From the NCBI RefSeq assembly GCF_023330665.1, contig NZ_CP097127.1, positions 1,860,001-1,924,000 of the forward strand: 64,000 nucleotides of DNA, read 5' to 3'. A program made the translations under genes and the position numbers. Below the pieces are notes generated by a model. That model saw only the letters and a list, made by a program, of their open reading frames with translations, was not told the origin of the DNA and did not search any database. Source of the stretch: Conexibacter sp. S30A1 (GTDB lineage Bacteria; Actinomycetota; Thermoleophilia; Solirubrobacterales; Solirubrobacteraceae). Positions 1 through 64,000 of the stretch are shown one piece after another. Position 1 is the stretch's first letter; every line of letters starts with the position of its first letter.

Positions 1-70
1 CTGCTCAGCTGGGCGCGCCGGTGAACTGGCACCCGGCTTCAGCCCTGGTCGACCAACCCGGACAGCCTCG

Positions 71-1117
71 TCAAGCGGGCGTCACGGCAGCCGACCCCGC
101 CCACATGTTGACGTGCCCCTCCTGGGCGTAGCGGTCGATCTCGGATAGATCCTCAGCGCTGAAGTCGAGATTATCCAGCGCGCGCAGGTTGTCCTCCAGC
201 TGGCGCAGGCTTGAGACACCCACGAGCGTCGAGGTGACACGGCTGTCACGCAGCGTCCACGCGAGCGCCATCTGGGCGAGCGTCTGGCCACGGCGCTTGG
301 CGATCGCGTCGAGCGCCCGGACGCGGGCGAGGTTCTCGTCGGTGAGCAAACCCTGGTCGAAGTCGACTCCGACACGCACCCGCGAGTCCGCCGGGATGCC
401 GTCCAGGTAGCGATCGGTGAGCAGCCCCTGCGCGAGCGGCCCGAAGCTGATGCAGCCGACGCCCTCCTCGTCGAGCACGTCCAGCAGCCGGTGCTCGATC
501 CAGCGGTTGAGCAACGAATACGAGGGCTGGTGGATCAGCAACGGTGTCCCGAGCGCGCGCAGGATCGCGATCGCCTCACGCGTGAGCTCCGGGCCGTAGG
601 AGCTGATCCCCACATACAGGGTCTTGCCCTGGCGCACGGCGCTGTCCAGCGCGCCCATCGTCTCCTCGAGCGGGGTCTCCGAATCGGCCCGGTGCGAGTA
701 GAAGATGTCGACGTAATCGAGCCCCATGCGCGTGAGACTCTGATCGAGGCTCGCGAGCAGATGCTTGCGCGAGCCGAACTCACCGTATGGACCCGGCCAC
801 ATATCCCAGCCCGCCTTGGTGGAAATGACGAGCTCGTCCCGCAGCCCCGCAAAGTCCTCTCGCAGGATGCGCCCGAAGTTCGTCTCAGCCGAACCGTATG
901 GACGCCCGTAGTTGTTGGCCAGGTCGAAGTGGGTGATGCCCGCGTCGAAGGCACGGCGCAGGATCGCTCGGCTCTGCTCGAGCGGCCTGGAGTCGCCGAA
1001 GTTCTGCCACAGGCCCAGGGAGATGGGTGGCAGCAGCAGACCGCTACGCCCGGTGCGGCGGTACTGCACCGAGTCGTAGCGGTCAGAGCGTGGTGTGTAG
1101 CGTTCGAGCGCGGACAT
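71..1117 (-). CDS. Aldo/keto reductase, YghZ (L-glyceraldehyde 3-phosphate reductase) type
   Basis: A 348-residue cytosolic NADPH-dependent reductase of the AKR superfamily, full length for the YghZ/Gpr branch. The expected tetrad is visible: Asp65 and Tyr70 in FDLANNYG, Lys101 in STKAGWDMW and His142 in FYSHR. The segments WPGPYGEFGSRKHLLASLDQ and LLIHQPSYSLLNRW are typical of the YghZ group rather than the potassium-channel beta subunit group. The known family reduces small aldehydes such as methylglyoxal and L-glyceraldehyde 3-phosphate, so detoxification is the likely role. It is read leftward and begins 31 bp beyond the end of the DoxX gene, so the two may be co-transcribed. The substrate is inferred from family only. 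Confidence 0.9.
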   Translation of the reverse strand: MSALERYTPRSDRYDSVQYRRTGRSGLLLPPISLGLWQNFGDSRPLEQSRAILRRAFDAGITHFDLANNYGRPYGSAETNFGRILREDFAGLRDELVISTKAGWDMWPGPYGEFGSRKHLLASLDQSLTRMGLDYVDIFYSHRADSETPLEETMGALDSAVRQGKTLYVGISSYGPELTREAIAILRALGTPLLIHQPSYSLLNRWIEHRLLDVLDEEGVGCISFGPLAQGLLTDRYLDGIPADSRVRVGVDFDQGLLTDENLARVRALDAIAKRRGQTLAQMALAWTLRDSRVTSTLVGVSSLRQLEDNLRALDNLDFSAEDLSEIDRYAQEGHVNMWAGSAAVTPA

Positions 1118-1148
1118 TCGTGGCCGGCTGGACGGGCGCGCTGAGCGG

Positions 1149-1823
1149 TTAGCTCTCGGTCGCCTCGGCCTCAGCCGCCGGCTCTTCGCCGGCCACTTCG
1201 CCTACCGCGTCAGCTTCCTCGGTCTGGGGGTGCGCCTCAGCGTGATCGTCGGCGTGTGGCTGGTCGCTGGCGCTCGACGCCGGCGCGCTGGCCGACGCGC
1301 TGGCCGGCTCAGCGGCCACCGGTGCGGGCTCGGGCGTGGCGCGCATCTGAGCCAGGAAATGGGCACCGGCCGCGCCGGCTGTGCCGAGCGCCAGTGAGAG
1401 CAGACTCCAGCGGGCGCCCTCGCGCTCCTTGCCGCGCAGGGCATCCAGTGACAGCGCGCCCGGACCGGACTCGGCCAGTGAGAGCGCCGCGGCGGCGAGC
1501 ACCACGTTGTACTCGTAACCGCCCTTGCTGGCCCACGGACCGTTCTTGAGGTGCACCCGGTTGATCGCCGTGAGCATCACCGAGACGATGCTGGCGGAAG
1601 CAAGCGGCGTGCGGTAGCCGAGCAGCAGCCCCGCCCCGCCGAGGGTCTCGGCGGCACCGCCAGCGGCGGCGTGCAGCGTCCCGGGCTTGAGCCCCATGTT
1701 GTCGAAATTCTCGGCCGTGGCCTTCAGGCCATTACCACCAAACCAGCCGAACAGCTTCTGGGTGCCGTGTCCGATGAAGAAACCCCCCACCGCTGCACGG
1801 AGCATCAGACGCCCGATCTTCAT
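1149..1823 (-). CDS. DoxX-family membrane protein with acidic Ala/Glu-rich tail
   Basis: A 224-residue integral membrane protein. Residues 1-150 hold about four hydrophobic helices with the DoxX-type N-terminus (GGFFIGHGTQKLFGWFGG) and a Gly/Ala-rich second helix (AAETLGGAGLLLGY). DoxX-like proteins are linked in the literature to quinone or thiol redox balance, but no precise reaction can be assigned. From about residue 160 the protein becomes a low-complexity tail rich in Ala, Pro, Glu and Asp with several His. This tail is absent from minimal DoxX proteins and is probably disordered. The gene lies between an aldo/keto reductase and a flavin-dependent oxidoreductase on the same strand, 13 bp after the latter, so a small redox operon is plausible. 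Confidence 0.8.
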   Translation of the reverse strand: MKIGRLMLRAAVGGFFIGHGTQKLFGWFGGNGLKATAENFDNMGLKPGTLHAAAGGAAETLGGAGLLLGYRTPLASASIVSVMLTAINRVHLKNGPWASKGGYEYNVVLAAAALSLAESGPGALSLDALRGKEREGARWSLLSLALGTAGAAGAHFLAQMRATPEPAPVAAEPASASASAPASSASDQPHADDHAEAHPQTEEADAVGEVAGEEPAAEAEATES

Positions 1824-1836
1824 TTCTTGACCTCGC

Positions 1837-2916
1837 TTATGCCGTTGTCGCTTGAGCCAACACGGTAACTGGTTCTACGGCTGCCGGCGGCGAGCGCCGC
1901 TCCAACTCGGCGCGCACCAGTGGCGCCACCTGGGTGCCGAAGAGTTCGATCGAGCGCAGCACGTCGGCGTGAGCCACGTCGCCGACGCTGAACTGGCCGA
2001 TGTAGCGCTGGTTGCCGAAGAGCTCGTGCTCCATCAGGATCTTCTCCGCGACCGCCTCCGGGGAGCCGACGGCCAGCGCGCCGTCGGGCGCCGCAAGCGC
2101 CTCATACTGGGCGCGCCCAGCGGGCGGCCAGCCGCGCTCACGCCCGATGCGGTTCATCATCTGCAGGTATGGGTGGGCAAAGGCGCTGTCGGCCGCCGCA
2201 CGGGTCGGTGCGACGAAGGCGTGCGTGTTGATCGCAAGCCGACGGTCAGCGGGATCGTGGCCGCTCTGGCGCCAGGCGCGGTCGTAGAGCTCGACCAGCG
2301 GCTTGAAGCGGGCCGGCTGACCACCGATGATCGCAACGGTCAGCGGCAGACCAAGCGTGGCCGCGCGCACCACCGACTGGGGCGTGCCACCGACAGCAAC
2401 CCAGACCGGCAGCGGATCCTGAACCGGACGCGGATACACCTCCGCCTGGGCGAGCGCCGGACGGTGCCGGCCCGACCAGGTCACCGGGTTGCCGGCCCGC
2501 AGCGCCAACAGCAGCTCGAGCTTCTCGGCGTAGAGCTCGTCGTAGTCGTCCAGGTCGTAGCCGAAGAGCGGGAAGGATTCGATGAACGAGCCGCGTCCGG
2601 CCATGATTTCGGCGCGACCGCCGGAGATCAGGTCGACCTGCGCGAACTGCTCAAAGACACGCACGGGGTCATCGGAGCTCAGCACCGTCACCGCGCTCGA
2701 GAGCCGGATGCGCGCGGTCTGGGCGGCGATCGCCGCGAGTGCAACCGCCGGCGAGGAGATCAGATAGTCCGCGCGGTGGTGCTCCCCGATCGCGAACACG
2801 TCGATCCCGACCTCGTCGGCCAGGCGTGCCTCCTCCAGGAGCTCGCGCATGCGCAGCTGGGGTGAGCGGCCGGGGGGCAGGTCGGCGAAGGTGGCAAGAC
2901 CAAGCTCAAAGCTCAT
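1837..2916 (-). CDS. LLM-class flavin-dependent oxidoreductase (luciferase-like)
   Basis: A 359-residue TIM-barrel enzyme of the bacterial luciferase superfamily. Hallmarks are the early strand-helix [19 protein letters not shown], then [19 protein letters not shown] and the barrel segment [40 protein letters not shown] fits the flavin-site region. It probably uses reduced FMN or F420; the sequence alone does not decide which. The substrate is unknown. It starts with ATG, and the DoxX gene follows 13 bp downstream on the same strand. The upstream neighbour, a helicase also read leftward, ends 33 bp before this start. Confidence 0.88.
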
Positions 2917-2949
2917 TCACCGAGCGTAGCACAATGATTGCGCGCGCAA

Positions 2950-4581
2950 CTAACGGCTGTACAGTGCTCGATCCAACCACTCGATCGAGCGCTCGAGCTG
3001 CTCCACCGTCGCCTTGGCGACCGTCTCGATGCCGAGCGCGCGGTTGACCTCGGCGTTGATGTCCGCATGGCGCACGCGCCGGTCGCGCGCGAGCTCAGCG
3101 ACCAGCCGCTGGCGCCGGGAGCGCAATGCCGACCGGCGCTCGAACAATGGGCGTGCGGCGCCGTCGGCCGGAGCGACTGAAGCCGGCGCCAGGGCAGCCG
3201 GTTCGGCGGCAGGCGCCGTGGAGCGAGCTGGCGCCGGAGCGGCCGAGGCGGGCCCAAAGAGCGTCAGCTGCGGCGCCACGTCCGCGCTCAGCGGCTCGAA
3301 GTCGAGCACCTCGCCGCGCTCGCTGGCACGCCGCTCCAGGGCGTCGAGCTCGGCCTCCTCGTCCGGTTGTCCATCGCGCCTGCGCACGATCTGGCGCAGC
3401 TCGGTCTCAACGCTGGTGGCATGGTCGCGCAGCACCGGCTCGGCAGGGATGTAGAGCCAGCTCGGCTCCGGCTCGCGGCCCGGGACCGTGCGCACGAAGC
3501 GCCCTACGATCTGGCGGAAGATCATCGCCGTCTTGGCGGCGGTCGCATAGACACCGACCCGCAGGCGCGGGATGTCGACGCCCTCTGAGACCATGTTGAC
3601 GGCGACGATCCACGGATCGCTCGAGCCGTCGAAGGCCGCCAGCCGCGCCGCCGCCCGAGGATCCTGATGCAGCACGACCACGGGCGTCACGCCGCTCACC
3701 TCACGCAGCCGCGCGGCGATCCGCCTGGCATGGTCAGAATCGGCGGCAACCACCAGCCCACCGGCGTCCGGCTGGCCGCCTGCGCGCAGCGCCGCAAGCC
3801 GCGCGTTCGCCTCGCCGAGGATGCGCGGCAGACCGTCAGGAAGATCTGTCGAGATGGCCGTGCGGTAGCGCCGGGCCGCTTCCCGCGGCGAGAGCACGGT
3901 CTCGAAGCTCGACTCGATCACGTCCTCACCGCTGCGCCATGAGAGCGCACCGTCGTAGGTCACGAACACCACCGGGCGGCAGACCCCGTCGCGCACCGCC
4001 TCGGCGTAGGTGTAGGCCACGTCCGGTTCCGCCAGGCCGTCGCTGTCGTAGGCGACGCCGGGGATCGGCGCAGCGTCGCTGCGGAAGGGGGTGCCGGACA
4101 AAAGCAGCCAGCGTCCGCTCGCCCCGAACGCCTGGCCGAAGGCGGCCCCCCAGGCCAGATCCTCGCCGAGATGGTGCGCCTCGTCGGCGACCACGAGCGT
4201 CCGGCCACGCGCCGCCGCCGCCCAGACACGCGGCGCCGAGGCGATCCGCGCGTAGGTCACGACCACACCGTGGAAGCCGTGCGGCGGGCGGGGCGTGTCC
4301 GCGTCCGGCGCGAGCTCGAGGCCGAGCGCATGCGCAGCGTGCGCCCACTGCCGCGTCAGCGGCGCGGTCGGGCAGGCGATCACGACCCCGCCCACACGCC
4401 CACAGGCGAGCTCGGTTCGCGCAAACTCGAGCGCCGGACGCGTCTTGCCGGCGCCCGGCGCGGCGGAGATCAGAAAGGATCCCTCACGCCAGTCCGCCAT
4501 CGCCGCAAGCGCCCGTTCCTGCCAGGCGCGCAGGCGCGTGGCGCCCGCCGTCCCTGGCCGCTTGCTGATCGTCACTGACAC
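2950..4581 (-). CDS. SF2 DNA/RNA helicase, DEAH-type, with extended C-terminal region
   Basis: A 543-residue helicase of the type III restriction/XPB-like SF2 group. Visible motifs are Walker A SAAPGAGKT (about 39-47), the DEAH box VVADEAHHLG (Asp133-His136), motif III LSGTPF (161-166) and motif VI QIVGRFVRT. After the two RecA-like domains come a Pro/Ala-rich linker and a basic helical C-terminus ending LERSIEWLDRALYSR. No nuclease or methyltransferase partner is nearby, so it is not an obvious restriction subunit. A role in DNA repair or RNA handling is inferred only from fold. The start is GTG at 4581; a second GTG two codons later is equally possible. It diverges from the sulfurtransferase across a 67-bp gap. 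Confidence 0.85.
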   Translation of the reverse strand: MSVTISKRPGTAGATRLRAWQERALAAMADWREGSFLISAAPGAGKTRPALEFARTELACGRVGGVVIACPTAPLTRQWAHAAHALGLELAPDADTPRPPHGFHGVVVTYARIASAPRVWAAAARGRTLVVADEAHHLGEDLAWGAAFGQAFGASGRWLLLSGTPFRSDAAPIPGVAYDSDGLAEPDVAYTYAEAVRDGVCRPVVFVTYDGALSWRSGEDVIESSFETVLSPREAARRYRTAISTDLPDGLPRILGEANARLAALRAGGQPDAGGLVVAADSDHARRIAARLREVSGVTPVVVLHQDPRAAARLAAFDGSSDPWIVAVNMVSEGVDIPRLRVGVYATAAKTAMIFRQIVGRFVRTVPGREPEPSWLYIPAEPVLRDHATSVETELRQIVRRRDGQPDEEAELDALERRASERGEVLDFEPLSADVAPQLTLFGPASAAPAPARSTAPAAEPAALAPASVAPADGAARPLFERRSALRSRRQRLVAELARDRRVRHADINAEVNRALGIETVAKATVEQLERSIEWLDRALYSR

Positions 4582-4648
4582 GAGTCCGGCATGGTGCCGG
4601 ATCGACCGGACGGCTCACCGACCTCACGCAGACCGTAGGATCAACGCT

Positions 4649-5473
4649 GTGCTCGAGCCGTTTGTCGATATCAGCTGGTGCCTTGCCAACCGCACAGCGA
4701 TCACGCTCGCGGATGTCCGCTGGTACCTCGACGGCCGCTCCGGCGCCGCCGCCTACCAGGCCGGTCACATTCCCGGGGCGGTCTTCGTCGACCTTGACAC
4801 GGTCCTCTCGGAGCCGCACGAGGACGACCGCGGTGGCCGCCACCCGCTGCCCACACCGGCGCGCTTCGCGGACGGTCTGGGGGCGCTTGGAATCGGTGAG
4901 CACGACACGGTCGTGGCCTACGACGACCTCGGCGGGATCGTCGCGGCAAGGCTCGTCTGGCTGCTGCGCGCGACCGGCCACGCCGCTGCCGTGCTCGACG
5001 GCGGCCTTGCCGCCTGGCCGGCCGCAGAGCTCGAGCGCGGCTCGCCACCGCCGCGCGCGCCAGCGCGCTTCACGGCGGCCCCCTGGCCCGCCGAGCGCCT
5101 CGCCTCGATCGACGAGCTGGCAGACAGCGACCACGTCGTGATCGACGCCCGCGACCGCGAGCGCTTCGCCGGCGGCCCGGACCCGGTCGATCCGCGCTCC
5201 GGGCACATCCCAGGCGCCCGCAGCGTGCCGGTGCGCGAGCACCTGCAAGCCGACGGCCGCATCGCCAGCCGTGAGCGCCTGCGCGAAACCTTCACCCGGG
5301 CCGGCATCGGTGAGGGCACTCCGGTGATCTCCTATTGCGGCTCGGGCGTGTCAGCCTGCCTGAACCTTCTGGCGCTCGAGCATGCGGGGCTGGTCGAGGG
5401 CCGTCTCTACCCGGGCTCGTGGTCTGAGTGGAGCCGCGACGCCAAGCGCCCGGTCGCCACCGGCGAAGACTGA
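4649..5473 (+). CDS. Two-domain rhodanese-type sulfurtransferase (3-mercaptopyruvate/thiosulfate)
   Basis: A 274-residue enzyme with tandem rhodanese domains. The N-terminal inactive domain includes [19 protein letters not shown], and the C-terminal domain includes [14 protein letters not shown]. The active-site loop [10 protein letters not shown] carries the persulfide-forming cysteine. CGSGVSA resembles the mercaptopyruvate sulfurtransferase loop (CGSGVTA) more than that of classical rhodanese (CRKGVTA). The open frame extends far upstream into antisense of the helicase, so I chose the GTG at 4649, which has AGGA eight bases before it. MsrB starts 14 bp downstream on the same strand, suggesting a sulfur/redox-repair pair. 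Confidence 0.87.
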
Positions 5474-5487
5474 GCTACCGTGGGAGC

Positions 5488-5907
5488 ATGGAAACCGAGC
5501 GCCCAATCCCAGCTGACCCCTCCACGCTGAGCGACGCGCAGTGGCGCGAGCGCCTCAGCCCCGAGGCCTACAAGGTCCTGCGCCACGCCGCCACGGAGCG
5601 GCCTTACACCGGCACTCTGCTTGACAACAAGGAAACCGGCATGTACCACTGCGCCGGCTGCGGTGCGCCGCTGTTCTCCTCAGAGACGAAGTTCGACTCC
5701 GGCTGCGGCTGGCCAAGCTTCTACGCGCCGGTCGAGGGTGAAGGCGTCGTCAACCGCCTGGACACCAGCCACGGCATGATCCGCACCGAGGTGATCTGCA
5801 AGAGCTGTGGCGGCCACCTCGGCCACGTCTTCGAGGACGGCCCTGAGCCGACCGGCCTGCGCTACTGCATCAACTCGGTGGCGCTGGGCTTCGACCCGGC
5901 GAGCTGA
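5488..5907 (+). CDS. msrB: Peptide-methionine (R)-S-oxide reductase MsrB
   Basis: A 139-residue cytosolic repair enzyme that reduces the R form of methionine sulfoxide in proteins. The zinc-binding pairs CAGC and CKSC are present. The catalytic cysteine is in [13 protein letters not shown] and the conserved [10 protein letters not shown] segment is intact. The ATG at 5488 starts the MsrB fold directly; an upstream in-frame extension would overlap the sulfurtransferase. It follows that gene by 14 bp and probably shares its transcript. A perfect 13-bp hairpin immediately downstream should end transcription. Confidence 0.95.
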
Positions 5908-5916
5908 CCGGGCACC

Positions 5917-5946
5917 CGGTGGGTGGTCGCGCTCGACCACCCACCG
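5917..5946. terminator. Perfect 13-bp hairpin between convergent msrB and histidine kinase
   Basis: Arms CGGTGGGTGGTCG (5917-5929) and CGACCACCCACCG (5934-5946) pair perfectly around a CGCT loop. It sits 10 bp after the msrB stop and 22 bp before the stop of the oppositely read kinase gene, so it can serve both strands. There is no U-tract, as is common in high-GC actinobacteria. Confidence 0.7.
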
Positions 5947-5967
5947 TCCAGGCCGCCCCGGCCCAGC

Positions 5968-7518
5968 TCAGAACTCGCTCGAGCCCCCGGCCAGAGCGCC
6001 AGCCGGGGGCTCCGCGGCGCGCAGGCGCAGCACGAACGTGGCACCCGGGCCGTCACTGTCAGCCAGCACAAGCGAGCCACCCATCCGCTGCGCGAGTTCG
6101 CGACCGATCGCCAGGCCAAGCCCGAAGCCTGCCTCGCCGCCCGTCTCCCGGCCGCGCTTGAAGCGCTCGAAGATCAGCGCCCGCTCCTCCCTGGAGACCC
6201 CGGGGCCCTGATCTGCGACGGTCAGGGTCGGTTCGGGCAGCGCGCTGACCGTGACCGTGATCTGGCTGCCAGCCGGCGCGATCCGCAGCGCGTTGTCGAG
6301 CAGGATGCGCAGGATGCGTGCGACGCTGCCGGGGTCGGCCAGCGCCCAGGCCGGCGTCGCGTCCTCGCTCAGCACGATCGCCACCTCACGGGTGCCGCTG
6401 GCCAACTCGAACTCGGCCAGCACCGCACGGCCAAGCTCGCCCAGCGACACCGGCTCCGAGCGCAGGCCGACCTCCGCATCGATGCGGCTCAAATCGAGCA
6501 GGTCTGCGGCCAGCCGCGCCAGCCGCCGCGACTGCACGCGGGCGCGCTCGAGCAGGGCGGAGGCATCCTCAAGGTCGGGGTGGTCGGCCTGCAGGTCCTC
6601 CTCCAGCAGCTCGAGCATGCCCTCCAGTGACGCCAGCGGCGTGCGCAGCTCGTGTGACGCGGTGGCGACGAACGCGCGCCGCGCCTCCTCCTGCTGGCGT
6701 AAGCGTCGCTGCATGATCGAAAACGACCGCGAGAGATCACCGACCTCGTCACGGGCGCGCTCGGCGGGGAGGCTCGAGACACTCGCGCCGATCGCGATCT
6801 GCAGAGCCGCCTGGCGCAGCCGCTGCAGGCGGCTGACGAGCGTGCCGGCGAGCGGGATCGCGATCAGCACCGTGAGGATGATCGCGACACCCGCGCCGAT
6901 CTCGAAAGCGTGACGGACCGCCGTGACGGTCGCACCGATCTCGTTGTTGGCGATCCGCACGACCAGCACGGCGTCGGCCGCCTTCAGCCACACGGCGGCC
7001 CGCACGGTGGTGCCGTTGGAGCCCAGCGAGACATACGCCTGACGGCGCCCGAAGGCGCTCCTGATGTCGCTGAGTGGCCTGGCCGCCGCAATCTCGGCGA
7101 GCGCCGTCTGGTCGGACTGGTTGACCGACGGGATCACCGGGCTGCAGTTGCCCTGGTAGTCAAGCGGCCCGCAGAGCGCGATGTCGGCGTCGCCGAAGCG
7201 GTTGCGCAGCGCCGACTCCCAGCTGACCAGCTGGCTGGCGGCAGTGCTGGCCTCCTTGGCGACAAGGCTACGCCGCGGGGCTATCAGGCCGACGGGAATC
7301 AGCTCGTACTGGATCTGGCTGAGCTTGTCGAGCTCGGGGCCGGCGTGCAGGACAGCGCTCTTGAGCGTGTTCTTGGACGCCTGCGTGAGCACCGTCTCCA
7401 GGCGCGGCAGGAGCACCAGCGCGGCCGCTCCCAGGCTGATCGCCGTTGTGGCGAGCACGGCGCCGACGATCCGGCCACGGAGCCCGAACGCGCTCCAGCG
7501 CAGCCGCGCCAGCAACAC
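5968..7518 (-). CDS. Membrane sensor histidine kinase with HAMP domain
   Basis: A 516-residue sensor kinase. Transmembrane helix 1 is near residues 17-38 and helix 2 near 206-228; they flank an extracytoplasmic sensor of about 165 residues containing two cysteines (116 and 125). A HAMP linker follows. The HisKA segment ATASHELRTPLASLEG carries the phospho-acceptor His289. The N box (LDNALRIAP) and G boxes (DQGPGVSREE and GFGLGLAIGRELA) complete the ATPase domain. The response regulator lies immediately upstream on the same strand with an 8-bp gap, so they form a two-component pair. The signal sensed cannot be read from the sequence. Confidence 0.92.
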   Translation of the reverse strand: MLLARLRWSAFGLRGRIVGAVLATTAISLGAAALVLLPRLETVLTQASKNTLKSAVLHAGPELDKLSQIQYELIPVGLIAPRRSLVAKEASTAASQLVSWESALRNRFGDADIALCGPLDYQGNCSPVIPSVNQSDQTALAEIAAARPLSDIRSAFGRRQAYVSLGSNGTTVRAAVWLKAADAVLVVRIANNEIGATVTAVRHAFEIGAGVAIILTVLIAIPLAGTLVSRLQRLRQAALQIAIGASVSSLPAERARDEVGDLSRSFSIMQRRLRQQEEARRAFVATASHELRTPLASLEGMLELLEEDLQADHPDLEDASALLERARVQSRRLARLAADLLDLSRIDAEVGLRSEPVSLGELGRAVLAEFELASGTREVAIVLSEDATPAWALADPGSVARILRILLDNALRIAPAGSQITVTVSALPEPTLTVADQGPGVSREERALIFERFKRGRETGGEAGFGLGLAIGRELAQRMGGSLVLADSDGPGATFVLRLRAAEPPAGALAGGSSEF

Positions 7519-7525
7519 GAGGCCG

Positions 7526-8247
<722 letters not shown>

Positions 8248-8275
<28 letters not shown>

Positions 8276-9222
8276 TGCGCGACGATCGTAGCGACTGTCT
8301 GCCCATCCGCCAACGTTGACACCTCACCGATCCGGCCCTCGCTGGCGATCGCCCAGAGCGTCACAAGCCAGGTCATGGTTGCCATGCAAACATGCACCCA
8401 GACCATCTCGGCCGGCAGCTTGAGCTCGTACTGCACGGCGCCGATGAGCCCCTGCGCGGCGATCAGGATGCCGAGCACGGTCAGCGGCTCGAGCGGGGCA
8501 AGCATGGTGCCGGTGCGGCCACGCTTGAGCAGCCAGACGAGGATCGCGCAGACCCCAAAGATCACCGCGGCTGTGGCGTGCAGGTTGACGGCCCACTGAA
8601 GCGTGTTCGGTCCCTCGATCGTGAGCCGCTTGATCACCTGGCCGACATGCCCGCCGGAGTGTGGACCGGCCGCGGTGGCCGCGGTGCCCGCAAACAGCGT
8701 GATTGCCGCAATCACCGCAAGGCCTCGGACCGACCAGACGAGCAGGCGGTCACTGCTGCGCGGCCGCCCACCCTGCGGGAAGGTTGCGCGCCAGGCCAGC
8801 CAGAAGGCGGGGATCAACAGCACCATGGAGAGCAGGAAGTGCGCCATGACGAAGCCCGGCGCGAGCTTCTCGAGCACCGTGAAGCCGCCCAGCACCGCCT
8901 GCGCGACCACGCCGAGCGGGAGCATCAGGGCCAGCCAGGCGAGCTCCCGGTTGAATGGGCGCCGCGCCAGCGCCATCAAAAACACCATGCCGGTGATCAC
9001 CCCGACGATGCCGGCGACCGCGCGGTTTGAGAACTCGATCAGCGGGTGTATGCCCAGCGGCGGGTAGATGTGGCCGTAGCAGCGCGGCCACGTGGGACAG
9101 CCCAGGCCGGAGTCGGTCAGCCGCACGGCGGCGCCGGTGAAGACGATCAGCGTGAGCGCCGCAAGCGCCACGTAGCTCGCCTGCCGGAACCGGTTCTCGC
9201 TGACAGCCAGGCGATCGCGCAT
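8248..9222 (-). CDS. ctaA: Haem A synthase, CtaA/COX15 family
   Basis: A 324-residue polytopic membrane protein with about eight hydrophobic helices. It oxidises haem O to haem A for aa3-type cytochrome oxidase. The family signature VRLTDSGLGCPTWPRCYGH is present, with the paired cysteines in the first extracellular loop. EFSNRAVAGIVGV follows, then AHFLLSMVLL and NLHATAAVIFG, which carry candidate haem-ligand histidines. The 3' end overlaps the response-regulator start by 28 bp. No cox genes are in the window, so the oxidase itself must lie elsewhere. Confidence 0.92.
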
Positions 9223-9236
9223 GCCTGCCGGTGATG

Positions 9237-9794
9237 CTAGGTGATCGGTGGCGTGGCCGAGCCGATCGCAAGCTCAGCGAGCGTGGGGGCGTCGCGGTCA
9301 CGCGCGGAGGCGATCAGCCTGTCGGCCGCAAGCGGCCAGTCGATGCCGACCTCAGGGTCGTCGTAACGGAACCCCCGCTCGGTCGTGGGGTCGTAGTAGG
9401 AGGAGACCTTGTAGGTGACGTCCGCCGCCGGGCTGAGCACGCAGAAGCCGTGCGCGAAGCCAGCTGGCACGAACAGCTGACGGTGGTCCTCATCGTCCAG
9501 CCGGTAGCCCTCCCAGCGCCCGAACGTGGACGAGCCGGGACGAATGTCAACGACCACGTCGAAGATCGCCCCGCGTGCACAGCGCACGAGCTTTGCCTGC
9601 CCGGACTGGAAATGCATGCCGCGCACGACCGCCTCACGCGAGCGCGAGTGGTTGTCCTGCACGAAGCTCAGGGAAGGGTCGATGCGCTCGAGCACATCGG
9701 CGCGAAAGCTCTCCAAAAAGAAGCCGCGCTCGTCGCCGAAGACCTGCGGCTCGAGCAGCAGGGGGCCGTCGAGCTTTGAAGCGACGATCCGCAT
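9237..9794 (-). CDS. rfbC: dTDP-4-dehydrorhamnose 3,5-epimerase (RmlC) family
   Basis: A 185-residue cupin enzyme of dTDP-sugar biosynthesis. The family order is intact: FGDERGFFLESF, then FVQDNHSRSREAVVRGMHFQ with the active-site histidine, DVVVDIRPGSSTFGRW, and PAGFAHGFCVLSP followed by a DVTYKVSSYYDP segment. RGMHFQ replaces the usual RGLHYQ. Together with the adjacent epimerase gene, read in the same direction 11 bp upstream, it suggests synthesis of a deoxyhexose for a cell-surface glycan. The other rml genes are not in the window, so the exact sugar is not settled. Confidence 0.88.
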   Translation of the reverse strand: MRIVASKLDGPLLLEPQVFGDERGFFLESFRADVLERIDPSLSFVQDNHSRSREAVVRGMHFQSGQAKLVRCARGAIFDVVVDIRPGSSTFGRWEGYRLDDEDHRQLFVPAGFAHGFCVLSPAADVTYKVSSYYDPTTERGFRYDDPEVGIDWPLAADRLIASARDRDAPTLAELAIGSATPPIT

Positions 9795-9805
9795 CTTCGG
9801 AGAAT

Positions 9806-10744
9806 CTAGAGCAGGCCCGCGAGGATCTGTTCCAGACCGCCGCCAAGCCGCGTGCGCGGCTCCCAGCCGAGCTCGGCGCGCGCGCGGCGCACGTCCAGGC
9901 AGCTGCGGCTGACCTCGCCCGCACGGGCCGGCAGAAACTCCGGCGCGGGCAGGGAAAGGCCATGCTCCGCACCCACCCTGCCGAGCTCGCGGACGAGCTC
10001 GAGCACGGAGGTCTCCTCGCCCCAGCCGATGTTGAGCGGGCCCGTGACGTCGCTGTCGGCGGCCTGCAGGTTGGCTTGCACCACGTCGGCCACCTCGACC
10101 CAGTCACGCGTCTGGCGCCCATCGCCGAAGATGCGAGGCGTGACGGCGTCGATCAGGCAGCCACAGAAGATCGCCACAACCCCGGCCTCTCCGTGCACGT
10201 CCTGGCGGGGGCCGTAGACGTTGCCGTACCGCAAAGACACGGTCGAGAGGCCGTGCAGGCGCGTGTAGAGCTCGAAGTAGCCTTCGGCCGCGTACTTGCT
10301 CTGCCCGTAGGGCGCCAGCGGTCGCACCGGATGCTCCTCGGGCGTTGGCAGCAGCGCGGCGTCGCCGTAGAGCCCACCGCCGGTCGAGGTGTTGACGACG
10401 CGGCGCGCGCCGTACGCGAGCGCCGCGGAGAGCACGTTCAGCGCCCCAAGCACGTTCACCTGCGCATCGGCGGCGGGATCCTCGACCGAGCTGCGCACAT
10501 CGATCTGCGCCGCCAAATGGAAGACCACCTGGGGACGCACCGAGGCGAACACCGCGTCGAGCGCCACCGCGTCGCGCACGTCGAGGCGGTGCAGCTGTGC
10601 CCCCGCGGCGGTGGCTGCAGCCAGGTTCTCGAGCTTGCCGGTCTGCAGGTTGTCGATCACGGCCACCCGGTCGCCCCGCGCGATCAGGGCGTCGACCAGG
10701 TTCGAGCCGATGAAACCGGCGCCGCCCGTCACGATGCAGTCCAC
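9806..10744 (-). CDS. NAD-dependent sugar-nucleotide epimerase/dehydratase (GalE-like)
   Basis: A 312-residue extended short-chain dehydrogenase. The NAD-binding glycine motif is in VTGGAGFIGSNLVDALIARG near the N-terminus. The catalytic Tyr and Lys are in YGQSKYAAE and the family segment LRYGNVYGPRQD follows. Family members act on UDP- or dTDP-hexoses; UDP-glucose 4-epimerase is a common annotation, but the substrate cannot be fixed. The start is GTG with a strong upstream GAAAGGAG. It sits between a secreted glycosidase-like gene upstream and rfbC downstream, all read leftward. Confidence 0.88.
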   Translation of the reverse strand: MDCIVTGGAGFIGSNLVDALIARGDRVAVIDNLQTGKLENLAAATAAGAQLHRLDVRDAVALDAVFASVRPQVVFHLAAQIDVRSSVEDPAADAQVNVLGALNVLSAALAYGARRVVNTSTGGGLYGDAALLPTPEEHPVRPLAPYGQSKYAAEGYFELYTRLHGLSTVSLRYGNVYGPRQDVHGEAGVVAIFCGCLIDAVTPRIFGDGRQTRDWVEVADVVQANLQAADSDVTGPLNIGWGEETSVLELVRELGRVGAEHGLSLPAPEFLPARAGEVSRSCLDVRRARAELGWEPRTRLGGGLEQILAGLL

Positions 10745-10770
10745 AGGAGCTCCTTTCGCGCAGGGTCGCG

Positions 10771-11847
10771 CTAGTTGTTCTTGAAGGCGTAGAAGTCGGG
10801 CTTGCGCCTGCCGTCCTGCTGGATCAACCCACAGGCGTCAAGCGGCAGTTGGTCCCGCACGCTGGCCCAGCCGAGCGCGTAGATGTAGCCGGCCTTGCGC
10901 GCTGTGACCAACGCGTCCTTGACCCATCTGGCAGCGACCGACGGTGGCGAGACGTAGAAGCTGAACATCTGGTTGGGCGCGGTCGGCACACAGAACTGCG
11001 AGAGGAACAGCGGCAGCGCGTGACCGAAGTAGGTCTTCGTCCAGCCCTCGAGCCGGGGCAGGTCGGAGAACTGCACCTCGCCGTAGGGCGATGGGGCGGC
11101 ACCGAACAGCGGCACCGTGTAGCTGAACGGGTCCTGAGCGTACATGTCCATGCGGGGCCGCCGGCCGCCGGGCAACACCATGCTCGCGAGCCACTGCTGC
11201 GGATCGAGCAGCCCGGCGGTGTAGGTGTCGCCGCCGATCACGACGTTCCTGCGGCTCAGGCGCTTGAGCGCACCGTATGCGTCATTGAGCATCTGGGCGT
11301 AGAGGTGGGGCGCCCGCTTCTGCGCCGCGCTGAGGCGCGTCTGTGTGTAGCGCGCGGGGGTCTCGGGCCGAAAGTCACCCTTGCGGTTGGGCTCGTTCCA
11401 GACCATCCAGAGATGCACGCTCGGGTATTCGCGCGCCGCCGCCTGAATGAACTGGGCGTAGGTGCGGGGGTCTCTGGGCGCCCAGCCCATGCCGGCGTGC
11501 CCCCCGTTGGCCCAGGCCGGGGCGTTGCTCACCGCCAAGAGCACGCGCATGCCGTAGCGCCTGGCCTCGGCGATCTCCTGGCCGATCTGCACGGGCCACG
11601 CGTAGGCGGGGTCCGCCGGCGAGGTCGGGTCGGCCGGTTTGGTCAGCGCCACCTCGTTCCAGTCAAGCTGGGTCTCGTAGATCCTCGCGCCGAGCTCGCG
11701 GTAGAGCGGGAACTGGTTGATGCCGTCCACCGTGGGCGGCCCCCAGACCGCCTTCTGGAAGGCGCTTGCGCCAGCGGGCGCGAGCGCCGCCACAAACGCT
11801 GCGACGAGAGTGACGGCGGCGACCAGGCGCAAGAGTGCTCTGCACAT
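10771..11847 (-). CDS. Secreted glycoside hydrolase-like TIM-barrel protein
   Basis: A 358-residue exported protein with a signal peptide (hydrophobic 6-29, ending AGASAF). The barrel resembles clan A glycosidases (GH5/GH39-like): WNEVALTKP near residue 63, then HLWMVWNEPN with the expected proton donor Glu152. Clan A enzymes place the nucleophilic Glu late in the barrel. Here the matching segment appears to be LPLFLSQFCVPTAP, with Gln284 where Glu would be expected. If that alignment is right, hydrolysis may be lost and the protein may only bind sugar. It is followed by two sugar-nucleotide genes on the same strand, consistent with an envelope glycan function. Confidence 0.72.
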   Translation of the reverse strand: MCRALLRLVAAVTLVAAFVAALAPAGASAFQKAVWGPPTVDGINQFPLYRELGARIYETQLDWNEVALTKPADPTSPADPAYAWPVQIGQEIAEARRYGMRVLLAVSNAPAWANGGHAGMGWAPRDPRTYAQFIQAAAREYPSVHLWMVWNEPNRKGDFRPETPARYTQTRLSAAQKRAPHLYAQMLNDAYGALKRLSRRNVVIGGDTYTAGLLDPQQWLASMVLPGGRRPRMDMYAQDPFSYTVPLFGAAPSPYGEVQFSDLPRLEGWTKTYFGHALPLFLSQFCVPTAPNQMFSFYVSPPSVAARWVKDALVTARKAGYIYALGWASVRDQLPLDACGLIQQDGRRKPDFYAFKNN

Positions 11848-11858
11848 CGGCGGCGATG

Positions 11859-12311
11859 TTAGAGCTGCACTCTGAAGGGGTCCTGCGCGGCGGGCGGATG
11901 CTCGAGCATCAGGGTCACGGGACCGTCGTTCACAAGCGCGACCGCCATGTCCGCGCCAAAGCGTCCGCGCCTGGCGCCTGTGACCTCGCAGAAGCGCTCA
12001 TACAGCGGCTCGGCGACTTCCGCCGGGGCCGCGGCGCCGTAGCTCGGGCGGTTGCCGCGACGGGTCTCGGCGTAGAGCGTGAACTGGCTCACGCACAGGA
12101 GCTCGCGGTCTCCGAGCGGCGCGTTCATGCGGCCGTGGGCGTCGGGGAAGACGCGCAGGGCCATCACCTTGGCGGCGAGACGCTCAGCGTCCTGCACCGT
12201 GTCGCTGTGGGTGACCCCCAGCAGCACCAAAAGACCCGGCCCGATGCGCCCGATCTCCTCGCCGTCCGTGGCCACAGAGGCGCTGCTGACGCGCTGCACG
12301 AGCGCTCTCAG
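11859..12311 (-). CDS. dtd: D-aminoacyl-tRNA deacylase
   Basis: Dtd removes D-amino acids wrongly attached to tRNA. The two active-site motifs are present: SQFTLYA and the Gly-cisPro loop in LVNDGPVT. The GTG at 12299 would begin the protein at VQRV and lack the family's first residues. Reading four codons further upstream gives CTG-AGA-GCG-CTC-GTG-CAG, so the protein would begin (M)RALVQRVSSAS, exactly the canonical Dtd N-terminus. This CTG overlaps the TGA of the preceding GNAT gene as CTGA, matching the 4-bp overlaps seen elsewhere in the window. I therefore give a CTG start and 150 residues; the start is inferred. Confidence 0.85.
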   Translation of the reverse strand: MRALVQRVSSASVATDGEEIGRIGPGLLVLLGVTHSDTVQDAERLAAKVMALRVFPDAHGRMNAPLGDRELLCVSQFTLYAETRRGNRPSYGAAAPAEVAEPLYERFCEVTGARRGRFGADMAVALVNDGPVTLMLEHPPAAQDPFRVQL

Positions 12312-12793
12312 AGCAGCTTCTCCATCGCGATGTGCTCGATGCCGGCCTCCACGAACTCGCGGCCACGCGGCTCGTAGCCGGCCTGCTCGTAGAGCGAGCG
12401 CGCGTAGGTCTGGGCGTGGAGCAGGATGTGCCTTGAGCCATGTGCGCGTGCCTCACGGTCGGTCGCACGCAGCAGCGCGCTGGCGATCCCCCGGCGCCGG
12501 GCGCTGCGCTTCACCGCCAGCCGGCTGAACTGGACGGTCTGCCCCACGAACACCAGCCGACAGGTCGCGACGATCGCACCGTCCATGACCGCGACCAGGT
12601 GCAGCCCGCTGTGGTCGCGCCCATCGCGTTCCTCATGCGCAGGCACGCCCTGCTCGAGACAGAAGACCTCGTAGCGCAGCGCGAGCGCCGCGGCGAGCTC
12701 GCGCTCACCCCCAAGCCGCCTGATCTCGTAGCCGGGGTCAGGCTCGGCGTCGGCGTCGGCGGGACGGTGTTGCACGGCCTGAAAGCTTGGCAC
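12308..12793 (-). CDS. GNAT-family N-acetyltransferase
   Basis: An acetyl-CoA-dependent acyltransferase of about 161 residues. The GNAT core is clear: YEIRRLGGERELAAALALRY, the beta4/motif A segment QFSRLAVKRSARRRGIASAL with the acetyl-CoA loop R-R-G-I-A, and the late SLYEQAGYEPRGREF. The open frame runs 84 codons further upstream, but that part is low-complexity with no family match, so I chose GTG at 12793; other GTGs nearby are possible. Its TGA overlaps the proposed CTG start of dtd, so the two are probably coupled. The acetyl acceptor is unknown. Confidence 0.8.
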   Translation of the reverse strand: MPSFQAVQHRPADADAEPDPGYEIRRLGGERELAAALALRYEVFCLEQGVPAHEERDGRDHSGLHLVAVMDGAIVATCRLVFVGQTVQFSRLAVKRSARRRGIASALLRATDREARAHGSRHILLHAQTYARSLYEQAGYEPRGREFVEAGIEHIAMEKLL

Positions 12794-13026
12794 ACGGCCT
12801 GGGTGCAGGTCGCTGGCGACCACCGCACCACGGCAGTCGGCGGGGACACCAAGCAACGGCGCGCGGTTGCTTAGATCGCTGTTATCCTTTTGCGCGTTGC
12901 CCAGGGCGGGGTGGACGCCGCCCCCGGGTTGACCTCCAGCTCTCATCGCAAGTTTGAGGGCGCCATTTTGAGCCGTTTGGGTTACACGCAGCGGCTCCTT
13001 TCTACCACCTTCACAAATGCTCGTAG

Positions 13027-15681
13027 ATGGGTGATCCCACCCCACTTCCGAGTTCTGCCGCGATCAAGCGAGCAGAACAGCTGACGCGCGAGCGGTTCGT
13101 CTTCGACGGCGAGACGCCCGAGGAGGCGCTCGCACCCGGCAGCGCCCGGCGCCGCGCGCTGGATGCCGCGCTCGTCGACGTCGCGGCGGGTCTGAAGACT
13201 CCGTCGCTGCGCTGGCGTCAGCAGTACTCGCTGCTGCTCGGTCTCGAGCGCCTGCTGTCGGATGACGAGCCGAAGCTGGTTGACGGCACAGTGCTCTCCG
13301 CCCACCAGGTCGACGCCCTGTCGGGAACCCTCACGGCGCTTTTGGCGGGCGTGCAGGCCGGCACGGAGGCGCTGCCAAGCGAGGACCCTGCGAGTGCCGC
13401 CGACCCGCAGGCCGTGCACGCGCCGCCGGCCGAAGGGACAGGCGCTGAAGTCGCGGCTGTGAGCGCGGCGGCCGACATGGTGGACGCGGGCGACGAGGAG
13501 GTGGATGAGAGCGACGAGGAGGTGGACGCGGGCGAGGACGATCCCGACGAGCACGGCCTGGACAGCGACGAGGAGCCCCAGGATTGGCAGGACGACGACG
13601 ACGCACTGGACGAGGACATCTCGCCTGAGAGCCTCGACGAGGATCCCGGCGCCGCGCGGCGTTTCTGGTTTGAGCACGCCACCGGGGCTGGCAAGACCGT
13701 CGCCGCGGTCGGGTTTGTGGAGGCTTCGCGCACCGGCGGAGTGCTGATCCTCACACACCGGCGCAACCTGGTTGACCAGTTCATCGGCGAGCTCCGCGAC
13801 CACGGCTACAGCGACCGGTTGTGCAAGCCGCTTTTGATCGGCGAGGATGCGGCCAACGGGCCGGTCACGGTCGAGACCTACCAGTGGTTCGTGCGCAATG
13901 CCGGCAAGATCTCCGGCGCATACACGATCGTCATCTGCGACGAGGCTCACACCGCGCTGGGCGAGAAGACCTCGGCGGCCATCCGCCGCTGGCACGAGCC
14001 GATCTGGATCGGCATGACAGCCACCGGCGCGCTGATTGCACGCCACGTCACCGACCTGTTCCCAACACAGACCTCGCGCTTTGACCTCGCGCAGGCCGCC
14101 CGCCGCGGGGTGATCGCGCCGCTGCGCTGCATCCGCATACCGCCGGGTCCGGGCGTGCGAACGATCGCCAAGGTGCCGTTGCGCCGCGGCGAGGTGGACA
14201 CCGAGTTCGACCAGGAGATGCTGGCCGAACTGCTGGACCAGACGCCCTTCAACCTGGCGATCGCCGACCTCTACAAGACGCGCTTCAACGGCATGCCGGG
14301 AGTGGTCTACGCGGCCGGGGTCAAGCATGCCTACAACGTCGCCGAGTCCTTCCGGGCGCTGGGCATGAAGGCCATGGCCGTGTCCGGTGAGACGCCCAAG
14401 CGGGAGTTGGCAAAGATCCTCGCCGATTACGAAGCCGGCAAGGTGGACGTGCTGATCAACGCGCAGCTGCTCGCCGAGGGCTGGAACAGTCCCCGCGCGA
14501 CCGTCTGCATGCACCTCGCACCGACCGCCTCCAAGCGCATCTACCAACAGCGCGTGGGGCGCGTGACGCGACGGCACCCAGGCAAGGAGGCCGGCATCGT
14601 CGTGGACTTCGTGCACCCGGCCACCAAGCACGACGATCCCGTGGTGACGCTGCACTCGCTGCTTGACCGCGACGTGTACCGGGGGGGCGCGATAGTCGTG
14701 GGACCGGTGCGCCGTGGCCGTGGGCGCCGGATCAGGGTGGAGCGTCGCGTGTTGCCGGTCACGCCCGATCCAGAACGCCGCGCCGAGGTCTTCGAGCGGG
14801 AGCTCTGGCGGATCGCGGTCGAGAACCTTGACTACGGCGAGCAGCGCGTCTGGGCGCAGCTGGCTGGGGCGCGGGTTGCGCCCACCGCCTGGCGCCGCGC
14901 CAAGGCGATGCTGCACTTTGACCGGCAGGGCGAGCTGCGCCGGCTGTTTTTGCTGACCGCACTGCAGCGCAACCGCAGCGCGCAGCTGCGGCTGCGGGCG
15001 CTCCAGGAGGTGGCCGCATCCAAGGACGCGGAGGCATTTGACACGGCGATCGACATCATCGCCGGCTGGCCCCGAGACGAGCGCCGCGAGGGCGTCAAGA
15101 TCATGCTGCAGGCACTGGCTGAAAGGCGCATCGGCCGCCGTGACCAGGCCAACAACTGGATCTGGCGACTGGCCGAGTACACCCGTGAGGTGCACGAGGA
15201 GTACGCGGTGCAGCGCTGGCCCGAGACCAAGCGGTTGCTCGGCCTGCTGGTGAACTCAAGCGGCCAGGCACACGCACGCAACGCCAGGCGACTGGTGCAC
15301 GCCACCCGCAAAGAGGACCGCCGCCTCTCCGCCGCGCTGCTCGCGGCCGCGCTCGCGCACACTCCCGAGGCTGCCGAGGCGATCAACGGCGCTCGCGCCC
15401 GCATGGCCCGCAAGCCCGCGGCGCTCGCTCGCGAGCTGCTGCGTAACTTCCCCAAGGGCAAACGCGGCAAGAGCAGGCGCCGAGCGGGCCGGCCGGGTGA
15501 GGTGACGGCCACGCCGGTCGAGGCGCCCGTCAGCGGCGCGGAGCCCCAGCTGGATGACGAGCTGGATCTGGAGGACGAGCTGGCGGAGCCCGGCCCGGAC
15601 GCGGACGACGAGCCCGAAGACGACGAGCCCGAAGACGACGAGCCCGAAGACGACGAGGACCTGGACCGCGACGCCGCCTGA
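13027..15681 (+). CDS. Large SF2 DEAH helicase with acidic insert and acidic tail
   Basis: An 884-residue helicase. A Q-motif-like LSAHQVDALSG lies near residue 90, but Walker A (HATGAGKT, 217-224) comes about 120 residues later. The space holds a low-complexity segment (about 152-208) made largely of Asp and Glu. The DEAH box is ICDEAHTALG (305-308), motif III is GMTATG and motif VI YQQRVGRVTRRHPG. After the helicase core come a helical domain of about 250 residues with regular Ala/Leu/Arg repeats, a basic patch KGKRGKSRRRAGRPG, and a second acidic tail with DDEPE-type repeats. It is divergent from the GNAT gene across 233 bp. Its partner and substrate are unknown. Confidence 0.85.
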   Translation: MGDPTPLPSSAAIKRAEQLTRERFVFDGETPEEALAPGSARRRALDAALVDVAAGLKTPSLRWRQQYSLLLGLERLLSDDEPKLVDGTVLSAHQVDALSGTLTALLAGVQAGTEALPSEDPASAADPQAVHAPPAEGTGAEVAAVSAAADMVDAGDEEVDESDEEVDAGEDDPDEHGLDSDEEPQDWQDDDDALDEDISPESLDEDPGAARRFWFEHATGAGKTVAAVGFVEASRTGGVLILTHRRNLVDQFIGELRDHGYSDRLCKPLLIGEDAANGPVTVETYQWFVRNAGKISGAYTIVICDEAHTALGEKTSAAIRRWHEPIWIGMTATGALIARHVTDLFPTQTSRFDLAQAARRGVIAPLRCIRIPPGPGVRTIAKVPLRRGEVDTEFDQEMLAELLDQTPFNLAIADLYKTRFNGMPGVVYAAGVKHAYNVAESFRALGMKAMAVSGETPKRELAKILADYEAGKVDVLINAQLLAEGWNSPRATVCMHLAPTASKRIYQQRVGRVTRRHPGKEAGIVVDFVHPATKHDDPVVTLHSLLDRDVYRGGAIVVGPVRRGRGRRIRVERRVLPVTPDPERRAEVFERELWRIAVENLDYGEQRVWAQLAGARVAPTAWRRAKAMLHFDRQGELRRLFLLTALQRNRSAQLRLRALQEVAASKDAEAFDTAIDIIAGWPRDERREGVKIMLQALAERRIGRRDQANNWIWRLAEYTREVHEEYAVQRWPETKRLLGLLVNSSGQAHARNARRLVHATRKEDRRLSAALLAAALAHTPEAAEAINGARARMARKPAALARELLRNFPKGKRGKSRRRAGRPGEVTATPVEAPVSGAEPQLDDELDLEDELAEPGPDADDEPEDDEPEDDEPEDDEDLDRDAA

Positions 15682-15740
15682 GCGGGGCACGGAGCTGGAC
15701 GCCTGTACTAGCGCGACACGCGCGAGCTTGAGCAACGCGG

Positions 15741-17201
15741 GTGCCTGCCGATCCGGGTGTTGTGAGGCGTACGCTCATCCACGCCGCCGCCGTAATCGCA
15801 CTAGCCGCTCTTGGCAGCGGCGTGTTCGCCACAGCAGCGCTGGCCAGCGACCCCATTGCCTATGTGACCAACGAGCAGTCCGGCACGCTCGTCCAGGTGA
15901 ACCTCGCCACCGGCGCGGTGGGGACGGCGATTCCGGTCGGCTCAAAACCGGTCGCGGTCGCGATCGCACCGAACGGCGAGATGGCCTACGTCGCCGACTA
16001 CGGTACCTCTGAGGTCGTACCCGTCGACCTCGTGACGGGTGCCGTTGGCAACCCCATAGTGCTGGCCCATCGCCCGAACGCGATCGCGATATCGGGCAAC
16101 GGCGCCACCGCTTACGTGGTGTCCGACGCCGGAGCCCTTTGGCCGATCGATCTGAGCACCCAAGCGGTCGGTAAGCAGATCAAGATCCCGACGAACTCCG
16201 ATGCCATCGCGCTCTCGGCGAACGGCTCGACGACCTACATCACCAACGCGGCAGACGCCACCGTGACCCCGATCTCGCTGCCCGGCGGCGGCCTGGGCCA
16301 ACCGATCGACCTGCCGGCACCGACCCCTGACGGGGTCGCGATCGCGCCAGGCACCTCAACCGCCTATGTGACCGGCGACAGCGGCGGCACGCTGACGCCG
16401 GTGGACCTTGCGAGCGGCACTGCAGCCACCGCGATCAGCGTCGGCTCGCAGCCAACCGACGTCGCAATCTCCTCCAATGCGACTACCGCCTATGTGACCA
16501 GCTTCAACTCGGGCACGGTCACGCCTGTCGCGCTCGCCACCGGCGTCGCCGCCACCCCGTTCGCCGTGGGCGGCGAGCTGAGTTCGATCGCGCTCTCACC
16601 GCTGAACGGCTCGGGGTCCGGGTCGAGCTCAGGCTCGGGGTCCGGGTCAGGCTCGGGGTCCGGGTCAGGCTCGGGGTCCGGGTCAGGCTCGGGGTCCGGA
16701 GCGAGCCCCGGGTTCGGCCCAGACGCGGGTGCGATCGGGACCACCGCAAGCTCCCCCGTCGCGCTCGGGGACCAGCAGCTCACTCTGCTCGTGTCAGGAC
16801 CGATGCGCACCTTTGGTGGTGGCGGCACCGGAGCCCACGGCGGTGGTGGATCCGCCGGGGGGTTGAAGACCACAGGCCGCGGCGCGACCCGCCGGGCGCT
16901 GGCGTGCTACCGGCCCAGGTCGGCCATCCGCGTACGCATGACGCGGCGGATCCTGCCACGCCGCACACGGCTGAAGCTGCATCTGGTCACCTTCAGGCTC
17001 GGACGCCAGCTCAGGCGCGCCAAGCGCCTGCCGGCGACGGCGTGGTTGTCGCTGCGTGGGCTCAGGCGTGGCCGGCATCTGCTGATCGTGCGAGCGTTGT
17101 ACCGGGAGCGTTTCGTGGTCCGCACCAAACATCATCGGCTGCGGAGGATCCTCGCGGTTACCGTGAGCCGGCGACTGCTCGAGCGCATCAACATCTGCTA
17201 G
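15741..17201 (+). CDS. Secreted YncE-like beta-propeller protein with Ser-Gly linker and basic C-terminal domain
   Basis: A 486-residue exported protein. An N-terminal signal peptide (hydrophobic AAAVIALAALGSGVFATAA) ends near ALASD. Seven or so repeats of the pattern AYVTN..SGTVTPV.LATG form a YncE/LVIVD-type beta-propeller. A (Ser-Gly)n linker around residues 290-318 follows, encoded by an 18-bp tandem repeat. The last 110 residues are very Arg-rich, with a cysteine near each end (LACYRPR and RINIC), like C-terminal domains on many Thermoleophilia surface proteins. The start may be GTG at 15741 or the GTG seven codons later, which gives a tighter signal peptide. Function is unknown; cell-surface binding is inferred. 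Confidence 0.78.
   Translation: MPADPGVVRRTLIHAAAVIALAALGSGVFATAALASDPIAYVTNEQSGTLVQVNLATGAVGTAIPVGSKPVAVAIAPNGEMAYVADYGTSEVVPVDLVTGAVGNPIVLAHRPNAIAISGNGATAYVVSDAGALWPIDLSTQAVGKQIKIPTNSDAIALSANGSTTYITNAADATVTPISLPGGGLGQPIDLPAPTPDGVAIAPGTSTAYVTGDSGGTLTPVDLASGTAATAISVGSQPTDVAISSNATTAYVTSFNSGTVTPVALATGVAATPFAVGGELSSIALSPLNGSGSGSSSGSGSGSGSGSGSGSGSGSGSGSGASPGFGPDAGAIGTTASSPVALGDQQLTLLVSGPMRTFGGGGTGAHGGGGSAGGLKTTGRGATRRALACYRPRSAIRVRMTRRILPRRTRLKLHLVTFRLGRQLRRAKRLPATAWLSLRGLRRGRHLLIVRALYRERFVVRTKHHRLRRILAVTVSRRLLERINIC
16608..16700 (+). repeat. 18-bp tandem repeat coding the Ser-Gly linker
   Basis: The unit GGCTCGGGGTCCGGGTCA occurs at 16632-16649, 16650-16667 and 16668-16685, with a partial copy at 16686-16700 and a diverged 24-bp copy at 16608-16631. 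It is in frame and encodes alternating Gly and Ser. Copy number is likely to vary between strains by slippage. Confidence 0.9.
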
Positions 17202-17323
17202 CGGCGCCGGGGAGGACCTGACCTGCCCGGCGGGCCGCTCGCGCAGCCACTCACGCTGGGGCCCGGCAGCCGACACGGAGATCACCCGTGATGTCAAGCA
17301 AGCCACGCCCCGCGCGGCTGCGG

Positions 17324-18088
17324 TCAGTACGCGCTCGCGCCGAGCCAGCCGGCCAGGACGAGCCCCAGCAGGCAGATGACGATCTTGAGCAACCGCACCG
17401 GCACCGTGCGCACCACGCGTGGGCCAAGGCGGCCGCCGTAGAAGAAACCCACCGCAAGCGGTAGCGCCGCCCACCAGTCAACCGGGCTCGCGAACGCGAA
17501 GATCACAGCTGCCACCAGATTGCTGAGCGCGAGGCTGAGGTTCTTGACAGCGTTCGAGCGCGCAAACGAGCTCGCCAGCACCGCCTCAAACAGCACGATC
17601 ATGATCACCCCCGCGCCCGCCCCGAAGTAGCCACCGTAGACGGTCACCAGCAACGAGCCGGCGAGCGCCGTGCGTGTCAGCCGGAGCTCACCGGAGCCAT
17701 GTTGCGCCGCCGGCACGGCTGGTCGCGTGACGAGCACCGCAAGCGAAGCCGCAGCCACCAGCCACGGCACGATCAGCCTGAAGGAGGCGCTCGAGGTGAC
17801 CAGCAGCAGCACGGCCCCCACGGCGCCGCCGAGCAGGCTGATCAGCACCAGTCCGCGCAGCGCGCGCCACTGGCCATCGAGCTCCGGGCCCGACGCCGTG
17901 ACCGAGCCCACACCGCTGAACACGAGCGCCACCGTGTTGGTGACGTTGGCGGCGATCGGCGAGAGCCCGGTCAGCAGCAGCGCCGGGTAGCTGACCAGCG
18001 AGGCAAGGCCCGTGACACAGCCGACAAACCCTGCGGCCACGCCTGCCAGGAGCAGCAGCACGGCTTCCAGCGCGATCCCAGGCGTCAT
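17324..18088 (-). CDS. TauE/SafE-family sulfite/sulfonate exporter
   Basis: A 254-residue membrane protein with about seven to eight hydrophobic helices in two similar halves, each with a polar break (GLASLVSYPALLLTGLSP; GYFGAGAGVIMIVLF). This is the TauE/SafE (DUF81) fold, which moves organic or inorganic sulfur anions across the inner membrane; specificity is not readable. Its ATG overlaps the birA stop as ATGA, making it the last gene of the long leftward operon. It ends convergently to the beta-propeller gene with about 120 bp between them, where I see no clean hairpin. Confidence 0.87.
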   Translation of the reverse strand: MTPGIALEAVLLLLAGVAAGFVGCVTGLASLVSYPALLLTGLSPIAANVTNTVALVFSGVGSVTASGPELDGQWRALRGLVLISLLGGAVGAVLLLVTSSASFRLIVPWLVAAASLAVLVTRPAVPAAQHGSGELRLTRTALAGSLLVTVYGGYFGAGAGVIMIVLFEAVLASSFARSNAVKNLSLALSNLVAAVIFAFASPVDWWAALPLAVGFFYGGRLGPRVVRTVPVRLLKIVICLLGLVLAGWLGASAY

Positions 18089-18795
18089 GGCTGACCGCTA
18101 CCGAGGTGCACCTCGCCGGCGTCCAGCGCAACGGTGCTGCCGTCCCCGCGCGCGACCAGCAGCCGTCCGCGGCTATCGATCCCGGCTGCGGTGCCCGCGC
18201 CGGACTCCCAGCGCACGAGACGGCCGCACAGCGCGTCGCGGGCACGGAGGCCCTCCAGCACGGCTTCAACAGGCACCGCCAACCAGTGCTCGAGGCTCGC
18301 GCACAGGATCTGCAGCAGCGGCTCGATGTCCTGCGACGCACGGCCGAGCGTGGCCGCCCGCTCGCGCACACCGTCGGGAAGCTGGCTCAGCTCGAGCGCA
18401 ACGTTGAGCCCGATGCCGAGCACCGCCCAGCCCTCCTGCGGGCGGCCCTCGACGAGGATCCCTGCGACCTTGCGCCCCTCGATCAGCACGTCGTTTGGCC
18501 ACTTCACACCTGCCATCTGACCACAAACCTCGGCGGTCGCCACTCCGGCCGCAAGCGACAGCAGCGGCGGCGGATCCCGCAGCACCCACGAGCAGACGAG
18601 CGCCGCGCCAGGCGGCGCGTGCCAGTCACGACCCTGCCTTCCCCGACCGGCCGTCTGCTCCCGCGCCGTCACAAGCGTGCCATGCACCGCTCCGGACGCC
18701 GCCAACTCGCGCGCCACAAGGTTGGTGGAGTCGGTCACACGCAGGTGGACGCGCGGGTAACCGAGCCGGTCCGGAGCCGAGCCGGAGTGATCCAT
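18085..18795 (-). CDS. birA: Biotin--[acetyl-CoA-carboxylase] ligase
   Basis: A 236-residue enzyme that makes biotinyl-AMP and biotinylates carboxylase carrier domains. The signature loop TAGRGRQGRDWHAPPGAAL is intact, as are KWPNDVLIEGRKVAGILVE and GIGLNVAL. It lacks the N-terminal DNA-binding helix-turn-helix of E. coli BirA, so it is a monofunctional ligase without repressor function, as is common in actinobacteria. Its ATG shares one base with the stop of the preceding gene (TGATG), and its own stop overlaps tauE by four bases. Confidence 0.93.
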   Translation of the reverse strand: MDHSGSAPDRLGYPRVHLRVTDSTNLVARELAASGAVHGTLVTAREQTAGRGRQGRDWHAPPGAALVCSWVLRDPPPLLSLAAGVATAEVCGQMAGVKWPNDVLIEGRKVAGILVEGRPQEGWAVLGIGLNVALELSQLPDGVRERAATLGRASQDIEPLLQILCASLEHWLAVPVEAVLEGLRARDALCGRLVRWESGAGTAAGIDSRGRLLVARGDGSTVALDAGEVHLGSGQP

Positions 18796-19628
18796 CAGGG
18801 CCCGCCCGGCGCGCTCAGCCTGACCTCATCCCCTTCGCGCAGACCGAGTCTCGCCGCGGCGTCTGCGAGATTCAGCGCGATCGCAAGCCGACCCGCGGAG
18901 TCCAGGAAGATCAGCGCCTGACCCGGTGCGACATCGGCGAAGCTGCGTGCGACGGTCGCGACCTGCCCGGCGGCCGCAGGCGCAGTGATCCGCACGCTGT
19001 CGCCAGGCCGCACACCGAGCGCACTCAGGTCCCCAGCGCCGGCGGCCAGCTGAACGTTGCCGAAACTGTCGACACCGGCCACCGTCACGATCATCTCACC
19101 CGCATGCATCCACGGCCCTGCAATCGTCAGGCGCTCAAGCGCATGGCAGGCAAGCTCTTCGCCCGCCTGCGCGAGCGGCGCGCCTGAGGCGAGATGAGCT
19201 GCCACCGGGGCGAATATGTCGCGGCCGTGAAAGGTCGCTGAAACGGGCTCCATTCGCCAGGGCGAGCGTGAGATCTCGACCGCCCGCACCGGGCCGCCGC
19301 TCGCCTCGACAGCCGGCCACAGGAGGCCGTTATCGGGGCCGACGAAGAGGCGCCCGTCACGGGTTTCGATCACCACCGCGCGGCGCGCGCTGCCCACGGT
19401 GGGATCGACGATCGCGACGTGCACGCCGACCGGCATGTAGGGGATCGCCTGAGCGAGCGTGACCGCCCCGCCGCGCACGTCCTGGCGCCCCACACCATGG
19501 CTGAGGTCAATCACACGTGCCTGCGGGCAGATGCCAGCGATCACGCCATGCAACACACCCACGAAGCTGTCGGCGAGACCGTAGTCGGTCAGCAGCGTGA
19601 CCGGTCTCGGCTGACCGGGAGCGCTCAC
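18795..19628 (-). CDS. SAM hydroxide adenosyltransferase (DUF62/chlorinase-fluorinase fold)
   Basis: A 277-residue enzyme of the family that hydrolyses S-adenosylmethionine to adenosine and methionine using water, related to fluorinase and chlorinase. Family landmarks are LLTDYGLADSFVGVLHGVI at the N-terminus, VDPTVGSARRAVVIE, and FVGPDNGLLWPA. A DSFGNVQL segment opens the C-terminal beta-barrel. I see no halide-specific insert, so the hydrolase role is more likely. It sits directly after the SAM-using CobA-HemD gene (4-bp overlap) and before birA (1-bp overlap), so SAM turnover may be linked to sirohaem/haem flux. Confidence 0.87.
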   Translation of the reverse strand: MSAPGQPRPVTLLTDYGLADSFVGVLHGVIAGICPQARVIDLSHGVGRQDVRGGAVTLAQAIPYMPVGVHVAIVDPTVGSARRAVVIETRDGRLFVGPDNGLLWPAVEASGGPVRAVEISRSPWRMEPVSATFHGRDIFAPVAAHLASGAPLAQAGEELACHALERLTIAGPWMHAGEMIVTVAGVDSFGNVQLAAGAGDLSALGVRPGDSVRITAPAAAGQVATVARSFADVAPGQALIFLDSAGRLAIALNLADAAARLGLREGDEVRLSAPGGP

Positions 19629-21109
19629 GCGCTGACGAGCGCGTCCACAAGCCCGTCAATATCGTGGCTTTGCGCCTCGATGTCCGGGCTCAGGCCCTGA
19701 GCGCGCAGCTCAGCGCTGGTGACGGGGCCGATGCTCACCACCCGCGGCCGCGCCGACCCACGCGCAAGCCACGCCTGCGCCCCGCCGGCTGCCGCGAGGA
19801 AGTTGCGCACGGTCGAGGCGGCGGTGAAGGTGATGTAGTCGGTTCCGGCGACGGCCTCGAGGGTCTGCTCATCCAGCGGTTCCACCACCGTCTCATAGAC
19901 CGCGACCACGTCAACCTCGGCGCCATGCGCCCGTAGCGATTCGGGCACGACATCGCGGGCCTCGCGCGCACGGGCGACCAGCGCCCGCGCCACCGGCAAA
20001 CCGGCGAGCGCCTCAGCGAGCGCCTCGCCCACCGCCTGTGCCGGCACGATGTCGGCGCGGATCCCACGCGCGGCGAGCGCGCGGGCGGTGGCCGGCCCAA
20101 TCGCGGCCACCCTGGTGCGCTCGCTACCAGGGAAGGCACGGGCATCCAAGCCGGCGGCGTCGAGCCGTTCAAACAACGCCTCGACGCCGGTCGGGCTCGT
20201 GAAGCAGATCAGGTCGTAGGACCCCAGGTCGGGCGGCGGACCAGGCAGCGACTTAGTCCTGATCACGGGAGCCAGAATCACCGCTGCACCGAGCGCCTGC
20301 AACCGCTCCGCCAGGCGAGAGCCCTGCTCGCGCGCACGTGTCACAGCCACGCTGACCCCGTGCAGCGGGCGGCGCTCCAGCCAGCGCAGCTGCCCGTGCA
20401 GGGCCGTCACCGGTCCGAAGATCGCGATTGCCGGCGCCCCGATGCGTGCCTCGCTGGCCCGTGCTGCGATCGTCGCCAGGGTAGCCACAAGCGTGCGCTG
20501 CCCGGGCAGGGTGCCGCTCTGCACCACCGCCGCAGGCTCGTCAGCGGCACGGCCGGCGGCGATCAGACGAGCGGCGATCGCCTGCAGATGCCTGACACCC
20601 ATATAGACGACGAGCGTTCCGGGAAAGGCCGCGAGCGCGGCCCAGTCAAGTGCCGAGCCCGGCTTGTCGGGATCCTCATGGCCGGTCAAAAACGCGACCG
20701 AGCTGGCGAGATCTCGGTGCGTGACCGGTATACCCGCGTAGGCACTGGCGGCAATGCCGGCCGTCACACCAGGCACCACCTGAAAGTCGATGCCGGCCTC
20801 GACCAGCGCCTCGGCCTCCTCGCCGCCGCGCCCGAAAACGAACGGATCCCCACCCTTGAGCCGAACCACGATGTCCGCGACGCGCCCGTGCTCGACGAGC
20901 AGTCTGGTGATCTCGGCCTGCGGCACCTGCTCACCGCCCCCCTGCTTGCCGGCGTAGATCAGCTGCGCGTCCGCCCGCGCGCCGTCGAGCGCGCTGACCG
21001 GGATCAACCGGTCGTGGATGATGACGTCCGCGAGCGCGATCAGCTCGAGCGCGCGCGCGGTCATGAGCCCAGGGTCACCAGGTCCGGCCCCCACCAGGTA
21101 CACCGTCAT
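19625..21109 (-). CDS. cobA-hemD: Bifunctional uroporphyrinogen-III C-methyltransferase / uroporphyrinogen-III synthase
   Basis: A 494-residue fusion. Residues 1-240 are the SAM-dependent methyltransferase (CobA): VYLVGAGPGDPGLMT, VRLKGGDPFVFGRGGEE and PGVTAGIAASAYAGIPVTHR. Residues from about 250 are HemD, which closes hydroxymethylbilane to uroporphyrinogen III (SVAVTRAREQ, FTSPTGVEALFERL, DYITFTAASTVRNFL). This fusion is common in Gram-positive bacteria and sends tetrapyrrole carbon to both haem and precorrin-2. I chose the ATG at 21109 because it overlaps the hemC TGA as ATGA and places the methyltransferase motif at the N-terminus; the frame is open further upstream. Confidence 0.93.
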   Translation of the reverse strand: MTVYLVGAGPGDPGLMTARALELIALADVIIHDRLIPVSALDGARADAQLIYAGKQGGGEQVPQAEITRLLVEHGRVADIVVRLKGGDPFVFGRGGEEAEALVEAGIDFQVVPGVTAGIAASAYAGIPVTHRDLASSVAFLTGHEDPDKPGSALDWAALAAFPGTLVVYMGVRHLQAIAARLIAAGRAADEPAAVVQSGTLPGQRTLVATLATIAARASEARIGAPAIAIFGPVTALHGQLRWLERRPLHGVSVAVTRAREQGSRLAERLQALGAAVILAPVIRTKSLPGPPPDLGSYDLICFTSPTGVEALFERLDAAGLDARAFPGSERTRVAAIGPATARALAARGIRADIVPAQAVGEALAEALAGLPVARALVARAREARDVVPESLRAHGAEVDVVAVYETVVEPLDEQTLEAVAGTDYITFTAASTVRNFLAAAGGAQAWLARGSARPRVVSIGPVTSAELRAQGLSPDIEAQSHDIDGLVDALVSA

Positions 21110-21981
21110 GCGCTTGCCATCTCCACCGCGCGCACCAGCAGCTCGCGGGCACCGGCAGCCACCATCCGCTGCGCCATCTCCGCCCCGACGAGGCTGGCCG
21201 ACGCGGTGAGCTCGTCCGCTATCCAGTGGGAGCCGTCGGGAAGGCCGATCCATGCCCTGAGGGTCACATCCACAGCCGACGCGGGCACGGCGCTCGCCCC
21301 AAGCGGCGTCGCACATGTCGCTCCGAGATGGCTCGCGAGTGCCCGCTCGGCCAACACGCAACGCTCAGCTGCGGGATCGTTGATCACGGCGGCACGCTCG
21401 TCGTCGGCTCGCGCCTGCACGATCAGCGCGCCCTGGCCAGGGGCCGGCACGCACTCGTCGAGCAGACAGCCGATCTCGCTCTCACGACCCAGGCGCATCA
21501 GACCGGCCTGTGCCAGCACGACCGCGTCGAGCTCGCCTTCGGCAAGCCTGCGCAGTCTGGTATCGACATTGCCGCGCAGCTTCACAACCTCGATGTCCTC
21601 ACGCAGCGCATGGATCTGGGCGGCACGGCGCACGCTGCTTGTACCCACCCGCGCCCCAGGAGCGAGCGTGGCGAGACTGGCGCAGCCACAGAGCGCGTCG
21701 CGTGGATCCTGGCGCTCAGGAATCGCGATGATGGTTGTCCCCTCGACGAGGTCGCCGGGAACATCCTTGGCAGAGTGCACGGCCAGGTCGATCTCCCCTT
21801 GCACCAGCGCGCGCTCCAGGGCGGAGGTCCAGCGCGCCTTATCGCCGATATCCTGGCCCCGGTCGCCGGCGGTCGTGATCGTGACGATGTCCGTCTCAAG
21901 GCCGACGCGTCCGAGCGCAGCCTGGACGGCGTGCGCCTGCACAAGTGCAAGCGCGCTGCCGCGCGTCCCGATGCGGATCAC
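21106..21981 (-). CDS. hemC: Porphobilinogen deaminase (hydroxymethylbilane synthase)
   Basis: A 291-residue enzyme that polymerises four porphobilinogens into hydroxymethylbilane. The N-terminal IRIGTRGSALALVQAHAVQ, the HSAKDVPGDL segment and the catalytic-arginine region GTSSVRRAAQIHALREDI are all present. The dipyrromethane-cofactor cysteine lies in HLGATCATPLGA. The start is GTG and overlaps the hemA stop by four bases; the 3' end overlaps cobA-hemD likewise. Confidence 0.96.
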   Translation of the reverse strand: MIRIGTRGSALALVQAHAVQAALGRVGLETDIVTITTAGDRGQDIGDKARWTSALERALVQGEIDLAVHSAKDVPGDLVEGTTIIAIPERQDPRDALCGCASLATLAPGARVGTSSVRRAAQIHALREDIEVVKLRGNVDTRLRRLAEGELDAVVLAQAGLMRLGRESEIGCLLDECVPAPGQGALIVQARADDERAAVINDPAAERCVLAERALASHLGATCATPLGASAVPASAVDVTLRAWIGLPDGSHWIADELTASASLVGAEMAQRMVAAGARELLVRAVEMASA

Positions 21982-23345
21982 CGGCGCGAGCCCGCAGAGG
22001 CGCCACTGCGTTCCGGTAGCCGACGGATCTCGGCGAGGTCCTGCACGTCAGCCGCTGCGTTGCGGAGCGCCGGATCGGCATCCACCTCGAGCGCGAACAG
22101 GTCGCGGACGAGCGCCATCCGCGCATGCACGCGGTCGTCACGCAGCTCCTTGAGACGCAGCGTCGGGTGGTGCAGCAGCCGGTTGACGATGGCGCGAGAG
22201 ATCGCTTCGACACGCTCGCGGTCACGCTCTGACGCGGACTCCCAGCGGCCCTCGTTCTCGGCCAAGACCTGAGCCGCGATCGCACTCGCGTGGCTGCGCA
22301 GCGCCGCCAGCGTCGGCAGCACCTCCAGCGAGCCCAGCCAGGTCGCGAAGTTCTGGATCTCCTGCTCGACGATCGCCTCCGCCTTGCGTGCCTCCTCCAG
22401 ACGCACCTGCCGGTTGCGCGCGACAACCGACTCAAGGTCGTCGATGTCGTAGAGCGCGACGCCTTCAACCTGCGCGCAGGCCGGGTCCACGTCACGCGGC
22501 ACCGCCAGGTCGATGGCCAAAAGCCGCCGGTGGGCACGCTCGCGTTGCACGAGCTCGAGACCCTCGGCCTCGATCAGTTGGTGCGGAGACGATGTGGCGG
22601 AGACAACCATGTCCGCCTCGACAAGCGCCTCCGGCAACTCGTCAAAGGCAACGCTATGGCCGTCGAAACGGTTGGCGAGGCTGACCGCGCGGTTGCGCCT
22701 GCGGTTGGCCACAAACACCACCGCCACACCGGCCGCGGCGAGCGCCTGCGCGGCAAGCTCACTGGACTCTCCGGTGCCGATCAGCACGGCACGGCGTCCG
22801 CGGAGATCCCCCAACACCTCACGCCCCAGCATCGCCGCAACCGACGGCAGGCTCATCTGGCCGGCGCTGATCGCCGTTTCGGTGCGCACCCGCTTGCCGG
22901 TCTCGAGCGCCGCCTTGAACAGGTGGTTGGTCAGCGCTCCGGTGGTCTGCTGTTCGAGCGCGACCTCGTAGGCACGGCGCACCTGGCCCTGGATCTGGTC
23001 CTCGCCGACGATCATCGATTCGAGCCCGGCGCTGACGCGGTAGAGGTGGCGGGCGGCTTCGCAGTTGCGGTGCGAGTAGATCGCCTGAGCGAGCGCGCTC
23101 AGTGCGATCCCGGAGCGCTTTGCGAGCAGACCAAGCAGCGTCGCCTCAGCGTCGATCGGGTCAGCGGCCACCAGGTAGAGCTCGGTGCGGTTGCAGGTGG
23201 ACAGGGCCACCACCTCCTGGATGCCGGCGACGGCATGGAGATCACGGACGAACTCGAGCGCGCGTGCATCGGTCAGCGCCAGGCGCTCGCGCAACTCGAC
23301 CGGGGCGGTCTTGTGCGAGATCCCGACCGCCAAAAGCTCGCTCAA
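21978..23345 (-). CDS. hemA: Glutamyl-tRNA reductase
   Basis: A 455-residue enzyme catalysing the first committed step of C5-pathway haem synthesis, reduction of glutamyl-tRNA to glutamate-1-semialdehyde. GISHKTAPVELRERLAL opens the catalytic domain and the active-site cysteine is in ALSTCNRTELYLVA. The NADPH-binding domain has AVLIGTGESSELAAQAL, and a helical dimerisation domain follows. The start is TTG, forming a TTGA overlap with the stop of the ccmD-like gene. The partner hemL is not in the window. Confidence 0.96.
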   Translation of the reverse strand: MSELLAVGISHKTAPVELRERLALTDARALEFVRDLHAVAGIQEVVALSTCNRTELYLVAADPIDAEATLLGLLAKRSGIALSALAQAIYSHRNCEAARHLYRVSAGLESMIVGEDQIQGQVRRAYEVALEQQTTGALTNHLFKAALETGKRVRTETAISAGQMSLPSVAAMLGREVLGDLRGRRAVLIGTGESSELAAQALAAAGVAVVFVANRRRNRAVSLANRFDGHSVAFDELPEALVEADMVVSATSSPHQLIEAEGLELVQRERAHRRLLAIDLAVPRDVDPACAQVEGVALYDIDDLESVVARNRQVRLEEARKAEAIVEQEIQNFATWLGSLEVLPTLAALRSHASAIAAQVLAENEGRWESASERDRERVEAISRAIVNRLLHHPTLRLKELRDDRVHARMALVRDLFALEVDADPALRNAAADVQDLAEIRRLPERSGASAGSRR

Positions 23346-23587
23346 GGCAGCTGCACCTCCTCGGCGTCGGCGCTGTCATCGGCCTCATCAAGCGCCGCCC
23401 CGGGGCGTTCGCGCGCCTCGAGCTGCGCCCGCAGCTCGCGCAGCTCACGGCTGTTGCGCGTCAGGCGGCGGGCCATGATCCCCACGTAGATCAGCAGGAT
23501 CAGGACAAAGACGATGTAGGCCGCGGCGACATAGGGACCGGCGGCGCTCAGCGGCAGCGCGGGAGCCTCGGCAAAGAGCAGGCTCAT
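23342..23587 (-). CDS. Small single-helix CcmD-like haem exporter subunit
   Basis: An 81-residue protein with one hydrophobic helix (AAAYIVFVLILLIYVGIMARR) followed by a charged helix and acidic tail. Size, topology and position directly after ccmC match CcmD, the small protein that stabilises CcmC and helps release haem-loaded CcmE. CcmD is poorly conserved, so the call rests mostly on context. It overlaps ccmC and hemA by four bases each. Confidence 0.75.
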   Translation of the reverse strand: MSLLFAEAPALPLSAAGPYVAAAYIVFVLILLIYVGIMARRLTRNSRELRELRAQLEARERPGAALDEADDSADAEEVQLP

Positions 23588-24327
23588 GAGGGCGAAGCTG
23601 TCCTACCGAGCGGACCGGCGTCGTCGCCGAGCAGACGCCTACGCAGCCGGCGCGTCTCTATCCGCAGCTCCTTGGCGGCCATCTCGTACTTCATGAGCGT
23701 CGCAAACAGAAGCGCGACCGCGATCAGTGACGTGTAGAACGCGAGCTTCATCGAGCCGGGCATGGCGCCGCCCTCGAGATTCAGCACACGCGGGTGAAGA
23801 TATTCGGAGGAGAGGTTGACGATGATGAAGTTGATCGGGACGAAGGCCCCGGCGACGATCGAGAACACGGCGGCGTAGCGCGCCTGGCGCTCGGGATCCT
23901 CGATCGAGAAGCGCATCGGCTGGTAGGTGCAGTAGAGCAGGATCACGATCAGGTAGGAGACGAGCGTCGGGTCAGACCACACCCACCAGTGGCCCCATGA
24001 GGCCTTGGCCCAGATCGAGCCGGCGAGCAGTCCAGCCACAGAGAAGATCAGCGACATGTGGATCGCGCAGTAGGAGCGCATGTCCCAGACTCGCTTGCCC
24101 GTTCGCAGGTAGCCAATCCCGTAGACGCCACCCAGACAGAAACCGACCAGCGAGACGATCGCCAGCGGCACGTGGATGTAGAAGATCTTCTGCACGAACC
24201 CCTGCTCGGCGTCGAGCGGGGCGTAGAAGAACGTCAGCGCCAAGCCAGCCGTGATCATCAGGGCTGTTACGACCGTGAGGCCGCGCAGATGCCGAACGTG
24301 GGTGCTCATACGATCTGTCGCCGTCAC
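23584..24327 (-). CDS. ccmC: Cytochrome c biogenesis protein CcmC
   Basis: A 247-residue membrane protein with six helices. The haem-handling tryptophan-rich motif is in WAKASWGHWWVWSDP, and flanking helices carry the expected histidines (KIFYIHVPLAIVS and NLSSEYLHPRV). CcmC loads haem onto the chaperone CcmE. No ccmE, ccmF or ccmH is visible, so these must lie elsewhere or be replaced. The GTG at 24327 overlaps the ccmB stop; an ATG at 24309 is an alternative start. Confidence 0.92.
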   Translation of the reverse strand: MTATDRMSTHVRHLRGLTVVTALMITAGLALTFFYAPLDAEQGFVQKIFYIHVPLAIVSLVGFCLGGVYGIGYLRTGKRVWDMRSYCAIHMSLIFSVAGLLAGSIWAKASWGHWWVWSDPTLVSYLIVILLYCTYQPMRFSIEDPERQARYAAVFSIVAGAFVPINFIIVNLSSEYLHPRVLNLEGGAMPGSMKLAFYTSLIAVALLFATLMKYEMAAKELRIETRRLRRRLLGDDAGPLGRTASPS

Positions 24328-24995
24328 TCCTCGATCAGGTAGTCGAACAACCCTACCGCGAGCAGCGCGTTGAAGAGATCATAGAGCGCCAGGACCAGCA
24401 GCCACTTCAGTTGCGGCGAGCCGCTCGAGTTGGCTCGGAGCAACGGGCCGATGCCGCGCGCCGTGGCGATCAGCGCGGGCAGCATTAGCGGTAGCCCGAT
24501 GATCGGCCCGATCAGGTCACGTGCACGTGTGTGCACGGCCAGCGCCGAGACGAACGTGCCGATCACCGCAAAGGCGCCGTCGGCCAGCACCAGCAGCAGC
24601 ACGAAGCCCGCCAGCGAATGACCGAGCCGTGGTGGCGCCAGCAGCAGCGCGAACGCCGGCACCGCGACCAGCTCCAGCGCCACCATGAAGATGAACAGCG
24701 CCGCCGCCTTGGCGACGAACATCGCCGTGCGGTCCACGGGCGCGAGCAGAAACGCGTCAAAGCCCCCCTGCTCGCGCTCGGCCACGAACAGCCGGTTGAT
24801 CGCCAGCATCGCGGCGAACAGCAGCGTGACCGTGAAGACGCCGGCGGCCAGCTGGCCAGAGAGCGAATCCTGGTTCAGACCGAAGTGGAAGATCACAAAC
24901 GTCGAGATCGAGAGCAGGGCCATGCTGGGCAGCGTCTCGAGCGTGCGCAGCTCAAGCAGCAGGTCCTTGCGCAGAATCGCGGCGGCTGTTCTCAT
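24324..24995 (-). CDS. ccmB: Haem exporter membrane subunit CcmB
   Basis: A 223-residue permease with about six hydrophobic helices. LRKDLLLELRTLETLPSMAL at the N-terminus and the cytoplasmic loop EREQGGFDAFLLAPVDRTAM are typical of CcmB. It forms an ABC complex with CcmA and CcmC that releases holo-CcmE on the outer face of the membrane. It overlaps ccmA and ccmC by four bases each. Confidence 0.92.
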   Translation of the reverse strand: MRTAAAILRKDLLLELRTLETLPSMALLSISTFVIFHFGLNQDSLSGQLAAGVFTVTLLFAAMLAINRLFVAEREQGGFDAFLLAPVDRTAMFVAKAAALFIFMVALELVAVPAFALLLAPPRLGHSLAGFVLLLVLADGAFAVIGTFVSALAVHTRARDLIGPIIGLPLMLPALIATARGIGPLLRANSSGSPQLKWLLVLALYDLFNALLAVGLFDYLIEE

Positions 24996-25756
24996 GCGTA
25001 GAGGCTCCGCAGCTTCTCGGGCGCGAGACCGTCCGGCGGGCCGAGGTACGCAGCCCGGCCACCGGCGAGCGCCAGCACCAGATCGGCCTCGGCCAGTGCG
25101 GCCTGCGGGTCGTGGCTGGTCAGCACCCGTGTGATTCCGGCGCTGCGGCCAATCAGCGGCTCAACCAGGTCACCGGCCGCTGGATCGAGGTTCGAGCGCG
25201 GCTCGTCCAGCAGCAGCAGCTCCGGGCTGTGCAGCACAGCGCGGGCGACCGTGAGCCGCTGCACCATGCCGCGGCTGAGTGAACGCACCGGGTCATCGCC
25301 GCGCTGGCGCATGCCCACGGCGGCGAGCACCTCCTCGACCCTTGCCGTTGGCACCCGGTAGAGCCGGGCGTGGTAGGTGAGGTTTTCACGACCGCTGAGG
25401 TCGCGGTAGAGCAGCGGCTCGTGGCCGAGCAGCCCGATGCGCCCGCGGACCGCCCACGCCTGGCGTGGGAGCGGCTCGCCAAACAGCTTGACGCTGCCCG
25501 CGTGGGGTCGCAGGAGGGTCGCCAGAATCCGCAAAAGCGTCGACTTGCCGGCGCCGTTGCGCCCGAGCACCGCGAGCGTCTGGCCGGCTCTGAGCTCCAG
25601 CGTGATGCCGCGCAGCACGGTGCGCTCGCCGAAGTGGCGGCTCAGACGCTCGAGCGCGACGACCGGACTGCCGCCGTCCGCGGCCGCCGCCGCGCCTTCA
25701 GTGGTGATCGTGCTCGCCGCGTCGCGCATCTCGCCGACGCAGTGTGGCAACTGCAT
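24992..25756 (-). CDS. ccmA: Haem exporter ATPase CcmA
   Basis: A 254-residue ABC ATPase. Walker A is VLGRNGAGKSTLLRIL, the signature is SLSRGMVQRLTVARAV, Walker B is LLLLDEPRSNLD and the switch histidine is in VLTSHD. Its position before ccmB, ccmC and the ccmD-like gene identifies it as CcmA rather than a generic ATPase. The start is unsettled: ATG at 25756 gives a 59-bp overlap with the preceding mogA/moaB-like gene, and ATG at 25729 a 32-bp overlap. The ABC core begins about 30 residues in. Confidence 0.9.
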   Translation of the reverse strand: MQLPHCVGEMRDAASTITTEGAAAAADGGSPVVALERLSRHFGERTVLRGITLELRAGQTLAVLGRNGAGKSTLLRILATLLRPHAGSVKLFGEPLPRQAWAVRGRIGLLGHEPLLYRDLSGRENLTYHARLYRVPTARVEEVLAAVGMRQRGDDPVRSLSRGMVQRLTVARAVLHSPELLLLDEPRSNLDPAAGDLVEPLIGRSAGITRVLTSHDPQAALAEADLVLALAGGRAAYLGPPDGLAPEKLRSLYA

Positions 25757-26192
25757 GCCCGAGCACCGGCTCCACCACGCCGAACAGCTGGGCGATCGCG
25801 CGCGGGCTGCCGGGGAAGTTGATGATCAGCGTGCCACCCGCAGCGCCGGCCACAGCCCGTGAGAGCATCGCCATCGGGGTGTGCTCAAGCGATGCGGCCC
25901 GCATCGCCTCGGCCAGGCCGGGGACGTCGCGCTCGATCACCGCACGTGTCGCCTCCGGGGTCACGTCGTCGGGCGTGAGTCCGGTGCCGCCGGTGGTGAG
26001 GGCGAGCTCGACGTCGGCTGCCACCTGCTCGCGCAACCATGCCTCGATCGCGCTACGGTCGTCTGCGACCACCCCCTGGGCCACGATCTCCGCGCCCAGC
26101 GCGCGGACCGCATCCGCGAGCGCCGGCCCTGAGAGGTCTTTGCCGGCACCTGCCGCAACCGAGGTTGAGACGGTGAGAATCGCGCAGCGCAT
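25698..26192 (-). CDS. Molybdenum cofactor biosynthesis protein, MogA/MoaB family
   Basis: A 164-residue protein of the molybdopterin-binding family that adenylylates molybdopterin before metal insertion (MogA) or a related MoaB. The nucleotide/MPT loop LALTTGGTGLTPDDVTPEAT and the later GTLIINFPGSPRAIAQLF are diagnostic. MogA and MoaB cannot be told apart by eye. It is the first gene of the long leftward overlap chain and its end overlaps ccmA. Another Moco gene, moaC, is 4.2 kb away. Confidence 0.88.
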   Translation of the reverse strand: MRCAILTVSTSVAAGAGKDLSGPALADAVRALGAEIVAQGVVADDRSAIEAWLREQVAADVELALTTGGTGLTPDDVTPEATRAVIERDVPGLAEAMRAASLEHTPMAMLSRAVAGAAGGTLIINFPGSPRAIAQLFGVVEPVLGHAVATLRRRDARRGEHDHH

Positions 26193-26210
26193 GGTCCGGC
26201 GAGCTTACCT

Positions 26211-26241
26211 GTGCCGCGCGGCCCGCCGGGCCGCGCGGCAC
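26211..26241. terminator. Perfect 14-bp hairpin after groES
   Basis: Arms GTGCCGCGCGGCCC (26211-26224) and GGGCCGCGCGGCAC (26228-26241) close a 3-nt loop. It lies between the groES stop (26260) and the mogA/moaB-like start (26192). It probably ends groES transcription and isolates the haem/ccm operon, which would then need its own promoter in the short gap. Confidence 0.7.
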
Positions 26242-26259
26242 ACACTCGCGTGCTGGCGG

Positions 26260-26559
26260 CTAGCGCACCGCGGCGGCGACGGACCGGATCACCGCAAGCA
26301 GGTCGCTTGACTCAAGGATCAGGTGATCGCGTCCGTCGAGCACGACCTCGGTGCCGCTGTACTTCGGGTACAGCACGAGGTCACCGGGGGCGACCTTGAT
26401 CATCTCCTCGTCATCGCCGACGGCGACGACCTCACCGCGCTGGGGCTTCTCCTTGGCGGTGTCGGGCAGCACGATCCCGCTGCGGGTAACGGTCTCCTCC
26501 TCCACCACGCGCACCAGCACACGGGCGCCCAGCGGTTGGATCTCTTCTTCCATGTTCAT
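26260..26559 (-). CDS. groES: Co-chaperonin GroES
   Basis: A 99-residue cap protein for GroEL. The family pattern is intact: IQPLGARVLVRVVEEE, the mobile loop ETVTRSGIVLPDTAKEKPQ, RGEVVAVG, and VAPGDLVLYPKYSGTEV. A strong AAGGAG lies before the ATG. No groEL follows; the next gene is a Moco gene beyond a terminator, so this is an orphan locus. I see no CIRCE-type inverted repeat upstream. Confidence 0.95.
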   Translation of the reverse strand: MNMEEEIQPLGARVLVRVVEEETVTRSGIVLPDTAKEKPQRGEVVAVGDDEEMIKVAPGDLVLYPKYSGTEVVLDGRDHLILESSDLLAVIRSVAAAVR

Positions 26560-26593
26560 TGCTCCTTTGCTTTGTCAACGCGATTTGCGCCGA

Positions 26594-26887
26594 TCAGTGG
26601 CCGATGCCGAGCAGGCGGTCGATCTTCGCCCGGTCAAAGCCGATCACCGGCTTGCCGCCGATCTCCACCACAGGCACGCCCATCTGGCCGGTGCGCCTGA
26701 CGAGGTCCCGTGCCGCGGCGCGGTCGCGGGACACATCAACCTCCCGGAAGGGGATCCTCTGCTGGCGCAGATAGGCCTTCACGCGGTCGCACCAGGGGCA
26801 CGTCGGGGTGCTGAAGACAACGACTCGTTGTGGGTTCCTGGCGCCCTGCGGGCGTGTGGCCGCAGGCGCCTCGGTGGTCTGGCTCAC
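26594..26887 (-). CDS. Glutaredoxin-like protein (CPWC)
   Basis: A 97-residue thiol-redox protein. The redox centre is CPWC (Cys30, Cys33) after a predicted strand RVVVFSTPT. The cis-Pro segment QMGVPVVEIGGKPVIGFD completes a glutaredoxin fold of the YruB/NrdH-like kind. About 20 residues of low-complexity lead precede the fold. It overlaps the thioredoxin gene just upstream by four bases and ends 35 bp before groES. The electron donor is not evident. Confidence 0.88.
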   Translation of the reverse strand: MSQTTEAPAATRPQGARNPQRVVVFSTPTCPWCDRVKAYLRQQRIPFREVDVSRDRAAARDLVRRTGQMGVPVVEIGGKPVIGFDRAKIDRLLGIGH

Positions 26888-27273
26888 AGTGACACCTCCA
26901 TCACGGTGGCGTCGCTGTCCACTGCAGCCGCCGGCCCGACCCCTCGTGCCTGCTCGACGACGTGCTCGTCGAAGAACTCGCCGACCGCGCGCGGCGGCCG
27001 GGCGCCGATGAAGCCGGTCAGCGGCTCACCGTCGCGGAAGGCCACGACCGTCGGGATGCTCTGGATGCCGTAGCGGGCCGCGATCTCGGGCTCGGCGTCG
27101 ACGTCGAGCTTGACCAGCTCCAGCAGCCCCTCGCGCTTGGCGGCCTCGCCCTCCAGGGCCGGTCCAAGCATCCGGCACGGCGCACACCAGGCGGCCCAGA
27201 AATCGACCACCACCGGCAGCTCGTGCGAGCGTTCGATCACCGCCCGCTGAAAGTCTTCTGTTTTCACGTCCAT
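26884..27273 (-). CDS. Thioredoxin-family protein (WCAPC)
   Basis: A 129-residue thioredoxin with active site WCAPC (Cys30, Cys33) inside VVVDFWAAWCAPCRMLGPAL, and the cis-Pro loop YGIQSIPTVVAFRDGEPL. It extends about 20 residues beyond the usual thioredoxin end. The frame is open 31 codons further upstream, but the ATG at 27273 begins a normal thioredoxin N-terminus (MDVKTEDFQRAV). WCAPC rather than WCGPC suggests a redox potential or partner different from the classical TrxA at 59.6-59.9 kb. Confidence 0.9.
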   Translation of the reverse strand: MDVKTEDFQRAVIERSHELPVVVDFWAAWCAPCRMLGPALEGEAAKREGLLELVKLDVDAEPEIAARYGIQSIPTVVAFRDGEPLTGFIGARPPRAVGEFFDEHVVEQARGVGPAAAVDSDATVMEVSL

Positions 27274-27489
27274 TTTCGTCTCGTTTCTGCTCGTTTCCCC
27301 GTTGCGGGTGTTGGCGTCACCCATCCACCAACGGCACTTCAGTACACCGTTACACAACTGTAGCATTGTGCATAGCAGATGAGACGTTCACCGGAACCCG
27401 GCGGGCCAACGACGGCTCGCAGCGGCCCAACGGCATGCCGCGGTCGGCCCAAGGGCGGGCCGAGGACGGGCTGACAGGCCGGCGCGCGG

Positions 27490-27777
27490 CTAGGCGGCGG
27501 CAGGGTGGGCCTGCGCCCACTTGGCGATCTCGCCGGACCCTGTCACGACCGTCTCGTCGTCGAGCACCAGGATCGGAACCGACTCCTGGCCACTCAGGCG
27601 CTTGATCTCGGCGCGGTCGCGCGAACGCGAGCCCCAGGTCCAGAACATCCCCCGATTGGTCTTCACACGCCGCGTCTCGTACTTATGGCCGGCGGCATCC
27701 AGCGCCTTGGCGGCCTTGGTGCACGGGTGCAGCGCGGAGGGGCCGGAGGTACCGGCGGGGCACACATAGAGGATCAC
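27490..27777 (-). CDS. Glutaredoxin/GST N-terminal-like small redox protein
   Basis: A 95-residue protein with a thioredoxin-like fold. It starts at GTG (27777) with VILYVCPAGTSG, continues through LDAAGHKYETRRVK, and has the cis-Pro segment QESVPILVLDDETVVTGSGE typical of the glutathione S-transferase N-terminal/glutaredoxin family. The usual CxxC is replaced by a single early cysteine (CPAG) plus Cys in LHPCTKA. It may therefore be monothiol or have lost redox function. It is separated from the thioredoxin gene by about 215 bp. Confidence 0.72.
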   Translation of the reverse strand: MILYVCPAGTSGPSALHPCTKAAKALDAAGHKYETRRVKTNRGMFWTWGSRSRDRAEIKRLSGQESVPILVLDDETVVTGSGEIAKWAQAHPAAA

Positions 27778-27817
27778 AGGCTCGATCCTACACCCACCGC
27801 AGCGCCCCGCAAACTCG

Positions 27818-30370
27818 CTATATCCCCACCGAGCGAAGCCAGTCGAGCGTCTCGCGCAGACCGGTCTGGTAGTCCACGCGCGGCTCCCAGCCGAGCAGCT
27901 CGCGCGCCCTGGCGGTGCTGAAGCTCTGGTCAATGCCCATCAACTGGACCGCCTGACGCGAGAGCAGCGCGCGCGTCTTGAGCCCCGTGGCGCGTCGCAG
28001 CCCACGGTACCCGTGCTCGAGTCCCACGGCCAGACCCGCAGCCACCGGGTAGGGGATGTTCAGGCGCGCCCGCGGCGCACCCAGCCCGGCGGCCAGATCA
28101 TCCACGAACTGTCGCCAGCTCACATCCACGCCGTCGGTGATGTTGAAGGCCTCGCCGGGCGCGCGCTCGTGGTGCAGCGCAAGCACCGTGGCGTCGGCCA
28201 GGTTGTCCACGTAGCAGAGCCCGACCAGCGCCCGCCCACCGCCCACGAGCAGCATCTGGCGCCCGCGGATCGCCCTGGCGACCTCCAGCACCGTCTCCTG
28301 ACAGCCGGGTCCGTAGACGGTGGCGGGCCGCAGGATGACGGCTTCCATGCCGGCCGTTGCGGCGCTGCGCACCTGCCCCTCGGCGGCGCGTTTGGTGTGC
28401 GCATACCAGTTGGCAAAGCGCACCGGGCCGTGGCTCTCGGTCACCTCGGGGATGCCCGGATGTCCGTAGATGTCGGTCGAGGAGATGTGCACGAAACGCT
28501 GGACCGCGGCCTGTGCGCTCGCAGCCAGCAGGCTGCTCGTGCCCGCCACGTTGACGGCCTCGATCTCGTGCGGCAGCGCCCAGTCGGAGACCATCGCGCC
28601 GCAGTGGATCACGTAGCGGCAGCCCTCGACCGCACGCGGCAGCGAGCCGGGGTCGGTGAGATCGCCGTGCACCAGCTCGACACCGAGACCGGCCAGCTTG
28701 GTGATGTCGCTGGTCGGCCGCACCAGGCAACGGACCTGGTAGCCGTCGCGCACCAGGCGGGCGGCGAGGTGCCCGCCGATGAAGCCACTCGCGCCCGTGA
28801 GCAGGCAGACGTTGTCCGCGTCGGGATCGATCGGGCGCCCGCCGTTCACGGCCGTCCCCGGTTGCCGGCCGGCCTGCGCGGCGCCGTTCACGGCTGGGCC
28901 CGGCTGCGGGCCAGCGGGCCCGCTGCCGGAGGAATCACGCCGGCGCAGCGTGGTGAGCGCGATGTCGCGCACCACCGCCCAGTTCTTGCCCGCACACTGC
29001 TCGCAGTCGCTGAGCACGCTGTCCAGCGCGGTCAGGAAGTCGTCGGCCTCACTGTCTGCGAGCGTCAGCGGCGGTAGCAGCTTGATCACGTCGTTCTTGC
29101 CCGCGGCCATCGTGATCACGCCGTGCTGCTGGTGCAGCGGAATCACGACCAGCTGCGGGAAGAGGCCCTCACTGGCCATCCGCATCAGCCGCACCGCCAG
29201 CTGGCCCGGGCGCGAGCGCGGGGCCTTCAGCTCGATGCCGACGATCAGCCCGAGCCCGCGCACGTCGCCGATCAGCTCGTGGCGGCGCTGTAGCTCGCCC
29301 AGCCCGTCCATCAGGCGCTGGCCGAGCTGGGCCGAGCGCGCCACCAGACCGTCGCGCTCGATCACCCGCAGCGACGCCAGCCCGGCCGCCATCGCCAGGC
29401 GGTTGCGCCCGTAGGTCGACTGGTGCACGTAGCTGCGCTCGAGCGTGCCCACGGCGCGCTGGAAGATCTCGCGCCGGGTGACCATCGCCGCCACCGGCAT
29501 GTAGCCACCGCTCAGCGCCTTGCCGATCGTGACGATGTCCGGCTCGAGCCCCCAGTGGTCGCTCGCGAACCAGCGGCCGGTGCGGCCGAGGCCGGTCTGG
29601 ATCTCATCGACGACGAACAGCGTGCCGTAGCGGCGGCAGAGCTCCTGGGCGGCGCGCAAATAGCCGTCGGGCGGCAGCCGCACGACCTGACCCTGGACGG
29701 GCTCGACGATGAACGCCGCGACGTCGCGGCGGCGCAGCTCGGACTCGAGGCGGTCAAGGTCGCCGTAGGGCACCAGGCCGCAGCCGGGCAGAAGCGGCTC
29801 GAAGCCCTCCTTGAAGAACTCGTCGCCGACAATCGACAGCGGCCCCAGGGTGACGCCGTGGTAGCCGCGCTCGCAGGCGATCAGCCGCGGGCGCCCGGTG
29901 GCGGCGCGGGCGAACTTCATCGCGCTGTCAACCGCCTCGGCGCCGGCGTTGGTGAAATAGGTGGCGTCAAGGCCGGCGGGCAGCTTGGCGGAGAGTTCCT
30001 GGGCGAGCATCCCGGCCAGCACGCTGTAGTGGATCTGCACGCCGTCCAAAAGGTCGGCGTCGAGGATCGCGTGCAGCACCGCCTTGACGTCCGGGTTTGA
30101 GTGCCCGAGGCTCGAGAAGCCCTCGCCGCCGTGCATGTCCAGGTGCACCCGGCCGGCCTTGTCGTAGATGTATGAGCCGCTTGCGGTCACGTAGTCGCGG
30201 TCAAAGCCGATCGTGCGCAGCACGTCGACCAACGAAGGGTCCAGGTGACGGGCCGCCAGCGCGAGCGCCTCGCCGCCGCGCACCTGAGCTTCGGCGAGGA
30301 TGCCGAGCGGATCGGCGCAGGCCTCGCCGGTCAGAGGGCCGGCGGCTGCGTCGGTGCGCAGCTCACTCAT
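27818..30370 (-). CDS. Fusion of class III PLP aminotransferase and NAD-dependent epimerase/dehydrogenase
   Basis: An 850-residue two-enzyme fusion. Residues 1-455 are a class III aminotransferase of the acetylornithine/ornithine type: FTNAGAEAVDSAMKFAR (PLP phosphate site), the Asp255 ring contact in FVVDEIQTGLGRTG and Schiff-base Lys284 in TIGKALSGGYMP. A flexible linker (about 478-518) contains two copies of a motif like QPGxAVNG. Residues 520-850 are an extended SDR: LTGASGFIGGHLAARL binds NAD(P), and the catalytic Tyr/Lys lie in NWYAHTKRAAEG; similarity is to 3-beta-HSD/OleD-type ketone reductases. The two activities probably act in sequence on one metabolite, which is unknown. The start is ATG at 30370, overlapping moaC by 8 bp. 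Confidence 0.85.
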   Translation of the reverse strand: MSELRTDAAAGPLTGEACADPLGILAEAQVRGGEALALAARHLDPSLVDVLRTIGFDRDYVTASGSYIYDKAGRVHLDMHGGEGFSSLGHSNPDVKAVLHAILDADLLDGVQIHYSVLAGMLAQELSAKLPAGLDATYFTNAGAEAVDSAMKFARAATGRPRLIACERGYHGVTLGPLSIVGDEFFKEGFEPLLPGCGLVPYGDLDRLESELRRRDVAAFIVEPVQGQVVRLPPDGYLRAAQELCRRYGTLFVVDEIQTGLGRTGRWFASDHWGLEPDIVTIGKALSGGYMPVAAMVTRREIFQRAVGTLERSYVHQSTYGRNRLAMAAGLASLRVIERDGLVARSAQLGQRLMDGLGELQRRHELIGDVRGLGLIVGIELKAPRSRPGQLAVRLMRMASEGLFPQLVVIPLHQQHGVITMAAGKNDVIKLLPPLTLADSEADDFLTALDSVLSDCEQCAGKNWAVVRDIALTTLRRRDSSGSGPAGPQPGPAVNGAAQAGRQPGTAVNGGRPIDPDADNVCLLTGASGFIGGHLAARLVRDGYQVRCLVRPTSDITKLAGLGVELVHGDLTDPGSLPRAVEGCRYVIHCGAMVSDWALPHEIEAVNVAGTSSLLAASAQAAVQRFVHISSTDIYGHPGIPEVTESHGPVRFANWYAHTKRAAEGQVRSAATAGMEAVILRPATVYGPGCQETVLEVARAIRGRQMLLVGGGRALVGLCYVDNLADATVLALHHERAPGEAFNITDGVDVSWRQFVDDLAAGLGAPRARLNIPYPVAAGLAVGLEHGYRGLRRATGLKTRALLSRQAVQLMGIDQSFSTARARELLGWEPRVDYQTGLRETLDWLRSVGI

Positions 30371-30848
30371 CGCGCACCCAGTGCCCCGAGCGCCCGCCTG
30401 ACTTTTCCACAAGCTCCACGCGCTCGATCATCGCCCCCCGCTCCACGCCCTTAACCATGTCATAGACGGTCAGCGCCGCCACCGACGCGGCGGTCAGCGC
30501 CTCCATCTCGACCCCCGTCTGAGCGGTCGTGCGGGCCTCGGCGGTCAGCTCGATCACGCCGGCGTCGGCGTCGATGCGGGCGCTGACGCCGACGAAGGCG
30601 AGCGGCAGCTGATGGCAGAGCGGGATCAGCTCGTGCGTGCGCTTGGCGGCCTGGATGCCCGCGACCCGCGCCACGCCGATCACGTCGCCCTTGGGGGCGT
30701 CGCCGGCCACCACCAGCCGGGCGGTCTGCGCCGAGACGCGCACCAGCGCGCGCGCCACGGCCCGGCGGGCGGTCACGTCCTTGTCGGAGACATCGACCAT
30801 CGTTGCGCGCCCGTCGGCGCCCAGATGCGTTAGTGGCGGTTCGCTCAA
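30363..30848 (-). CDS. moaC: Cyclic pyranopterin monophosphate synthase
   Basis: A 161-residue enzyme of early molybdenum-cofactor synthesis that turns the MoaA product into cPMP. Family motifs include [45 protein letters not shown] and [20 protein letters not shown]. It overlaps the precorrin-2 dehydrogenase upstream by four bases and the fusion enzyme downstream by eight. moaA is not visible in the window. Confidence 0.96.
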
Positions 30849-31582
30849 GCGGGTTGGGCGGAGGCCTGGGCCGCGGCGATCAGATCCTGCACGGCCTGGA
30901 CCTCACCGGCCCGCAAAAGCGCGATCGGGTCCGGCTCGCCGTTGACGATCTCCTCGAAGAACAGCTTGCGGTCCTGGTAGGTGGGCAGCGTCGCCTTCGC
31001 CCAGCCACGCGCGTCGTTGAGCAGGATCGCGAGCGTGGCGTACGGCTCGCCGAAGAGCTCTGCGATCTCGCGCTTCATGCGCTTGGCCAGCGCGGGCGAT
31101 GCGCCCGCGGTGGAGATCGCGACCGCCAGCGGCCCGGTCCGCACGATCGCGGGCAGGATGAAGTTGCAAAGCGGTGGCACGTCGACGACGTTGACGAGCA
31201 TCGCGCGCGCCTCCGCGTCGTTGAAGACGTCGATGTTGACGTCGGTGTCGTCGGTGGCGGCGATCGCGATGAGACAGCCGTCAAGGTCGGAGGGCTCATA
31301 GGCGCGCTCGTGCCAGGTGATCGAGCCCTCGGCGGCGAGCTGCTCGAGCGCGTCGTTGGCACGGGGCGCGACCAGCGTGACATCGGCGTCACAGGCCAGG
31401 AGCCCCTCCACCTTCTCGAGCCCGACCTCGCCGCCACCGACCACCAGCGCCCGGCGCCCCTTGAGGCGCAGGCAGGCGATGTAGAAGGGGGTCTCGAGCA
31501 TGTCGCGCACGCACGACTGGTCGCAGATCCCCCGGCGCAGCTGGCAGACGCACTCTTTGCCTCTGTAGGCCTGGGCGGGCAT
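30845..31582 (-). CDS. Precorrin-2 dehydrogenase / sirohydrochlorin ferrochelatase-type protein
   Basis: A protein of 245 residues from ATG at 31582, or 218 from ATG at 31501. The core resembles the N-terminal part of CysG/Met8p: [18 protein letters not shown] binds NAD and [19 protein letters not shown] holds the catalytic Asp region. [16 protein letters not shown] follows. It should oxidise precorrin-2 from CobA-HemD towards sirohaem. The longer start adds a cysteine-rich lead, [14 protein letters not shown], not found in ordinary family members; the shorter start begins canonically ([17 protein letters not shown]). It ends with a 4-bp overlap onto moaC and starts 11 bp after the end of rarA. 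Confidence 0.86.
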
Positions 31583-31593
31583 GACTGCCAACG

Positions 31594-32910
31594 TTAGCGC
31601 CCCCGTCCACGCCTGATCGCTTCGAGGCGGTCCCGCCGGACCGCCTCGGCATCGTCTGGCTGGTAGAAGGACGCGCCGGCCACGGCGGGTGGGAGGAGCT
31701 CCTGGGGTGAGAGGTGGCCGGGGTGCTCGTGCGGGTAGTCGTAGTTGCCCTCGGCGCGGGTCGATGAGCGCAGGTAGCCGGGCGGCGGCTGGGCGCCGTT
31801 TTCGCGCACGTGGGCGCGCGCGGCGCGCACCGCGCGCTTGGCGGCGTCTGACTTGGGCGCAAGCGACAGGTAGATCGCACACTGCGCCAGAGCGAACTCC
31901 GCCTCCGGCAGGCCGACGTGCTCGACGGCCGCGGCGGTGGCGGTCGCCACGGTGAGCGCCTGCGGGTCGGCGTTGCCGATGTCCTCGGAGGCGAGGATGA
32001 CCATCCGCCGGACGATGAAGCGCGGGTCCTCGCCGGCCTCGAGCATCACCGCCAGGTAGTACAGCGAGGCGTCCGGGTCAGAGCCGCGCGTCGCCTTGAT
32101 CCAGGCGGAGATCGTGTCGTAGTGGTTGTCACCGGCGCGGTCATATCCGATCAGGCGGCCCTGCAGCGCGTCTGCGATCCGCTCCACGGTCAGGCGCTCA
32201 TCCGCGCCGGTGGCACGGGCCGCGAGCTCCAGGCCGCCGAGCGCCGCGCGCGCATCACCGCCGGTCCACTGCGCCGCGTAGGCGAGCGCGTCATCGTCGA
32301 TCCGGGCGGGGTCGCCGACCTCCCCGCGCTCGGTCGCGCGGCGCAGCAGCGTGAGCACATCGGCTGCCGTGAGCGCCTCCAGCTCGTAGACCCGCGCCCG
32401 CGAGAGCAGCGCCGAGTTGACCTCAAAGTAGGGGTTCTCGGTGGTCGCGCCGATCAGTGTCACGAGGCCCTCCTCGACGGCCGGCAAAAGCGCGTCCTGC
32501 TGGGCCTTGTTGAAGCGGTGGATCTCGTCGAGGAAGAACACGGTCGCACGCCCGAGCGCGCGGCGCTGGCGGGCGCGCTCGATCACGGCGCGCACCTCCG
32601 CGCGCCCCGCCTGCACGGCGCTCTCCTCCTCGAAGGCGGCGCCGGACGCATGGGCGATGATGCGCGCGAGCGTCGTCTTGCCCGAGCCCGGAGGCCCGTG
32701 CAGGATCATCGAATGCGGCCTCCCCGACTCGATCGCCAGCCGCAGCGCCGAGCGCTCACCCAGCAGCCGGCGCTGGCCAACGAACTCCGCAAGCGTGGCG
32801 GGCCGCATGCGGGCGGCAAGCGGCGCGCCCGCGGCCGGCTTTGGCGGTGCGGCGTCGGCCTGCCCGTCCTGCGGCTGCGCGGATCCCGCGTCGTCAAAGA
32901 GGCTCTCCAT
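31594..32910 (-). CDS. rarA: Replication-associated recombination protein A (MgsA/WRNIP1 family AAA ATPase)
   Basis: A 438-residue AAA+ clamp-loader-like ATPase that acts at stalled replication forks. Walker A is [16 protein letters not shown], Walker [20 protein letters not shown] and sensor 1 [14 protein letters not shown], followed by the arginine-finger region [15 protein letters not shown]. The C-terminal tetramerisation part includes [22 protein letters not shown] chose the ATG at 32910 (MESLFDDAG); the open frame further upstream covers the divergent promoter region. It is divergent from the secreted glycosidase gene. Confidence 0.94.
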
Positions 32911-33000
32911 CGTCGTAGTATCGCGGTGCCGGATCGGCGGGTGCTTCGGGCAGCGGGCGCTCTTAGAAAAATTTGCGATCGGGCGGCGATACTGCACGCG

Positions 33001-34089
33001 TTGGGAGCCCATCGTCGATCCTCATGGCTGCTCGTCACGGCACTGGTCTGCGTGGCCGTGGGCGTGGTCGTGGTGGCCGCACAGGGCGCGCGCACGGCGC
33101 CTGGAGCGCACACGGCACCGGCTGCGACACCACGGCGCGCCGGCACCAGGGCACGCTCCACGGCTGTCGCGGTGAGCGCGGCTCGCCGCGTCGCACACCG
33201 GCCAAGCCGCCCCCGACCGCTGGCCAAACCGGCGCCGCTGCGCCCCTTCCAGCGGCCGCTCATCCCCAGGGAGGGCGTCTGGCACGCGGCCGGGCGACGC
33301 GTGCGCGGGATCCCGGCGGTTTATGAGACCACGCTCGTGCCGCCCGGTGGATCAGCGCCCGCGGGCATCGCCTGGATGGACACACGCCTGCTCTCCGCGC
33401 GCCTGTACTCCGGTTCGGGCAGCCCCGGCGGTGGCCCCTACAAGTACACAGCCCCCATCCTGCCGGCTGCGGCCAGAACGCTGGTCGCGGCGTTCAACGG
33501 CGGCTTCTACATGAGCGCCGCACAGGGCGGCTATTACACGGAGGGCAAGCTGATCGACCCGGTGCGCAAAGGCGCCGCCTCGCTGGTGATCTACCGCGGC
33601 GGCTCGGTGAACATCGGCGCCTGGGGCAGCGACGTGTCGATGACCAAGAACGTGGTCGCGGTGCGCCAGAACCTGGTGCCGTTGGTTGCGGGCGGCCGCC
33701 CGACACCGCTTGCCTACACCTCCGACTGGCTTTTGTGGGGCGCCACCTGCGGGGCGACCAACTGCGCTTCGACGACCCCTGGGATCGAGCACCAGTGGCG
33801 CTCCGGCGCGGGCGTGACCGCGGACGGCGCGCTGGTCTACGTGCAGGGCCCCGGCCTTGACCCGTTGCAGGTGGCCCAGCTGCTCGTGCGGGCCGGGGTG
33901 GTCCGCGGCATGCAGCTTGACATCAACCCCTACTGGCCGGTGCTTGTCACCTACCGCCCGAAGACACCCTTCGGCGAGGCAACCCCGGCCAACGGCTCCA
34001 AGCTGCTTGCGGGCAGCATCCAGGGCCCGGCGACGTTCTTCACGCCCTCCTGGGCGCGCGACTTCATCACGATGTCGGTGCGCCGCTGA
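33001..34089 (+). CDS. Secreted phosphodiester glycosidase (NAGPA domain) protein
   Basis: A protein of about 362 residues. An N-terminal hydrophobic segment (LLVTALVCVAVGVVVVAA) serves as signal or anchor. A Pro/Ala/Arg-rich spacer follows, then the NAGPA-type domain: LVAAFNGGFYM, a KGAASLVIYRGG segment, and near the end VVRGMQLDINPYWP. The family cleaves or binds GlcNAc-1-phosphodiester-type linkages, often in exopolysaccharide or wall teichoic polymers; here that is inference. The start is uncertain: TTG at 33001 or GTG at 32941 are both in frame. An AT-rich stretch at 32962-32976 looks like promoter, which favours the later start. Confidence 0.75.
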   Translation: MGAHRRSSWLLVTALVCVAVGVVVVAAQGARTAPGAHTAPAATPRRAGTRARSTAVAVSAARRVAHRPSRPRPLAKPAPLRPFQRPLIPREGVWHAAGRRVRGIPAVYETTLVPPGGSAPAGIAWMDTRLLSARLYSGSGSPGGGPYKYTAPILPAAARTLVAAFNGGFYMSAAQGGYYTEGKLIDPVRKGAASLVIYRGGSVNIGAWGSDVSMTKNVVAVRQNLVPLVAGGRPTPLAYTSDWLLWGATCGATNCASTTPGIEHQWRSGAGVTADGALVYVQGPGLDPLQVAQLLVRAGVVRGMQLDINPYWPVLVTYRPKTPFGEATPANGSKLLAGSIQGPATFFTPSWARDFITMSVRR

Positions 34090-34171
34090 TCGCTGCGCCA
34101 GCGAAGCGCTGAGCGCCCGTCTGGCGGTGTCCGGCGGTGACCAGCAAGCTTGTCGAGCACAATACGCATAG

Positions 34172-35125
34172 ATGCCCGACCGGCCGATCATCCGCACCGA
34201 GCAGCTGACCAAGATCTATGCGGGCACGGACTTCAGAGCGGTGGATGACCTCAACCTGAGCGTCGAGCACGGCGAGATCTTCGGCCTGCTCGGCCCCAAC
34301 GGTGCGGGCAAGACAACGACCGCCGGGATGCTCACCACGCGGGTCATCCCAACCTCGGGCCGGGCGTTCATCGGCGATGTGGACGTGGTCGCGCACCCCG
34401 CCCTGGCCAAGCAGATGATCGGCGTGGTCTCCCAGCAGAACACGCTTGACCGGCAGCTGACCGTATGGGAGAACCTCTACTTCCACGGCCGCCTGTTCGG
34501 GATCGGCGCGGCGGAGTCGCGGCGGTTATCAGACCAGCTGCTCGAGCAGTTTCAGCTGAGCAAGTGGGCCGCGGCGTCGGTTTACGCGCTCTCGGGCGGG
34601 ATGGCGCAGCGGCTGATGGCCGCGCGCGCGATCTTCCACCGCCCGGCGGTGCTGTTCATGGACGAGCCGACCGCCGGTCTTGACCCGCAGTCGCGCCTTG
34701 CGCTCTGGGAGATCCTCGGCGATCTGCACCGCGCCGGCCAGACGATCGTGCTCACCACCCACTACATGGAAGAGGCCGAGCGCCTCTGCACGCGCGTGGC
34801 GATCATCGACCACGGCAGGGTGCTGGCGCTCGACACACCCGACGCGCTCAAGCAGTCGGTGGAGGCCGATACGGTCATCACCGTCAAGGCCTCAGGCGAT
34901 GGCTCAGCGCTCGCGGCGGCGCTCGAGGCGGGCGTGCCCGGCGTCACGCGCACGCGCGTGACCGACGGCGGCGCCGAGCTCTACGTCAAGGGCGTGGAGC
35001 GGTTGATCCCGCAGGTCGTGGCCGCCACCGAGGCGGGCGGCTTCGCGCTCGCGGACCTGACCGTATCTGAGCCAACACTTGAGGACGTCTTCATCACCCT
35101 GACTGGAAAGGAGCTGCGCGAATGA
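34172..35125 (+). CDS. ABC exporter ATPase, DrrA/CcmA-like drug-resistance type
   Basis: A 317-residue ATPase. Walker A is LLGPNGAGKTTTAGML, the Q-loop VVSQQNTLDRQLTVWENL, the signature ALSGGMAQRLMAARAI, Walker B VLFMDEPTAGLD and the switch TTHYMEEAERLC. The C-terminal extension of about 100 residues (ending EPTLEDVFITLTGKELRE) is typical of daunorubicin-type exporters. It overlaps its permease gene by four bases. The exported compound is unknown. Confidence 0.93.
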   Translation: MPDRPIIRTEQLTKIYAGTDFRAVDDLNLSVEHGEIFGLLGPNGAGKTTTAGMLTTRVIPTSGRAFIGDVDVVAHPALAKQMIGVVSQQNTLDRQLTVWENLYFHGRLFGIGAAESRRLSDQLLEQFQLSKWAAASVYALSGGMAQRLMAARAIFHRPAVLFMDEPTAGLDPQSRLALWEILGDLHRAGQTIVLTTHYMEEAERLCTRVAIIDHGRVLALDTPDALKQSVEADTVITVKASGDGSALAAALEAGVPGVTRTRVTDGGAELYVKGVERLIPQVVAATEAGGFALADLTVSEPTLEDVFITLTGKELRE

Positions 35126-36006
35126 GCACCGCCGTCGAGCCACCGCCCGCCGCCGAGACGATCGCTCAGCGCCCCACGCGCTCGGTCTTTGACGCCAGCC
35201 GCACCGCCCTGGGCGCGCTGATCCTGCGCGACCTCACCGTGTTGCGCAAGAGCCTTGGCGAGTTTGCGCTGCGCACCGTGATCCAGCCCTTCCTGCTCGT
35301 GTTCGTGTTCCTCTACGTCTTTCCGCACATCGGCCAGGGCGTCGGCGGCGGCCACGGCCGGGCGTCCGAGTCGGGCTTTGCGACCGTGCTCGTGCCCGGG
35401 GTGGTCGGGATCTCGATCATGTTCCAGGGGATCCAGGCCGTCGCGCTGCAGCTGGCGACGGAGTTCGGCTACACGCGGGAGATCGAGGACCGCGTCCAGG
35501 CACCCTGCCCGGTCTGGCTGGTCGCGGCCGCCAAGGTGCTCTCCGGCGCCGTCCAGGGTGTGCTGGCCGCGGTGATCGTCTTTCCGATCGCGGCCGTTGT
35601 GCACGCCAGCGGCGTGAGCGCCCATCTGCACGTCAACTGGCTGGTGGTGCTGACCCTGATTCCGATCGCCTGCGTCTCGATGACCTCGCTGGGGTTGCTG
35701 CTCGGCACCACCTTTGAGCCGCGCAACATCGGCCTGATGTTCGGCTTCGTGATCCTGCCGATCACCTTCCTCGGCGGCACCTACTACCAGTGGACGCGCC
35801 TCTCGCCGGTCCGGATCGGCGGCTTTGAGTGGCTCAAGGTGCTGGTATTGATCAACCCGCTGATCTACATCAACGAGGGGCTGCGCGCAGGCCTCACGCA
35901 GGCGTCGCACATGCCCCTCTACGCGGTCTACCCGGTGCTGATCGGCTTCGGCGTGCTCTTCTGGACGCTCGGGCTGCGCAACTTCAAGCGCCGCGTGCTG
36001 GCCTAG
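35122..36006 (+). CDS. ABC-2 type permease
   Basis: A 294-residue membrane subunit with six hydrophobic helices and the ABC-2 signature region FVILPITFLGGTYYQWTRLSP before the last helices. A cytoplasmic lead of about 45 residues precedes helix 1. It partners the ATPase directly upstream (ATGA overlap). The gene ends in a repeat-rich convergent spacer. Confidence 0.92.
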   Translation: MSTAVEPPPAAETIAQRPTRSVFDASRTALGALILRDLTVLRKSLGEFALRTVIQPFLLVFVFLYVFPHIGQGVGGGHGRASESGFATVLVPGVVGISIMFQGIQAVALQLATEFGYTREIEDRVQAPCPVWLVAAAKVLSGAVQGVLAAVIVFPIAAVVHASGVSAHLHVNWLVVLTLIPIACVSMTSLGLLLGTTFEPRNIGLMFGFVILPITFLGGTYYQWTRLSPVRIGGFEWLKVLVLINPLIYINEGLRAGLTQASHMPLYAVYPVLIGFGVLFWTLGLRNFKRRVLA

Positions 36007-36046
36007 CGGGCGGCCGCCGCGGACCGCGCGCCGCGGACCGCCTCTT

Positions 36047-36143
36047 GCCCCCAAACTGGGGCCGCGGGCCGAGTTTTGTGCATTTCGGGCGATGGGAGCG
36101 CGCGGAATGCACAAAAGTCCTGTTGGGGACGAGCTTTGGGGGC
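36047..36143. repeat. 97-bp nested interrupted inverted repeat
   Basis: Outer arms GCCCCCAAA (36047-36055) and TTTGGGGGC (36135-36143) and inner arms TTTTGTGCATT (36074-36084) and AATGCACAAAA (36106-36116) are perfect and nested. It sits between convergent genes, 40 bp after the ABC permease stop. It could be a bidirectional terminator or a small dispersed palindromic element. The T-rich inner arm is unusual in this GC-rich DNA. Confidence 0.7.
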
Positions 36144-36160
36144 TAGGAGCTGTTGCCGAG

Positions 36161-36250
36161 CGGCGCCAGCGGGCACGGCACCGGCGGGCACGGCGCCAGC
36201 GAGCACGGCGCCAGCGGGCACGGCGCCAGCGGGCACGGCGCCGGCGAGCA
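36161..36250. repeat. Six tandem copies of a 15-bp repeat
   Basis: Units of CGGCGCCAGCGGGCA (15 bp) begin at 36161, 36176, 36191, 36206, 36221 and 36236 with one to three substitutions each, then decay. Any frame through it gives a five-residue Ala/Gly/Pro repeat, but there is no credible gene. A shorter pair of GCCGCGGACCGC units lies at 36016-36027 and 36030-36041. Confidence 0.85.
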
Positions 36251-36273
36251 CGGCGCGTCCACGGGCGCCGCGG

Positions 36274-36729
36274 CTAGCCGAGCGCGCGCCCGAGCAGCTC
36301 CACGATCCGCCGCTCGACCTCGGGCGTGATCTGCGTCAGCGCGAAGTCGGTCGGCCACATCTCGCCGTCGTCGAGCTTGGCCTGATCGCTGAAGCCAAAG
36401 AGGGCGTAGCGGGTCTTGAACTTCTTGGCATCGCGGAAGTAGCAGAGGATCTTGCCGTCCTTGGCGTAGGCGGGCATCCCGTACCAGGTGCGGGGGGCAA
36501 GCGCCGGCGCCGCAGCGCGGATGATCTCGTGCAGCCGCTGCGCGAGAACACGGTCGGCCGCCTCCATCTCGGCGATCTTTGCGAGCACCTCGCGCTCGGC
36601 CTCGACGCCCTTCTGGCCGGCGCGCTCCTCCTTGAGGCGCTCGCGCATCGCGGCGCGCTCCTCGGCGCTGAAGCCCGCGCCCCGCTTCGCTGAAGCCTTC
36701 GTGGTCCTGGTGTCATCTGCGGTTGACAT
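36274..36729 (-). CDS. DUF1801-domain protein
   Basis: A 151-residue protein. The N-terminal 60 residues are a charged helix (Lys/Arg/Glu-rich), then comes the DUF1801/YdhG-like domain: EMEAADRVLAQRLHEIIRAA, TWYGMPAYAKDGKILCYF and FALFGFSDQAKLDDGEMWPT-like order with PEVERRIVELLGRAL at the end. The family has been linked to iron handling in Bacillus, but the biochemistry is not established. The ATG at 36729 has GAGGAG before it. It is convergent with the ABC permease gene and divergent from the MFS carrier gene. Confidence 0.8.
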   Translation of the reverse strand: MSTADDTRTTKASAKRGAGFSAEERAAMRERLKEERAGQKGVEAEREVLAKIAEMEAADRVLAQRLHEIIRAAAPALAPRTWYGMPAYAKDGKILCYFRDAKKFKTRYALFGFSDQAKLDDGEMWPTDFALTQITPEVERRIVELLGRALG

Positions 36730-36920
36730 TTGTGCTCCTCGTTCGAGCGAAGGAAGGGGGTGAGAACACGGTAGCTCCCGCCTTCGCCGGGCGCCGTCAA
36801 GACTCGCCGGCAGTTTCACAATTAGTACACAACCTACCGATCTCCCGCCCCTAGTGTTCCCCTCGCCAGACGCGGATGAGGACTAGCGCCCGCCAGCAAG
36901 CGCGGCGGAAAGGAGCAGAG

Positions 36921-38411
36921 ATGGCGCAGCACGCAGCTGCCGTGGATGTCTTCAGGCCCCTCGACGAGGCCGAGATCACGCAGAAGCACTGGCTGACGGT
37001 GATCACCGCGGGGATGGGCTTCTTCACCGACGCCTATGACCTCTTCATCATCGGCACGGTCACGGTGCTGCTGACGCCGATCTTCCACCTGAGCACCGGC
37101 CAGATCTCGCTGCTCAACTCGATCTCGCTGCTCGCCTCGGTGTTTGGCGCCCTGGCCTTTGGCCGGCTGATGGACCGACTGGGCCGCAAGCGCGTATACG
37201 GTCTTGAGGTCGCACTGCTCTCCCTCGGCGCGGTGCTCTCGGGCCTCTCCTGGAGCTTCACCTCGCTTCTGATCTTCCGGATCATCGTCGGCATCGGCGT
37301 TGGCGGTGATTACGCAACCTCGGCCGTGATCACTGCGGAGTACGCCAACCGCAGGTCGCGCGGCCGCCTGGTCGGCAGCGTCTTTGCGATGCAGGGACTT
37401 GGCCTGGTCGCCGGACCGGCGATCGCCTCCATCTTCCTCGGCGCTGGCGTCTCCGACCATGTCGCCTGGCGGGTGATGCTGGCGCTCGGCGCGATCCCAG
37501 CCATCTCGGTCGTCTACCTGCGCCGCAGGATCAAGGAGACCCCGCGCTACCGGCTCGCCGTGGAGGGTGACCTGGCAGGCGCCGCTGCTGCGGTCAGCTG
37601 GACGCTCGACGGCACCGCGGCGGACTCTGCCGCTGGCGCCAACGGCTCGGCACGGCCAACGGCTGGCGGGCCAACCTTGAGCGAGCGCATGGCACGTGTG
37701 CGGCCGTCAGCGCTGCGCCAACTGACGCGCCGGCCGTACCTGCTGCGCCTGATCGGTACCGCGGGTTGCTGGTTTTTGCTCGATGTGGCCTTCTACGGCA
37801 ACTCCGTGTCGAGCCCGCTGATCCTCAAGCAGCTCGAGCCCAAGGGCACGCTGCTCGCGCACACGCTCACCTCGCTGGCGATCTTCGCGATCGCCGCCTT
37901 CCCCGGCTACTGGGTGGCGGTCATGCTGCTCGACAAGATCGGGCGCAAGCGGATCCAGTGGCAGGGCTTTCTGGTGATGGCGATCGCCTTTGGCGCGATC
38001 GGGCTGATCCCCGGCGTCGCGCAGGACACCGCCCCGTTCCTGGTCCTGTTTGCGATCAGCTACTTCTTCATCGAGTTCGGGCCGAACATGACGACCTTCG
38101 TCTACCCCTCCGAGGTGTACCCGACAGCCGTACGCGGCATCGGCGACGGAATCTCAGCCGGGTCGGGCAAGTTCGGTGCGTTCCTCGGCGCACTGCTGGT
38201 CCCGCACCTGCTGAAGTCGGTCGGGATCTCCGGGGTCATGGAGATCATGGCCGTGGTCTCCGTGATCGGGGTCGCCCTGACACTGATCACGCTGCCCGAG
38301 CCAATGGGCAAGACGCTCGAGGACTCATCACAGGACACGGCCGCCGCGGGACCGCCGCTCGTCGCGGCGGCGGCAGCCGGCCAACCGGTGAGCGTCGCCT
38401 CGCGGGCCTGA
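36921..38411 (+). CDS. MFS carrier of the phosphate:H+ symporter-like (PHS) group
   Basis: A 496-residue protein with 12 predicted helices and a central cytoplasmic loop of about 70 residues. The segment VGIGVGGDYATSAVITAEYA matches the PHS-type signature (GGDYxxSA..xxEy), and YDLFIIGTV and GRLMDRLGRKRVYG are typical of that group. Phosphate or an organic anion is a likely substrate. The tail is Ala-rich. ATG at 36921 has AGGAGCAG upstream. The 190-bp divergent spacer to the DUF1801 gene contains AT-richer sequence around 36815-36840, but I could not define a promoter or Pho box. Confidence 0.83.
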   Translation: MAQHAAAVDVFRPLDEAEITQKHWLTVITAGMGFFTDAYDLFIIGTVTVLLTPIFHLSTGQISLLNSISLLASVFGALAFGRLMDRLGRKRVYGLEVALLSLGAVLSGLSWSFTSLLIFRIIVGIGVGGDYATSAVITAEYANRRSRGRLVGSVFAMQGLGLVAGPAIASIFLGAGVSDHVAWRVMLALGAIPAISVVYLRRRIKETPRYRLAVEGDLAGAAAAVSWTLDGTAADSAAGANGSARPTAGGPTLSERMARVRPSALRQLTRRPYLLRLIGTAGCWFLLDVAFYGNSVSSPLILKQLEPKGTLLAHTLTSLAIFAIAAFPGYWVAVMLLDKIGRKRIQWQGFLVMAIAFGAIGLIPGVAQDTAPFLVLFAISYFFIEFGPNMTTFVYPSEVYPTAVRGIGDGISAGSGKFGAFLGALLVPHLLKSVGISGVMEIMAVVSVIGVALTLITLPEPMGKTLEDSSQDTAAAGPPLVAAAAAGQPVSVASRA

Positions 38412-38446
38412 CAACCGCGAACCCCGCAGCCGTTCAGCCCCGAAAG

Positions 38447-38486
38447 CAAACGTCCCGCCCGGCGCTGGCGCCGGGCGGGACGTTTG
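38447..38486. terminator. 19-bp perfect hairpin, bidirectional terminator
   Basis: Arms CAAACGTCCCGCCCGGCGC (38447-38465) and GCGCCGGGCGGGACGTTTG (38468-38486) are exact complements. It lies between the convergent MFS carrier and sigma factor genes and is flanked by short A/T runs on each strand (AAA and TTT at the stem base), fitting a two-way terminator. Confidence 0.85.
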
Positions 38487-38529
38487 GCTCAGGTTGTGCT
38501 CTGGTCCGGACGGGACCGGGGTGACAGCC

Positions 38530-39507
38530 TCAGGCTGCCTGGCGCAGGGCCGCCAGCTCGGGGTGGCGAGCCAGGGTGCTGAGCGCACGGCGCTCAAGCT
38601 CACCGGCCTGCGAGGTGGTGATGCCGAGCTCGGCACCGGTCTGACGGATCGTGCGCGGCTCATCGCCGCCGAGGCCGAAGCGCAGCTCGAGCACGTTGCG
38701 CTCGAGCTCGGGCAGGCGAGCGAGAACCTCGGCCACCTGCGCGTCGCGCCAGTTGTCGGCGGCGTGCTCCTCGGGGCCACGCTCGTCACTGCGCAGCAGG
38801 TCACCGAGCGCCGTCTCACCGTCGTCGCCAACCGGCTGGTCGAGGCTCGTGATCGCAGCAGAGAGCTCGCGCACCTCGGTCACCTGCTCGATCGGCAGGT
38901 CGGCCACGGCCGCAACCTCCTCGTCGGTGGGCTCACGGCCGAGCTTCAGCGCCAGCTCGGACTCAACCTTGCGGACCTTGACCTGGCGCTGGGCGACGTG
39001 CACCGGAACGCGGATCGTGCGACCCGAGTTCTGGAGCCCGCGCTGAATCGCCTGGCGAATCCACAGCGTGCCGTAGGTGGAGAACTTGAAGCCCTTGCGC
39101 CAGTCGAACTTCTCGACGGCGCGGATCAGGCCGAGCATCCCCTCCTGAACGAGGTCCTCGAGTGGTAGCCCGTGGCCCTGGTAACGGCGAGCCTGCGCCA
39201 CAACCAGACGCAGGTTGGCGTTGATCATGCGCGTCTTGGCGTCGAGATCGCCGCGCTCGATGCGCTTGGCGAGCTCGATCTCCTCGGCGGCGGTCAGCAG
39301 CTCATGGGTGCGGGCCTCGCGGAAGAAGATCTCGAGCGACTCCATGGAGCCGTCGAGCACCGGCGCGGCCGCGCGACGGCGAGACGTGCGCGTGCTGAGC
39401 GGCGTCCCCCGGCGGTCGTGCTGCGCGCTGGCAGTGGTGTTGCGACGCGTGGCGCGAGCAGTCTCTTTCTCGTTGTGCTCGCCTCTGGTGCGGGTCTTTG
39501 GTGTCAT
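38530..39507 (-). CDS. RNA polymerase sigma-70 family factor with divergent region 4.2
   Basis: A 325-residue sigma factor of group 1/2 architecture, lacking region 1.1. A basic lead of about 50 residues precedes region 1.2. Regions 2.1-2.4 are canonical (EDLVQEGMLGLIRAVEKFDW; FKFSTYGTLWIRQAIQRGLQ) and region 3 includes RTIRVPVHVAQRQVKVRKVE. Region 4.2 is unusual: the -35 recognition helix reads GITTSQAGELERRAL (about 295-309) instead of the usual SRERVRQIE-type sequence. It is therefore likely an alternative sigma factor with altered -35 contacts. A near-consensus promoter lies 37 bp upstream. Confidence 0.9.
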   Translation of the reverse strand: MTPKTRTRGEHNEKETARATRRNTTASAQHDRRGTPLSTRTSRRRAAAPVLDGSMESLEIFFREARTHELLTAAEEIELAKRIERGDLDAKTRMINANLRLVVAQARRYQGHGLPLEDLVQEGMLGLIRAVEKFDWRKGFKFSTYGTLWIRQAIQRGLQNSGRTIRVPVHVAQRQVKVRKVESELALKLGREPTDEEVAAVADLPIEQVTEVRELSAAITSLDQPVGDDGETALGDLLRSDERGPEEHAADNWRDAQVAEVLARLPELERNVLELRFGLGGDEPRTIRQTGAELGITTSQAGELERRALSTLARHPELAALRQAA

Positions 39508-39543
39508 TGGCTTGTTCTCGTTCGTTATTTTGAAGATGATCGA

Positions 39544-39571
39544 ATTATACGTCTACGTAAAGTTCTGTCAA
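39544..39571 (-). promoter_or_regulatory. Near-consensus sigma-70 promoter for the sigma factor gene
   Basis: On the minus strand TTGACA (39571-39566) is followed after 16 bp by TATAAT (39549-39544). Both hexamers are exact sigma-70 consensus. Transcription should begin near 39537, leaving an untranslated leader of about 30 nt before the ATG at 39507. Such a perfect promoter is rare in this GC-rich window and points to strong housekeeping transcription. Confidence 0.85.
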
Positions 39572-39898
39572 GTTCTTGCGGTTCCTGCGTGAGCCGTCCG
39601 GTCCGAACCAAATTCGCCCGCCGGAAGCTTTCGGGCGTCTGTGCTGGAGGGCGCTGCTGGTCGCCCTGACCTACTGCTTACCGCTTTGCCACCCAACAAC
39701 ACTCAACGCACCACAGCGATGCGTAAGTCCTTGCTAAGAAGTGACGAAGTTCGTGTTGGCGAGCCAGATCGGGAAATCGGCCGCCGACGGCAAAACTGAA
39801 AGCTCCGACCCGCGCACGGCCGGCTTCCTGCATCATCTACACGAACGTGCGCGGCCCGTTACGCGCAGTCATGGCTGCACGCGGGCCGGCCGCCGTGG
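39572..39898. other. Gene-free stretch between sigma-factor promoter and ArsR gene
   Basis: About 330 bp with no convincing open frame on either strand. The GC content drops around 39680-39770 (for example GCGTAAGTCCTTGCTAAGAA). Short frames here have no family character. A GGTTCG-like word on the minus strand near 39600 suggested a tRNA arm, but the rest of a cloverleaf is absent. A small RNA cannot be excluded. Confidence 0.5.
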
Positions 39899-40219
39899 CT
39901 ACGCGCAGGCCTCGTGGCCGTCGACATGCTGCAGGACGCAGTCGAGCAGGCCCGGGAAGCGTCCCTCCAGCTCGTCGCCGCGCAGCGACACCAGCCGCTG
40001 AACACCCTCGGAGCGCGTGTAGGTCAGTCCGGCGTCGCGCAGGACGCGCAGGTGATGGGTGAGCGTGGACTTGGACACCGGCACCCCAAGACTCCCGCAG
40101 GAGAGCTCGTTGTGGAGAGCCAACACGCGAACGATCTCAAGCCGCACGGGGTCACTGAGCGCATGCAGCACGTCGGTTAGATCGAGCTGTTCGGGGTCGG
40201 GGTGTGCGATCACTCGCAT
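39899..40219 (-). CDS. ArsR-type winged-helix transcriptional regulator
   Basis: A 106-residue repressor-like protein. LSDPVRLEIVRVLALHNELS and the recognition helix VSKSTLTHHLRVLRDAGL are classic ArsR/SmtB winged helix. It lacks the ELCVCDL metal site; Cys41 is near the equivalent place. The C-terminus CVLQHVDGHEACA clusters two Cys and two His, which could sense metal or oxidant, but that is inference. The usual self-regulated transporter partner is not adjacent. Confidence 0.85.
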   Translation of the reverse strand: MRVIAHPDPEQLDLTDVLHALSDPVRLEIVRVLALHNELSCGSLGVPVSKSTLTHHLRVLRDAGLTYTRSEGVQRLVSLRGDELEGRFPGLLDCVLQHVDGHEACA

Positions 40220-40302
40220 CTGACGCTCACGAAGCTGGGCCTGCGTGCCGGCACGCGTGATCAGGATAGCGACGCCGCGGGGAGTTCTCCGACGCGCCCT
40301 GC

Positions 40303-41082
40303 CTACCCGCCGAGCGCCTCAAGCGCCTGCTCGTGCAGCAGGCCGTTGGTGGCAAGACCACTGCCGGCACCCGGACCACTGACCCCATTCAGCCCGCTGA
40401 AGCGCCCGCCAGCCTCCTCGACGACGATCGACACAGCCGCGAGGTCCCAGAGCGTCGCCTCCGGGTCGGTGGCGATCTCCGCCGCGCCCTCGGCGACCAG
40501 CATGTACTGCCAGCTGTCACCGACGCCGCGCGTGCGCCAGCAGCGCCGCCCCAGGTCGAGCACGCGCTGGAAGGCGCCGATCGCGTCCCACTCCTCGATG
40601 CCGCTCCAGACGAACTGGGCGTGTGCCAGGTCGCCGACCGCGGAGACCGCAAGGCGCCGCCCGTCGGCGTAAGCGCCGCCGCCCCGCACCGCCCACCAGC
40701 GCTTGCGCATCGCCGGCATCGAGACCATGCCCACCTTCACCTCGCCGTCCTCGAGCAGCGCGATCAGCGTCGTCCAGGTGTCCATCCCGCGCACGTAGCT
40801 CTTGGTCCCGTCGATCGGGTCGATCACCCACGCGCGCCCCGGCTCGCCCGCCGCCTCCACCCCGCCGAACTCCTCGCCGATGATCCGGTCGGCCGGCCGC
40901 GCCACGGCCAGCCGTTCGCGCAGCACCCGCTCGCAGGCCTTGTCGGACTCCGACACCGGCGTCATGTCCGGCTTGGTCTCAACCGCCAGATCGGCGGCCC
41001 GGTAGCGCGCCATCGTCACCGCATCGGCGGCGTCAGCCAGCTCGAAGGCGAGCTTCAGATCATCTTCATAGGGGGTGTTCAT
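40303..41082 (-). CDS. Inositol-monophosphatase family phosphatase (HisN/ImpA-like)
   Basis: A 259-residue Mg-dependent phosphatase. Motif A IIGEEFG and motif B WVIDPIDGTKSYVRGMDTWT, with the metal-binding Asp pair, are clear. The C-terminal motif ATLWDLAAVSIVVEEAGG completes the fold. WVIDPIDGTKSY with a following RG is often seen in histidinol-phosphatases of the HisN type, so histidine biosynthesis is possible, but inositol phosphate cannot be excluded. The start is ATG at 41082, divergent from the peptidase gene with 28 bp between them. Confidence 0.85.
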   Translation of the reverse strand: MNTPYEDDLKLAFELADAADAVTMARYRAADLAVETKPDMTPVSESDKACERVLRERLAVARPADRIIGEEFGGVEAAGEPGRAWVIDPIDGTKSYVRGMDTWTTLIALLEDGEVKVGMVSMPAMRKRWWAVRGGGAYADGRRLAVSAVGDLAHAQFVWSGIEEWDAIGAFQRVLDLGRRCWRTRGVGDSWQYMLVAEGAAEIATDPEATLWDLAAVSIVVEEAGGRFSGLNGVSGPGAGSGLATNGLLHEQALEALGG

Positions 41083-41110
41083 GGCGGCCGATCCTAGTAC
41101 GCTCGGCGTC

Positions 41111-42439
41111 ATGGCCGCCTACAGCGTCAGTGCCGCCGACCTGCAGCCGGAGACGACCGAGCTGCTGCAGCGACTGGTCCGCTTCAACACGGTCAACCCG
41201 CCCGGCAACGAGCGTGAGGCGATTGAGCACCTGCAAGCCTACGTCGCCGACGCCGGCTTTGAGACCGAGCTCTTGGCCGCCACCCCCGAGCGGCCGAACC
41301 TGGTCGCGACGCTTGCGGGGCACTCGGCCGACGGCCCCACGCTGGTGTTTTTGGGCCACGTCGACACGGTGCTAGCCGCGGCGGCGGACTGGCAGCACGA
41401 CCCGTGGAGCGGCGATCTGGCCGACGGCTTTTTGTGGGGCCGGGGCGCGCTTGACATGAAAAGCCAGGTGGCCGCCGAGGCGGTCGCCGCCGTCACGCTC
41501 GCCCGCGCCGGCTGGCGCCCTGTGCGCGGCGCGCTGAAGCTCGTGTTCGTCTCAGACGAGGAAACCGGCGGTGCGGTGGGCGCCCGCTGGCTGACCGAGC
41601 AGCACCCGGATCGGGTCCGCTGCGACTACCTCGTCAACGAGGGCGCGGCCAGCCCCTTCGAGCTCGATGGCCAGCGCTACTACGGCGTCTGCTGCGGCGA
41701 GAAGGGGATCTACCGCTTCCGCCTGACCGCGCACGGCACCGCCGGCCACGCGTCGATGCCGCGGCTGGGTGACAACGCGCTGCTGAAGCTGGCCCCGGTG
41801 ATAGAGGCGCTGGCACCAGGCTCAAGCGGCTATGACCCGACACCGGCGGCGCTGGCGCTGATCGAGGCGCTCGGCGAGGACCCGAGCGACCTCCCCGCCG
41901 CGATCGCCAGCCTGCGTGCGCGCCACAGCGCCCTGCCCGTGATCGTCGAGCCGATGCTCGCGGTGACGCTCACCCCGACGATGGCGGGGGCGTCTGAGAA
42001 GATCAACGTGATCCCCGCTCGCGCCTGGCTGAAGGTCGACACGCGCGTGCCACCCGGCCTGGGCGCCGAGGTCGCGCTCGCACGCCTGCGCGAGCGCCTC
42101 GGCGCGGCAGCGGCGGGCCTGGAGATCGAGTTCACCGAGCAGGTGCCCGGCTACGCCTCCCCGCATCGCAGCGAGCTGATGGACGCGATCGAGCGCTGGC
42201 TGGCCGCGGCCGACCCGGACGCGCGGGCGGTGCCGGTGCTCTTGCCGGGCTACTCGGACTCGAGCTACTTCCGAGCCGCCTTCCCGGACCTGATCGCCTA
42301 CGGCTTCTTCCCGCACCGCCACCAGACGCTGTTTGAGTCAGCGCCGCTGGTCCACAACGCCGACGAGCGCATCGACGTGCGCGACCTCGGTTACGCGGCG
42401 AGCTTCTACGCGGCGCTGGCGCGCGAGCTGTTGGGCTGA
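41111..42439 (+). CDS. M20-family metallopeptidase (ArgE/DapE/CPG2 group)
   Basis: A 442-residue di-zinc amidohydrolase. Motifs are LVFLGHVDTVLA (His and Asp zinc region), WGRGALDMKSQVAAE with the bridging Asp, and VSDEETGGAVGARWL with the catalytic Glu pair. A dimerisation (lid) domain occupies the middle, and the last zinc histidine is in YGFFPHRHQTLF. The true substrate (acyl-amino acid or dipeptide) is not readable. The last 13 codons of this gene are part of an 84-bp sequence repeated downstream at 43909-43992. Confidence 0.9.
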   Translation: MAAYSVSAADLQPETTELLQRLVRFNTVNPPGNEREAIEHLQAYVADAGFETELLAATPERPNLVATLAGHSADGPTLVFLGHVDTVLAAAADWQHDPWSGDLADGFLWGRGALDMKSQVAAEAVAAVTLARAGWRPVRGALKLVFVSDEETGGAVGARWLTEQHPDRVRCDYLVNEGAASPFELDGQRYYGVCCGEKGIYRFRLTAHGTAGHASMPRLGDNALLKLAPVIEALAPGSSGYDPTPAALALIEALGEDPSDLPAAIASLRARHSALPVIVEPMLAVTLTPTMAGASEKINVIPARAWLKVDTRVPPGLGAEVALARLRERLGAAAAGLEIEFTEQVPGYASPHRSELMDAIERWLAAADPDARAVPVLLPGYSDSSYFRAAFPDLIAYGFFPHRHQTLFESAPLVHNADERIDVRDLGYAASFYAALARELLG

Positions 42440-42485
42440 GCGCCCACCGCCGGGGCCGCCGGCCCGCTGGCCGGCGGCCCGGACC
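42402..42485. repeat. 84-bp direct repeat, left copy
   Basis: This segment covers the last codons and stop of the M20 gene plus the hairpin behind it. It matches 43909-43992 at 81 of 84 positions. Differences are two adjacent bases at the M20 stop region (CTGAG here, CGCAG there) and one base in CACCGCC/CACCCCC. The two copies bracket a 1423-bp insert carrying the AAA/DUF4143 gene. Confidence 0.95.
42453..42480. terminator. 12-bp perfect hairpin after the M20 gene
   Basis: Arms GGGCCGCCGGCC (42453-42464) and GGCCGGCGGCCC (42469-42480) close a CGCT loop. It lies inside the left 84-bp repeat and probably ends M20 transcription on the plus strand. Confidence 0.7.
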
Positions 42486-42526
42486 AGGCCGGGATCTACA
42501 AGCGGCGACGAGCCTCTGCCCTCAGG

Positions 42527-43810
42527 CTACGGACCGAGCAGGGCGAGTGGAACGACGGCGACGCCGTCCGGTCGCCGGTAGGCGACGGGGCCGGTGTTGA
42601 TGACGATGCGGTCGATAACCCGCTCACCGTACTTGCCGGCCAGCCAGGCCAGATGGCGCAGGTCGTGGCCCGAGAGGGTCCCGCCCAGCTTCACCTCGAC
42701 GGCGAGCACCTTGCCCTCGGGGTTGGTGAGCATCAGGTCGATCTCGTGGTCACCGTTACGGGTCCGCAGGTGTGAGACGGTTGCCTCGCATCGCTGAGCG
42801 AGCACCCTGACGCTGAGGGTTACCAGCGACTGAAACAGGCGCCCAAGCATCGTGCCGTGCTGCGGACCCAGCGGCGTGCCCGCCCCGTCAAGCAGCGACT
42901 GATGGGTGAGGCCGAGCAGGCGGGCGGCCAGGGCCGGGTCTGCCAGATGGTGGATGGGAGTCTGCCCAAGGCGGGCGAACGCTCCTGCGACCGGCGCCCA
43001 AGCCGGCAGTGGGTCGAGCAGCCAGAGCTGCCGCAGCGCGTCTCTGTAGGCGATGGTGGTGGAGCGAGCGGGCTTCTCGCCGACACCGGCGGTGGCGGCG
43101 TCGAGGATCGAGGTGTAGCTCGCGGTGCTGGCGGTCGCCGCGGCATAGGCGCGCAGCCAATCAAGCAAGGCCGCCGGTTTGCGGACGGCAAGGCCCTGCT
43201 CGGGGATGTCGCGGTCGACGGCGTTGTACAGGTAGCTGTCGAGCTCGCCTCGGAGCAGACGGTCGGGGAGGCCACGCAACCCCGGGAAGCCCGACGCCAT
43301 GATCTCCTCGACGTAATCGACCAGGCGCACCTCGGTGTCACCCTCGACGGCTCCGGCGGTCCCGCTGAGCAGGCGCTCGAGACTGACCGTCGGGGTCGCG
43401 ACGCCGCGTTCACTGAAGGCCAGGGGCCGCATGCGCAGGCGAGTGATACGACCCGCACCGGAGTGGGCGGTTGCGCCGGGCGCCACCGTCGCGCTGCCGG
43501 TGAGCAGGAACTGACCGGGAGCCCTGTCTCGGTCGACGGCTCGGCGTACGACATCCCATACCTCCGGGACCTTCTGCCACTCGTCGATCAACACCGGGCG
43601 CGGACGGATCAAGATCGACTCGGGATCTGCCGCAACGGGCTCGCGGACCGGACCCGAGTCGAGCGCGACGACGCTCCGCGCACGCGCCTGCGACGTGGAC
43701 GTCTTGCCCACTGCCTTGGCGCCGTCGATGGCGACGGCGGGCAGCGCGTCCAGAAGCATGTCGAGCTCGTCATCGAGCACCCTGCGCCGGTAGCCCATGC
43801 CTTCAATCAT
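42527..43810 (-). CDS. AAA ATPase with DUF4143 C-terminal domain
   Basis: A 427-residue protein (423 if ATG at 43798 is used, which has a better ribosome site, GAAGG). The N-terminal P-loop domain has Walker A DGAKAVGKTSTS (29-40), Walker B PVLIDEWQKVPEVWD (from about 72) and sensor LLTGSATV. The C-terminal DUF4143 region ends with a PD-(D/E)xK-like array: Asp358 in HEIDLML and ExK in LAVEVKLGG (Glu372, Lys374). Such proteins are widely scattered in bacteria and archaea and often transferred; their function is not established. The gene sits alone in an insert bracketed by 84-bp direct repeats, with three spaced boxes at its start. Confidence 0.88.
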   Translation of the reverse strand: MIEGMGYRRRVLDDELDMLLDALPAVAIDGAKAVGKTSTSQARARSVVALDSGPVREPVAADPESILIRPRPVLIDEWQKVPEVWDVVRRAVDRDRAPGQFLLTGSATVAPGATAHSGAGRITRLRMRPLAFSERGVATPTVSLERLLSGTAGAVEGDTEVRLVDYVEEIMASGFPGLRGLPDRLLRGELDSYLYNAVDRDIPEQGLAVRKPAALLDWLRAYAAATASTASYTSILDAATAGVGEKPARSTTIAYRDALRQLWLLDPLPAWAPVAGAFARLGQTPIHHLADPALAARLLGLTHQSLLDGAGTPLGPQHGTMLGRLFQSLVTLSVRVLAQRCEATVSHLRTRNGDHEIDLMLTNPEGKVLAVEVKLGGTLSGHDLRHLAWLAGKYGERVIDRIVINTGPVAYRRPDGVAVVPLALLGP

Positions 43811-43878
43811 ACGGTTAGCCGACGCTCAACACTACAGTTAGCAGGCTCCAAACGCTACATCTAGCACCGCTGATGGCA
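43810..43878 (-). promoter_or_regulatory. Three 10-bp boxes at exact 23-bp spacing upstream of the AAA/DUF4143 gene
   Basis: Plus-strand boxes TACGGTTAGC (43810-43819), TACAGTTAGC (43833-43842) and TACATCTAGC (43856-43865) start 23 bp apart, about two helical turns, so a protein would meet them on one DNA face. The spacers are also similar (GCTCAAC.. and GCTCCAAAC..). The first box touches the ATG. They look like operator sites or iterons for a factor controlling this gene, possibly its own product. Confidence 0.7.
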
Positions 43879-43908
43879 CAGCTGACGGCGAATGCAACCG
43901 TTTCCATG

Positions 43909-43992
43909 GCTTCTACGCGGCGCTGGCGCGCGAGCTGTTGGGCGCAGCGCCCACCCCCGGGGCCGCCGGCCCGCTGGCCGGCGGCCCGGACC
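43909..43992. repeat. 84-bp direct repeat, right copy
   Basis: Right partner of 42402-42485. Read on the minus strand it encodes the last 26 residues and TAG stop of the MFS exporter. The same TAG is conserved in the left copy at 42406-42408, inside M20 antisense. This means the M20 and MFS genes once overlapped tail to tail before the insert separated them. Confidence 0.93.
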
Positions 43993-45241
43993 CGGCGTCT
44001 GCCGTCAGCCGCCGGGCCGAGCGCGGGATCAGCGCCCCAAGCGCGCTCAGCATGCCGAGCGCGGCACCCACGCCGAGCACCCAGCGCACACCGACGCCGG
44101 CGGCCAGCGGGCCGACGGCGGCGTAGCCAAGCGGCATCAACGCCAAGGAGCCCATGTGGTCCCAGGCGCTCACGCGCGAGAGCGCGCCCGGCGGGATGTG
44201 GCGGGCGAGCGTCGTCTCCCACCAGACGCCGGTGAGCGCGCCGGCGCCACCGGAGATCAGAGCGCCGGCGACCAGCACCACGCGCGGCAGGCCGAGCGCC
44301 ACCAGCAGCCCGATCAATGGCCACAGCGCGCCGAGCGCGAGCGCCAGGCGCAGCGGGCGGCGTGGGTGCAGAACGGTGGCCAGCAGCGACGCGACCAGCG
44401 AGCCGGCGCCGTAGATCGCGATCAGCAGGCCGAACAGCCCGACGCTGCCGTAGGCGTCCCTGACCGCCAGCGGGCCGAGCCCCATCAGCGGCACCACCGT
44501 GCACAGGGTCACGGCGGTGTAGGCGATGATCGTCACCCACAGCCAGCTGCGCGAGCGGACCTCGCGGTAGCCGGCCCTCAGGTCGGTGATGAAGCTGGCA
44601 GCGGCGCCGGCACCTGAGGCCGCGCGCGACTGCACCGCGCCCGCCGGCGCAAAACCCCCAGCCCGCCCGCGCCGCCTGGGCCTGACCGGCAACAGCAGCA
44701 CCGCCCCGAGCGCGAAGCTCGCGCCGTCAAAGACAAACGCCTCGCCCGCGCCGAGCGAGAGCACCACCGCGGTTGCCAGGAGCGGGCCGATGACGATCGA
44801 GGCGTTCTCGAGCGTGCCGCGCAACGCCTGCGCTGACTGGATCTCCGACTCGGGCACCGTCTGGGGCACGAGCCCGACGTAGGCCGGCTGGAAGAACGCC
44901 TCGGCCACGCCGGAGGCGGCCTCGATCAGCGCGATCAGCCAGATCGCGGGTGCGCCTGTGAGGATCAGCACGCCGAGCGCGGTGTGCAACAGCGCGCGGG
45001 TGCTGTCGCTTGCGATCACCACCCGGTGGCGCGGCAGGCGGTCGGCCCACACACCGCCAAAGACGATCAGCGCCACGAACGGCAGCGAGCCCGCGCCGAG
45101 GATCACCGACAGGTCCGTGGCCGAGCCGGTGCGCCGGGTGATGTAGAGCGCCATCGCGACGATCACGGCCTGGGTGCCGATCTGGCTGGCGGACTGGCCG
45201 ATGAAGAGCAGGCGAAAGTCGCGGTGTCGCAAGACGCGCAT
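43913..45241 (-). CDS. MFS transporter (efflux type)
   Basis: A 442-residue carrier with 12 predicted helices and a central loop. LRHRDFRLLFIGQSASQIG at the N-terminus and VWADRLPRHRVVIASDSTRA (the loop 2-3 motif) are typical of the enterobactin/macrolide exporter-like MFS group. PAYVGLVPQTVPESEIQSAQ follows. The last 26 residues, Gly/Pro/Ala-rich, are encoded by the right 84-bp repeat. It is divergent from the nicotinate phosphoribosyltransferase-like gene with only 26 bp between starts. The substrate is unknown. Confidence 0.88.
   Translation of the reverse strand: MRVLRHRDFRLLFIGQSASQIGTQAVIVAMALYITRRTGSATDLSVILGAGSLPFVALIVFGGVWADRLPRHRVVIASDSTRALLHTALGVLILTGAPAIWLIALIEAASGVAEAFFQPAYVGLVPQTVPESEIQSAQALRGTLENASIVIGPLLATAVVLSLGAGEAFVFDGASFALGAVLLLPVRPRRRGRAGGFAPAGAVQSRAASGAGAAASFITDLRAGYREVRSRSWLWVTIIAYTAVTLCTVVPLMGLGPLAVRDAYGSVGLFGLLIAIYGAGSLVASLLATVLHPRRPLRLALALGALWPLIGLLVALGLPRVVLVAGALISGGAGALTGVWWETTLARHIPPGALSRVSAWDHMGSLALMPLGYAAVGPLAAGVGVRWVLGVGAALGMLSALGALIPRSARRLTADAGSGPPASGPAAPGVGAAPNSSRASAA
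43960..43987. terminator. 12-bp perfect hairpin, right-repeat copy
   Basis: Same stem as at 42453-42480. Here it lies within the 3' coding end of the MFS gene and upstream of the AAA insert. Confidence 0.5.
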
Positions 45242-45267
45242 GGCCGCCCTGACTGTAGGCTGCGCGC

Positions 45268-46362
45268 ATGTCAGCAGCCCCCCGCACGCGTCTTGCGCCC
45301 GAGGTCTTCAGGCTGCCCGTCGCGCGGCTGCGCGAGGGCTACTACTCGGACGCGTACTTCGTCTACACCAAGCAGCTCCTGGAGGAGGTCGGCCACCGCC
45401 CGCGGGTGCTGCTGCAGGTCTTCCAGAAGCATCACTCGCGCCTGGGCGGGATCGACGAGGCGATCGCGATGCTGAAGCTGGCTGCCGGCCAGCGGGGGCC
45501 GGACGGCAGGTGGATCCCTGGCTGGGAGAAGCTCGAGGTGCACGCGCTATATGAAGGCGATCCCATCGAGCCGTGGGAGACGGTGCTGACGATCGAGGGC
45601 GAGTACCCGCTGTTCGCGCACCTGGAGACCGTGTATCTGGGCTCACTGGCGCGCCGCTCGCTGATCATGCGCAACGTCGATGCGGTCGTGCGCGCCGCCC
45701 GCGGCAAGCCGATCCTCTACTTCCCCGCCCGGCACGACCACTGGCACGTGCAGACCGGCGACGGCTGGGCGGCGCACGTGGCGGGCGCGATTGGCGTCTC
45801 CACCGACGCGCAGGCATCCTGGTGGGGCGGGCGCGGCGTCGGGACCGTTCCGCACGGGCTGATCGCCGCCTACGGCGGCGACACGGTGGCAGCCGCGCGC
45901 GTGTTCGCGGAGCGCTTCCACGCGGAGATGAACATCACCGTGCTGGTGGACTTTGACAACGACAGTCCGCGCACGGCGGTCGAGGTGGCGCGGGCGCTCG
46001 GACCGCAGCTGTGGGGGGTCAGGCTCGATACATCGGAGCGCATGGTCGACCGCTCGCTGATCGACTCGATGGGCGAGTTCGATCCGCGCGGCGTGAACCC
46101 GCAACTGGTTGCCAATGTGCGCCAGGCGCTGGACGGCGCCGGTTTTGGCGACGTTCGGATCGTCGTCAGCGGTGGTTTCACGGCAGAGAAGATCGACCGC
46201 TTCGAACGGCTCGGCGTGCCGGTTGACGCCTACGGTGTCGGCTCGTCACTGATCCGCGGTCAAAACGACTACACCGCCGACGTGGTGATGGTGGACGGAC
46301 GTCCGTGCGCCAAGGCGGGACGCTCCTACCGCCCCAACCCACGGCTGGAGAGGGTCCTGTAG
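45268..46362 (+). CDS. Nicotinate phosphoribosyltransferase-like protein
   Basis: A 364-residue enzyme of the quinolinate/nicotinate phosphoribosyltransferase fold. LREGYYSDAYFVYTKQLLEE opens the N-terminal domain, YEGDPIEPWETVLTIEGEY matches the lid region, and the barrel has VSTDAQASWWGGRGVGTVPHG, VLVDFDNDSPRTAVEVARAL and RIVVSGGFTAEKIDRFERLG (phosphate loop). It probably makes nicotinate mononucleotide from nicotinate and PRPP in NAD salvage. It is followed after two bases by the epimerase-like gene. Confidence 0.83.
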   Translation: MSAAPRTRLAPEVFRLPVARLREGYYSDAYFVYTKQLLEEVGHRPRVLLQVFQKHHSRLGGIDEAIAMLKLAAGQRGPDGRWIPGWEKLEVHALYEGDPIEPWETVLTIEGEYPLFAHLETVYLGSLARRSLIMRNVDAVVRAARGKPILYFPARHDHWHVQTGDGWAAHVAGAIGVSTDAQASWWGGRGVGTVPHGLIAAYGGDTVAAARVFAERFHAEMNITVLVDFDNDSPRTAVEVARALGPQLWGVRLDTSERMVDRSLIDSMGEFDPRGVNPQLVANVRQALDGAGFGDVRIVVSGGFTAEKIDRFERLGVPVDAYGVGSSLIRGQNDYTADVVMVDGRPCAKAGRSYRPNPRLERVL

Positions 46363-46364
46363 AG

Positions 46365-46775
46365 GTGTTCGACGCGATCGACCATGTGGGCGTCGCGGTG
46401 AGCGATCTGGAGGCGGCGGTGGCCTTTCACCGCGACGTGCTGGGGATGGTGCTGGTGCACCGCGAGACGCTCGCCGAGCAGGGCGTGCGGGCGGCGCTGC
46501 TCGATGTCGGAGACTCGCACGTGGAGCTGCTCGAGCCGCTCGGCGGTGATGGCGCGGTGGCCAGGTTCCTCGCGCGGCGTGGCCCCGGCCTGCACCACGT
46601 GGCCTACCGTGTAAGTGACATCGAGGCAGCGCTGGCTAGTCTGTCGGCTGCGGGCACGCGCCTGATCGACGCGCGGCCACGCGACGGGATCCGCGGCTCA
46701 CGGGTCGCGTTCATGCACCCGTCCGCCACCGGCGGCGTGCTGACCGAGCTAGTGCAACCCTCAGACCACCACTGA
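46365..46775 (+). CDS. VOC-family methylmalonyl-CoA epimerase-like protein
   Basis: A 136-residue glyoxalase-fold protein. FDAIDHVGVAVSDLEAAVAF begins the first beta-alpha-beta-beta module with a metal-binding His, and GPGLHHVAYRVSDIEAALA begins the second. VAFMHPSATGGVLTELVQ ends it with the metal Glu. Pattern and length fit methylmalonyl-CoA epimerase of propionate metabolism. I chose the GTG at 46365, two bases after the preceding stop, with GGAG upstream; the frame is open further into that gene. Confidence 0.85.
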   Translation: MFDAIDHVGVAVSDLEAAVAFHRDVLGMVLVHRETLAEQGVRAALLDVGDSHVELLEPLGGDGAVARFLARRGPGLHHVAYRVSDIEAALASLSAAGTRLIDARPRDGIRGSRVAFMHPSATGGVLTELVQPSDHH

Positions 46776-46794
46776 CAAGCGAGGAGCTTCGCAG

Positions 46795-47016
46795 ATGAAC
46801 GCAGAGGACAGGCCACAGAAGATCAGCATCGGCTTCCACGGCGGCCAGACGCTGGCCGCGCGGGTGCGCGGCGCGGAGCTCGAGCGGTTGCGGGAGGTGC
46901 TCGGCAAGAGCGGCGGCTGGCACGAGCTGCACGCCGAGGACGCGACGGTCAGCTTCGACCTCACGCGCGTTGACTACCTGCTGGTCGAAAACGACGAGCA
47001 CCGCGTCGGCTTCTGA
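46795..47016 (+). CDS. Small conserved-looking hypothetical protein
   Basis: A 73-residue protein with a clear GAGGAG ribosome site before its ATG. It has a predicted beta-alpha-beta pattern: KISIGFHGGQTLAARV, a helix ELERLREVLGK, then ATVSFDLTRVDYLLVENDEH. The layout loosely resembles the small DUF3107-type actinobacterial proteins, but I cannot claim homology. It lies in a rightward run between the epimerase-like gene and the PAP2 gene. Function unknown. Confidence 0.7.
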   Translation: MNAEDRPQKISIGFHGGQTLAARVRGAELERLREVLGKSGGWHELHAEDATVSFDLTRVDYLLVENDEHRVGF

Positions 47017-47037
47017 GGACTGGAAGCGCTGAACGCC

Positions 47038-47565
47038 TTGAGGACCATGCTCGCGCCGGCGGTCGCACTCGACCGCCGGCTGCTCGTCCTGGCCCGCACA
47101 CGCGGCCACGCGGACCCGCGCCTGGTCACCGGTGCGCGCACGTTCTCGCGCGCCGGTGAACACGCCGCCTGCTGGTTTGCGCTGGGTGGCGCGGGCCTTT
47201 TGCTCAGCCCGCGCGGGTCGGAGCGCCGGCGTGCCTTCAGGCGCGGCCTGGCGGTGACGGGCGCCGCCTACGGACTCAACTACGCGGTCAAGCTGACCGC
47301 CAGGCGACCACGGCCGGTACTCGAAGGGCTGCCGGCGCTGTCCCCGGTGGTCTCCGACATGTCGTTTCCGAGCGCTCACGCAACCACCTCGTTCGCCGCC
47401 GCCGCCGCCTACAGCCGGGCGCTGCCGCTGGCCACACCGCTTTTGTATGCGACCGCGACCCTGATGGCGGCGAGCAGGCCCTACCTGGGTGTGCACTACC
47501 CGAGCGACGTCGCCGCCGGCGCGCTGCTCGGCACCGTCACCGGGAGGCTTCTGCGGTGCCAATGA
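47038..47565 (+). CDS. PAP2-superfamily membrane phosphatase
   Basis: A 175-residue membrane protein with about four hydrophobic helices and the three phosphatase motifs: KLTARRPRP, FPSAHATTS (PSGH variant) and SRPYLGVHYPSDVAAG. It probably dephosphorylates undecaprenyl pyrophosphate or another lipid phosphate on the outer face. The start begins with a short Leu/Arg segment. Its TGA overlaps the ychF ATG as ATGA. Confidence 0.88.
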   Translation: MRTMLAPAVALDRRLLVLARTRGHADPRLVTGARTFSRAGEHAACWFALGGAGLLLSPRGSERRRAFRRGLAVTGAAYGLNYAVKLTARRPRPVLEGLPALSPVVSDMSFPSAHATTSFAAAAAYSRALPLATPLLYATATLMAASRPYLGVHYPSDVAAGALLGTVTGRLLRCQ

Positions 47566-48641
47566 AGGTCGGGATCGTCGGCATGCCCAACGCCGGCAAA
47601 TCGTCGCTGTTCAGCGCGCTCACAGGCGTGGCCGCCGAGGCGGCCAACTACCCGTTCACGACGATCGAGCCGAACGTCGCCGTGGTGCCGGTGGAGGACG
47701 AGCGCATGCGCCAGGTCGCACAGACCGTGCGCGCCTCGAAGATCGTCTGGGACACGATCGCCTTCCACGACATCGCCGGCCTGGTCGCCGGGGCGCACAG
47801 GGGCGAGGGCCTCGGTAACCAGTTTTTGGCCAACATCCGTGAGACCGACGCGCTGCTGCACGTCGTGCGCGCCCACACCGACAGCGGCATCGTGCACTCC
47901 GAGGGGAGCGTCGACCCGCTGCGCGACATCGAGACGATCGAGACCGAGCTGATGTACGCGGACCTGGAGCAGGCGCAGCGGCGGCTTGAGCGCGTCGTGC
48001 GCCAGGCGCGCGGCGGCGACAGACACGCGATCGCCGAACAGCACTGGCTCGAGCAGGTCGTGGAGGCGCTCGGGGCAGGCAGGCCGGTGCGCACCGTACC
48101 GGTGCCGGAGGAGGCTCCGGACGCGGTGACACTGCTCGGCTCGCTGACCGCAAAGCCGGTGCTGTTCGTCGCCAACGTCAACGAGGGCGAGGGCGACGTG
48201 CCGGCCGCGATCGCCGACTACGCGGCTTCCCAGGGCGCCCGCGCGGTGGCGGTCTCCGCGCGCCTGGAGTCTGAGCTGGGGGCGCTCGAGGCGGCGGAGG
48301 CAGCGGAGCTGCGCGCCGAGTTCGGGCTCGAGCAGTCGGGCCTGCAGAAGGTCGTGCGCAGCGCCTTTGAGCTGCTTGACCTGATCGCCTTCTTCACCGC
48401 CGGCGAGGACAAGCCGGCACAGACCTGGCATCTGCGCCGTGGACTCAGCGCCTGGCACGCCGCCGGCCAGATCCACTCAGACATTCAGCGCGGCTTCGTC
48501 CGCGCCGAGGTCGTCTCCTGGGAGGCACTCGTGCAGTTCGGCGGCTACGCCGGCGCGCGCGAGCACGCCGCGCTGCGGCTCGAGGGCCGCGACTACGCGA
48601 TCCAGGACGGTGACGTGATCACCGTCAAGTTCACGCCCTGA
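47562..48641 (+). CDS. ychF: Redox-regulated ribosome-associated ATPase YchF
   Basis: A 359-residue OBG-like P-loop protein. G1 is VGIVGMPNAGKSSLFSAL, G2/G3 YPFTTIEPNV and HDIAGLVAGAHRGEGLGN. A coiled insertion follows, and the TGS domain at the end includes YAIQDGDVITVKFTP. The family prefers ATP to GTP and binds ribosomes, with a role in stress response. I chose ATG 47562 over the GTG two codons earlier because it makes the ATGA overlap with the PAP2 gene. Confidence 0.95.
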   Translation: MKVGIVGMPNAGKSSLFSALTGVAAEAANYPFTTIEPNVAVVPVEDERMRQVAQTVRASKIVWDTIAFHDIAGLVAGAHRGEGLGNQFLANIRETDALLHVVRAHTDSGIVHSEGSVDPLRDIETIETELMYADLEQAQRRLERVVRQARGGDRHAIAEQHWLEQVVEALGAGRPVRTVPVPEEAPDAVTLLGSLTAKPVLFVANVNEGEGDVPAAIADYAASQGARAVAVSARLESELGALEAAEAAELRAEFGLEQSGLQKVVRSAFELLDLIAFFTAGEDKPAQTWHLRRGLSAWHAAGQIHSDIQRGFVRAEVVSWEALVQFGGYAGAREHAALRLEGRDYAIQDGDVITVKFTP

Positions 48642-48688
48642 GCCGCTGCCCTCATGGCTGCTTGAACTGCGTCGGCGCGGGGCCGTCC

Positions 48689-49579
48689 TCAGCGCATTCG
48701 CAGGTCCGCGACTGACACAGCGGACTCGAGCCGGCCGGCCAGGTTGCCCATGCCGAGCGCGGCGGCCGCCGCTGCAGCGGCGCGCAGATCGGTCTGCGCA
48801 TCGCGCGGGCGCTCAACAGCCAGCGGCACCAGGGTGGCGATCTCACGATAGCGACGCAGCGCCGGCGAGTGCTCGCGCAGGATCGCGGCGATCCGCGGGC
48901 GCTCGCCACAGTCATCGCTCGCCACGTCCCCGAGCAGCGCCTCCAGCGAGCCGTGACGCGCGAGCAATGCCGCGGCGGTCTTCGCACCGATTCCGGGCGC
49001 GCCCGGCAGCCCGTCTGAGGGGTCGCCGCGCAGCGCGATGAAATCGGGCACGAGTGCCGGTGAGACGCCGTAGCGGCGCCTGACCTCTGCCTCATCCACA
49101 GTCTCGAAGCCGGCGCTGCCCTGCCGCAGGTAGAGCACGCGCGTACGGTCGTCGACGCACTGATACAGGTCACGGTCACCGGTCAGGATCAGGGTCTCGC
49201 CGCCGGCGGCGGCCTCGGCGCGGGCGAGCGCCCCGAGCAGATCGTCGGCCTCGAGCTCGCCGGCGTCACGAGGCTGCCAGCCAAAGCTGGCAAACAGGCC
49301 CGGCGCCAACGACCACTGGTCGGCCAGCGCATCCGGCATCGGCGGGCGCTGGGCGTGGTAGCCGCCGTGGAGCGCCACCCGGTAGGGCGCCTGCTCGGCC
49401 CCGAAGCAGGTGATCACGGCCCGGGGCGAGGTCTCGGCAGCGACGCGCAGCAGCAGGTTGCACGCGCCGAGCAGCGCATTGCGCGGCTGACCGTCGCTTG
49501 AGCGGATCGTCTCCGGCAGGCCGAAGAAGGAGCGGTAGAGCACAAACGGCGCGTCCACCACCAACAGCGGCCCGCTCAT
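48689..49579 (-). CDS. Stand-alone 5'-3' exonuclease (FEN/PolI N-terminal type)
   Basis: A 296-residue structure-specific nuclease equal to the N-terminal exonuclease of DNA polymerase I but without the polymerase. LVVDAPFVLYRSFFGLP opens the metal site, and ELEADDLLGALA and LILTGDRDLYQCVD add acidic ligands. The helix-hairpin-helix is GLPGAPGIGAKTAAALL. Stand-alone forms occur in many actinobacteria in addition to PolA and serve in flap removal or repair. ATG at 49579 lies four bases after the SpoIID-like gene. Confidence 0.92.
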   Translation of the reverse strand: MSGPLLVVDAPFVLYRSFFGLPETIRSSDGQPRNALLGACNLLLRVAAETSPRAVITCFGAEQAPYRVALHGGYHAQRPPMPDALADQWSLAPGLFASFGWQPRDAGELEADDLLGALARAEAAAGGETLILTGDRDLYQCVDDRTRVLYLRQGSAGFETVDEAEVRRRYGVSPALVPDFIALRGDPSDGLPGAPGIGAKTAAALLARHGSLEALLGDVASDDCGERPRIAAILREHSPALRRYREIATLVPLAVERPRDAQTDLRAAAAAAAALGMGNLAGRLESAVSVADLRMR

Positions 49580-49583
49580 CGCC

Positions 49584-51074
49584 TCAGCCGACCTTGACCA
49601 CCGGTCCAGTGACACCCGCATAGAGCACGCGGTAGCGGCCCGGCGCGGCAACCGCCAGCGCATAGCGGCCCGTGGCAACGGGGCTCACCGACCCGGCCGC
49701 AGACCACCTGCCGCCGACCAGACGCTCGACGCGTACGCGCGCGCCGCGGGTCACGGGGAAAACCGACCCCGAGACCAGCAGGCGTCTGGCGCGGGCGGCG
49801 CGGCGGGCCTGCGCCAGGCCGCCACCGCCGGTGGTCTGGGTGGTGGTCGTGGTGGTGGGGCTGGACGCACCCGGGCTGCTGGTGGTCGGCTCAGGCGTGG
49901 TGCTCGTCCGCACGCCCTGCGCGGTCACCGTCGTCAGCGACATCCACGTGCTCGGCGTACCGAGCAGCCCGCTCAGCGTGAGACCGCTCACGCTCACCGA
50001 GCCCCGGGTGCCGACCACCTCGGCACGCACGATGCGCGGCGAGACGCCGCGCTGAATGACCCTGATGCCACGCAGTCTGCCGCGCACCAGCCGCCGCAGA
50101 CGCGCCTGCGCCACGCGCAGGCTGAGCGTGCGCCGCCAGCGGTAGTAGGGGTTGTTAAGCGAGTCGTCGTAGGGGTCGGACGTGCCGACCAGCCACGGTT
50201 CGGGCGCTCCTGCAAAAACGTTCTGCACACTCTCGGTCTCCCCGCCGGAGCTCGCGAAGAAATAGGTGACGACCGGGATCCCCTGATACTCGACGACCTG
50301 CCCGCGGGTGGCGGCGACAGCCGCGTCGGTGGCGGGCGTCTGCGCCCTGACGCCGAGGTACAGCTGCGAACGCGCGCTTGAGTAGAGCTCGTAGTAGGGC
50401 GAGACCGGCACGGAGGCGTACGCGTAGCTGCGTACCGCCACCGCCTGTGCCGCAAGCGCCTGCGCCGGCCAGCTCGGCGGCATCTCGGAAGCGACCACGC
50501 CGCGCACATAGTCCTCCAGACCGACGGCGTTGACCGTCATCACCCCCCGGCCGCGGGGGCTCGGCCTGAACATCAGCGCGCCGTCATAGCGCCCGCTGCC
50601 CACAAGCTCAAGCGCTCGGCGCCCGCGCACCACCAGCGGTGCGCTGAACACCCCCACGGTCACGCCGGCTGCGACCAGCCGCAGACCCGCGCCCGCCGCA
50701 AGGACGCTGTAGCGGATGCCCGCGTGCAGGCGCACGCGCGTGCCGGCGACGCGCGTGGCGCCGCTGAAGCTCGGCTCGCCACCGGCCCGCAGCAGCACGG
50801 TGACCACATGCCTGGGATTGACCTCACCGATCGTCGTCTGCGCGTAGTAGTCGCTCAGAATCTGCTGGTAGCTCTCGCCGTGCAGCGCATAGCCGGCCGC
50901 GCCGTACTGGCTCATGCCGGCACCTGGGCCGGAGCCCGCGCCGGAGATGTAGAGCCCGCCCGCGCCGCGCGCCGGCGCCGCGGAGATCAGCGGGAGCGCG
51001 GCGGCACACAGCGCGAGCAGCGCGGCCCGCGCCCGCGCCGCGCCCAACGGCCTACCTCCGATGCTGAGCGACAC
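49584..51074 (-). CDS. Secreted SpoIID/LytB-domain protein
   Basis: A 496-residue exported protein. A signal peptide (about 1-37) is followed by YISGAGSGPGAGMSQYGAAGYA, typical of SpoIID/LytB proteins. The core is VMTVNAVGLEDYVRGVVASEMPPSW-type sequence with QALAAQAVAVRSYAYA and FFASSGGETESVQNVF. A Thr/Pro-rich linker (TTTTTTQTTGGGG) leads to a beta-rich C-terminal domain. SpoIID is a lytic transglycosylase for denuded glycan in sporulating Firmicutes; here a role in cell-wall remodelling is inferred, since no sporulation genes are nearby. Confidence 0.87.
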   Translation of the reverse strand: MSLSIGGRPLGAARARAALLALCAAALPLISAAPARGAGGLYISGAGSGPGAGMSQYGAAGYALHGESYQQILSDYYAQTTIGEVNPRHVVTVLLRAGGEPSFSGATRVAGTRVRLHAGIRYSVLAAGAGLRLVAAGVTVGVFSAPLVVRGRRALELVGSGRYDGALMFRPSPRGRGVMTVNAVGLEDYVRGVVASEMPPSWPAQALAAQAVAVRSYAYASVPVSPYYELYSSARSQLYLGVRAQTPATDAAVAATRGQVVEYQGIPVVTYFFASSGGETESVQNVFAGAPEPWLVGTSDPYDDSLNNPYYRWRRTLSLRVAQARLRRLVRGRLRGIRVIQRGVSPRIVRAEVVGTRGSVSVSGLTLSGLLGTPSTWMSLTTVTAQGVRTSTTPEPTTSSPGASSPTTTTTTQTTGGGGLAQARRAARARRLLVSGSVFPVTRGARVRVERLVGGRWSAAGSVSPVATGRYALAVAAPGRYRVLYAGVTGPVVKVG

Positions 51075-51091
51075 CGTTTGTGCTTCGACGC

Positions 51092-52420
51092 TCAGCTCAG
51101 GTTTCCCTGCGCCATTTTGCGCAGGTCCATGGCCCGGTTGTAGGTCTCCTCGTCCACGCCCTGCTCGTAGGCGACCTCGCGCAGCAGCCGACCCGAGGCG
51201 GCCGCCTGCTTGACGATCTCGGTGGCGCGGTCGTAGCCGATGTAGGGGTTCAGCGCGGTCGCGGCGGCCAGCGTCGACTCCGCCGAGCGCTCACAACCCG
51301 CGAGGTTGGCCTGGATGCCGCGCACGCACTTCTCGTCGAGCACACGCGCGGCGGCAGCCAGCAGCCGGATCGACTCGAGCAGGTTGCGCGCGATCAGCGG
51401 CACGCGCACGTTGAGCTCAAAGTTGCCCTGGCTGCCGGCCAGCGTGATCGCCGCGTCGTTGCCCACGACCTGGGCTGCCACCTGCAGGGTCACCTCGGCG
51501 ATCACCGGGTTGACCTTGCCGGGCATGATGGATGAGCCCTTCTGCAGCTCCGGCAGGAGGATCTCGCCGATCCCCGCGCGCGGACCGGATCCCATCAGCG
51601 CCAGATCGTTTGCGATCTTGGTGAAGGAGACGGCGATCACCTTCAGCGCGCCCGAGAGCTCGACCAGGGCGTCGCGGTTGCCCTGCGCCTCGAAGGGGTC
51701 CTCGGGCGCCGAGATCTCAAGGCCGGTGGAGGCGCTCAGCAGCGCCCTCACCCGGGCAGCGAACTCGGGGTGGGTGTTCAGGCCGGTGCCGGTGGCGGTG
51801 CCGCCGAGCGGGATCTGGGCGACCTGCGGCAGCGCCAGGCGCACACGCCGCGCCGCCAGGCGCACCTGCGCCGCGTAGCCCGAGAACTCCTGTCCGAGCG
51901 TGACCGGCACCGCGTCCATCAGGTGGGTGCGACCCGACTTGACGATGTCGTGAAACTCGCTGGCCTTGGCGGACAGTGCGGACTCGAGCGCCGCAAGCGC
52001 CGGCAGCAGGTCGTTGGTCGCCTCGCCGAGCGCCGACAGATGCACGGCTGAGGGGAAGACGTCGTTTGAGGACTGCCCCATGTTGACGTGGTCGTTGGGG
52101 TGCACACCCGCGCCCGCGAGCTTGGCGATCACCTCGTTGGCGTTCATGTTCGAGGAGGTTCCCGAGCCCGTCTGGAAGACGTCGATCGGGAACTGGTCGT
52201 CAAACTCTCCGGCTGCAACGCGGTCAGCCGCCGCGGCGACGCGCTGCGCCAGCTCGGCGTCGAGCAGGTGAAGCTCCGCGTTGACCCGCGCGGCCGCGGC
52301 CTTGATGCGGCCGAGCCAGCGGATCACCGGCGCCGGAATCGGCTCGCCGGAGATCGGGAAGTTGGCCACCGCCTTGGTGGTCTCGCCGCCCCACAGTTGT
52401 TCTCGCTCGTCAGTGCTCAC
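51092..52420 (-). CDS. fumC: Class II fumarate hydratase
   Basis: A 442-residue TCA-cycle enzyme interconverting fumarate and malate. FQTGSGTSSNMNANEVI and the GQSSNDVFPSAVH region form the active site, and the superfamily signature GSSIMPGKVNPV with its catalytic serine loop is exact. I chose GTG at 52420, which has GAAAGGA upstream and yields the normal N-terminus (STDEREQLWGGETTKAV); the frame is open further into the divergent spacer. It lies next to the MBL hydrolase gene, read the opposite way. Confidence 0.95.
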   Translation of the reverse strand: MSTDEREQLWGGETTKAVANFPISGEPIPAPVIRWLGRIKAAAARVNAELHLLDAELAQRVAAAADRVAAGEFDDQFPIDVFQTGSGTSSNMNANEVIAKLAGAGVHPNDHVNMGQSSNDVFPSAVHLSALGEATNDLLPALAALESALSAKASEFHDIVKSGRTHLMDAVPVTLGQEFSGYAAQVRLAARRVRLALPQVAQIPLGGTATGTGLNTHPEFAARVRALLSASTGLEISAPEDPFEAQGNRDALVELSGALKVIAVSFTKIANDLALMGSGPRAGIGEILLPELQKGSSIMPGKVNPVIAEVTLQVAAQVVGNDAAITLAGSQGNFELNVRVPLIARNLLESIRLLAAAARVLDEKCVRGIQANLAGCERSAESTLAAATALNPYIGYDRATEIVKQAAASGRLLREVAYEQGVDEETYNRAMDLRKMAQGNLS

Positions 52421-52527
52421 GCTGATCCTTTCACCTCGGTATGGCTTGGTCTGCAACGCTACCGCCTGCCCATTCGCTGCGCGGATCGGCAACATCCGGC
52501 GTTCAACATCAGATCGGAGAGCCGCAG

Positions 52528-53214
52528 ATGAAATCCAGGCAGCTGACCGCCAACCTCACGCAGCTCACCAAGCTCGGCTTCGTCAACGCCTACCTCGTGC
52601 TCGAGGAGGACGGGTTGACGCTCGTCGACACGGCGATGAACGCGGCCGGCGAGCTGATCGACGCGGCCGCCGCGCTGGGCCAACCGATCCGCCGCATCGC
52701 GCTCACCCACGGCCACGGTGACCACGTCGGCTCGCTGGACCAGCTCTGCCGCCGGCTTGACCGCGCCGCCGTGACGGTGCTGATGCCGGCGATAGACCAG
52801 CGCATCCTGAGCGGTGAGGCCACCGACATCCCCGGTCGCAAGCGCGGCAGCTGGCCCAAGCTCGAGACCAAAGCGGACGTGCTGCTCGAACCCGGCGACA
52901 TCGTGGGCAGCCTTGAGGTGGTCGCCTGCCCCGGCCACACGCCCGGACAACTCGCGTTCCTGGACCGCCGCGACCGCAGCCTGATCACGGGCGACGCCTT
53001 CACCGCGATGGGCCGCCTCGAGGTGCCAAGCCACGGCACCCCACGCTTCCCGCTGGCGGCGTTTGCGACCTGGGACCGGGCGCAGGCACTCGACTCGGCG
53101 ACGCAGTTGCGGGCGCTCGAGCCGACGCTGCTGGCGGTCGGTCACGGACACGCGACGAGCGCGCCCGTCGCCGACATGGATGCGGCGATCGCCCGCGCGC
53201 GGCGCGCCGCCTGA
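52528..53214 (+). CDS. Metallo-beta-lactamase fold hydrolase
   Basis: A 228-residue MBL-fold protein. The zinc motif is LTHGHGDHVGSLD, followed by CPGHTPGQLAFLDRRD (third His) and LITGDAFTAMG (bridging Asp), with a late VGHGHATSA. It resembles glyoxalase II-like or lactonase-like members; no substrate can be set. ATG at 52528 fits the fold; earlier in-frame codons lie in the divergent promoter region with fumC. Confidence 0.88.
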   Translation: MKSRQLTANLTQLTKLGFVNAYLVLEEDGLTLVDTAMNAAGELIDAAAALGQPIRRIALTHGHGDHVGSLDQLCRRLDRAAVTVLMPAIDQRILSGEATDIPGRKRGSWPKLETKADVLLEPGDIVGSLEVVACPGHTPGQLAFLDRRDRSLITGDAFTAMGRLEVPSHGTPRFPLAAFATWDRAQALDSATQLRALEPTLLAVGHGHATSAPVADMDAAIARARRAA

Positions 53215-53243
53215 GCGGCACAAGCAAGGGGGCCCGGAGGCCC

Positions 53244-54083
53244 TCAGCCGCAGAAGCTGATCAGCTCGCGCGCGAGCCCGACCGGGTCGTCATAGGCGAT
53301 TAGAAAGCCTGTGCCCGGCAGCGTTCGCAGCTGCGCGGCGGGGATCAGGTCAAGCGCCTCGCGCGCAAGGCCGACCGGGGCCAGCGGATCCTCCTGCGCC
53401 CACAGCAGCAGCACGGGCAGGCTGAGCTGCGGGTAGATGTCGAGCAGGTCGCGCTGCGCCTCAAACGGCCAGCGACGCGCGAACTTGGCCCAGGCCCGCA
53501 CACGGCTGGTGTTGCCGCGCACGTCGGCCAGCGCATGCCGCACGGCGTCGCGGCTCTCCGGGTTGTGCTGGGCACTCAGGTACTCACCAAGCCGCGGTCG
53601 CAGCAGCACCGGGGCGGCGTGCGAGAGCGCCAGGTCGGCCACCGGCAGCGCCCCCAGCCCGGCCGCCAGGCGCCACAGCCCGCGCCAGGCGCCGAACGGC
53701 GCCGGCCGGTGCATGCGGTTGTTCAGCAGCACCAGGCGCGCAGGTGTGTAGGAACCGGTCGCGACCATCCGCAGCGCCAGCTCGGCGCCCAGATCGTGTC
53801 CGGCGACCGACGCCCGCGGCCCGCCGGCGTCTGAGCAGAAGCCGGCCATCACCTCGGTCAGCCATGCTCGGGTGTAGGGGTGACGGGGCCGGTCCTCAGA
53901 GTCTCCGTGCAACGGCAGGTCCGGTAGGACGACGCGAAAGCGGCCCGAGAGCGCCCCGACCACCGGCGCCCACTCGCGATGGGAGAGGCCAAGTGAGTGC
54001 AGCAACACGAGCGCCGGCCCGGTGCCCTCCTCCCAGTAGGCCACCCGGGCCCCATCGCGATGGTGGTACAGACGCAACCGCAT
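53244..54083 (-). CDS. Alpha/beta hydrolase lacking the catalytic histidine
   Basis: A 279-residue alpha/beta-hydrolase. The oxyanion segment LVLLHSLGLSHREW and the nucleophile elbow AGHDLGAE are clear, with Asp97 as nucleophile as in epoxide hydrolases and dehalogenases. The acid position is in LLWAQEDPLAP (Asp232). At the place where the catalytic His normally sits (usually GxGH before the last helix), the sequence is TLPGTGFLIAYDDP, with Phe260. The enzyme may therefore be inactive or use another mechanism. ATG at 54083 begins the fold; it is divergent from ileS. Confidence 0.82.
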   Translation of the reverse strand: MRLRLYHHRDGARVAYWEEGTGPALVLLHSLGLSHREWAPVVGALSGRFRVVLPDLPLHGDSEDRPRHPYTRAWLTEVMAGFCSDAGGPRASVAGHDLGAELALRMVATGSYTPARLVLLNNRMHRPAPFGAWRGLWRLAAGLGALPVADLALSHAAPVLLRPRLGEYLSAQHNPESRDAVRHALADVRGNTSRVRAWAKFARRWPFEAQRDLLDIYPQLSLPVLLLWAQEDPLAPVGLAREALDLIPAAQLRTLPGTGFLIAYDDPVGLARELISFCG

Positions 54084-54104
54084 GCGGGCAGTATCGCCCC
54101 TCGT

Positions 54105-54130
54105 CGGCCCTGGCCAGCGGGCCAGGGCCG
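54105..54130. other. Perfect 11-bp palindromic hairpin between divergent hydrolase and ileS
   Basis: Arms CGGCCCTGGCC (54105-54115) and GGCCAGGGCCG (54120-54130) pair around AGCG. It lies 27 bp before the ileS start and 21 bp from the start of the opposite gene, so it is too early to be a terminator for either. It could be an operator. A TAGAAT box at 54139-54144 would make the ileS leader only about 6-8 nt long. I saw no T-box anticodon-arm structure. Confidence 0.6.
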
Positions 54131-54156
54131 AACGCCGCCTAGAATCGGGCGTCCCG

Positions 54157-57100
54157 ATGACCAGCCCGCACCAGCCCGTCGACCCGCGCGCCTCCTTCCC
54201 GGAGATGGAGCAGCGCGTGCTCGCGCGCTGGCGCGAGCACGAGGTCTTCAAGGTGTCGCTCGAGCGCCGCGCGGACGCTCCGCGCTGGGGCTTCTTCGAG
54301 GGACCGCCGACCGCCAACGGGGCGCCGGGCGCCCACCACGTGCTGGCCCGGGTGTTCAAGGACATCTTTCCGCGCTACCGCACGATGCGCGGCTACCGGG
54401 TCGACCGGCGCGGCGGCTGGGACTGCCACGGGCTGCCGGTCGAGCTGGCGGTCGAGCGCGAGCTCGGGATGACCGAGAAGGCCGACATCGAGCGCTACGG
54501 GATCGCGAAGTTCAACGCCCGCTGCCGCGAGGTGGTGCTCAGCCACATCGACGACTGGACCGCGCTGACCGAGCGGATCGGCTTCTGGGTGGACACCGAG
54601 CACGCCTACAGGACACTCGACACAAGCTATGTCGAGTCGGTCTGGTGGGCGCTCAAGACGATCCACACCCGCGGGCTTTTGTTCGAGCGCCTCAAGGTCG
54701 TGCCGTACTGCCCGCGTTGCGGCACGGCGCTCTCGAGCCACGAGCTCGGTCAGCCGGGCGTCTACCAGGATGTGGTTGACCCGTCCGCCTACGTGATCCT
54801 GCCCAGCGAGCGCGGCAAGCTCGTGGTCTGGACGACAACCCCCTGGACGCTTGTCTCAAACGCCGCCGTCGCCGTCGATCCGCAGCTCACATACGTGCTG
54901 ACCGGCGATGGCTACATCGTCGCCGAAGCCCTGGCCAAGCGGCTGTTCGGCGAGCAGGTGACGATCTCAGAGCGCTTCCCCGGTGCCGCGCTTGTCGGCC
55001 TGCGCTACCAGCCGCCGTTTGACTTCATCCCCGGCGCCGAGTACGGCGAGCGCGCACACACGGTGCTTGCGGCCGACTTCGTCACCGCGCAGGACGGCAC
55101 CGGCCTGGTGCATACGGCGATCGCCTTTGGCGAGGATGACTTCCGCCTCGGGCAGGAGAACGGCCTTGAGCCGATCAACCCGGTGCTGCCCGACGGCACC
55201 TACGGCCCGCGGATCAAGCCGTGGGCCGGCATCGGCGTGAAGGCGGCCGACCCGCTGATCCTCGAGGACCTCGAGCGCCGCGGGCTTTTGTTGCGCTCAG
55301 AGCCCTACGAGCACTCCTACCCGCACTGCTGGCGCTGCAACACCGCGCTGCTCTACTACGCCAAGCCCTCCTGGTACATCGCCACCAGTCAGGTCAAGGA
55401 CCAGCTTCTGGCCGCCAACGAGACGATCGGCTGGCAGCCGCCGCACGTCAAGCACGGCCGCTTCGGCAACTGGCTGGAGGGCAACGTCGACTGGGCGCTC
55501 TCGCGCGAGCGCTACTGGGGAACGCCGCTACCGGTATGGAGGTGTCCCGCTGGGCACCTCCATGTGGTCGGCTCACTGACCGAGCTTGAGGAGCTGTCGG
55601 GCACGCTGCTAAAGGACCCACATCGGCCGTTCGTGGACGATGTCAGCTTCGCCTGCCAGGCGCAGGACTGCGGCGAGACGATGCGGCGCGTCCCCGACGT
55701 GATCGACGTCTGGTTTGACTCCGGCTCGATGCCGTTTGCCTCCTACGGGGCGATGCCTTCGCGCGCCGGCGCGGCACCCGCGCGGGCCGATGAGGAGTTT
55801 GAGGCGCACTTCCCGGCCGACTACATCTGCGAGGCGCTTGACCAGACGCGCGGCTGGTTCTACTCGATGCTCGCAGTCTCCACACTCCTGTTCGGCGAGA
55901 GCTCATATCGCAACGTCCTCTGCCTGGGGCTGATCCTCGATGAGCAGGGCCAGAAGATGAGCAAGTCAAAGGGCAATATCGTCGAGCCCTGGGAGGTGCT
56001 TGACACGCACGGCGCCGACGCCTTCCGCTGGTACTTCTTCACCTCAAAGTACCCGTGGGACGGCTACCGCTTCTCGATGGAGGCGATCGGCGAGGCGGTG
56101 CGCCAGTTCCTTTTGACGGTCTGGAACACCTACGGCTTCTACGTGCTCTACGCAAACGCCAACGGGGTCTCACGCGAGTCGCTGTCGCTGCCTGAGCCAA
56201 GCGAGCTGGGCGAGCTTGACCGCTGGGCGCTCTCGCGCCTGCAGTTGACGACGGCCGTCGTGCAGAGCGGGCTGGACTCGTTTGACGCGACCGGCTCGGG
56301 CCGCGCGATCGCGGCCTTCGTGGACGAGCTCTCAAACTGGTACGTGCGCCGCTCGCGCCGGCGCTTCTGGGACGGCGAGCCGGCGGCGATGGCGACGCTT
56401 CACCACATCCTGGTGACGCTGTCTGAGCTGCTCGCGCCGTTCACGCCGTTCATCGCCGATGAGATCTACTGGAACCTGTGCGGCGAGGAGCCGAGCGTGC
56501 ACCTCTGCGACTTCCCGGCCGTCGACGCCGGGGCGCGCGACGGGGCGCTTGAGGACGCGATGGACGTCGCGCGCGAGACGGTGCGCCTCGGCCTGGCGGC
56601 CCGCGCCCAGGCGAAGGTCAAGCTGCGCCAGCCGCTGCGCGCCGCCGTGGTCGTGGCCGCGGGGGCGGAGCGTGAGGCGATCGTTCGGCTTTCAGAGATC
56701 GTGCGCGACGAGCTCAACGTGCGCGAGCTGCGCTTCGTCTCCGAGGCCGACGAGCTCGGCGAGGTCGAGGTCAAGCCCAACTACCGCACCCTGGGGCCGC
56801 GCTTCGGCTCGCAGATGCCAATGGTCGCGGCGGCGGTCGCCGGGCTCAACGCCGAGGCGACGGCGCGCGCGCTGCGCGCCGTCGAGTCGGTGCATATCGA
56901 TGTCGGCGGCAGCGAACACGCGCTCGGAGCCGAGGATCTGCTTGTCTCGATGCGGCCGCTGGCCGGCTACCAGGTGGAGCGCGAAGGCTCACACGCGGTC
57001 GCGCTCGAGCTGGAGATCGACGATTCGCTGCGCGCCGAGGGCTGGGCGCGGGAGATCGTGCACGCCGTCCAGGCCGCACGCCGCACGGCGGGCCTTGAGG

Positions 57101-57294
57101 TATCCGACCGGATCGAGCTGACCCTTGATGGAGCGCAAGAGCTGCTTGCCGCCGCACGCGAGCACGAGCGCTACCTGGCCGGGGAGGTGCTCGCGGTGAG
57201 TCTCACATACGGATCCGTCGGCGAGGATGAGGCCACGGGCGGCCCGGTCACGATCGACGGCCTGACGTTGCGCCTCGCCCTGGCGCGGGCCTGA
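54157..57294 (+). CDS. ileS: Isoleucyl-tRNA synthetase (long type)
   Basis: A 1045-residue class I synthetase. The HIGH motif appears as GAHH (58-61) within GPPTANGAPGAHHVLARVF and KMSKS as QKMSKSKGNIVEP. Zinc-type cysteine pairs occur (VPYCPRCGTALSSHE; CWRCNTALLYYAKPSWY). The editing domain and a long C-terminal region are present, fitting the second (IleS2) type that is often mupirocin-tolerant; that property is not tested here. ATG at 54157 begins the usual N-terminus. Confidence 0.95.
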   Translation: MTSPHQPVDPRASFPEMEQRVLARWREHEVFKVSLERRADAPRWGFFEGPPTANGAPGAHHVLARVFKDIFPRYRTMRGYRVDRRGGWDCHGLPVELAVERELGMTEKADIERYGIAKFNARCREVVLSHIDDWTALTERIGFWVDTEHAYRTLDTSYVESVWWALKTIHTRGLLFERLKVVPYCPRCGTALSSHELGQPGVYQDVVDPSAYVILPSERGKLVVWTTTPWTLVSNAAVAVDPQLTYVLTGDGYIVAEALAKRLFGEQVTISERFPGAALVGLRYQPPFDFIPGAEYGERAHTVLAADFVTAQDGTGLVHTAIAFGEDDFRLGQENGLEPINPVLPDGTYGPRIKPWAGIGVKAADPLILEDLERRGLLLRSEPYEHSYPHCWRCNTALLYYAKPSWYIATSQVKDQLLAANETIGWQPPHVKHGRFGNWLEGNVDWALSRERYWGTPLPVWRCPAGHLHVVGSLTELEELSGTLLKDPHRPFVDDVSFACQAQDCGETMRRVPDVIDVWFDSGSMPFASYGAMPSRAGAAPARADEEFEAHFPADYICEALDQTRGWFYSMLAVSTLLFGESSYRNVLCLGLILDEQGQKMSKSKGNIVEPWEVLDTHGADAFRWYFFTSKYPWDGYRFSMEAIGEAVRQFLLTVWNTYGFYVLYANANGVSRESLSLPEPSELGELDRWALSRLQLTTAVVQSGLDSFDATGSGRAIAAFVDELSNWYVRRSRRRFWDGEPAAMATLHHILVTLSELLAPFTPFIADEIYWNLCGEEPSVHLCDFPAVDAGARDGALEDAMDVARETVRLGLAARAQAKVKLRQPLRAAVVVAAGAEREAIVRLSEIVRDELNVRELRFVSEADELGEVEVKPNYRTLGPRFGSQMPMVAAAVAGLNAEATARALRAVESVHIDVGGSEHALGAEDLLVSMRPLAGYQVEREGSHAVALELEIDDSLRAEGWAREIVHAVQAARRTAGLEVSDRIELTLDGAQELLAAAREHERYLAGEVLAVSLTYGSVGEDEATGGPVTIDGLTLRLALARA

Positions 57295-57314
57295 GGCTTG
57301 GCGGGCGCGAGCGG

Positions 57315-58046
57315 ATGGACGACTCCGCCCCTGTGATCGACCTGAACGCCGATGTCGGTGAGCGTCCCGGCGCCGCTGGCGTGGCCGGCGACGAGGCGAT
57401 CATGGCCGGCGTCTCGAGCGTGAGCGTGGCCTGCGGCTTTCACGCCGGCGACGGTGAGACCATGCGCCGCCTGTGCGAGGCGGCCGTGCGCCTGCGCAAG
57501 GCGATCGGGGCGCACGTCTCCTACCTTGACCGCGAGGGGTTCGGGCGCCGCGAGCTGGACGTTTCACCCGATGTCCTTGCCGACCACGTGGCTCAGCAGA
57601 TCGCGGCGCTCGAGGCGACCGCCGTGCTCGCGGGCGGAAGTGTGCGCTACGTCAAGCCGCACGGGGCGCTGTATAACCGGGCTGCCGTCGATCCGGTCAC
57701 CGCTCGGGCGCTCGCCCGCGCGGTGGCGGCTGCAGCGCCGGACCTCGCGCTGCTCGCGCCGCCCGGCTCGGAGCTTCTAAAGGCGGCCGCGGAGCACGGG
57801 ATCGCCGGCTTTGCCGAGGGGTTCGCCGACCGTGCCTACCGCGCCGACGGTTCGCTTGTACCGCGCACGCAGGCGGGAGCGGTGCTGGGCGCGCAGGCGG
57901 CGCTCACGCAGGGGCTTGAGCTGGCGCGCGGCGGCCGCTTTCGCTCGCTGTGCCTGCACTCCGACACGCCGGGCGCCGCGGCGCTGGCGGTGTCGCTGCG
58001 CGACCGGCTGATCGGCGCGGGCTTTGAGATCCGGCCGTTTGCCTGA
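57315..58046 (+). CDS. pxpA: 5-oxoprolinase subunit A (LamB/YcsF family)
   Basis: A 243-residue TIM-barrel subunit of the ATP-dependent prokaryotic 5-oxoprolinase. The opening VIDLNADVGERPGAAGVAGD, then SVACGFHAGDGETMRRLCEA, GAHVSYLDREGFGRREL and VKPHGALYNRAAVDP are diagnostic. With PxpB and PxpC it converts 5-oxoproline, a glutamine/glutamate damage product, to glutamate. The three genes are consecutive; pxpA starts 20 bp after ileS, so read-through from ileS is possible. Confidence 0.95.
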   Translation: MDDSAPVIDLNADVGERPGAAGVAGDEAIMAGVSSVSVACGFHAGDGETMRRLCEAAVRLRKAIGAHVSYLDREGFGRRELDVSPDVLADHVAQQIAALEATAVLAGGSVRYVKPHGALYNRAAVDPVTARALARAVAAAAPDLALLAPPGSELLKAAAEHGIAGFAEGFADRAYRADGSLVPRTQAGAVLGAQAALTQGLELARGGRFRSLCLHSDTPGAAALAVSLRDRLIGAGFEIRPFA

Positions 58047-58087
58047 GGCGGGCTCGCGCGGCGATACAGGACGCTTTCTTTGAGGCG

Positions 58088-58699
58088 ATGACCGACCACG
58101 CCCAGAATCGCACCCGGCCGGTCGGCGACCGCGCGCTGCTGATCGAGCTGGCAGACAACCGCCTGGTTCACGCTGCCGCGGCGCTCGTGAGGGCCCGCTA
58201 CGGCGAGGCGCTCGCCGAGGTCGTGCCCGGTCATCAGACGCTGCTCGTGGTGGGACGCGATGGGCCTGTGCGAATCGACCTGGATGGGCTCGAGGCTGCC
58301 GATGAGATGCCCCACGAGCTGGTCCAAATCGATGTCCGCTACGACGGCGCGGACCTCGAGGCGGTCGCCTCCGCGCTGGGCGTGAGCGTCGAGGCCGTCG
58401 TGGCGTTGCACGCCGGCGCGCAGTACACGGTCGCGTTCATGGGCTTCGCGCCCGGGTTTCCGTACCTGATCTGCGAGCCGTCATCGCCGCTGCTTGAGCT
58501 GCCGCGCCGCGCCACGCCGCGCACGCGCGTGCCGGCGGGCTCGGTGGCGGTGGCGGCCGGCTACTGCGGCATCTACCCGCAAGCCTCCCCCGGCGGCTGG
58601 AACCTGCTCGGTCACACCGAGCTGAGACTCTTTGACCCGCAGCGCGACCCGCCGGCGCTGCTTGAGCCGGGCATGTCCGTGCGCTTCGAGCCGATCTGA
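58088..58699 (+). CDS. pxpB: 5-oxoprolinase subunit B (KipI family)
   Basis: A 203-residue AHS1-domain subunit. PVGDRALLIELADNRLVHA opens it, VPGHQTLLVVGRDGPV follows, and GFAPGFPYLICEP with VPAGSVAVAAGYCGIYPQAS matches the conserved C-terminal half. KipI in Bacillus was first described as a kinase inhibitor; in the pxpABC context it is an oxoprolinase subunit. The gap to pxpA is 41 bp and pxpC starts two bases after its stop. Confidence 0.94.
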   Translation: MTDHAQNRTRPVGDRALLIELADNRLVHAAAALVRARYGEALAEVVPGHQTLLVVGRDGPVRIDLDGLEAADEMPHELVQIDVRYDGADLEAVASALGVSVEAVVALHAGAQYTVAFMGFAPGFPYLICEPSSPLLELPRRATPRTRVPAGSVAVAAGYCGIYPQASPGGWNLLGHTELRLFDPQRDPPALLEPGMSVRFEPI

Positions 58700-58701
58700 G
58701 C

Positions 58702-59544
58702 ATGACGCGGGTCGAGGTCATCTCGCCGGGGCCGCTGACGACGCTGCAGGACCTCGGCCGCCCCGGATATGCGCACATCGGCGTGCCCCGGTCAGGCGCG
58801 GCCGACCGCCCGGCGCTGGTGCTGGCAAACCGCCTGGTCGGCAACGACGACGGGGCGGTCGCGCTCGAGACGACGCTGGGTGGCCCGTGGCTGCGCTTTG
58901 ACGGGCCAGCGGTGGTCGCGCTCGCCGGGGCACCGGTCCGTGGGCTGGCGATGAACGAGCCGATCGAGCTCGCGGCCGGCGCGGAGTTGCGGGTCGGCAC
59001 AGCGAACCGCGGGCTGCGGACCTACATCGCCTTCGCCGGCGGCATCCGCGCGCCGCTGACCCTCGGCAGCGCCGCCACCGACACGCTCACCGGGCTCGGC
59101 CCTGAGCCGCTGCGAGCGGGGGAGGTGATCGAACTGGGTCGCGGAGCGTCCCGATCCAAGCCGCCGGCCGTGGTCAACCCGCCCGCTAGGGAACCCGTGC
59201 TGCGTGTGCTGCTTGGACCTCGCGCGGACTGGTTCACGGCCCAGGCGCTCGCGTGGCTGACCGGCGAAGAGTTCACCGTGAGCCACCAGGCAAACCGGAT
59301 CGGTCTGGCGCTCTGCGGGCCGAGACTGGAGCGCGCCCGCGCAGGCGAGCTGCGCTCCGAGGGACTTGTTCCGGGAGCGATCCAGGTGCCGCCGGACGGG
59401 CGGCCGATCCTGCTCTTGGCCGATCATCCGACGACCGGCGGCTATCCCGTGATCGCGGTGGTGCACAGCGAGGACATCGCCCTGGCCGCGCAGCTGCGCC
59501 CCGGTGCGCGTCTGCGGCTGTGCGCCGCGAGCGTGCGGCCCTGA
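58702..59544 (+). CDS. pxpC: 5-oxoprolinase subunit C (KipA/biotin-dependent carboxyltransferase family)
   Basis: A 280-residue AHS2-domain subunit. VISPGPLTTLQDLGRPGYAH is the typical start. LVGNDDGAVALETTLGGPWL and the later SHQANRIGLALCGPRLERAR with GAIQVPPDGRPILLLADHPT are conserved in KipA/AHS2. It completes the pxpABC operon. No pcp-type peptidase is adjacent. Confidence 0.94.
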   Translation: MTRVEVISPGPLTTLQDLGRPGYAHIGVPRSGAADRPALVLANRLVGNDDGAVALETTLGGPWLRFDGPAVVALAGAPVRGLAMNEPIELAAGAELRVGTANRGLRTYIAFAGGIRAPLTLGSAATDTLTGLGPEPLRAGEVIELGRGASRSKPPAVVNPPAREPVLRVLLGPRADWFTAQALAWLTGEEFTVSHQANRIGLALCGPRLERARAGELRSEGLVPGAIQVPPDGRPILLLADHPTTGGYPVIAVVHSEDIALAAQLRPGARLRLCAASVRP

Positions 59545-59567
59545 GCCGGGCCGGGCGCCAGGCCCGG

Positions 59568-59600
59568 CCGGGGCGCGGTCCAGCGGGACCGGCGCCCCGG
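59568..59600. terminator. Long GC-rich hairpin between convergent pxpC and trxA
   Basis: CCGGGGCGC pairs with GCGCCCCGG and the inner GGTCC with GGACC, with one bulged G and an AGCG loop, giving about 14 bp. A second stem, GCCGGGCC (59545-59552) with GGCCCGGC (59561-59568), abuts it. The position between converging stops fits a two-way terminator. Confidence 0.7.
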
Positions 59601-59608
59601 GGGCGAGG

Positions 59609-59938
59609 CTAGGCGAGCGCAGGCTCGAGTTCAGCCTCGAGGCGCTTCTTGGGGTAGGCGCCCACGACGCGCTTGATCTCCTGGCCGTTCTTGAAGACGA
59701 TCAGCGTCGGGATCGACATCACGTTGTAACGGATCGCGGTCTGCTGGTTCTCGTCGGTGTTCAGCTTCGAGACCTTGAGCTTGCCCTGCTTGTCGGCTGC
59801 GATCTCCTCGACAACCGGACTGACCATGCGGCAGGGTCCGCACCACGGCGCCCAGAAGTCCACGAGCACCGGCAGATCGGCTTCGAGCACCTCAGCCTGG
59901 AAATTGTTGTCTGTTACCTCTGAAACGTTGCCAGCCAT
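59609..59938 (-). CDS. trxA: Thioredoxin (WCGPC)
   Basis: A 109-residue classical thioredoxin with active site WCGPC (Cys33, Cys36) in [20 protein letters not shown] and the cis-Pro loop [18 protein letters not shown]. It reduces protein disulfides in the cytosol; thioredoxin reductase is not in the window. AGAGGAG lies just before the ATG. An AT-rich stretch at 59970-59981 with TATATT on the minus strand is a likely -10 box. Confidence 0.96.
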
Positions 59939-59974
59939 CGCGGCTCCTCTCGGGTTTACCTTGTCGCTTTACAA

Positions 59975-59980
59975 AATATA
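59975..59980 (-). promoter_or_regulatory. Putative -10 box for trxA
   Basis: Minus-strand TATATT lies 37 bp before the trxA ATG in a short AT-rich patch. No good -35 hexamer is visible at the expected distance, so the promoter is tentative. Confidence 0.4.
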
Positions 59981-60079
59981 GCGCCTGCTTTGCGTGCCTG
60001 TCCGCGCCGGGAGAACGCACGCGGACCCAACAAGCGTCATCCTGTCAGGGTGCTCGGCCGTCGCCAAGCCCAAAGCGGC

Positions 60080-61555
60080 ATGATCTCGCTGCCCGCGCGG
60101 CCCGTGCGCACCCACGGGCGCCGCTCGCTGTGGCTCGAGCAGGCCCTGGCCGGCGAGGATCCGGGCGCACAGAGCGCGGTGCTCGGCGAGTCACACACGG
60201 ACGTATGCATCGTCGGTGGCGGCTTCACCGGCATGTGGACGGCGCTTGAGCTGAAGGCGCGCGCGCCTGGCACGGACGTCACGCTGGTCGAGGCCGACAT
60301 CTGTGGGGCGGGCGCGAGCGGCCGTAACGGCGGCTTCGCGCTGACCTGGTGGGCGCACTTTGAGCACCTGGTCGCGCTGTGCGGCCCGGAGCACGCGCTT
60401 TCGCTGGCCGCGCGCGCCGAGCAGGCGGTGCGCAGCATCGGCGAGTTCTGCGAGCAGCGCGGAATCGCCGACGCCTTCAGCCTCGATGGCTGGGTCTGGG
60501 CCGCAACCAACCCCGCGCAGGTCGGGTCATGGGAGCAGACCGTGCGCCTGCTTGAGAAGCTGGGCGCCTCACCCTACCGGCCACTGGACCACAACGAGCT
60601 GGTGGCGAAGACCGGATCGACCCAGCACCTCGCGGGCCTGTTTGAGCCGGTCTCGGCGAGCGTCCAGCCCGCGAAGCTCGCGCGCGAGCTGGCCCGCGCC
60701 GTGCGCGAGGCGGGCGTGCACGTCCACGAACACTCGCAGGTACGGGCGATCGAGCACGGCAGGCGCACCGCCGTGGTGCTCGACGGCGGCTCGATCCAGG
60801 CTGAGCAGGTGCTCCTGGCGACCAACGCCTGGGCGGCGGGGATCCCAGAGATCGGCGCCGGCCTGGTGGTGGTCGCAAGCGACGTGATCGCCACCGCGCC
60901 GGCACCGGAGCGGCTCACACAGGCTGGTATCACGCCGGGGGTCTGCATCTCAGACGGACGCCGGCTGGTGAACTACTACCACGCCACCGCCGAGGGTCGC
61001 ATCGTGTTCGGCAAGGGCGGCGGCACGCTCGCCTACGGCAACCGCTTCGGCGCCAGCTTCGATCATCCCGGCCGCCGCGAGGCGCTGATTCGCAGCCAGC
61101 TGCTGCGCACCTACCCGACGCTCTGGGACCTGCCGGTACAGGCGTCGTGGAGCGGCCCGATCGACTACTCGCTGAGCGGGCTGCCGTTCTTCGTGCGGCT
61201 GCGTGACGCCCCAAGCGTGCTGGCCTGCGCAGGCTTCTCCGGCGACGGCGTCGGCCCGTCGCGGCTCGCCGGCGAGCTGCTCGCGCAGATGCTCGCCGAG
61301 GGTGGCGACGCGGGGCTGCCGGCGGCGTTGCGGACGGTGCCACAGCGCTGGCTGCCACCGGAGCCGATCCGCTACCTCGGCGGACGCATCGTCAGAGCGG
61401 CGGTGGCGCGCAAGGAGCACAGCGAGGACCTGGGTCAGAGGCCGCGAGTTCTGGACCGCGTGCTGGCGGGGATGGACCCCACCGGCTACGAGTACAAACC
61501 CCACGGCCGCAACCTGCCTGCGGCAGGCGGTGCGGCCGCGGACCGAGCGGGCTGA
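60080..61555 (+). CDS. FAD-dependent oxidoreductase (D-amino-acid/glycine oxidase family)
   Basis: A 491-residue flavoprotein of the DAO superfamily. The FAD-binding Rossmann motif is VCIVGGGFTGMWTALELK (about residues 43-60), and GAGASGRNGGFALTWWAHFE is the second conserved stretch. FSGDGVGPSRLAGELLAQML near the C-terminus fits the flavin loop. Such enzymes oxidise amines or amino acids; the substrate is unknown. ATG at 60080 places the fold near the start, but GTG codons upstream are in frame. It is divergent from trxA. Confidence 0.85.
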   Translation: MISLPARPVRTHGRRSLWLEQALAGEDPGAQSAVLGESHTDVCIVGGGFTGMWTALELKARAPGTDVTLVEADICGAGASGRNGGFALTWWAHFEHLVALCGPEHALSLAARAEQAVRSIGEFCEQRGIADAFSLDGWVWAATNPAQVGSWEQTVRLLEKLGASPYRPLDHNELVAKTGSTQHLAGLFEPVSASVQPAKLARELARAVREAGVHVHEHSQVRAIEHGRRTAVVLDGGSIQAEQVLLATNAWAAGIPEIGAGLVVVASDVIATAPAPERLTQAGITPGVCISDGRRLVNYYHATAEGRIVFGKGGGTLAYGNRFGASFDHPGRREALIRSQLLRTYPTLWDLPVQASWSGPIDYSLSGLPFFVRLRDAPSVLACAGFSGDGVGPSRLAGELLAQMLAEGGDAGLPAALRTVPQRWLPPEPIRYLGGRIVRAAVARKEHSEDLGQRPRVLDRVLAGMDPTGYEYKPHGRNLPAAGGAAADRAG

Positions 61556-61566
61556 CGCCCGGCGCG

Positions 61567-63282
61567 GTGGGTACACCGACCAACAGCCAGATAGCCGCGG
61601 CGCTCGACGAGCTCGGCGACCTCTACGAGCTCGACGGTGCGAGCATCCACCGGATCATCGCCTACCGCAACGGCGCGCGAGCCGTGCGGGAGACCTCCGT
61701 GTCGGTCGCTGAGCTGGCGCTCGCGGGACGCGCCACCGAGCTTGCGGGCATCGGCGCGACCCTGCAGGAGAAGATCCTCGCGCTGACCACCGACGGCGCG
61801 ATCCCCGCGCTCGAGAAGCTGCGGGCACGCTTTCCGCCGGGGCTGGTCGAGCTCACCAAGCTGCCAGGACTCGGGCCCAAGCGGGCCCGGCGGCTCTATG
61901 AGGAACTGGGGATCGACTCACTTGATGCGCTGCGCAGCGCCGCCCAGCAGGGCCGGATCAGCGCCCTCAGGGGATTCGGCGAGCGCGCCGAGCAGGCGCT
62001 GCTCGAGGCGGCCGAGACCTATGCGCGCACGGGCCCGCCGACGCGCATGCTGCTCAGCCGCGCGCTCGCCGTCGGCGATGAGCTGATCCACGCGATCGGC
62101 GCCGTCAAGGGCTGCGGGCAGGCGGTCCTGGCGGGCTCGGCGCGGCGCATGGCAGAGACCGTCAAGGACCTTGACATCGTGGCCACCGCCGATGACCCGG
62201 CGGTGCTTGCGGCCGCAGTTGCGGCGCTGCCACAGGTGCAGGATTCATCCACCCCCGGAACCCACGCGGTGCGCATCAGGACCCACAGCGGCGTGAGCGT
62301 GGACGTGCGGATCGTCACAGACGACCAGTTCGGGGACGCGCTGCAGCACCTGACCGGCTCCAAGGAGCACAACGTCGCGCTGCGCGAGTACGCCGTGCGC
62401 CGCGGGCTGCACATATCCGAATACGGCGTGCTGGAGGACGCAACCGGCCTCACCCACCGCTGCGCCAGCGAGGCGGAGGTGTATGCGCTGCTCAGCATGG
62501 ACTACATCGAGCCCGAGCTGCGCGAGGGACGCGGTGAGATCGAGGCGGCGCTGGCCGGCACGCTGCCCAGGCTCGTGCGCGCCAGCGACCTGAAGGGGGA
62601 TCTGCACTGCCACACGGTCGCCTCCGACGGCACCGCGTCGATGCAGGAGATGGCCGCCGCGGCGGCCGCCGCCGGCTACGAGTACCTCGCGATCACCGAT
62701 CACTCGGCGTCCATGGGGTTCGGCGCCGACGTCTCCGCCGACGAGCTGCGCAGACAGATCGAGCGGGCGCGCGAGCTGGACGGGACGCTCGAGGGCTTTC
62801 GCCTGCTGATCGGCTCGGAGGTGAACATCCTGCCCGACGGCAGCCTCGACTACCCCGACGCGCTGCTGGCCGAGCTCGACTGGGTGGTGGCGAGCGTGCA
62901 CACGTCCTTCCGAATGCCGGCGGCGGCGATGACAGGGCGCATCCTCAGCGCGATCGAGCACCCGTCCGTTGACTGCATCGGCCACCTGAGCGGTCGCAAG
63001 CTGCTCGAGCGTGAGCCCTACGAGTTCGATCTCGACGCGGTGCTCGAGGCCGCCGCGCGCACCGGGACGATGCTCGAGATCAACGCAAACCCCGAGCGGC
63101 GCGACCTGAACGAGCATCACGCGCAGGCGGCGGCGCAGGCGGGGATCCGGCTGGTGATCAACTGCGACGCCCACCGACCGGGCGGGTTCTCGGGTTTCGC
63201 AGTTCATAGGCCGGCGGCTGCCCATGCTTGCTGGACTTGGTTGATTTCCTGGGTTGTGGGGGTTCGGGCCTGTTCGGGTTGA
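61567..63282 (+). CDS. polX: Family X DNA polymerase/PHP exonuclease (PolX) with 3' end replaced by an IS
   Basis: A repair polymerase with an N-terminal Pol X core (helix-hairpin-helix LPGLGPKRARRLYEELG; polymerase Asp pair in VKDLDIVATAD) and a C-terminal PHP phosphoesterase (GDLHCHTVASDGTASMQEM; ITDHSASMGFG; VINCDAH). The start is GTG at 61567. Homologous sequence stops near codon 540, just after INCDAHRPGGF. The last 30 or so residues and the stop lie in insertion-sequence DNA (GFAVHRPAAAHACWTWLISW reads antisense through the transposase). All visible PHP metal motifs remain, so a shortened protein could still work, but the C-terminal segment is lost. Confidence 0.88.
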   Translation: MGTPTNSQIAAALDELGDLYELDGASIHRIIAYRNGARAVRETSVSVAELALAGRATELAGIGATLQEKILALTTDGAIPALEKLRARFPPGLVELTKLPGLGPKRARRLYEELGIDSLDALRSAAQQGRISALRGFGERAEQALLEAAETYARTGPPTRMLLSRALAVGDELIHAIGAVKGCGQAVLAGSARRMAETVKDLDIVATADDPAVLAAAVAALPQVQDSSTPGTHAVRIRTHSGVSVDVRIVTDDQFGDALQHLTGSKEHNVALREYAVRRGLHISEYGVLEDATGLTHRCASEAEVYALLSMDYIEPELREGRGEIEAALAGTLPRLVRASDLKGDLHCHTVASDGTASMQEMAAAAAAAGYEYLAITDHSASMGFGADVSADELRRQIERARELDGTLEGFRLLIGSEVNILPDGSLDYPDALLAELDWVVASVHTSFRMPAAAMTGRILSAIEHPSVDCIGHLSGRKLLEREPYEFDLDAVLEAAARTGTMLEINANPERRDLNEHHAQAAAQAGIRLVINCDAHRPGGFSGFAVHRPAAAHACWTWLISWVVGVRACSG

Positions 63283-64000
63283 AATTGGGTGGCGATGATC
63301 ACTCGTCGTAGCTTGGCGAGCATGTCCTGGAATGATGGGGTGGTCTTGGAGAGGTACCAGGGGGCGCGGGCGCGATGCTCTGTGACGATGTCGGGGTGAT
63401 GTCCGTAGAGCGCGTACCAGATGATCGTGAGGTCCATCGCCAAGAACTGGAATGGGACGGTCCGTTGCACGGCTTTCTCGGTCCGGTTGCGGGCATCACC
63501 GACGCCGAACAGTTCTTTGCCGTCCTGGAAGGCGACTTCGATCGGCCAGCGGTCTGCGTAGCGTTCGACGATCTGCGCGGCGGTGGCGTGAAGGTCGGTG
63601 GTGATCAGCGCGATCTGGTAGCCGCACGGCTTGGTGTCGTCTTTGACGAGGATCACACGGACCGGGGTTTCGGCGCCGAGCGGCTCCCACAGGCAGTTGA
63701 TCTCAGCCAGCTCGAGCGTCTCGGTTTTGCTGTAGCGCCTGACGGTCGTCTTTACCCATTCGGTGGCGGGGTCGGCTGCGATCTGTTGAACGCTTTCAAG
63801 CTGTTTGCCCCATTTGCGTGGCCGGCCGCGTTTGCCGGTGCGCGGCGGCGCAGGGGCGTAGATCACCGCGTTGCTACGCAGCCTCGATGTGATCGTCACC
63901 CGCTTGGGTGCAGCACGCCACGCCTGGCTGATGTAGGCGCTGTCACCGACCACGTTGATCTGGCGATCCGGCAGCCGTTTGGCGAGCAGGCAGACTATCT
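63185..64000 (-). mobile_element. IS4-superfamily insertion sequence, partial, inserted in polX
   Basis: The element begins between about 63180 and 63203, where PolX similarity stops, and runs beyond the right edge. GC content falls clearly compared with the host. The other end and the terminal inverted repeats are outside the window, so its borders and target duplication cannot be set. Confidence 0.82.
63204..64000 (-). CDS. IS4/IS701-type DDE transposase, partial
   Basis: At least 265 residues of the C-terminal part of a transposase; the N-terminus is off the window. The second catalytic Asp region is VVGDSAYISQAWR, and YADRWPIEVAFQDGKELFG carries the IS4 signature Y-(2)-R-(3)-E-(6)-K with the catalytic Glu. 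The frame is open to base 64000 (codons for IVCLLAKRLPDRQIN precede VVGDSAY). It is read leftward, against polX. Confidence 0.9.
   Translation of the reverse strand, partial: IVCLLAKRLPDRQINVVGDSAYISQAWRAAPKRVTITSRLRSNAVIYAPAPPRTGKRGRPRKWGKQLESVQQIAADPATEWVKTTVRRYSKTETLELAEINCLWEPLGAETPVRVILVKDDTKPCGYQIALITTDLHATAAQIVERYADRWPIEVAFQDGKELFGVGDARNRTEKAVQRTVPFQFLAMDLTIIWYALYGHHPDIVTEHRARAPWYLSKTTPSFQDMLAKLRRVIIATQFQPEQARTPTTQEINQVQQAWAAAGL

Follow-up and report, generated by a model that had tools for sequence, protein, structure and literature searches.

A DUF4143 ATPase gene inserted between 88-bp copies of overlapping gene ends in Conexibacter sp. S30A1, a possible single-gene mobile cassette

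Phages and genomic islands that insert at the 3' ends of genes restore the end of their target by a duplicated segment, as does the unit described here, and integrase sites often coincide with the 3' parts of tRNA genes. Unlike this unit, such elements normally encode their own integrase and are far larger. CIMEs (cis-mobilizable elements), according to an excerpt of their description, lie between attL/attR-like repeats that copy the end of a gene or tRNA, are devoid of integrase and transfer genes, and can accrete in tandem (PMC5704250). Hitcher genetic elements, which include CALIN cassette arrays, have no integrase of their own and need a helper in trans, as stated in the excerpted source (PMC11389934). 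PDC-S01, a PADLOC phage defence candidate in which an ATPase is joined to a PD-(D/E)-X-K member, is placed fourth in frequency among the defences of prokaryotes in the accessible part of its description, and most PDCs await validation (PMC12988326).

The unit reported here lies in a window of 64,000 nucleotides, this being the whole stretch of DNA that was analysed. Like a CIME it is bracketed by repeats of a gene end, which may act as att sites, has an empty counterpart in relatives and carries no integration or transfer genes, its only content being one gene. CIMEs, however, are decayed ICEs or IMEs, whereas here a single gene is hugged by its repeats, and DUF4143 genes turn up again and again at targets that are unrelated and belong to several phyla; no ICE or IME remnant was seen in the unit, and its tight single-gene boundaries would speak against an origin by ICE/IME decay. 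With hitchers and CALINs the cassette shares the lack of an own integrase, but the repeats that we examined are host gene or tRNA ends, and no helper was identified. Its ATPase matches the PADLOC models of PDC-S01, the published description of which, in its accessible part, is silent on flanking repeats, 23-bp repeats and a cassette build (PMC12988326). We likewise recognised no account of flanking or 23-bp repeats in the excerpted literature on DUF4143 ATPases. We class the unit as a CIME/hitcher-like mini-cassette that lacks an integrase and restores the end of its target, DUF4143 being a cargo that recurs. The locus comprises the following features (positions in the window):

41075..42439, + strand: M20-family peptidase gene (Pfam Peptidase_M20, E 1e-26); its last 38 bp, with the stop codon at 42437-42439, lie within the left repeat
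42402..42489, + strand: left 88-bp repeat copy, M20 3' end and palindromic spacer
42453..42480: 28-nt GC-rich palindrome in the repeat, from an inverted-repeat search (second copy at 43960-43987); may form a terminator-like stem
42490..43908: inserted unit of 1419 bp, missing in sister genomes G081 and G074, found in G075
42527..43810, - strand: AAA_14 and DUF4143 ATPase gene, 427 aa (Pfam)
43810-43819, 43833-43842 and 43856-43865, - strand: three GCTAnnnGTA-type repeats, 23 bp apart
43909..43996, + strand: right 88-bp repeat copy, MFS 3' end
43913..45241, - strand: MFS transporter gene; stop codon at 43913-43915, 4 bp inside the right repeat

The longest direct repeat between positions 38000 and 48000 is 88 nt long, its copies (42402-42489 and 43909-43996) being identical at 84 of 88 positions (95%); the 84-bp repeat with 81 matches that had been reported from a sequence-only reading is real and sits inside this pair. 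The pair is the sole same-strand self-match listed for the 64-kb window (E <= 1e-8, at least 45 bp), and aligning the upstream with the downstream flank of the locus gave a score of 156, the null of 600 cross-locus pairs having its 99th percentile at 33 and its maximum at 43. Among the 34 matches listed for the 3.46-Mb genome, 32 measure just 23-50 bp and fall mostly on the GC-rich palindromic part, including the palindromes of both window copies. As just two span the full 88 bp, we rejected the explanation that these are a dispersed repeat, and the 88 bp do not recur as a common repeat at unrelated loci, an objection that the earlier reading had foreseen. Only one gene, DUF4143/AAA_14, is encoded in the 1423 bp that separate the 84-bp copies, and inspection of the ORF list by eye revealed neither a transposase nor an integrase there, both as previously described. 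No arm-type sites were seen beside the 88-bp repeat. The absence of a transposase ORF and the 88-bp length of the duplication do not fit a transposon with its own transposase, in agreement with the earlier proposal of a route other than ordinary transposition.

Comparison with sister genomes demonstrated that the cassette is a real insertion. G081 and G074 each carry one unbroken copy at the M20-MFS junction, the single-copy empty site that the sequence-only reading had proposed to look for in close relatives, whereas in G075 the cassette occupies this junction, its left repeat copy having shrunk to 39 bp. In G074, where the site is empty, the convergent M20 and MFS genes have 34 bp of their tails in common, and both neighbours stay intact because the duplicated stretch includes this overlap; the small, self-contained cassette that leaves its neighbours unharmed, as the sequence-only reading had it, is thereby borne out. 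Both window copies and the right copy of G075 read CTGTTGGG, the left copy of G075 reads CTCTTGGG, and at the same positions G081 and G074 read CTGCTGGG and CTGCTCGG. The shared CTGTTGGG, together with the mere 4 of 88 sites that differ between the window copies, makes the duplication look younger than the split from G081 and G074. Relatives occur in 45 of 146 genomes of the family, consistent with the patchy distribution claimed for DUF4143; an ATPase at the M20-MFS junction was found in one relative, G075, which has repeats there too, so that the opposite case, an ATPase at this junction lacking repeats, was not encountered.

The encoded protein matches both Pfam AAA_14 (PF13173; E 6e-12, 46.1 bits, cut-off 27) and DUF4143 (PF13635; E 7e-19, 68.5 bits, cut-off 28.1), confirming the assignment made before. 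K36, D76, E77, D358, E372 and K374 are invariant in both alignments (22 and 48 sequences); we take K36 to be the Walker A lysine, D76-E77 Walker B, and D358, E372 and K374 a predicted PD-(D/E)xK-like site. PADLOC profile PDC-S01 matched with E 3e-72, which labels the family as a candidate defence gene. The best Foldseek match was 2qen (E 3e-6), and 2fna was also matched, both being archaeal ATPases; CARF nucleases (such as Card1 and Can2) and RuvB, clamp-loader and Cdc6/Orc1 ATPases followed, all with low TM-scores, and no transposition protein was seen among the 50 matches listed. PHROGs yielded no match, and NCBIfam only a chance-level match for one of five proteins. Carriage by plasmids or phages was considered and set aside, as relatives of the window ATPase are rare in the collections searched (14 of 72,556 plasmid records and 4 of 50,697 phage records).

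The repeat array in front of the gene, new to us and absent from the earlier reading, has its nearest repeat sharing one base with the start codon. A 23-bp periodicity directly before the gene was present in 57% of 70 and 64% of 80 genes, as compared to 2% of 210 controls. Further sets gave 50% of 32 genes, this set being partly picked for having repeats, and 28% of 25, and the array was found in 0 of 30 Bacteroidota DUF4143 genes.

We also checked how often DUF4143 genes lie between direct repeats. Repeats flanked 26 of 196 unselected genes as opposed to 2 of 230 control ORFs, the 26 including one event counted twice (L042/L043), related Mycobacteriaceae loci (L119, L126, L127), two palindrome cases (L286, L335), a tandem remnant (L330) and two weak cases (L051, L164). 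Per set the counts were 7/67 (family), 10/75 (GTDB), 5/29 (Bacteroidota) and 4/25 (Pseudomonadota), the last two sets being non-random as they consist of top-scoring DUF4143 loci. We use 26/196 instead of the pooled 30 of 212 clusters (Fisher p 2e-8) because the pooled set includes genomes picked for visible repeats. The check proposed earlier, for other DUF4143 genes between direct repeats, thus succeeded for a minority, about 87% of unselected genes having no flanking repeat by this test. In an earlier control 2 of 263 ORFs had repeats, one of them a DUF4143 gene, and ORFs from sampled stretches of the host genome gave 0 of 258; the controls are ordinary ORFs rather than chosen accessory genes. 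The score threshold of 44 was fixed after the nulls were known: in the earlier control the 99% point was 33 and the top values were 47 and 106, and the second null contained single values of 60 and 239, the named set reaching 1060 from related loci. The test covered 600 bp upstream only and missed L369. In the analysis behind 26/196, exact duplication led to the exclusion of 5 of 239 genes, and 6 of 234 had flanks that were too short. In the run that gave the second null, the gene rule removed 12 of 44 named and 3 of 30 Pseudomonadota loci, and short flanks 3 more genes.

Aligned repeats span 28-233 columns, one case perhaps exceeding 800 bp, a spread wider than a single integrase would give. 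Most repeat-bearing units are 1.2-1.8 kb long with repeats close to the gene, some members (L286, L335) have palindromes at both gene ends, and no shared terminal sequences were noticed by eye at the insert boundaries of the cases displayed. The repeats examined individually are ends of protein genes or tRNAs, some in tandem. Behind the second DUF4143 gene of the host genome lies a decayed, 5'-truncated copy of the preceding glycerate-kinase-like gene. For L065 no close relative was available to provide an empty site (4 of 24 genomes matched, best other 55%), and at L048 ARAGORN detected no complete tRNA, the 41-bp repeat resembling a tRNA 3' half.

Cassettes of the same build with other cargo were found as well. 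At a tRNA-Ala(GGC) hotspot the ATPase is present at 2 of 30 loci, most others having a single copy of the core and lacking the ATPase in the stretch examined, and a BrnT cassette ends like the DUF4143 cassettes; none of five relatives compared was collinear on both sides with the cassette alone missing. The 0.9-kb tRNA-Ala segment of L127 gave only weak matches in the search for a DUF4143 remnant (best E 0.004). The host genome also has an unrelated lone AAA ATPase (at tRNA-Val) and a PIN gene that lie between repeats in this manner. The other lone-ATPase family has a flanking repeat in 1 of 29 cases, suggesting that DUF4143 may be more than chance cargo. One of three tRNA-core contigs from a viral collection carries a tyrosine integrase behind the core, and Phage_integrase matches were obtained in all seven genomes searched (24 in G000, for instance).

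We give about an even chance to the reading that the window locus is a single-gene mobile cassette moved in trans, by a recombinase or by circle homology, and self-regulated via its 23-bp repeats. As the comparisons show, the 1.4-kb unit, bringing only the ATPase/DUF4143 gene and its own 23-bp-spaced repeats, entered the overlapping convergent 3' ends, and 88 bp of the junction now stand at either side of it, so that each gene keeps its own end. The repeats may be attachment-type sites or homology segments, and integration would be the work of a site-specific recombinase or of homologous recombination involving a circle with the gene-end segment on it. We infer action in trans because the unit lacks a recombinase and similarly built units have BrnT, a lone AAA ATPase or a PIN-domain gene as cargo. 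The cassette reading is favoured by the empty and occupied sites in sister genomes, the tRNA-Ala hotspot, the excess of flanking repeats and of 23-bp periodicity over controls, the cassettes with other cargo and the integrase matches. Against it count that no helper recombinase was identified for the M20-MFS site and no arm-type sites were seen there, the large share of DUF4143 genes without repeats, the missing array in Bacteroidota, the wide spread of repeat lengths, the rarity of repeats in the other lone-ATPase family and the lack of a fully collinear relative among the five compared at tRNA-Ala. A recombinase from elsewhere and circle integration by homology, both named in the sequence-only reading, stay the leading routes, neither being singled out. 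The ATPase-nuclease may control its own promoter through the 23-bp repeats as putative binding sites, as expected for an addiction- or defence-type single gene.

Alternatively, the ATPase-nuclease might mobilise itself by assembling on the 23-bp repeats and making widely staggered nicks near gene ends, fill-in then leaving long, variable duplications. The DUF4143 gene is indeed what unrelated targets in several phyla have in common, and the compact units, the invariant nuclease-type and ATPase residues and the paired palindromes of L286 and L335 agree with this. The BrnT, lone-AAA and PIN cassettes, however, are built alike without DUF4143, which favours recombination in trans, the tRNA-Ala and tRNA-Val repeats are tRNA 3' parts, and inspection by eye revealed no shared terminal sequence; we regard self-mobilisation as unlikely, and consider it quite doubtful that DUF4143 (PDC-S01) constitutes a mobile element of one gene that acts autonomously, binding to its own 23-bp repeats and entering gene ends unaided.

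Campbell-type homologous integration of a circle or incoming DNA with a gene-end segment and the ATPase would account for the variable repeat lengths, for the nearly identical local allele in both window copies, and for the decayed glycerate-kinase-like copy, which suggests a duplication far longer than an att core. It leaves the tRNA 3'-end cores and the entry into new target genes unexplained and, as a rival reading, has a low probability. Capture of a DNA fragment by end joining, at a double-strand break whose staggered ends were both filled in, is consistent with the clean insertion, the single duplication and the failure to notice any shared ends, but one gene family recurring and tandem cassettes are unexpected from random capture, making it very improbable. 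Precise loss of an ancestral insert from G081 and G074, its flanking repeats having recombined with each other, would yield the same single copy; given that the window and G075 alleles differ from those of G081 and G074 and the window copies are so similar, it is hardly credible.

The cassette moved in trans thus remains our preferred reading, and the 34-bp ancestral overlap, the 23-bp array, the tandem tRNA-Ala cassettes, the non-DUF4143 cassettes and the PDC-S01 label go beyond what had been noted before. If DUF4143 genes travel as single-gene cassettes, mobility is a measurable handle on their function, and if the 23-bp array is commonly shared, a candidate DNA target for the DUF4143 protein is a second one. 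Such travel, if true, would help explain how the genes spread patchily although phages and plasmids seldom carry them. Should the autonomous-element reading be true instead, one of the commonest prokaryotic 'defence systems' would be at least partly a selfish element.

The direct repeat at the junction between the M20 and MFS genes comprises 88 bp, with copies at 42402-42489 and 43909-43996 that are identical at 84 of 88 positions. The 3.46-Mb genome holds no further full-length copy, excluding the possibility that the 84 bp noticed by the sequence-only reading are a common repeat of many loci. The insert contains one gene:

42527-43810, minus strand: AAA_14 + DUF4143 ATPase gene, the sole gene between the repeat copies

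As that reading had stated, there is no transposase or integrase in the insert, nor any other recombinase gene within the unit. It had also proposed that neither neighbour was harmed, and this holds: within the repeat the MFS gene stops at offset 4 and the M20 gene at offset 35, so that the whole gene overlap lies in the duplicated stretch and each gene keeps its own complete end. Judged from printed stop positions, the tail-to-tail overlap of the two genes measures 34 bp in the empty site of G074 and 4 bp in G081, both relatives of the window's genome. Insertion into the overlap without duplication would cut one of the genes.

Thirty M20 loci were fetched from the family and searched by blastn, and insert-like sequence was present in two, the window's own and that of the sister genome G075. 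In G081 and G074, which rank next in M20 identity at 91% and 89%, the junction is present as a single uninterrupted copy, confirming the predicted empty sites in close relatives and an insertion with end duplication. The junction was read individually in these four genomes, the remaining 26 loci being more diverged or ended by contig ends. In G075 (L010/L043) the left repeat copy retains the M20 half only (37 of 39 positions matching), its palindromic half being lost, and the right copy extends to the contig end.

To see how far flanking repeats recur among DUF4143 genes, we aligned the 600-700 bp before each gene with the 500 bp after it. The family contributed 70 genes, of which the highest-scoring reached 225, 206, 167, 156 (window), 82 and 68 (G075, the same event as in the window), the 99th percentile of the null being 33. 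In a GTDB set of 80 loci, reached via an alignment of 22 relatives, 11 scored at least 46; a score of 44 was reached by 2 of 263 other ORFs from these loci, one being a second DUF4143 gene. Sampled stretches of the window's genome supplied 258 ORFs, among them its second DUF4143 gene (score 34), and none bore such a repeat. Flanking repeats were found at 5 of 29 DUF4143 genes in Bacteroidota and 4 of 25 in Pseudomonadota, and the unselected total is 26 of 196 versus 2 of 230 other ORFs. The expectation that other DUF4143 genes lie between direct repeats is thus borne out for a minority and fails for about 87%, which have no such repeat by the alignment test. Repeat-bearing units mostly span 1.2-1.8 kb (2 of 39 tabulated rows exceed 2 kb), and their targets vary.

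Targets read individually among repeat-bearing DUF4143 units
Window: M20/MFS gene ends (gene names by eye)
L065: LuxR-like gene end (by eye)
L101: HTH-like gene end (by eye)
L048: tRNA-like 3' half
L119, L126, L127: tRNA-Ala
L369: glycerate-kinase-like gene (by eye)

The ATPase genes of L048 (genome G096) and L186 (genome G155) are at least 97% identical, and a 41-bp repeat is common to both. At L330:647-2353 a 161-bp direct repeat surrounds a DUF4143 gene, its second copy being followed by an apparent promoter and apparent start of a further, truncated DUF4143 copy, a tandem remnant.

We surveyed 864 kb of the window's genome (40 roughly evenly spaced stretches, not chosen for DUF4143, plus the window) for direct repeats whose two copies measure 35 bp or more, agree at 80% or more of their positions and lie 0.5-5 kb apart, which yielded nine pairs including that of the window. 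One (L369:13989-16341; G000:C1 about 2.164-2.166 Mb) surrounds the second DUF4143 gene, which is preceded by 22-bp repeats and has an intact glycerate-kinase-like gene in front and a decayed, 5'-truncated piece of that gene behind. In another pair (L377:179-1897; about 2.838-2.840 Mb) the 3' end of a tRNA-Val gene occurs as two 44-bp copies around a lone AAA ATPase of 421 aa; relatives of this ATPase, often distant ones, are present in 35 of the 146 family genomes, and of 29 copies tested the surveyed one alone bears a repeat. A PIN-domain gene is enclosed by a pair of 36-bp repeats resembling the 3' end of a gene (L382:16883-18431; about 3.285 Mb), and a tRNA-Met 3' end pair in L360 encloses 3.4 kb including an AbiEi-like gene. 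By eye, the remaining four pairs (L360, L362 twice, L374) resemble an insertion sequence present twice, or genes that are paralogues, with one of the four left unassigned. Separately, a short reiterated sequence at about 36160-36250 of the window, which translates as (AGAVP)n in one direction and as (GTAPA)n in the other, adjoins a gene resembling an ABC-transporter permease by eye.

A second feature of the DUF4143 genes is an array with 23-bp spacing. Scanning the 170 bp upstream of each start codon with a 16-base window (at least 13 matching positions at a given lag), we found lag 23 in 57% of the 70 and 64% of the 80 DUF4143 genes versus 2% of 210 control ORFs; between lags 8 and 44, the only other one to stand out was 22 (11% of the 70). 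The array was present in 50% of 32 genes from named genomes, a set partly chosen for repeats, in 28% of 25 Pseudomonadota genes and in none of 30 Bacteroidota genes. L286 and L335 lack the 23-bp array and carry two near-identical palindromes, one immediately ahead of the start codon and the other shortly past the stop codon, and L288 and L293 show something like the start-codon palindrome by eye. Array words vary by subfamily at constant spacing, being GCTAnnnGTA-like in the window's subfamily (by eye). The last repeat in the window touches the ATG, from which we infer that the ATPase may bind this array and repress itself.

The AlphaFold2 model of the window ATPase is confident (mean pLDDT 91.8, pTM 0.92). 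Its best Foldseek match is the archaeal ATPase 2qen, followed by 2fna, Cdc6/Orc1, RuvB, clamp loaders and CARF nucleases, all with TM-scores of at most 0.42 by query length. In alignments of relatives no variation is seen at a lysine, an Asp-Glu pair and a D...E-K set. Proteins with 79-84% identity occur in Gordonia amarae and one further bacterium; within the window's family comparable identity is seen only in G075, with the same insertion, and in a broken G074 copy (71-82% in pieces), other full-length family copies among the matches listed reaching at most 60%. This distribution speaks for a wide spread by horizontal transfer.

In Mycobacteriaceae an ATPase cassette follows tRNA-Ala(GGC), and the last 43 bp of the tRNA, the core, are repeated behind the gene. 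Among 30 loci fetched by the neighbouring MFS gene, two (G146, G148) have the ATPase, 25 lack the ATPase in the stretch examined and contain the core once, one (L251) has two core copies and two have no core match. G197 encodes an MFS protein identical to that of G146, and over the 2.9 kb leading to the tRNA the two agree at 97.5% of nucleotides; it has a single core copy and no ATPase within the 0.9 kb covered. Since its other flank is unlike G146 beyond about 55 bp, and since in G247, where similarity to G146 resumes past the site, the difference of about 3.3 kb exceeds the cassette, the site represents presence and absence rather than a two-sided empty site. In L127 (4629-9155) four core copies, the first inside the tRNA, surround a 0.9-kb segment and DUF4143 genes that belong to two subfamilies; a similar array lies in L133 (2244-6374). 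The 0.8 kb between the core copies of L251 encode a BrnT toxin (Pfam E 2e-23); the same stretch holds another small ORF, matching no Pfam family, which we take for a candidate BrnT antitoxin. By eye, TGACGACA-type repeats near the cassette ends are common to the tRNA-Ala cassettes and look like integrase arm sites. No integrase was noticed in L127, L133 or L251; among three viral-collection contigs with the core, one has a tyrosine integrase directly behind the tRNA.

Integration of the cassettes most likely relies on a recombinase acting in trans on gene ends that resemble att sites, or on homology. That the DUF4143 ATPase mobilises itself would be the more surprising reading, and we regard it as unlikely. 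The best indication that DUF4143 travels as cargo, and does not move itself, at the tRNA-Ala site comes from that hotspot. The cassette is real, recurs in a minority of the DUF4143 family and is a variant of integrase-less att-bracketed elements; the literature searched by family names and element terms, as far as it was accessible, yielded no description of DUF4143 cassettes with flanking repeats. The finding bears on the nature of PDC-S01, the phage defence candidate label given by PADLOC to the DUF4143 ATPase family.
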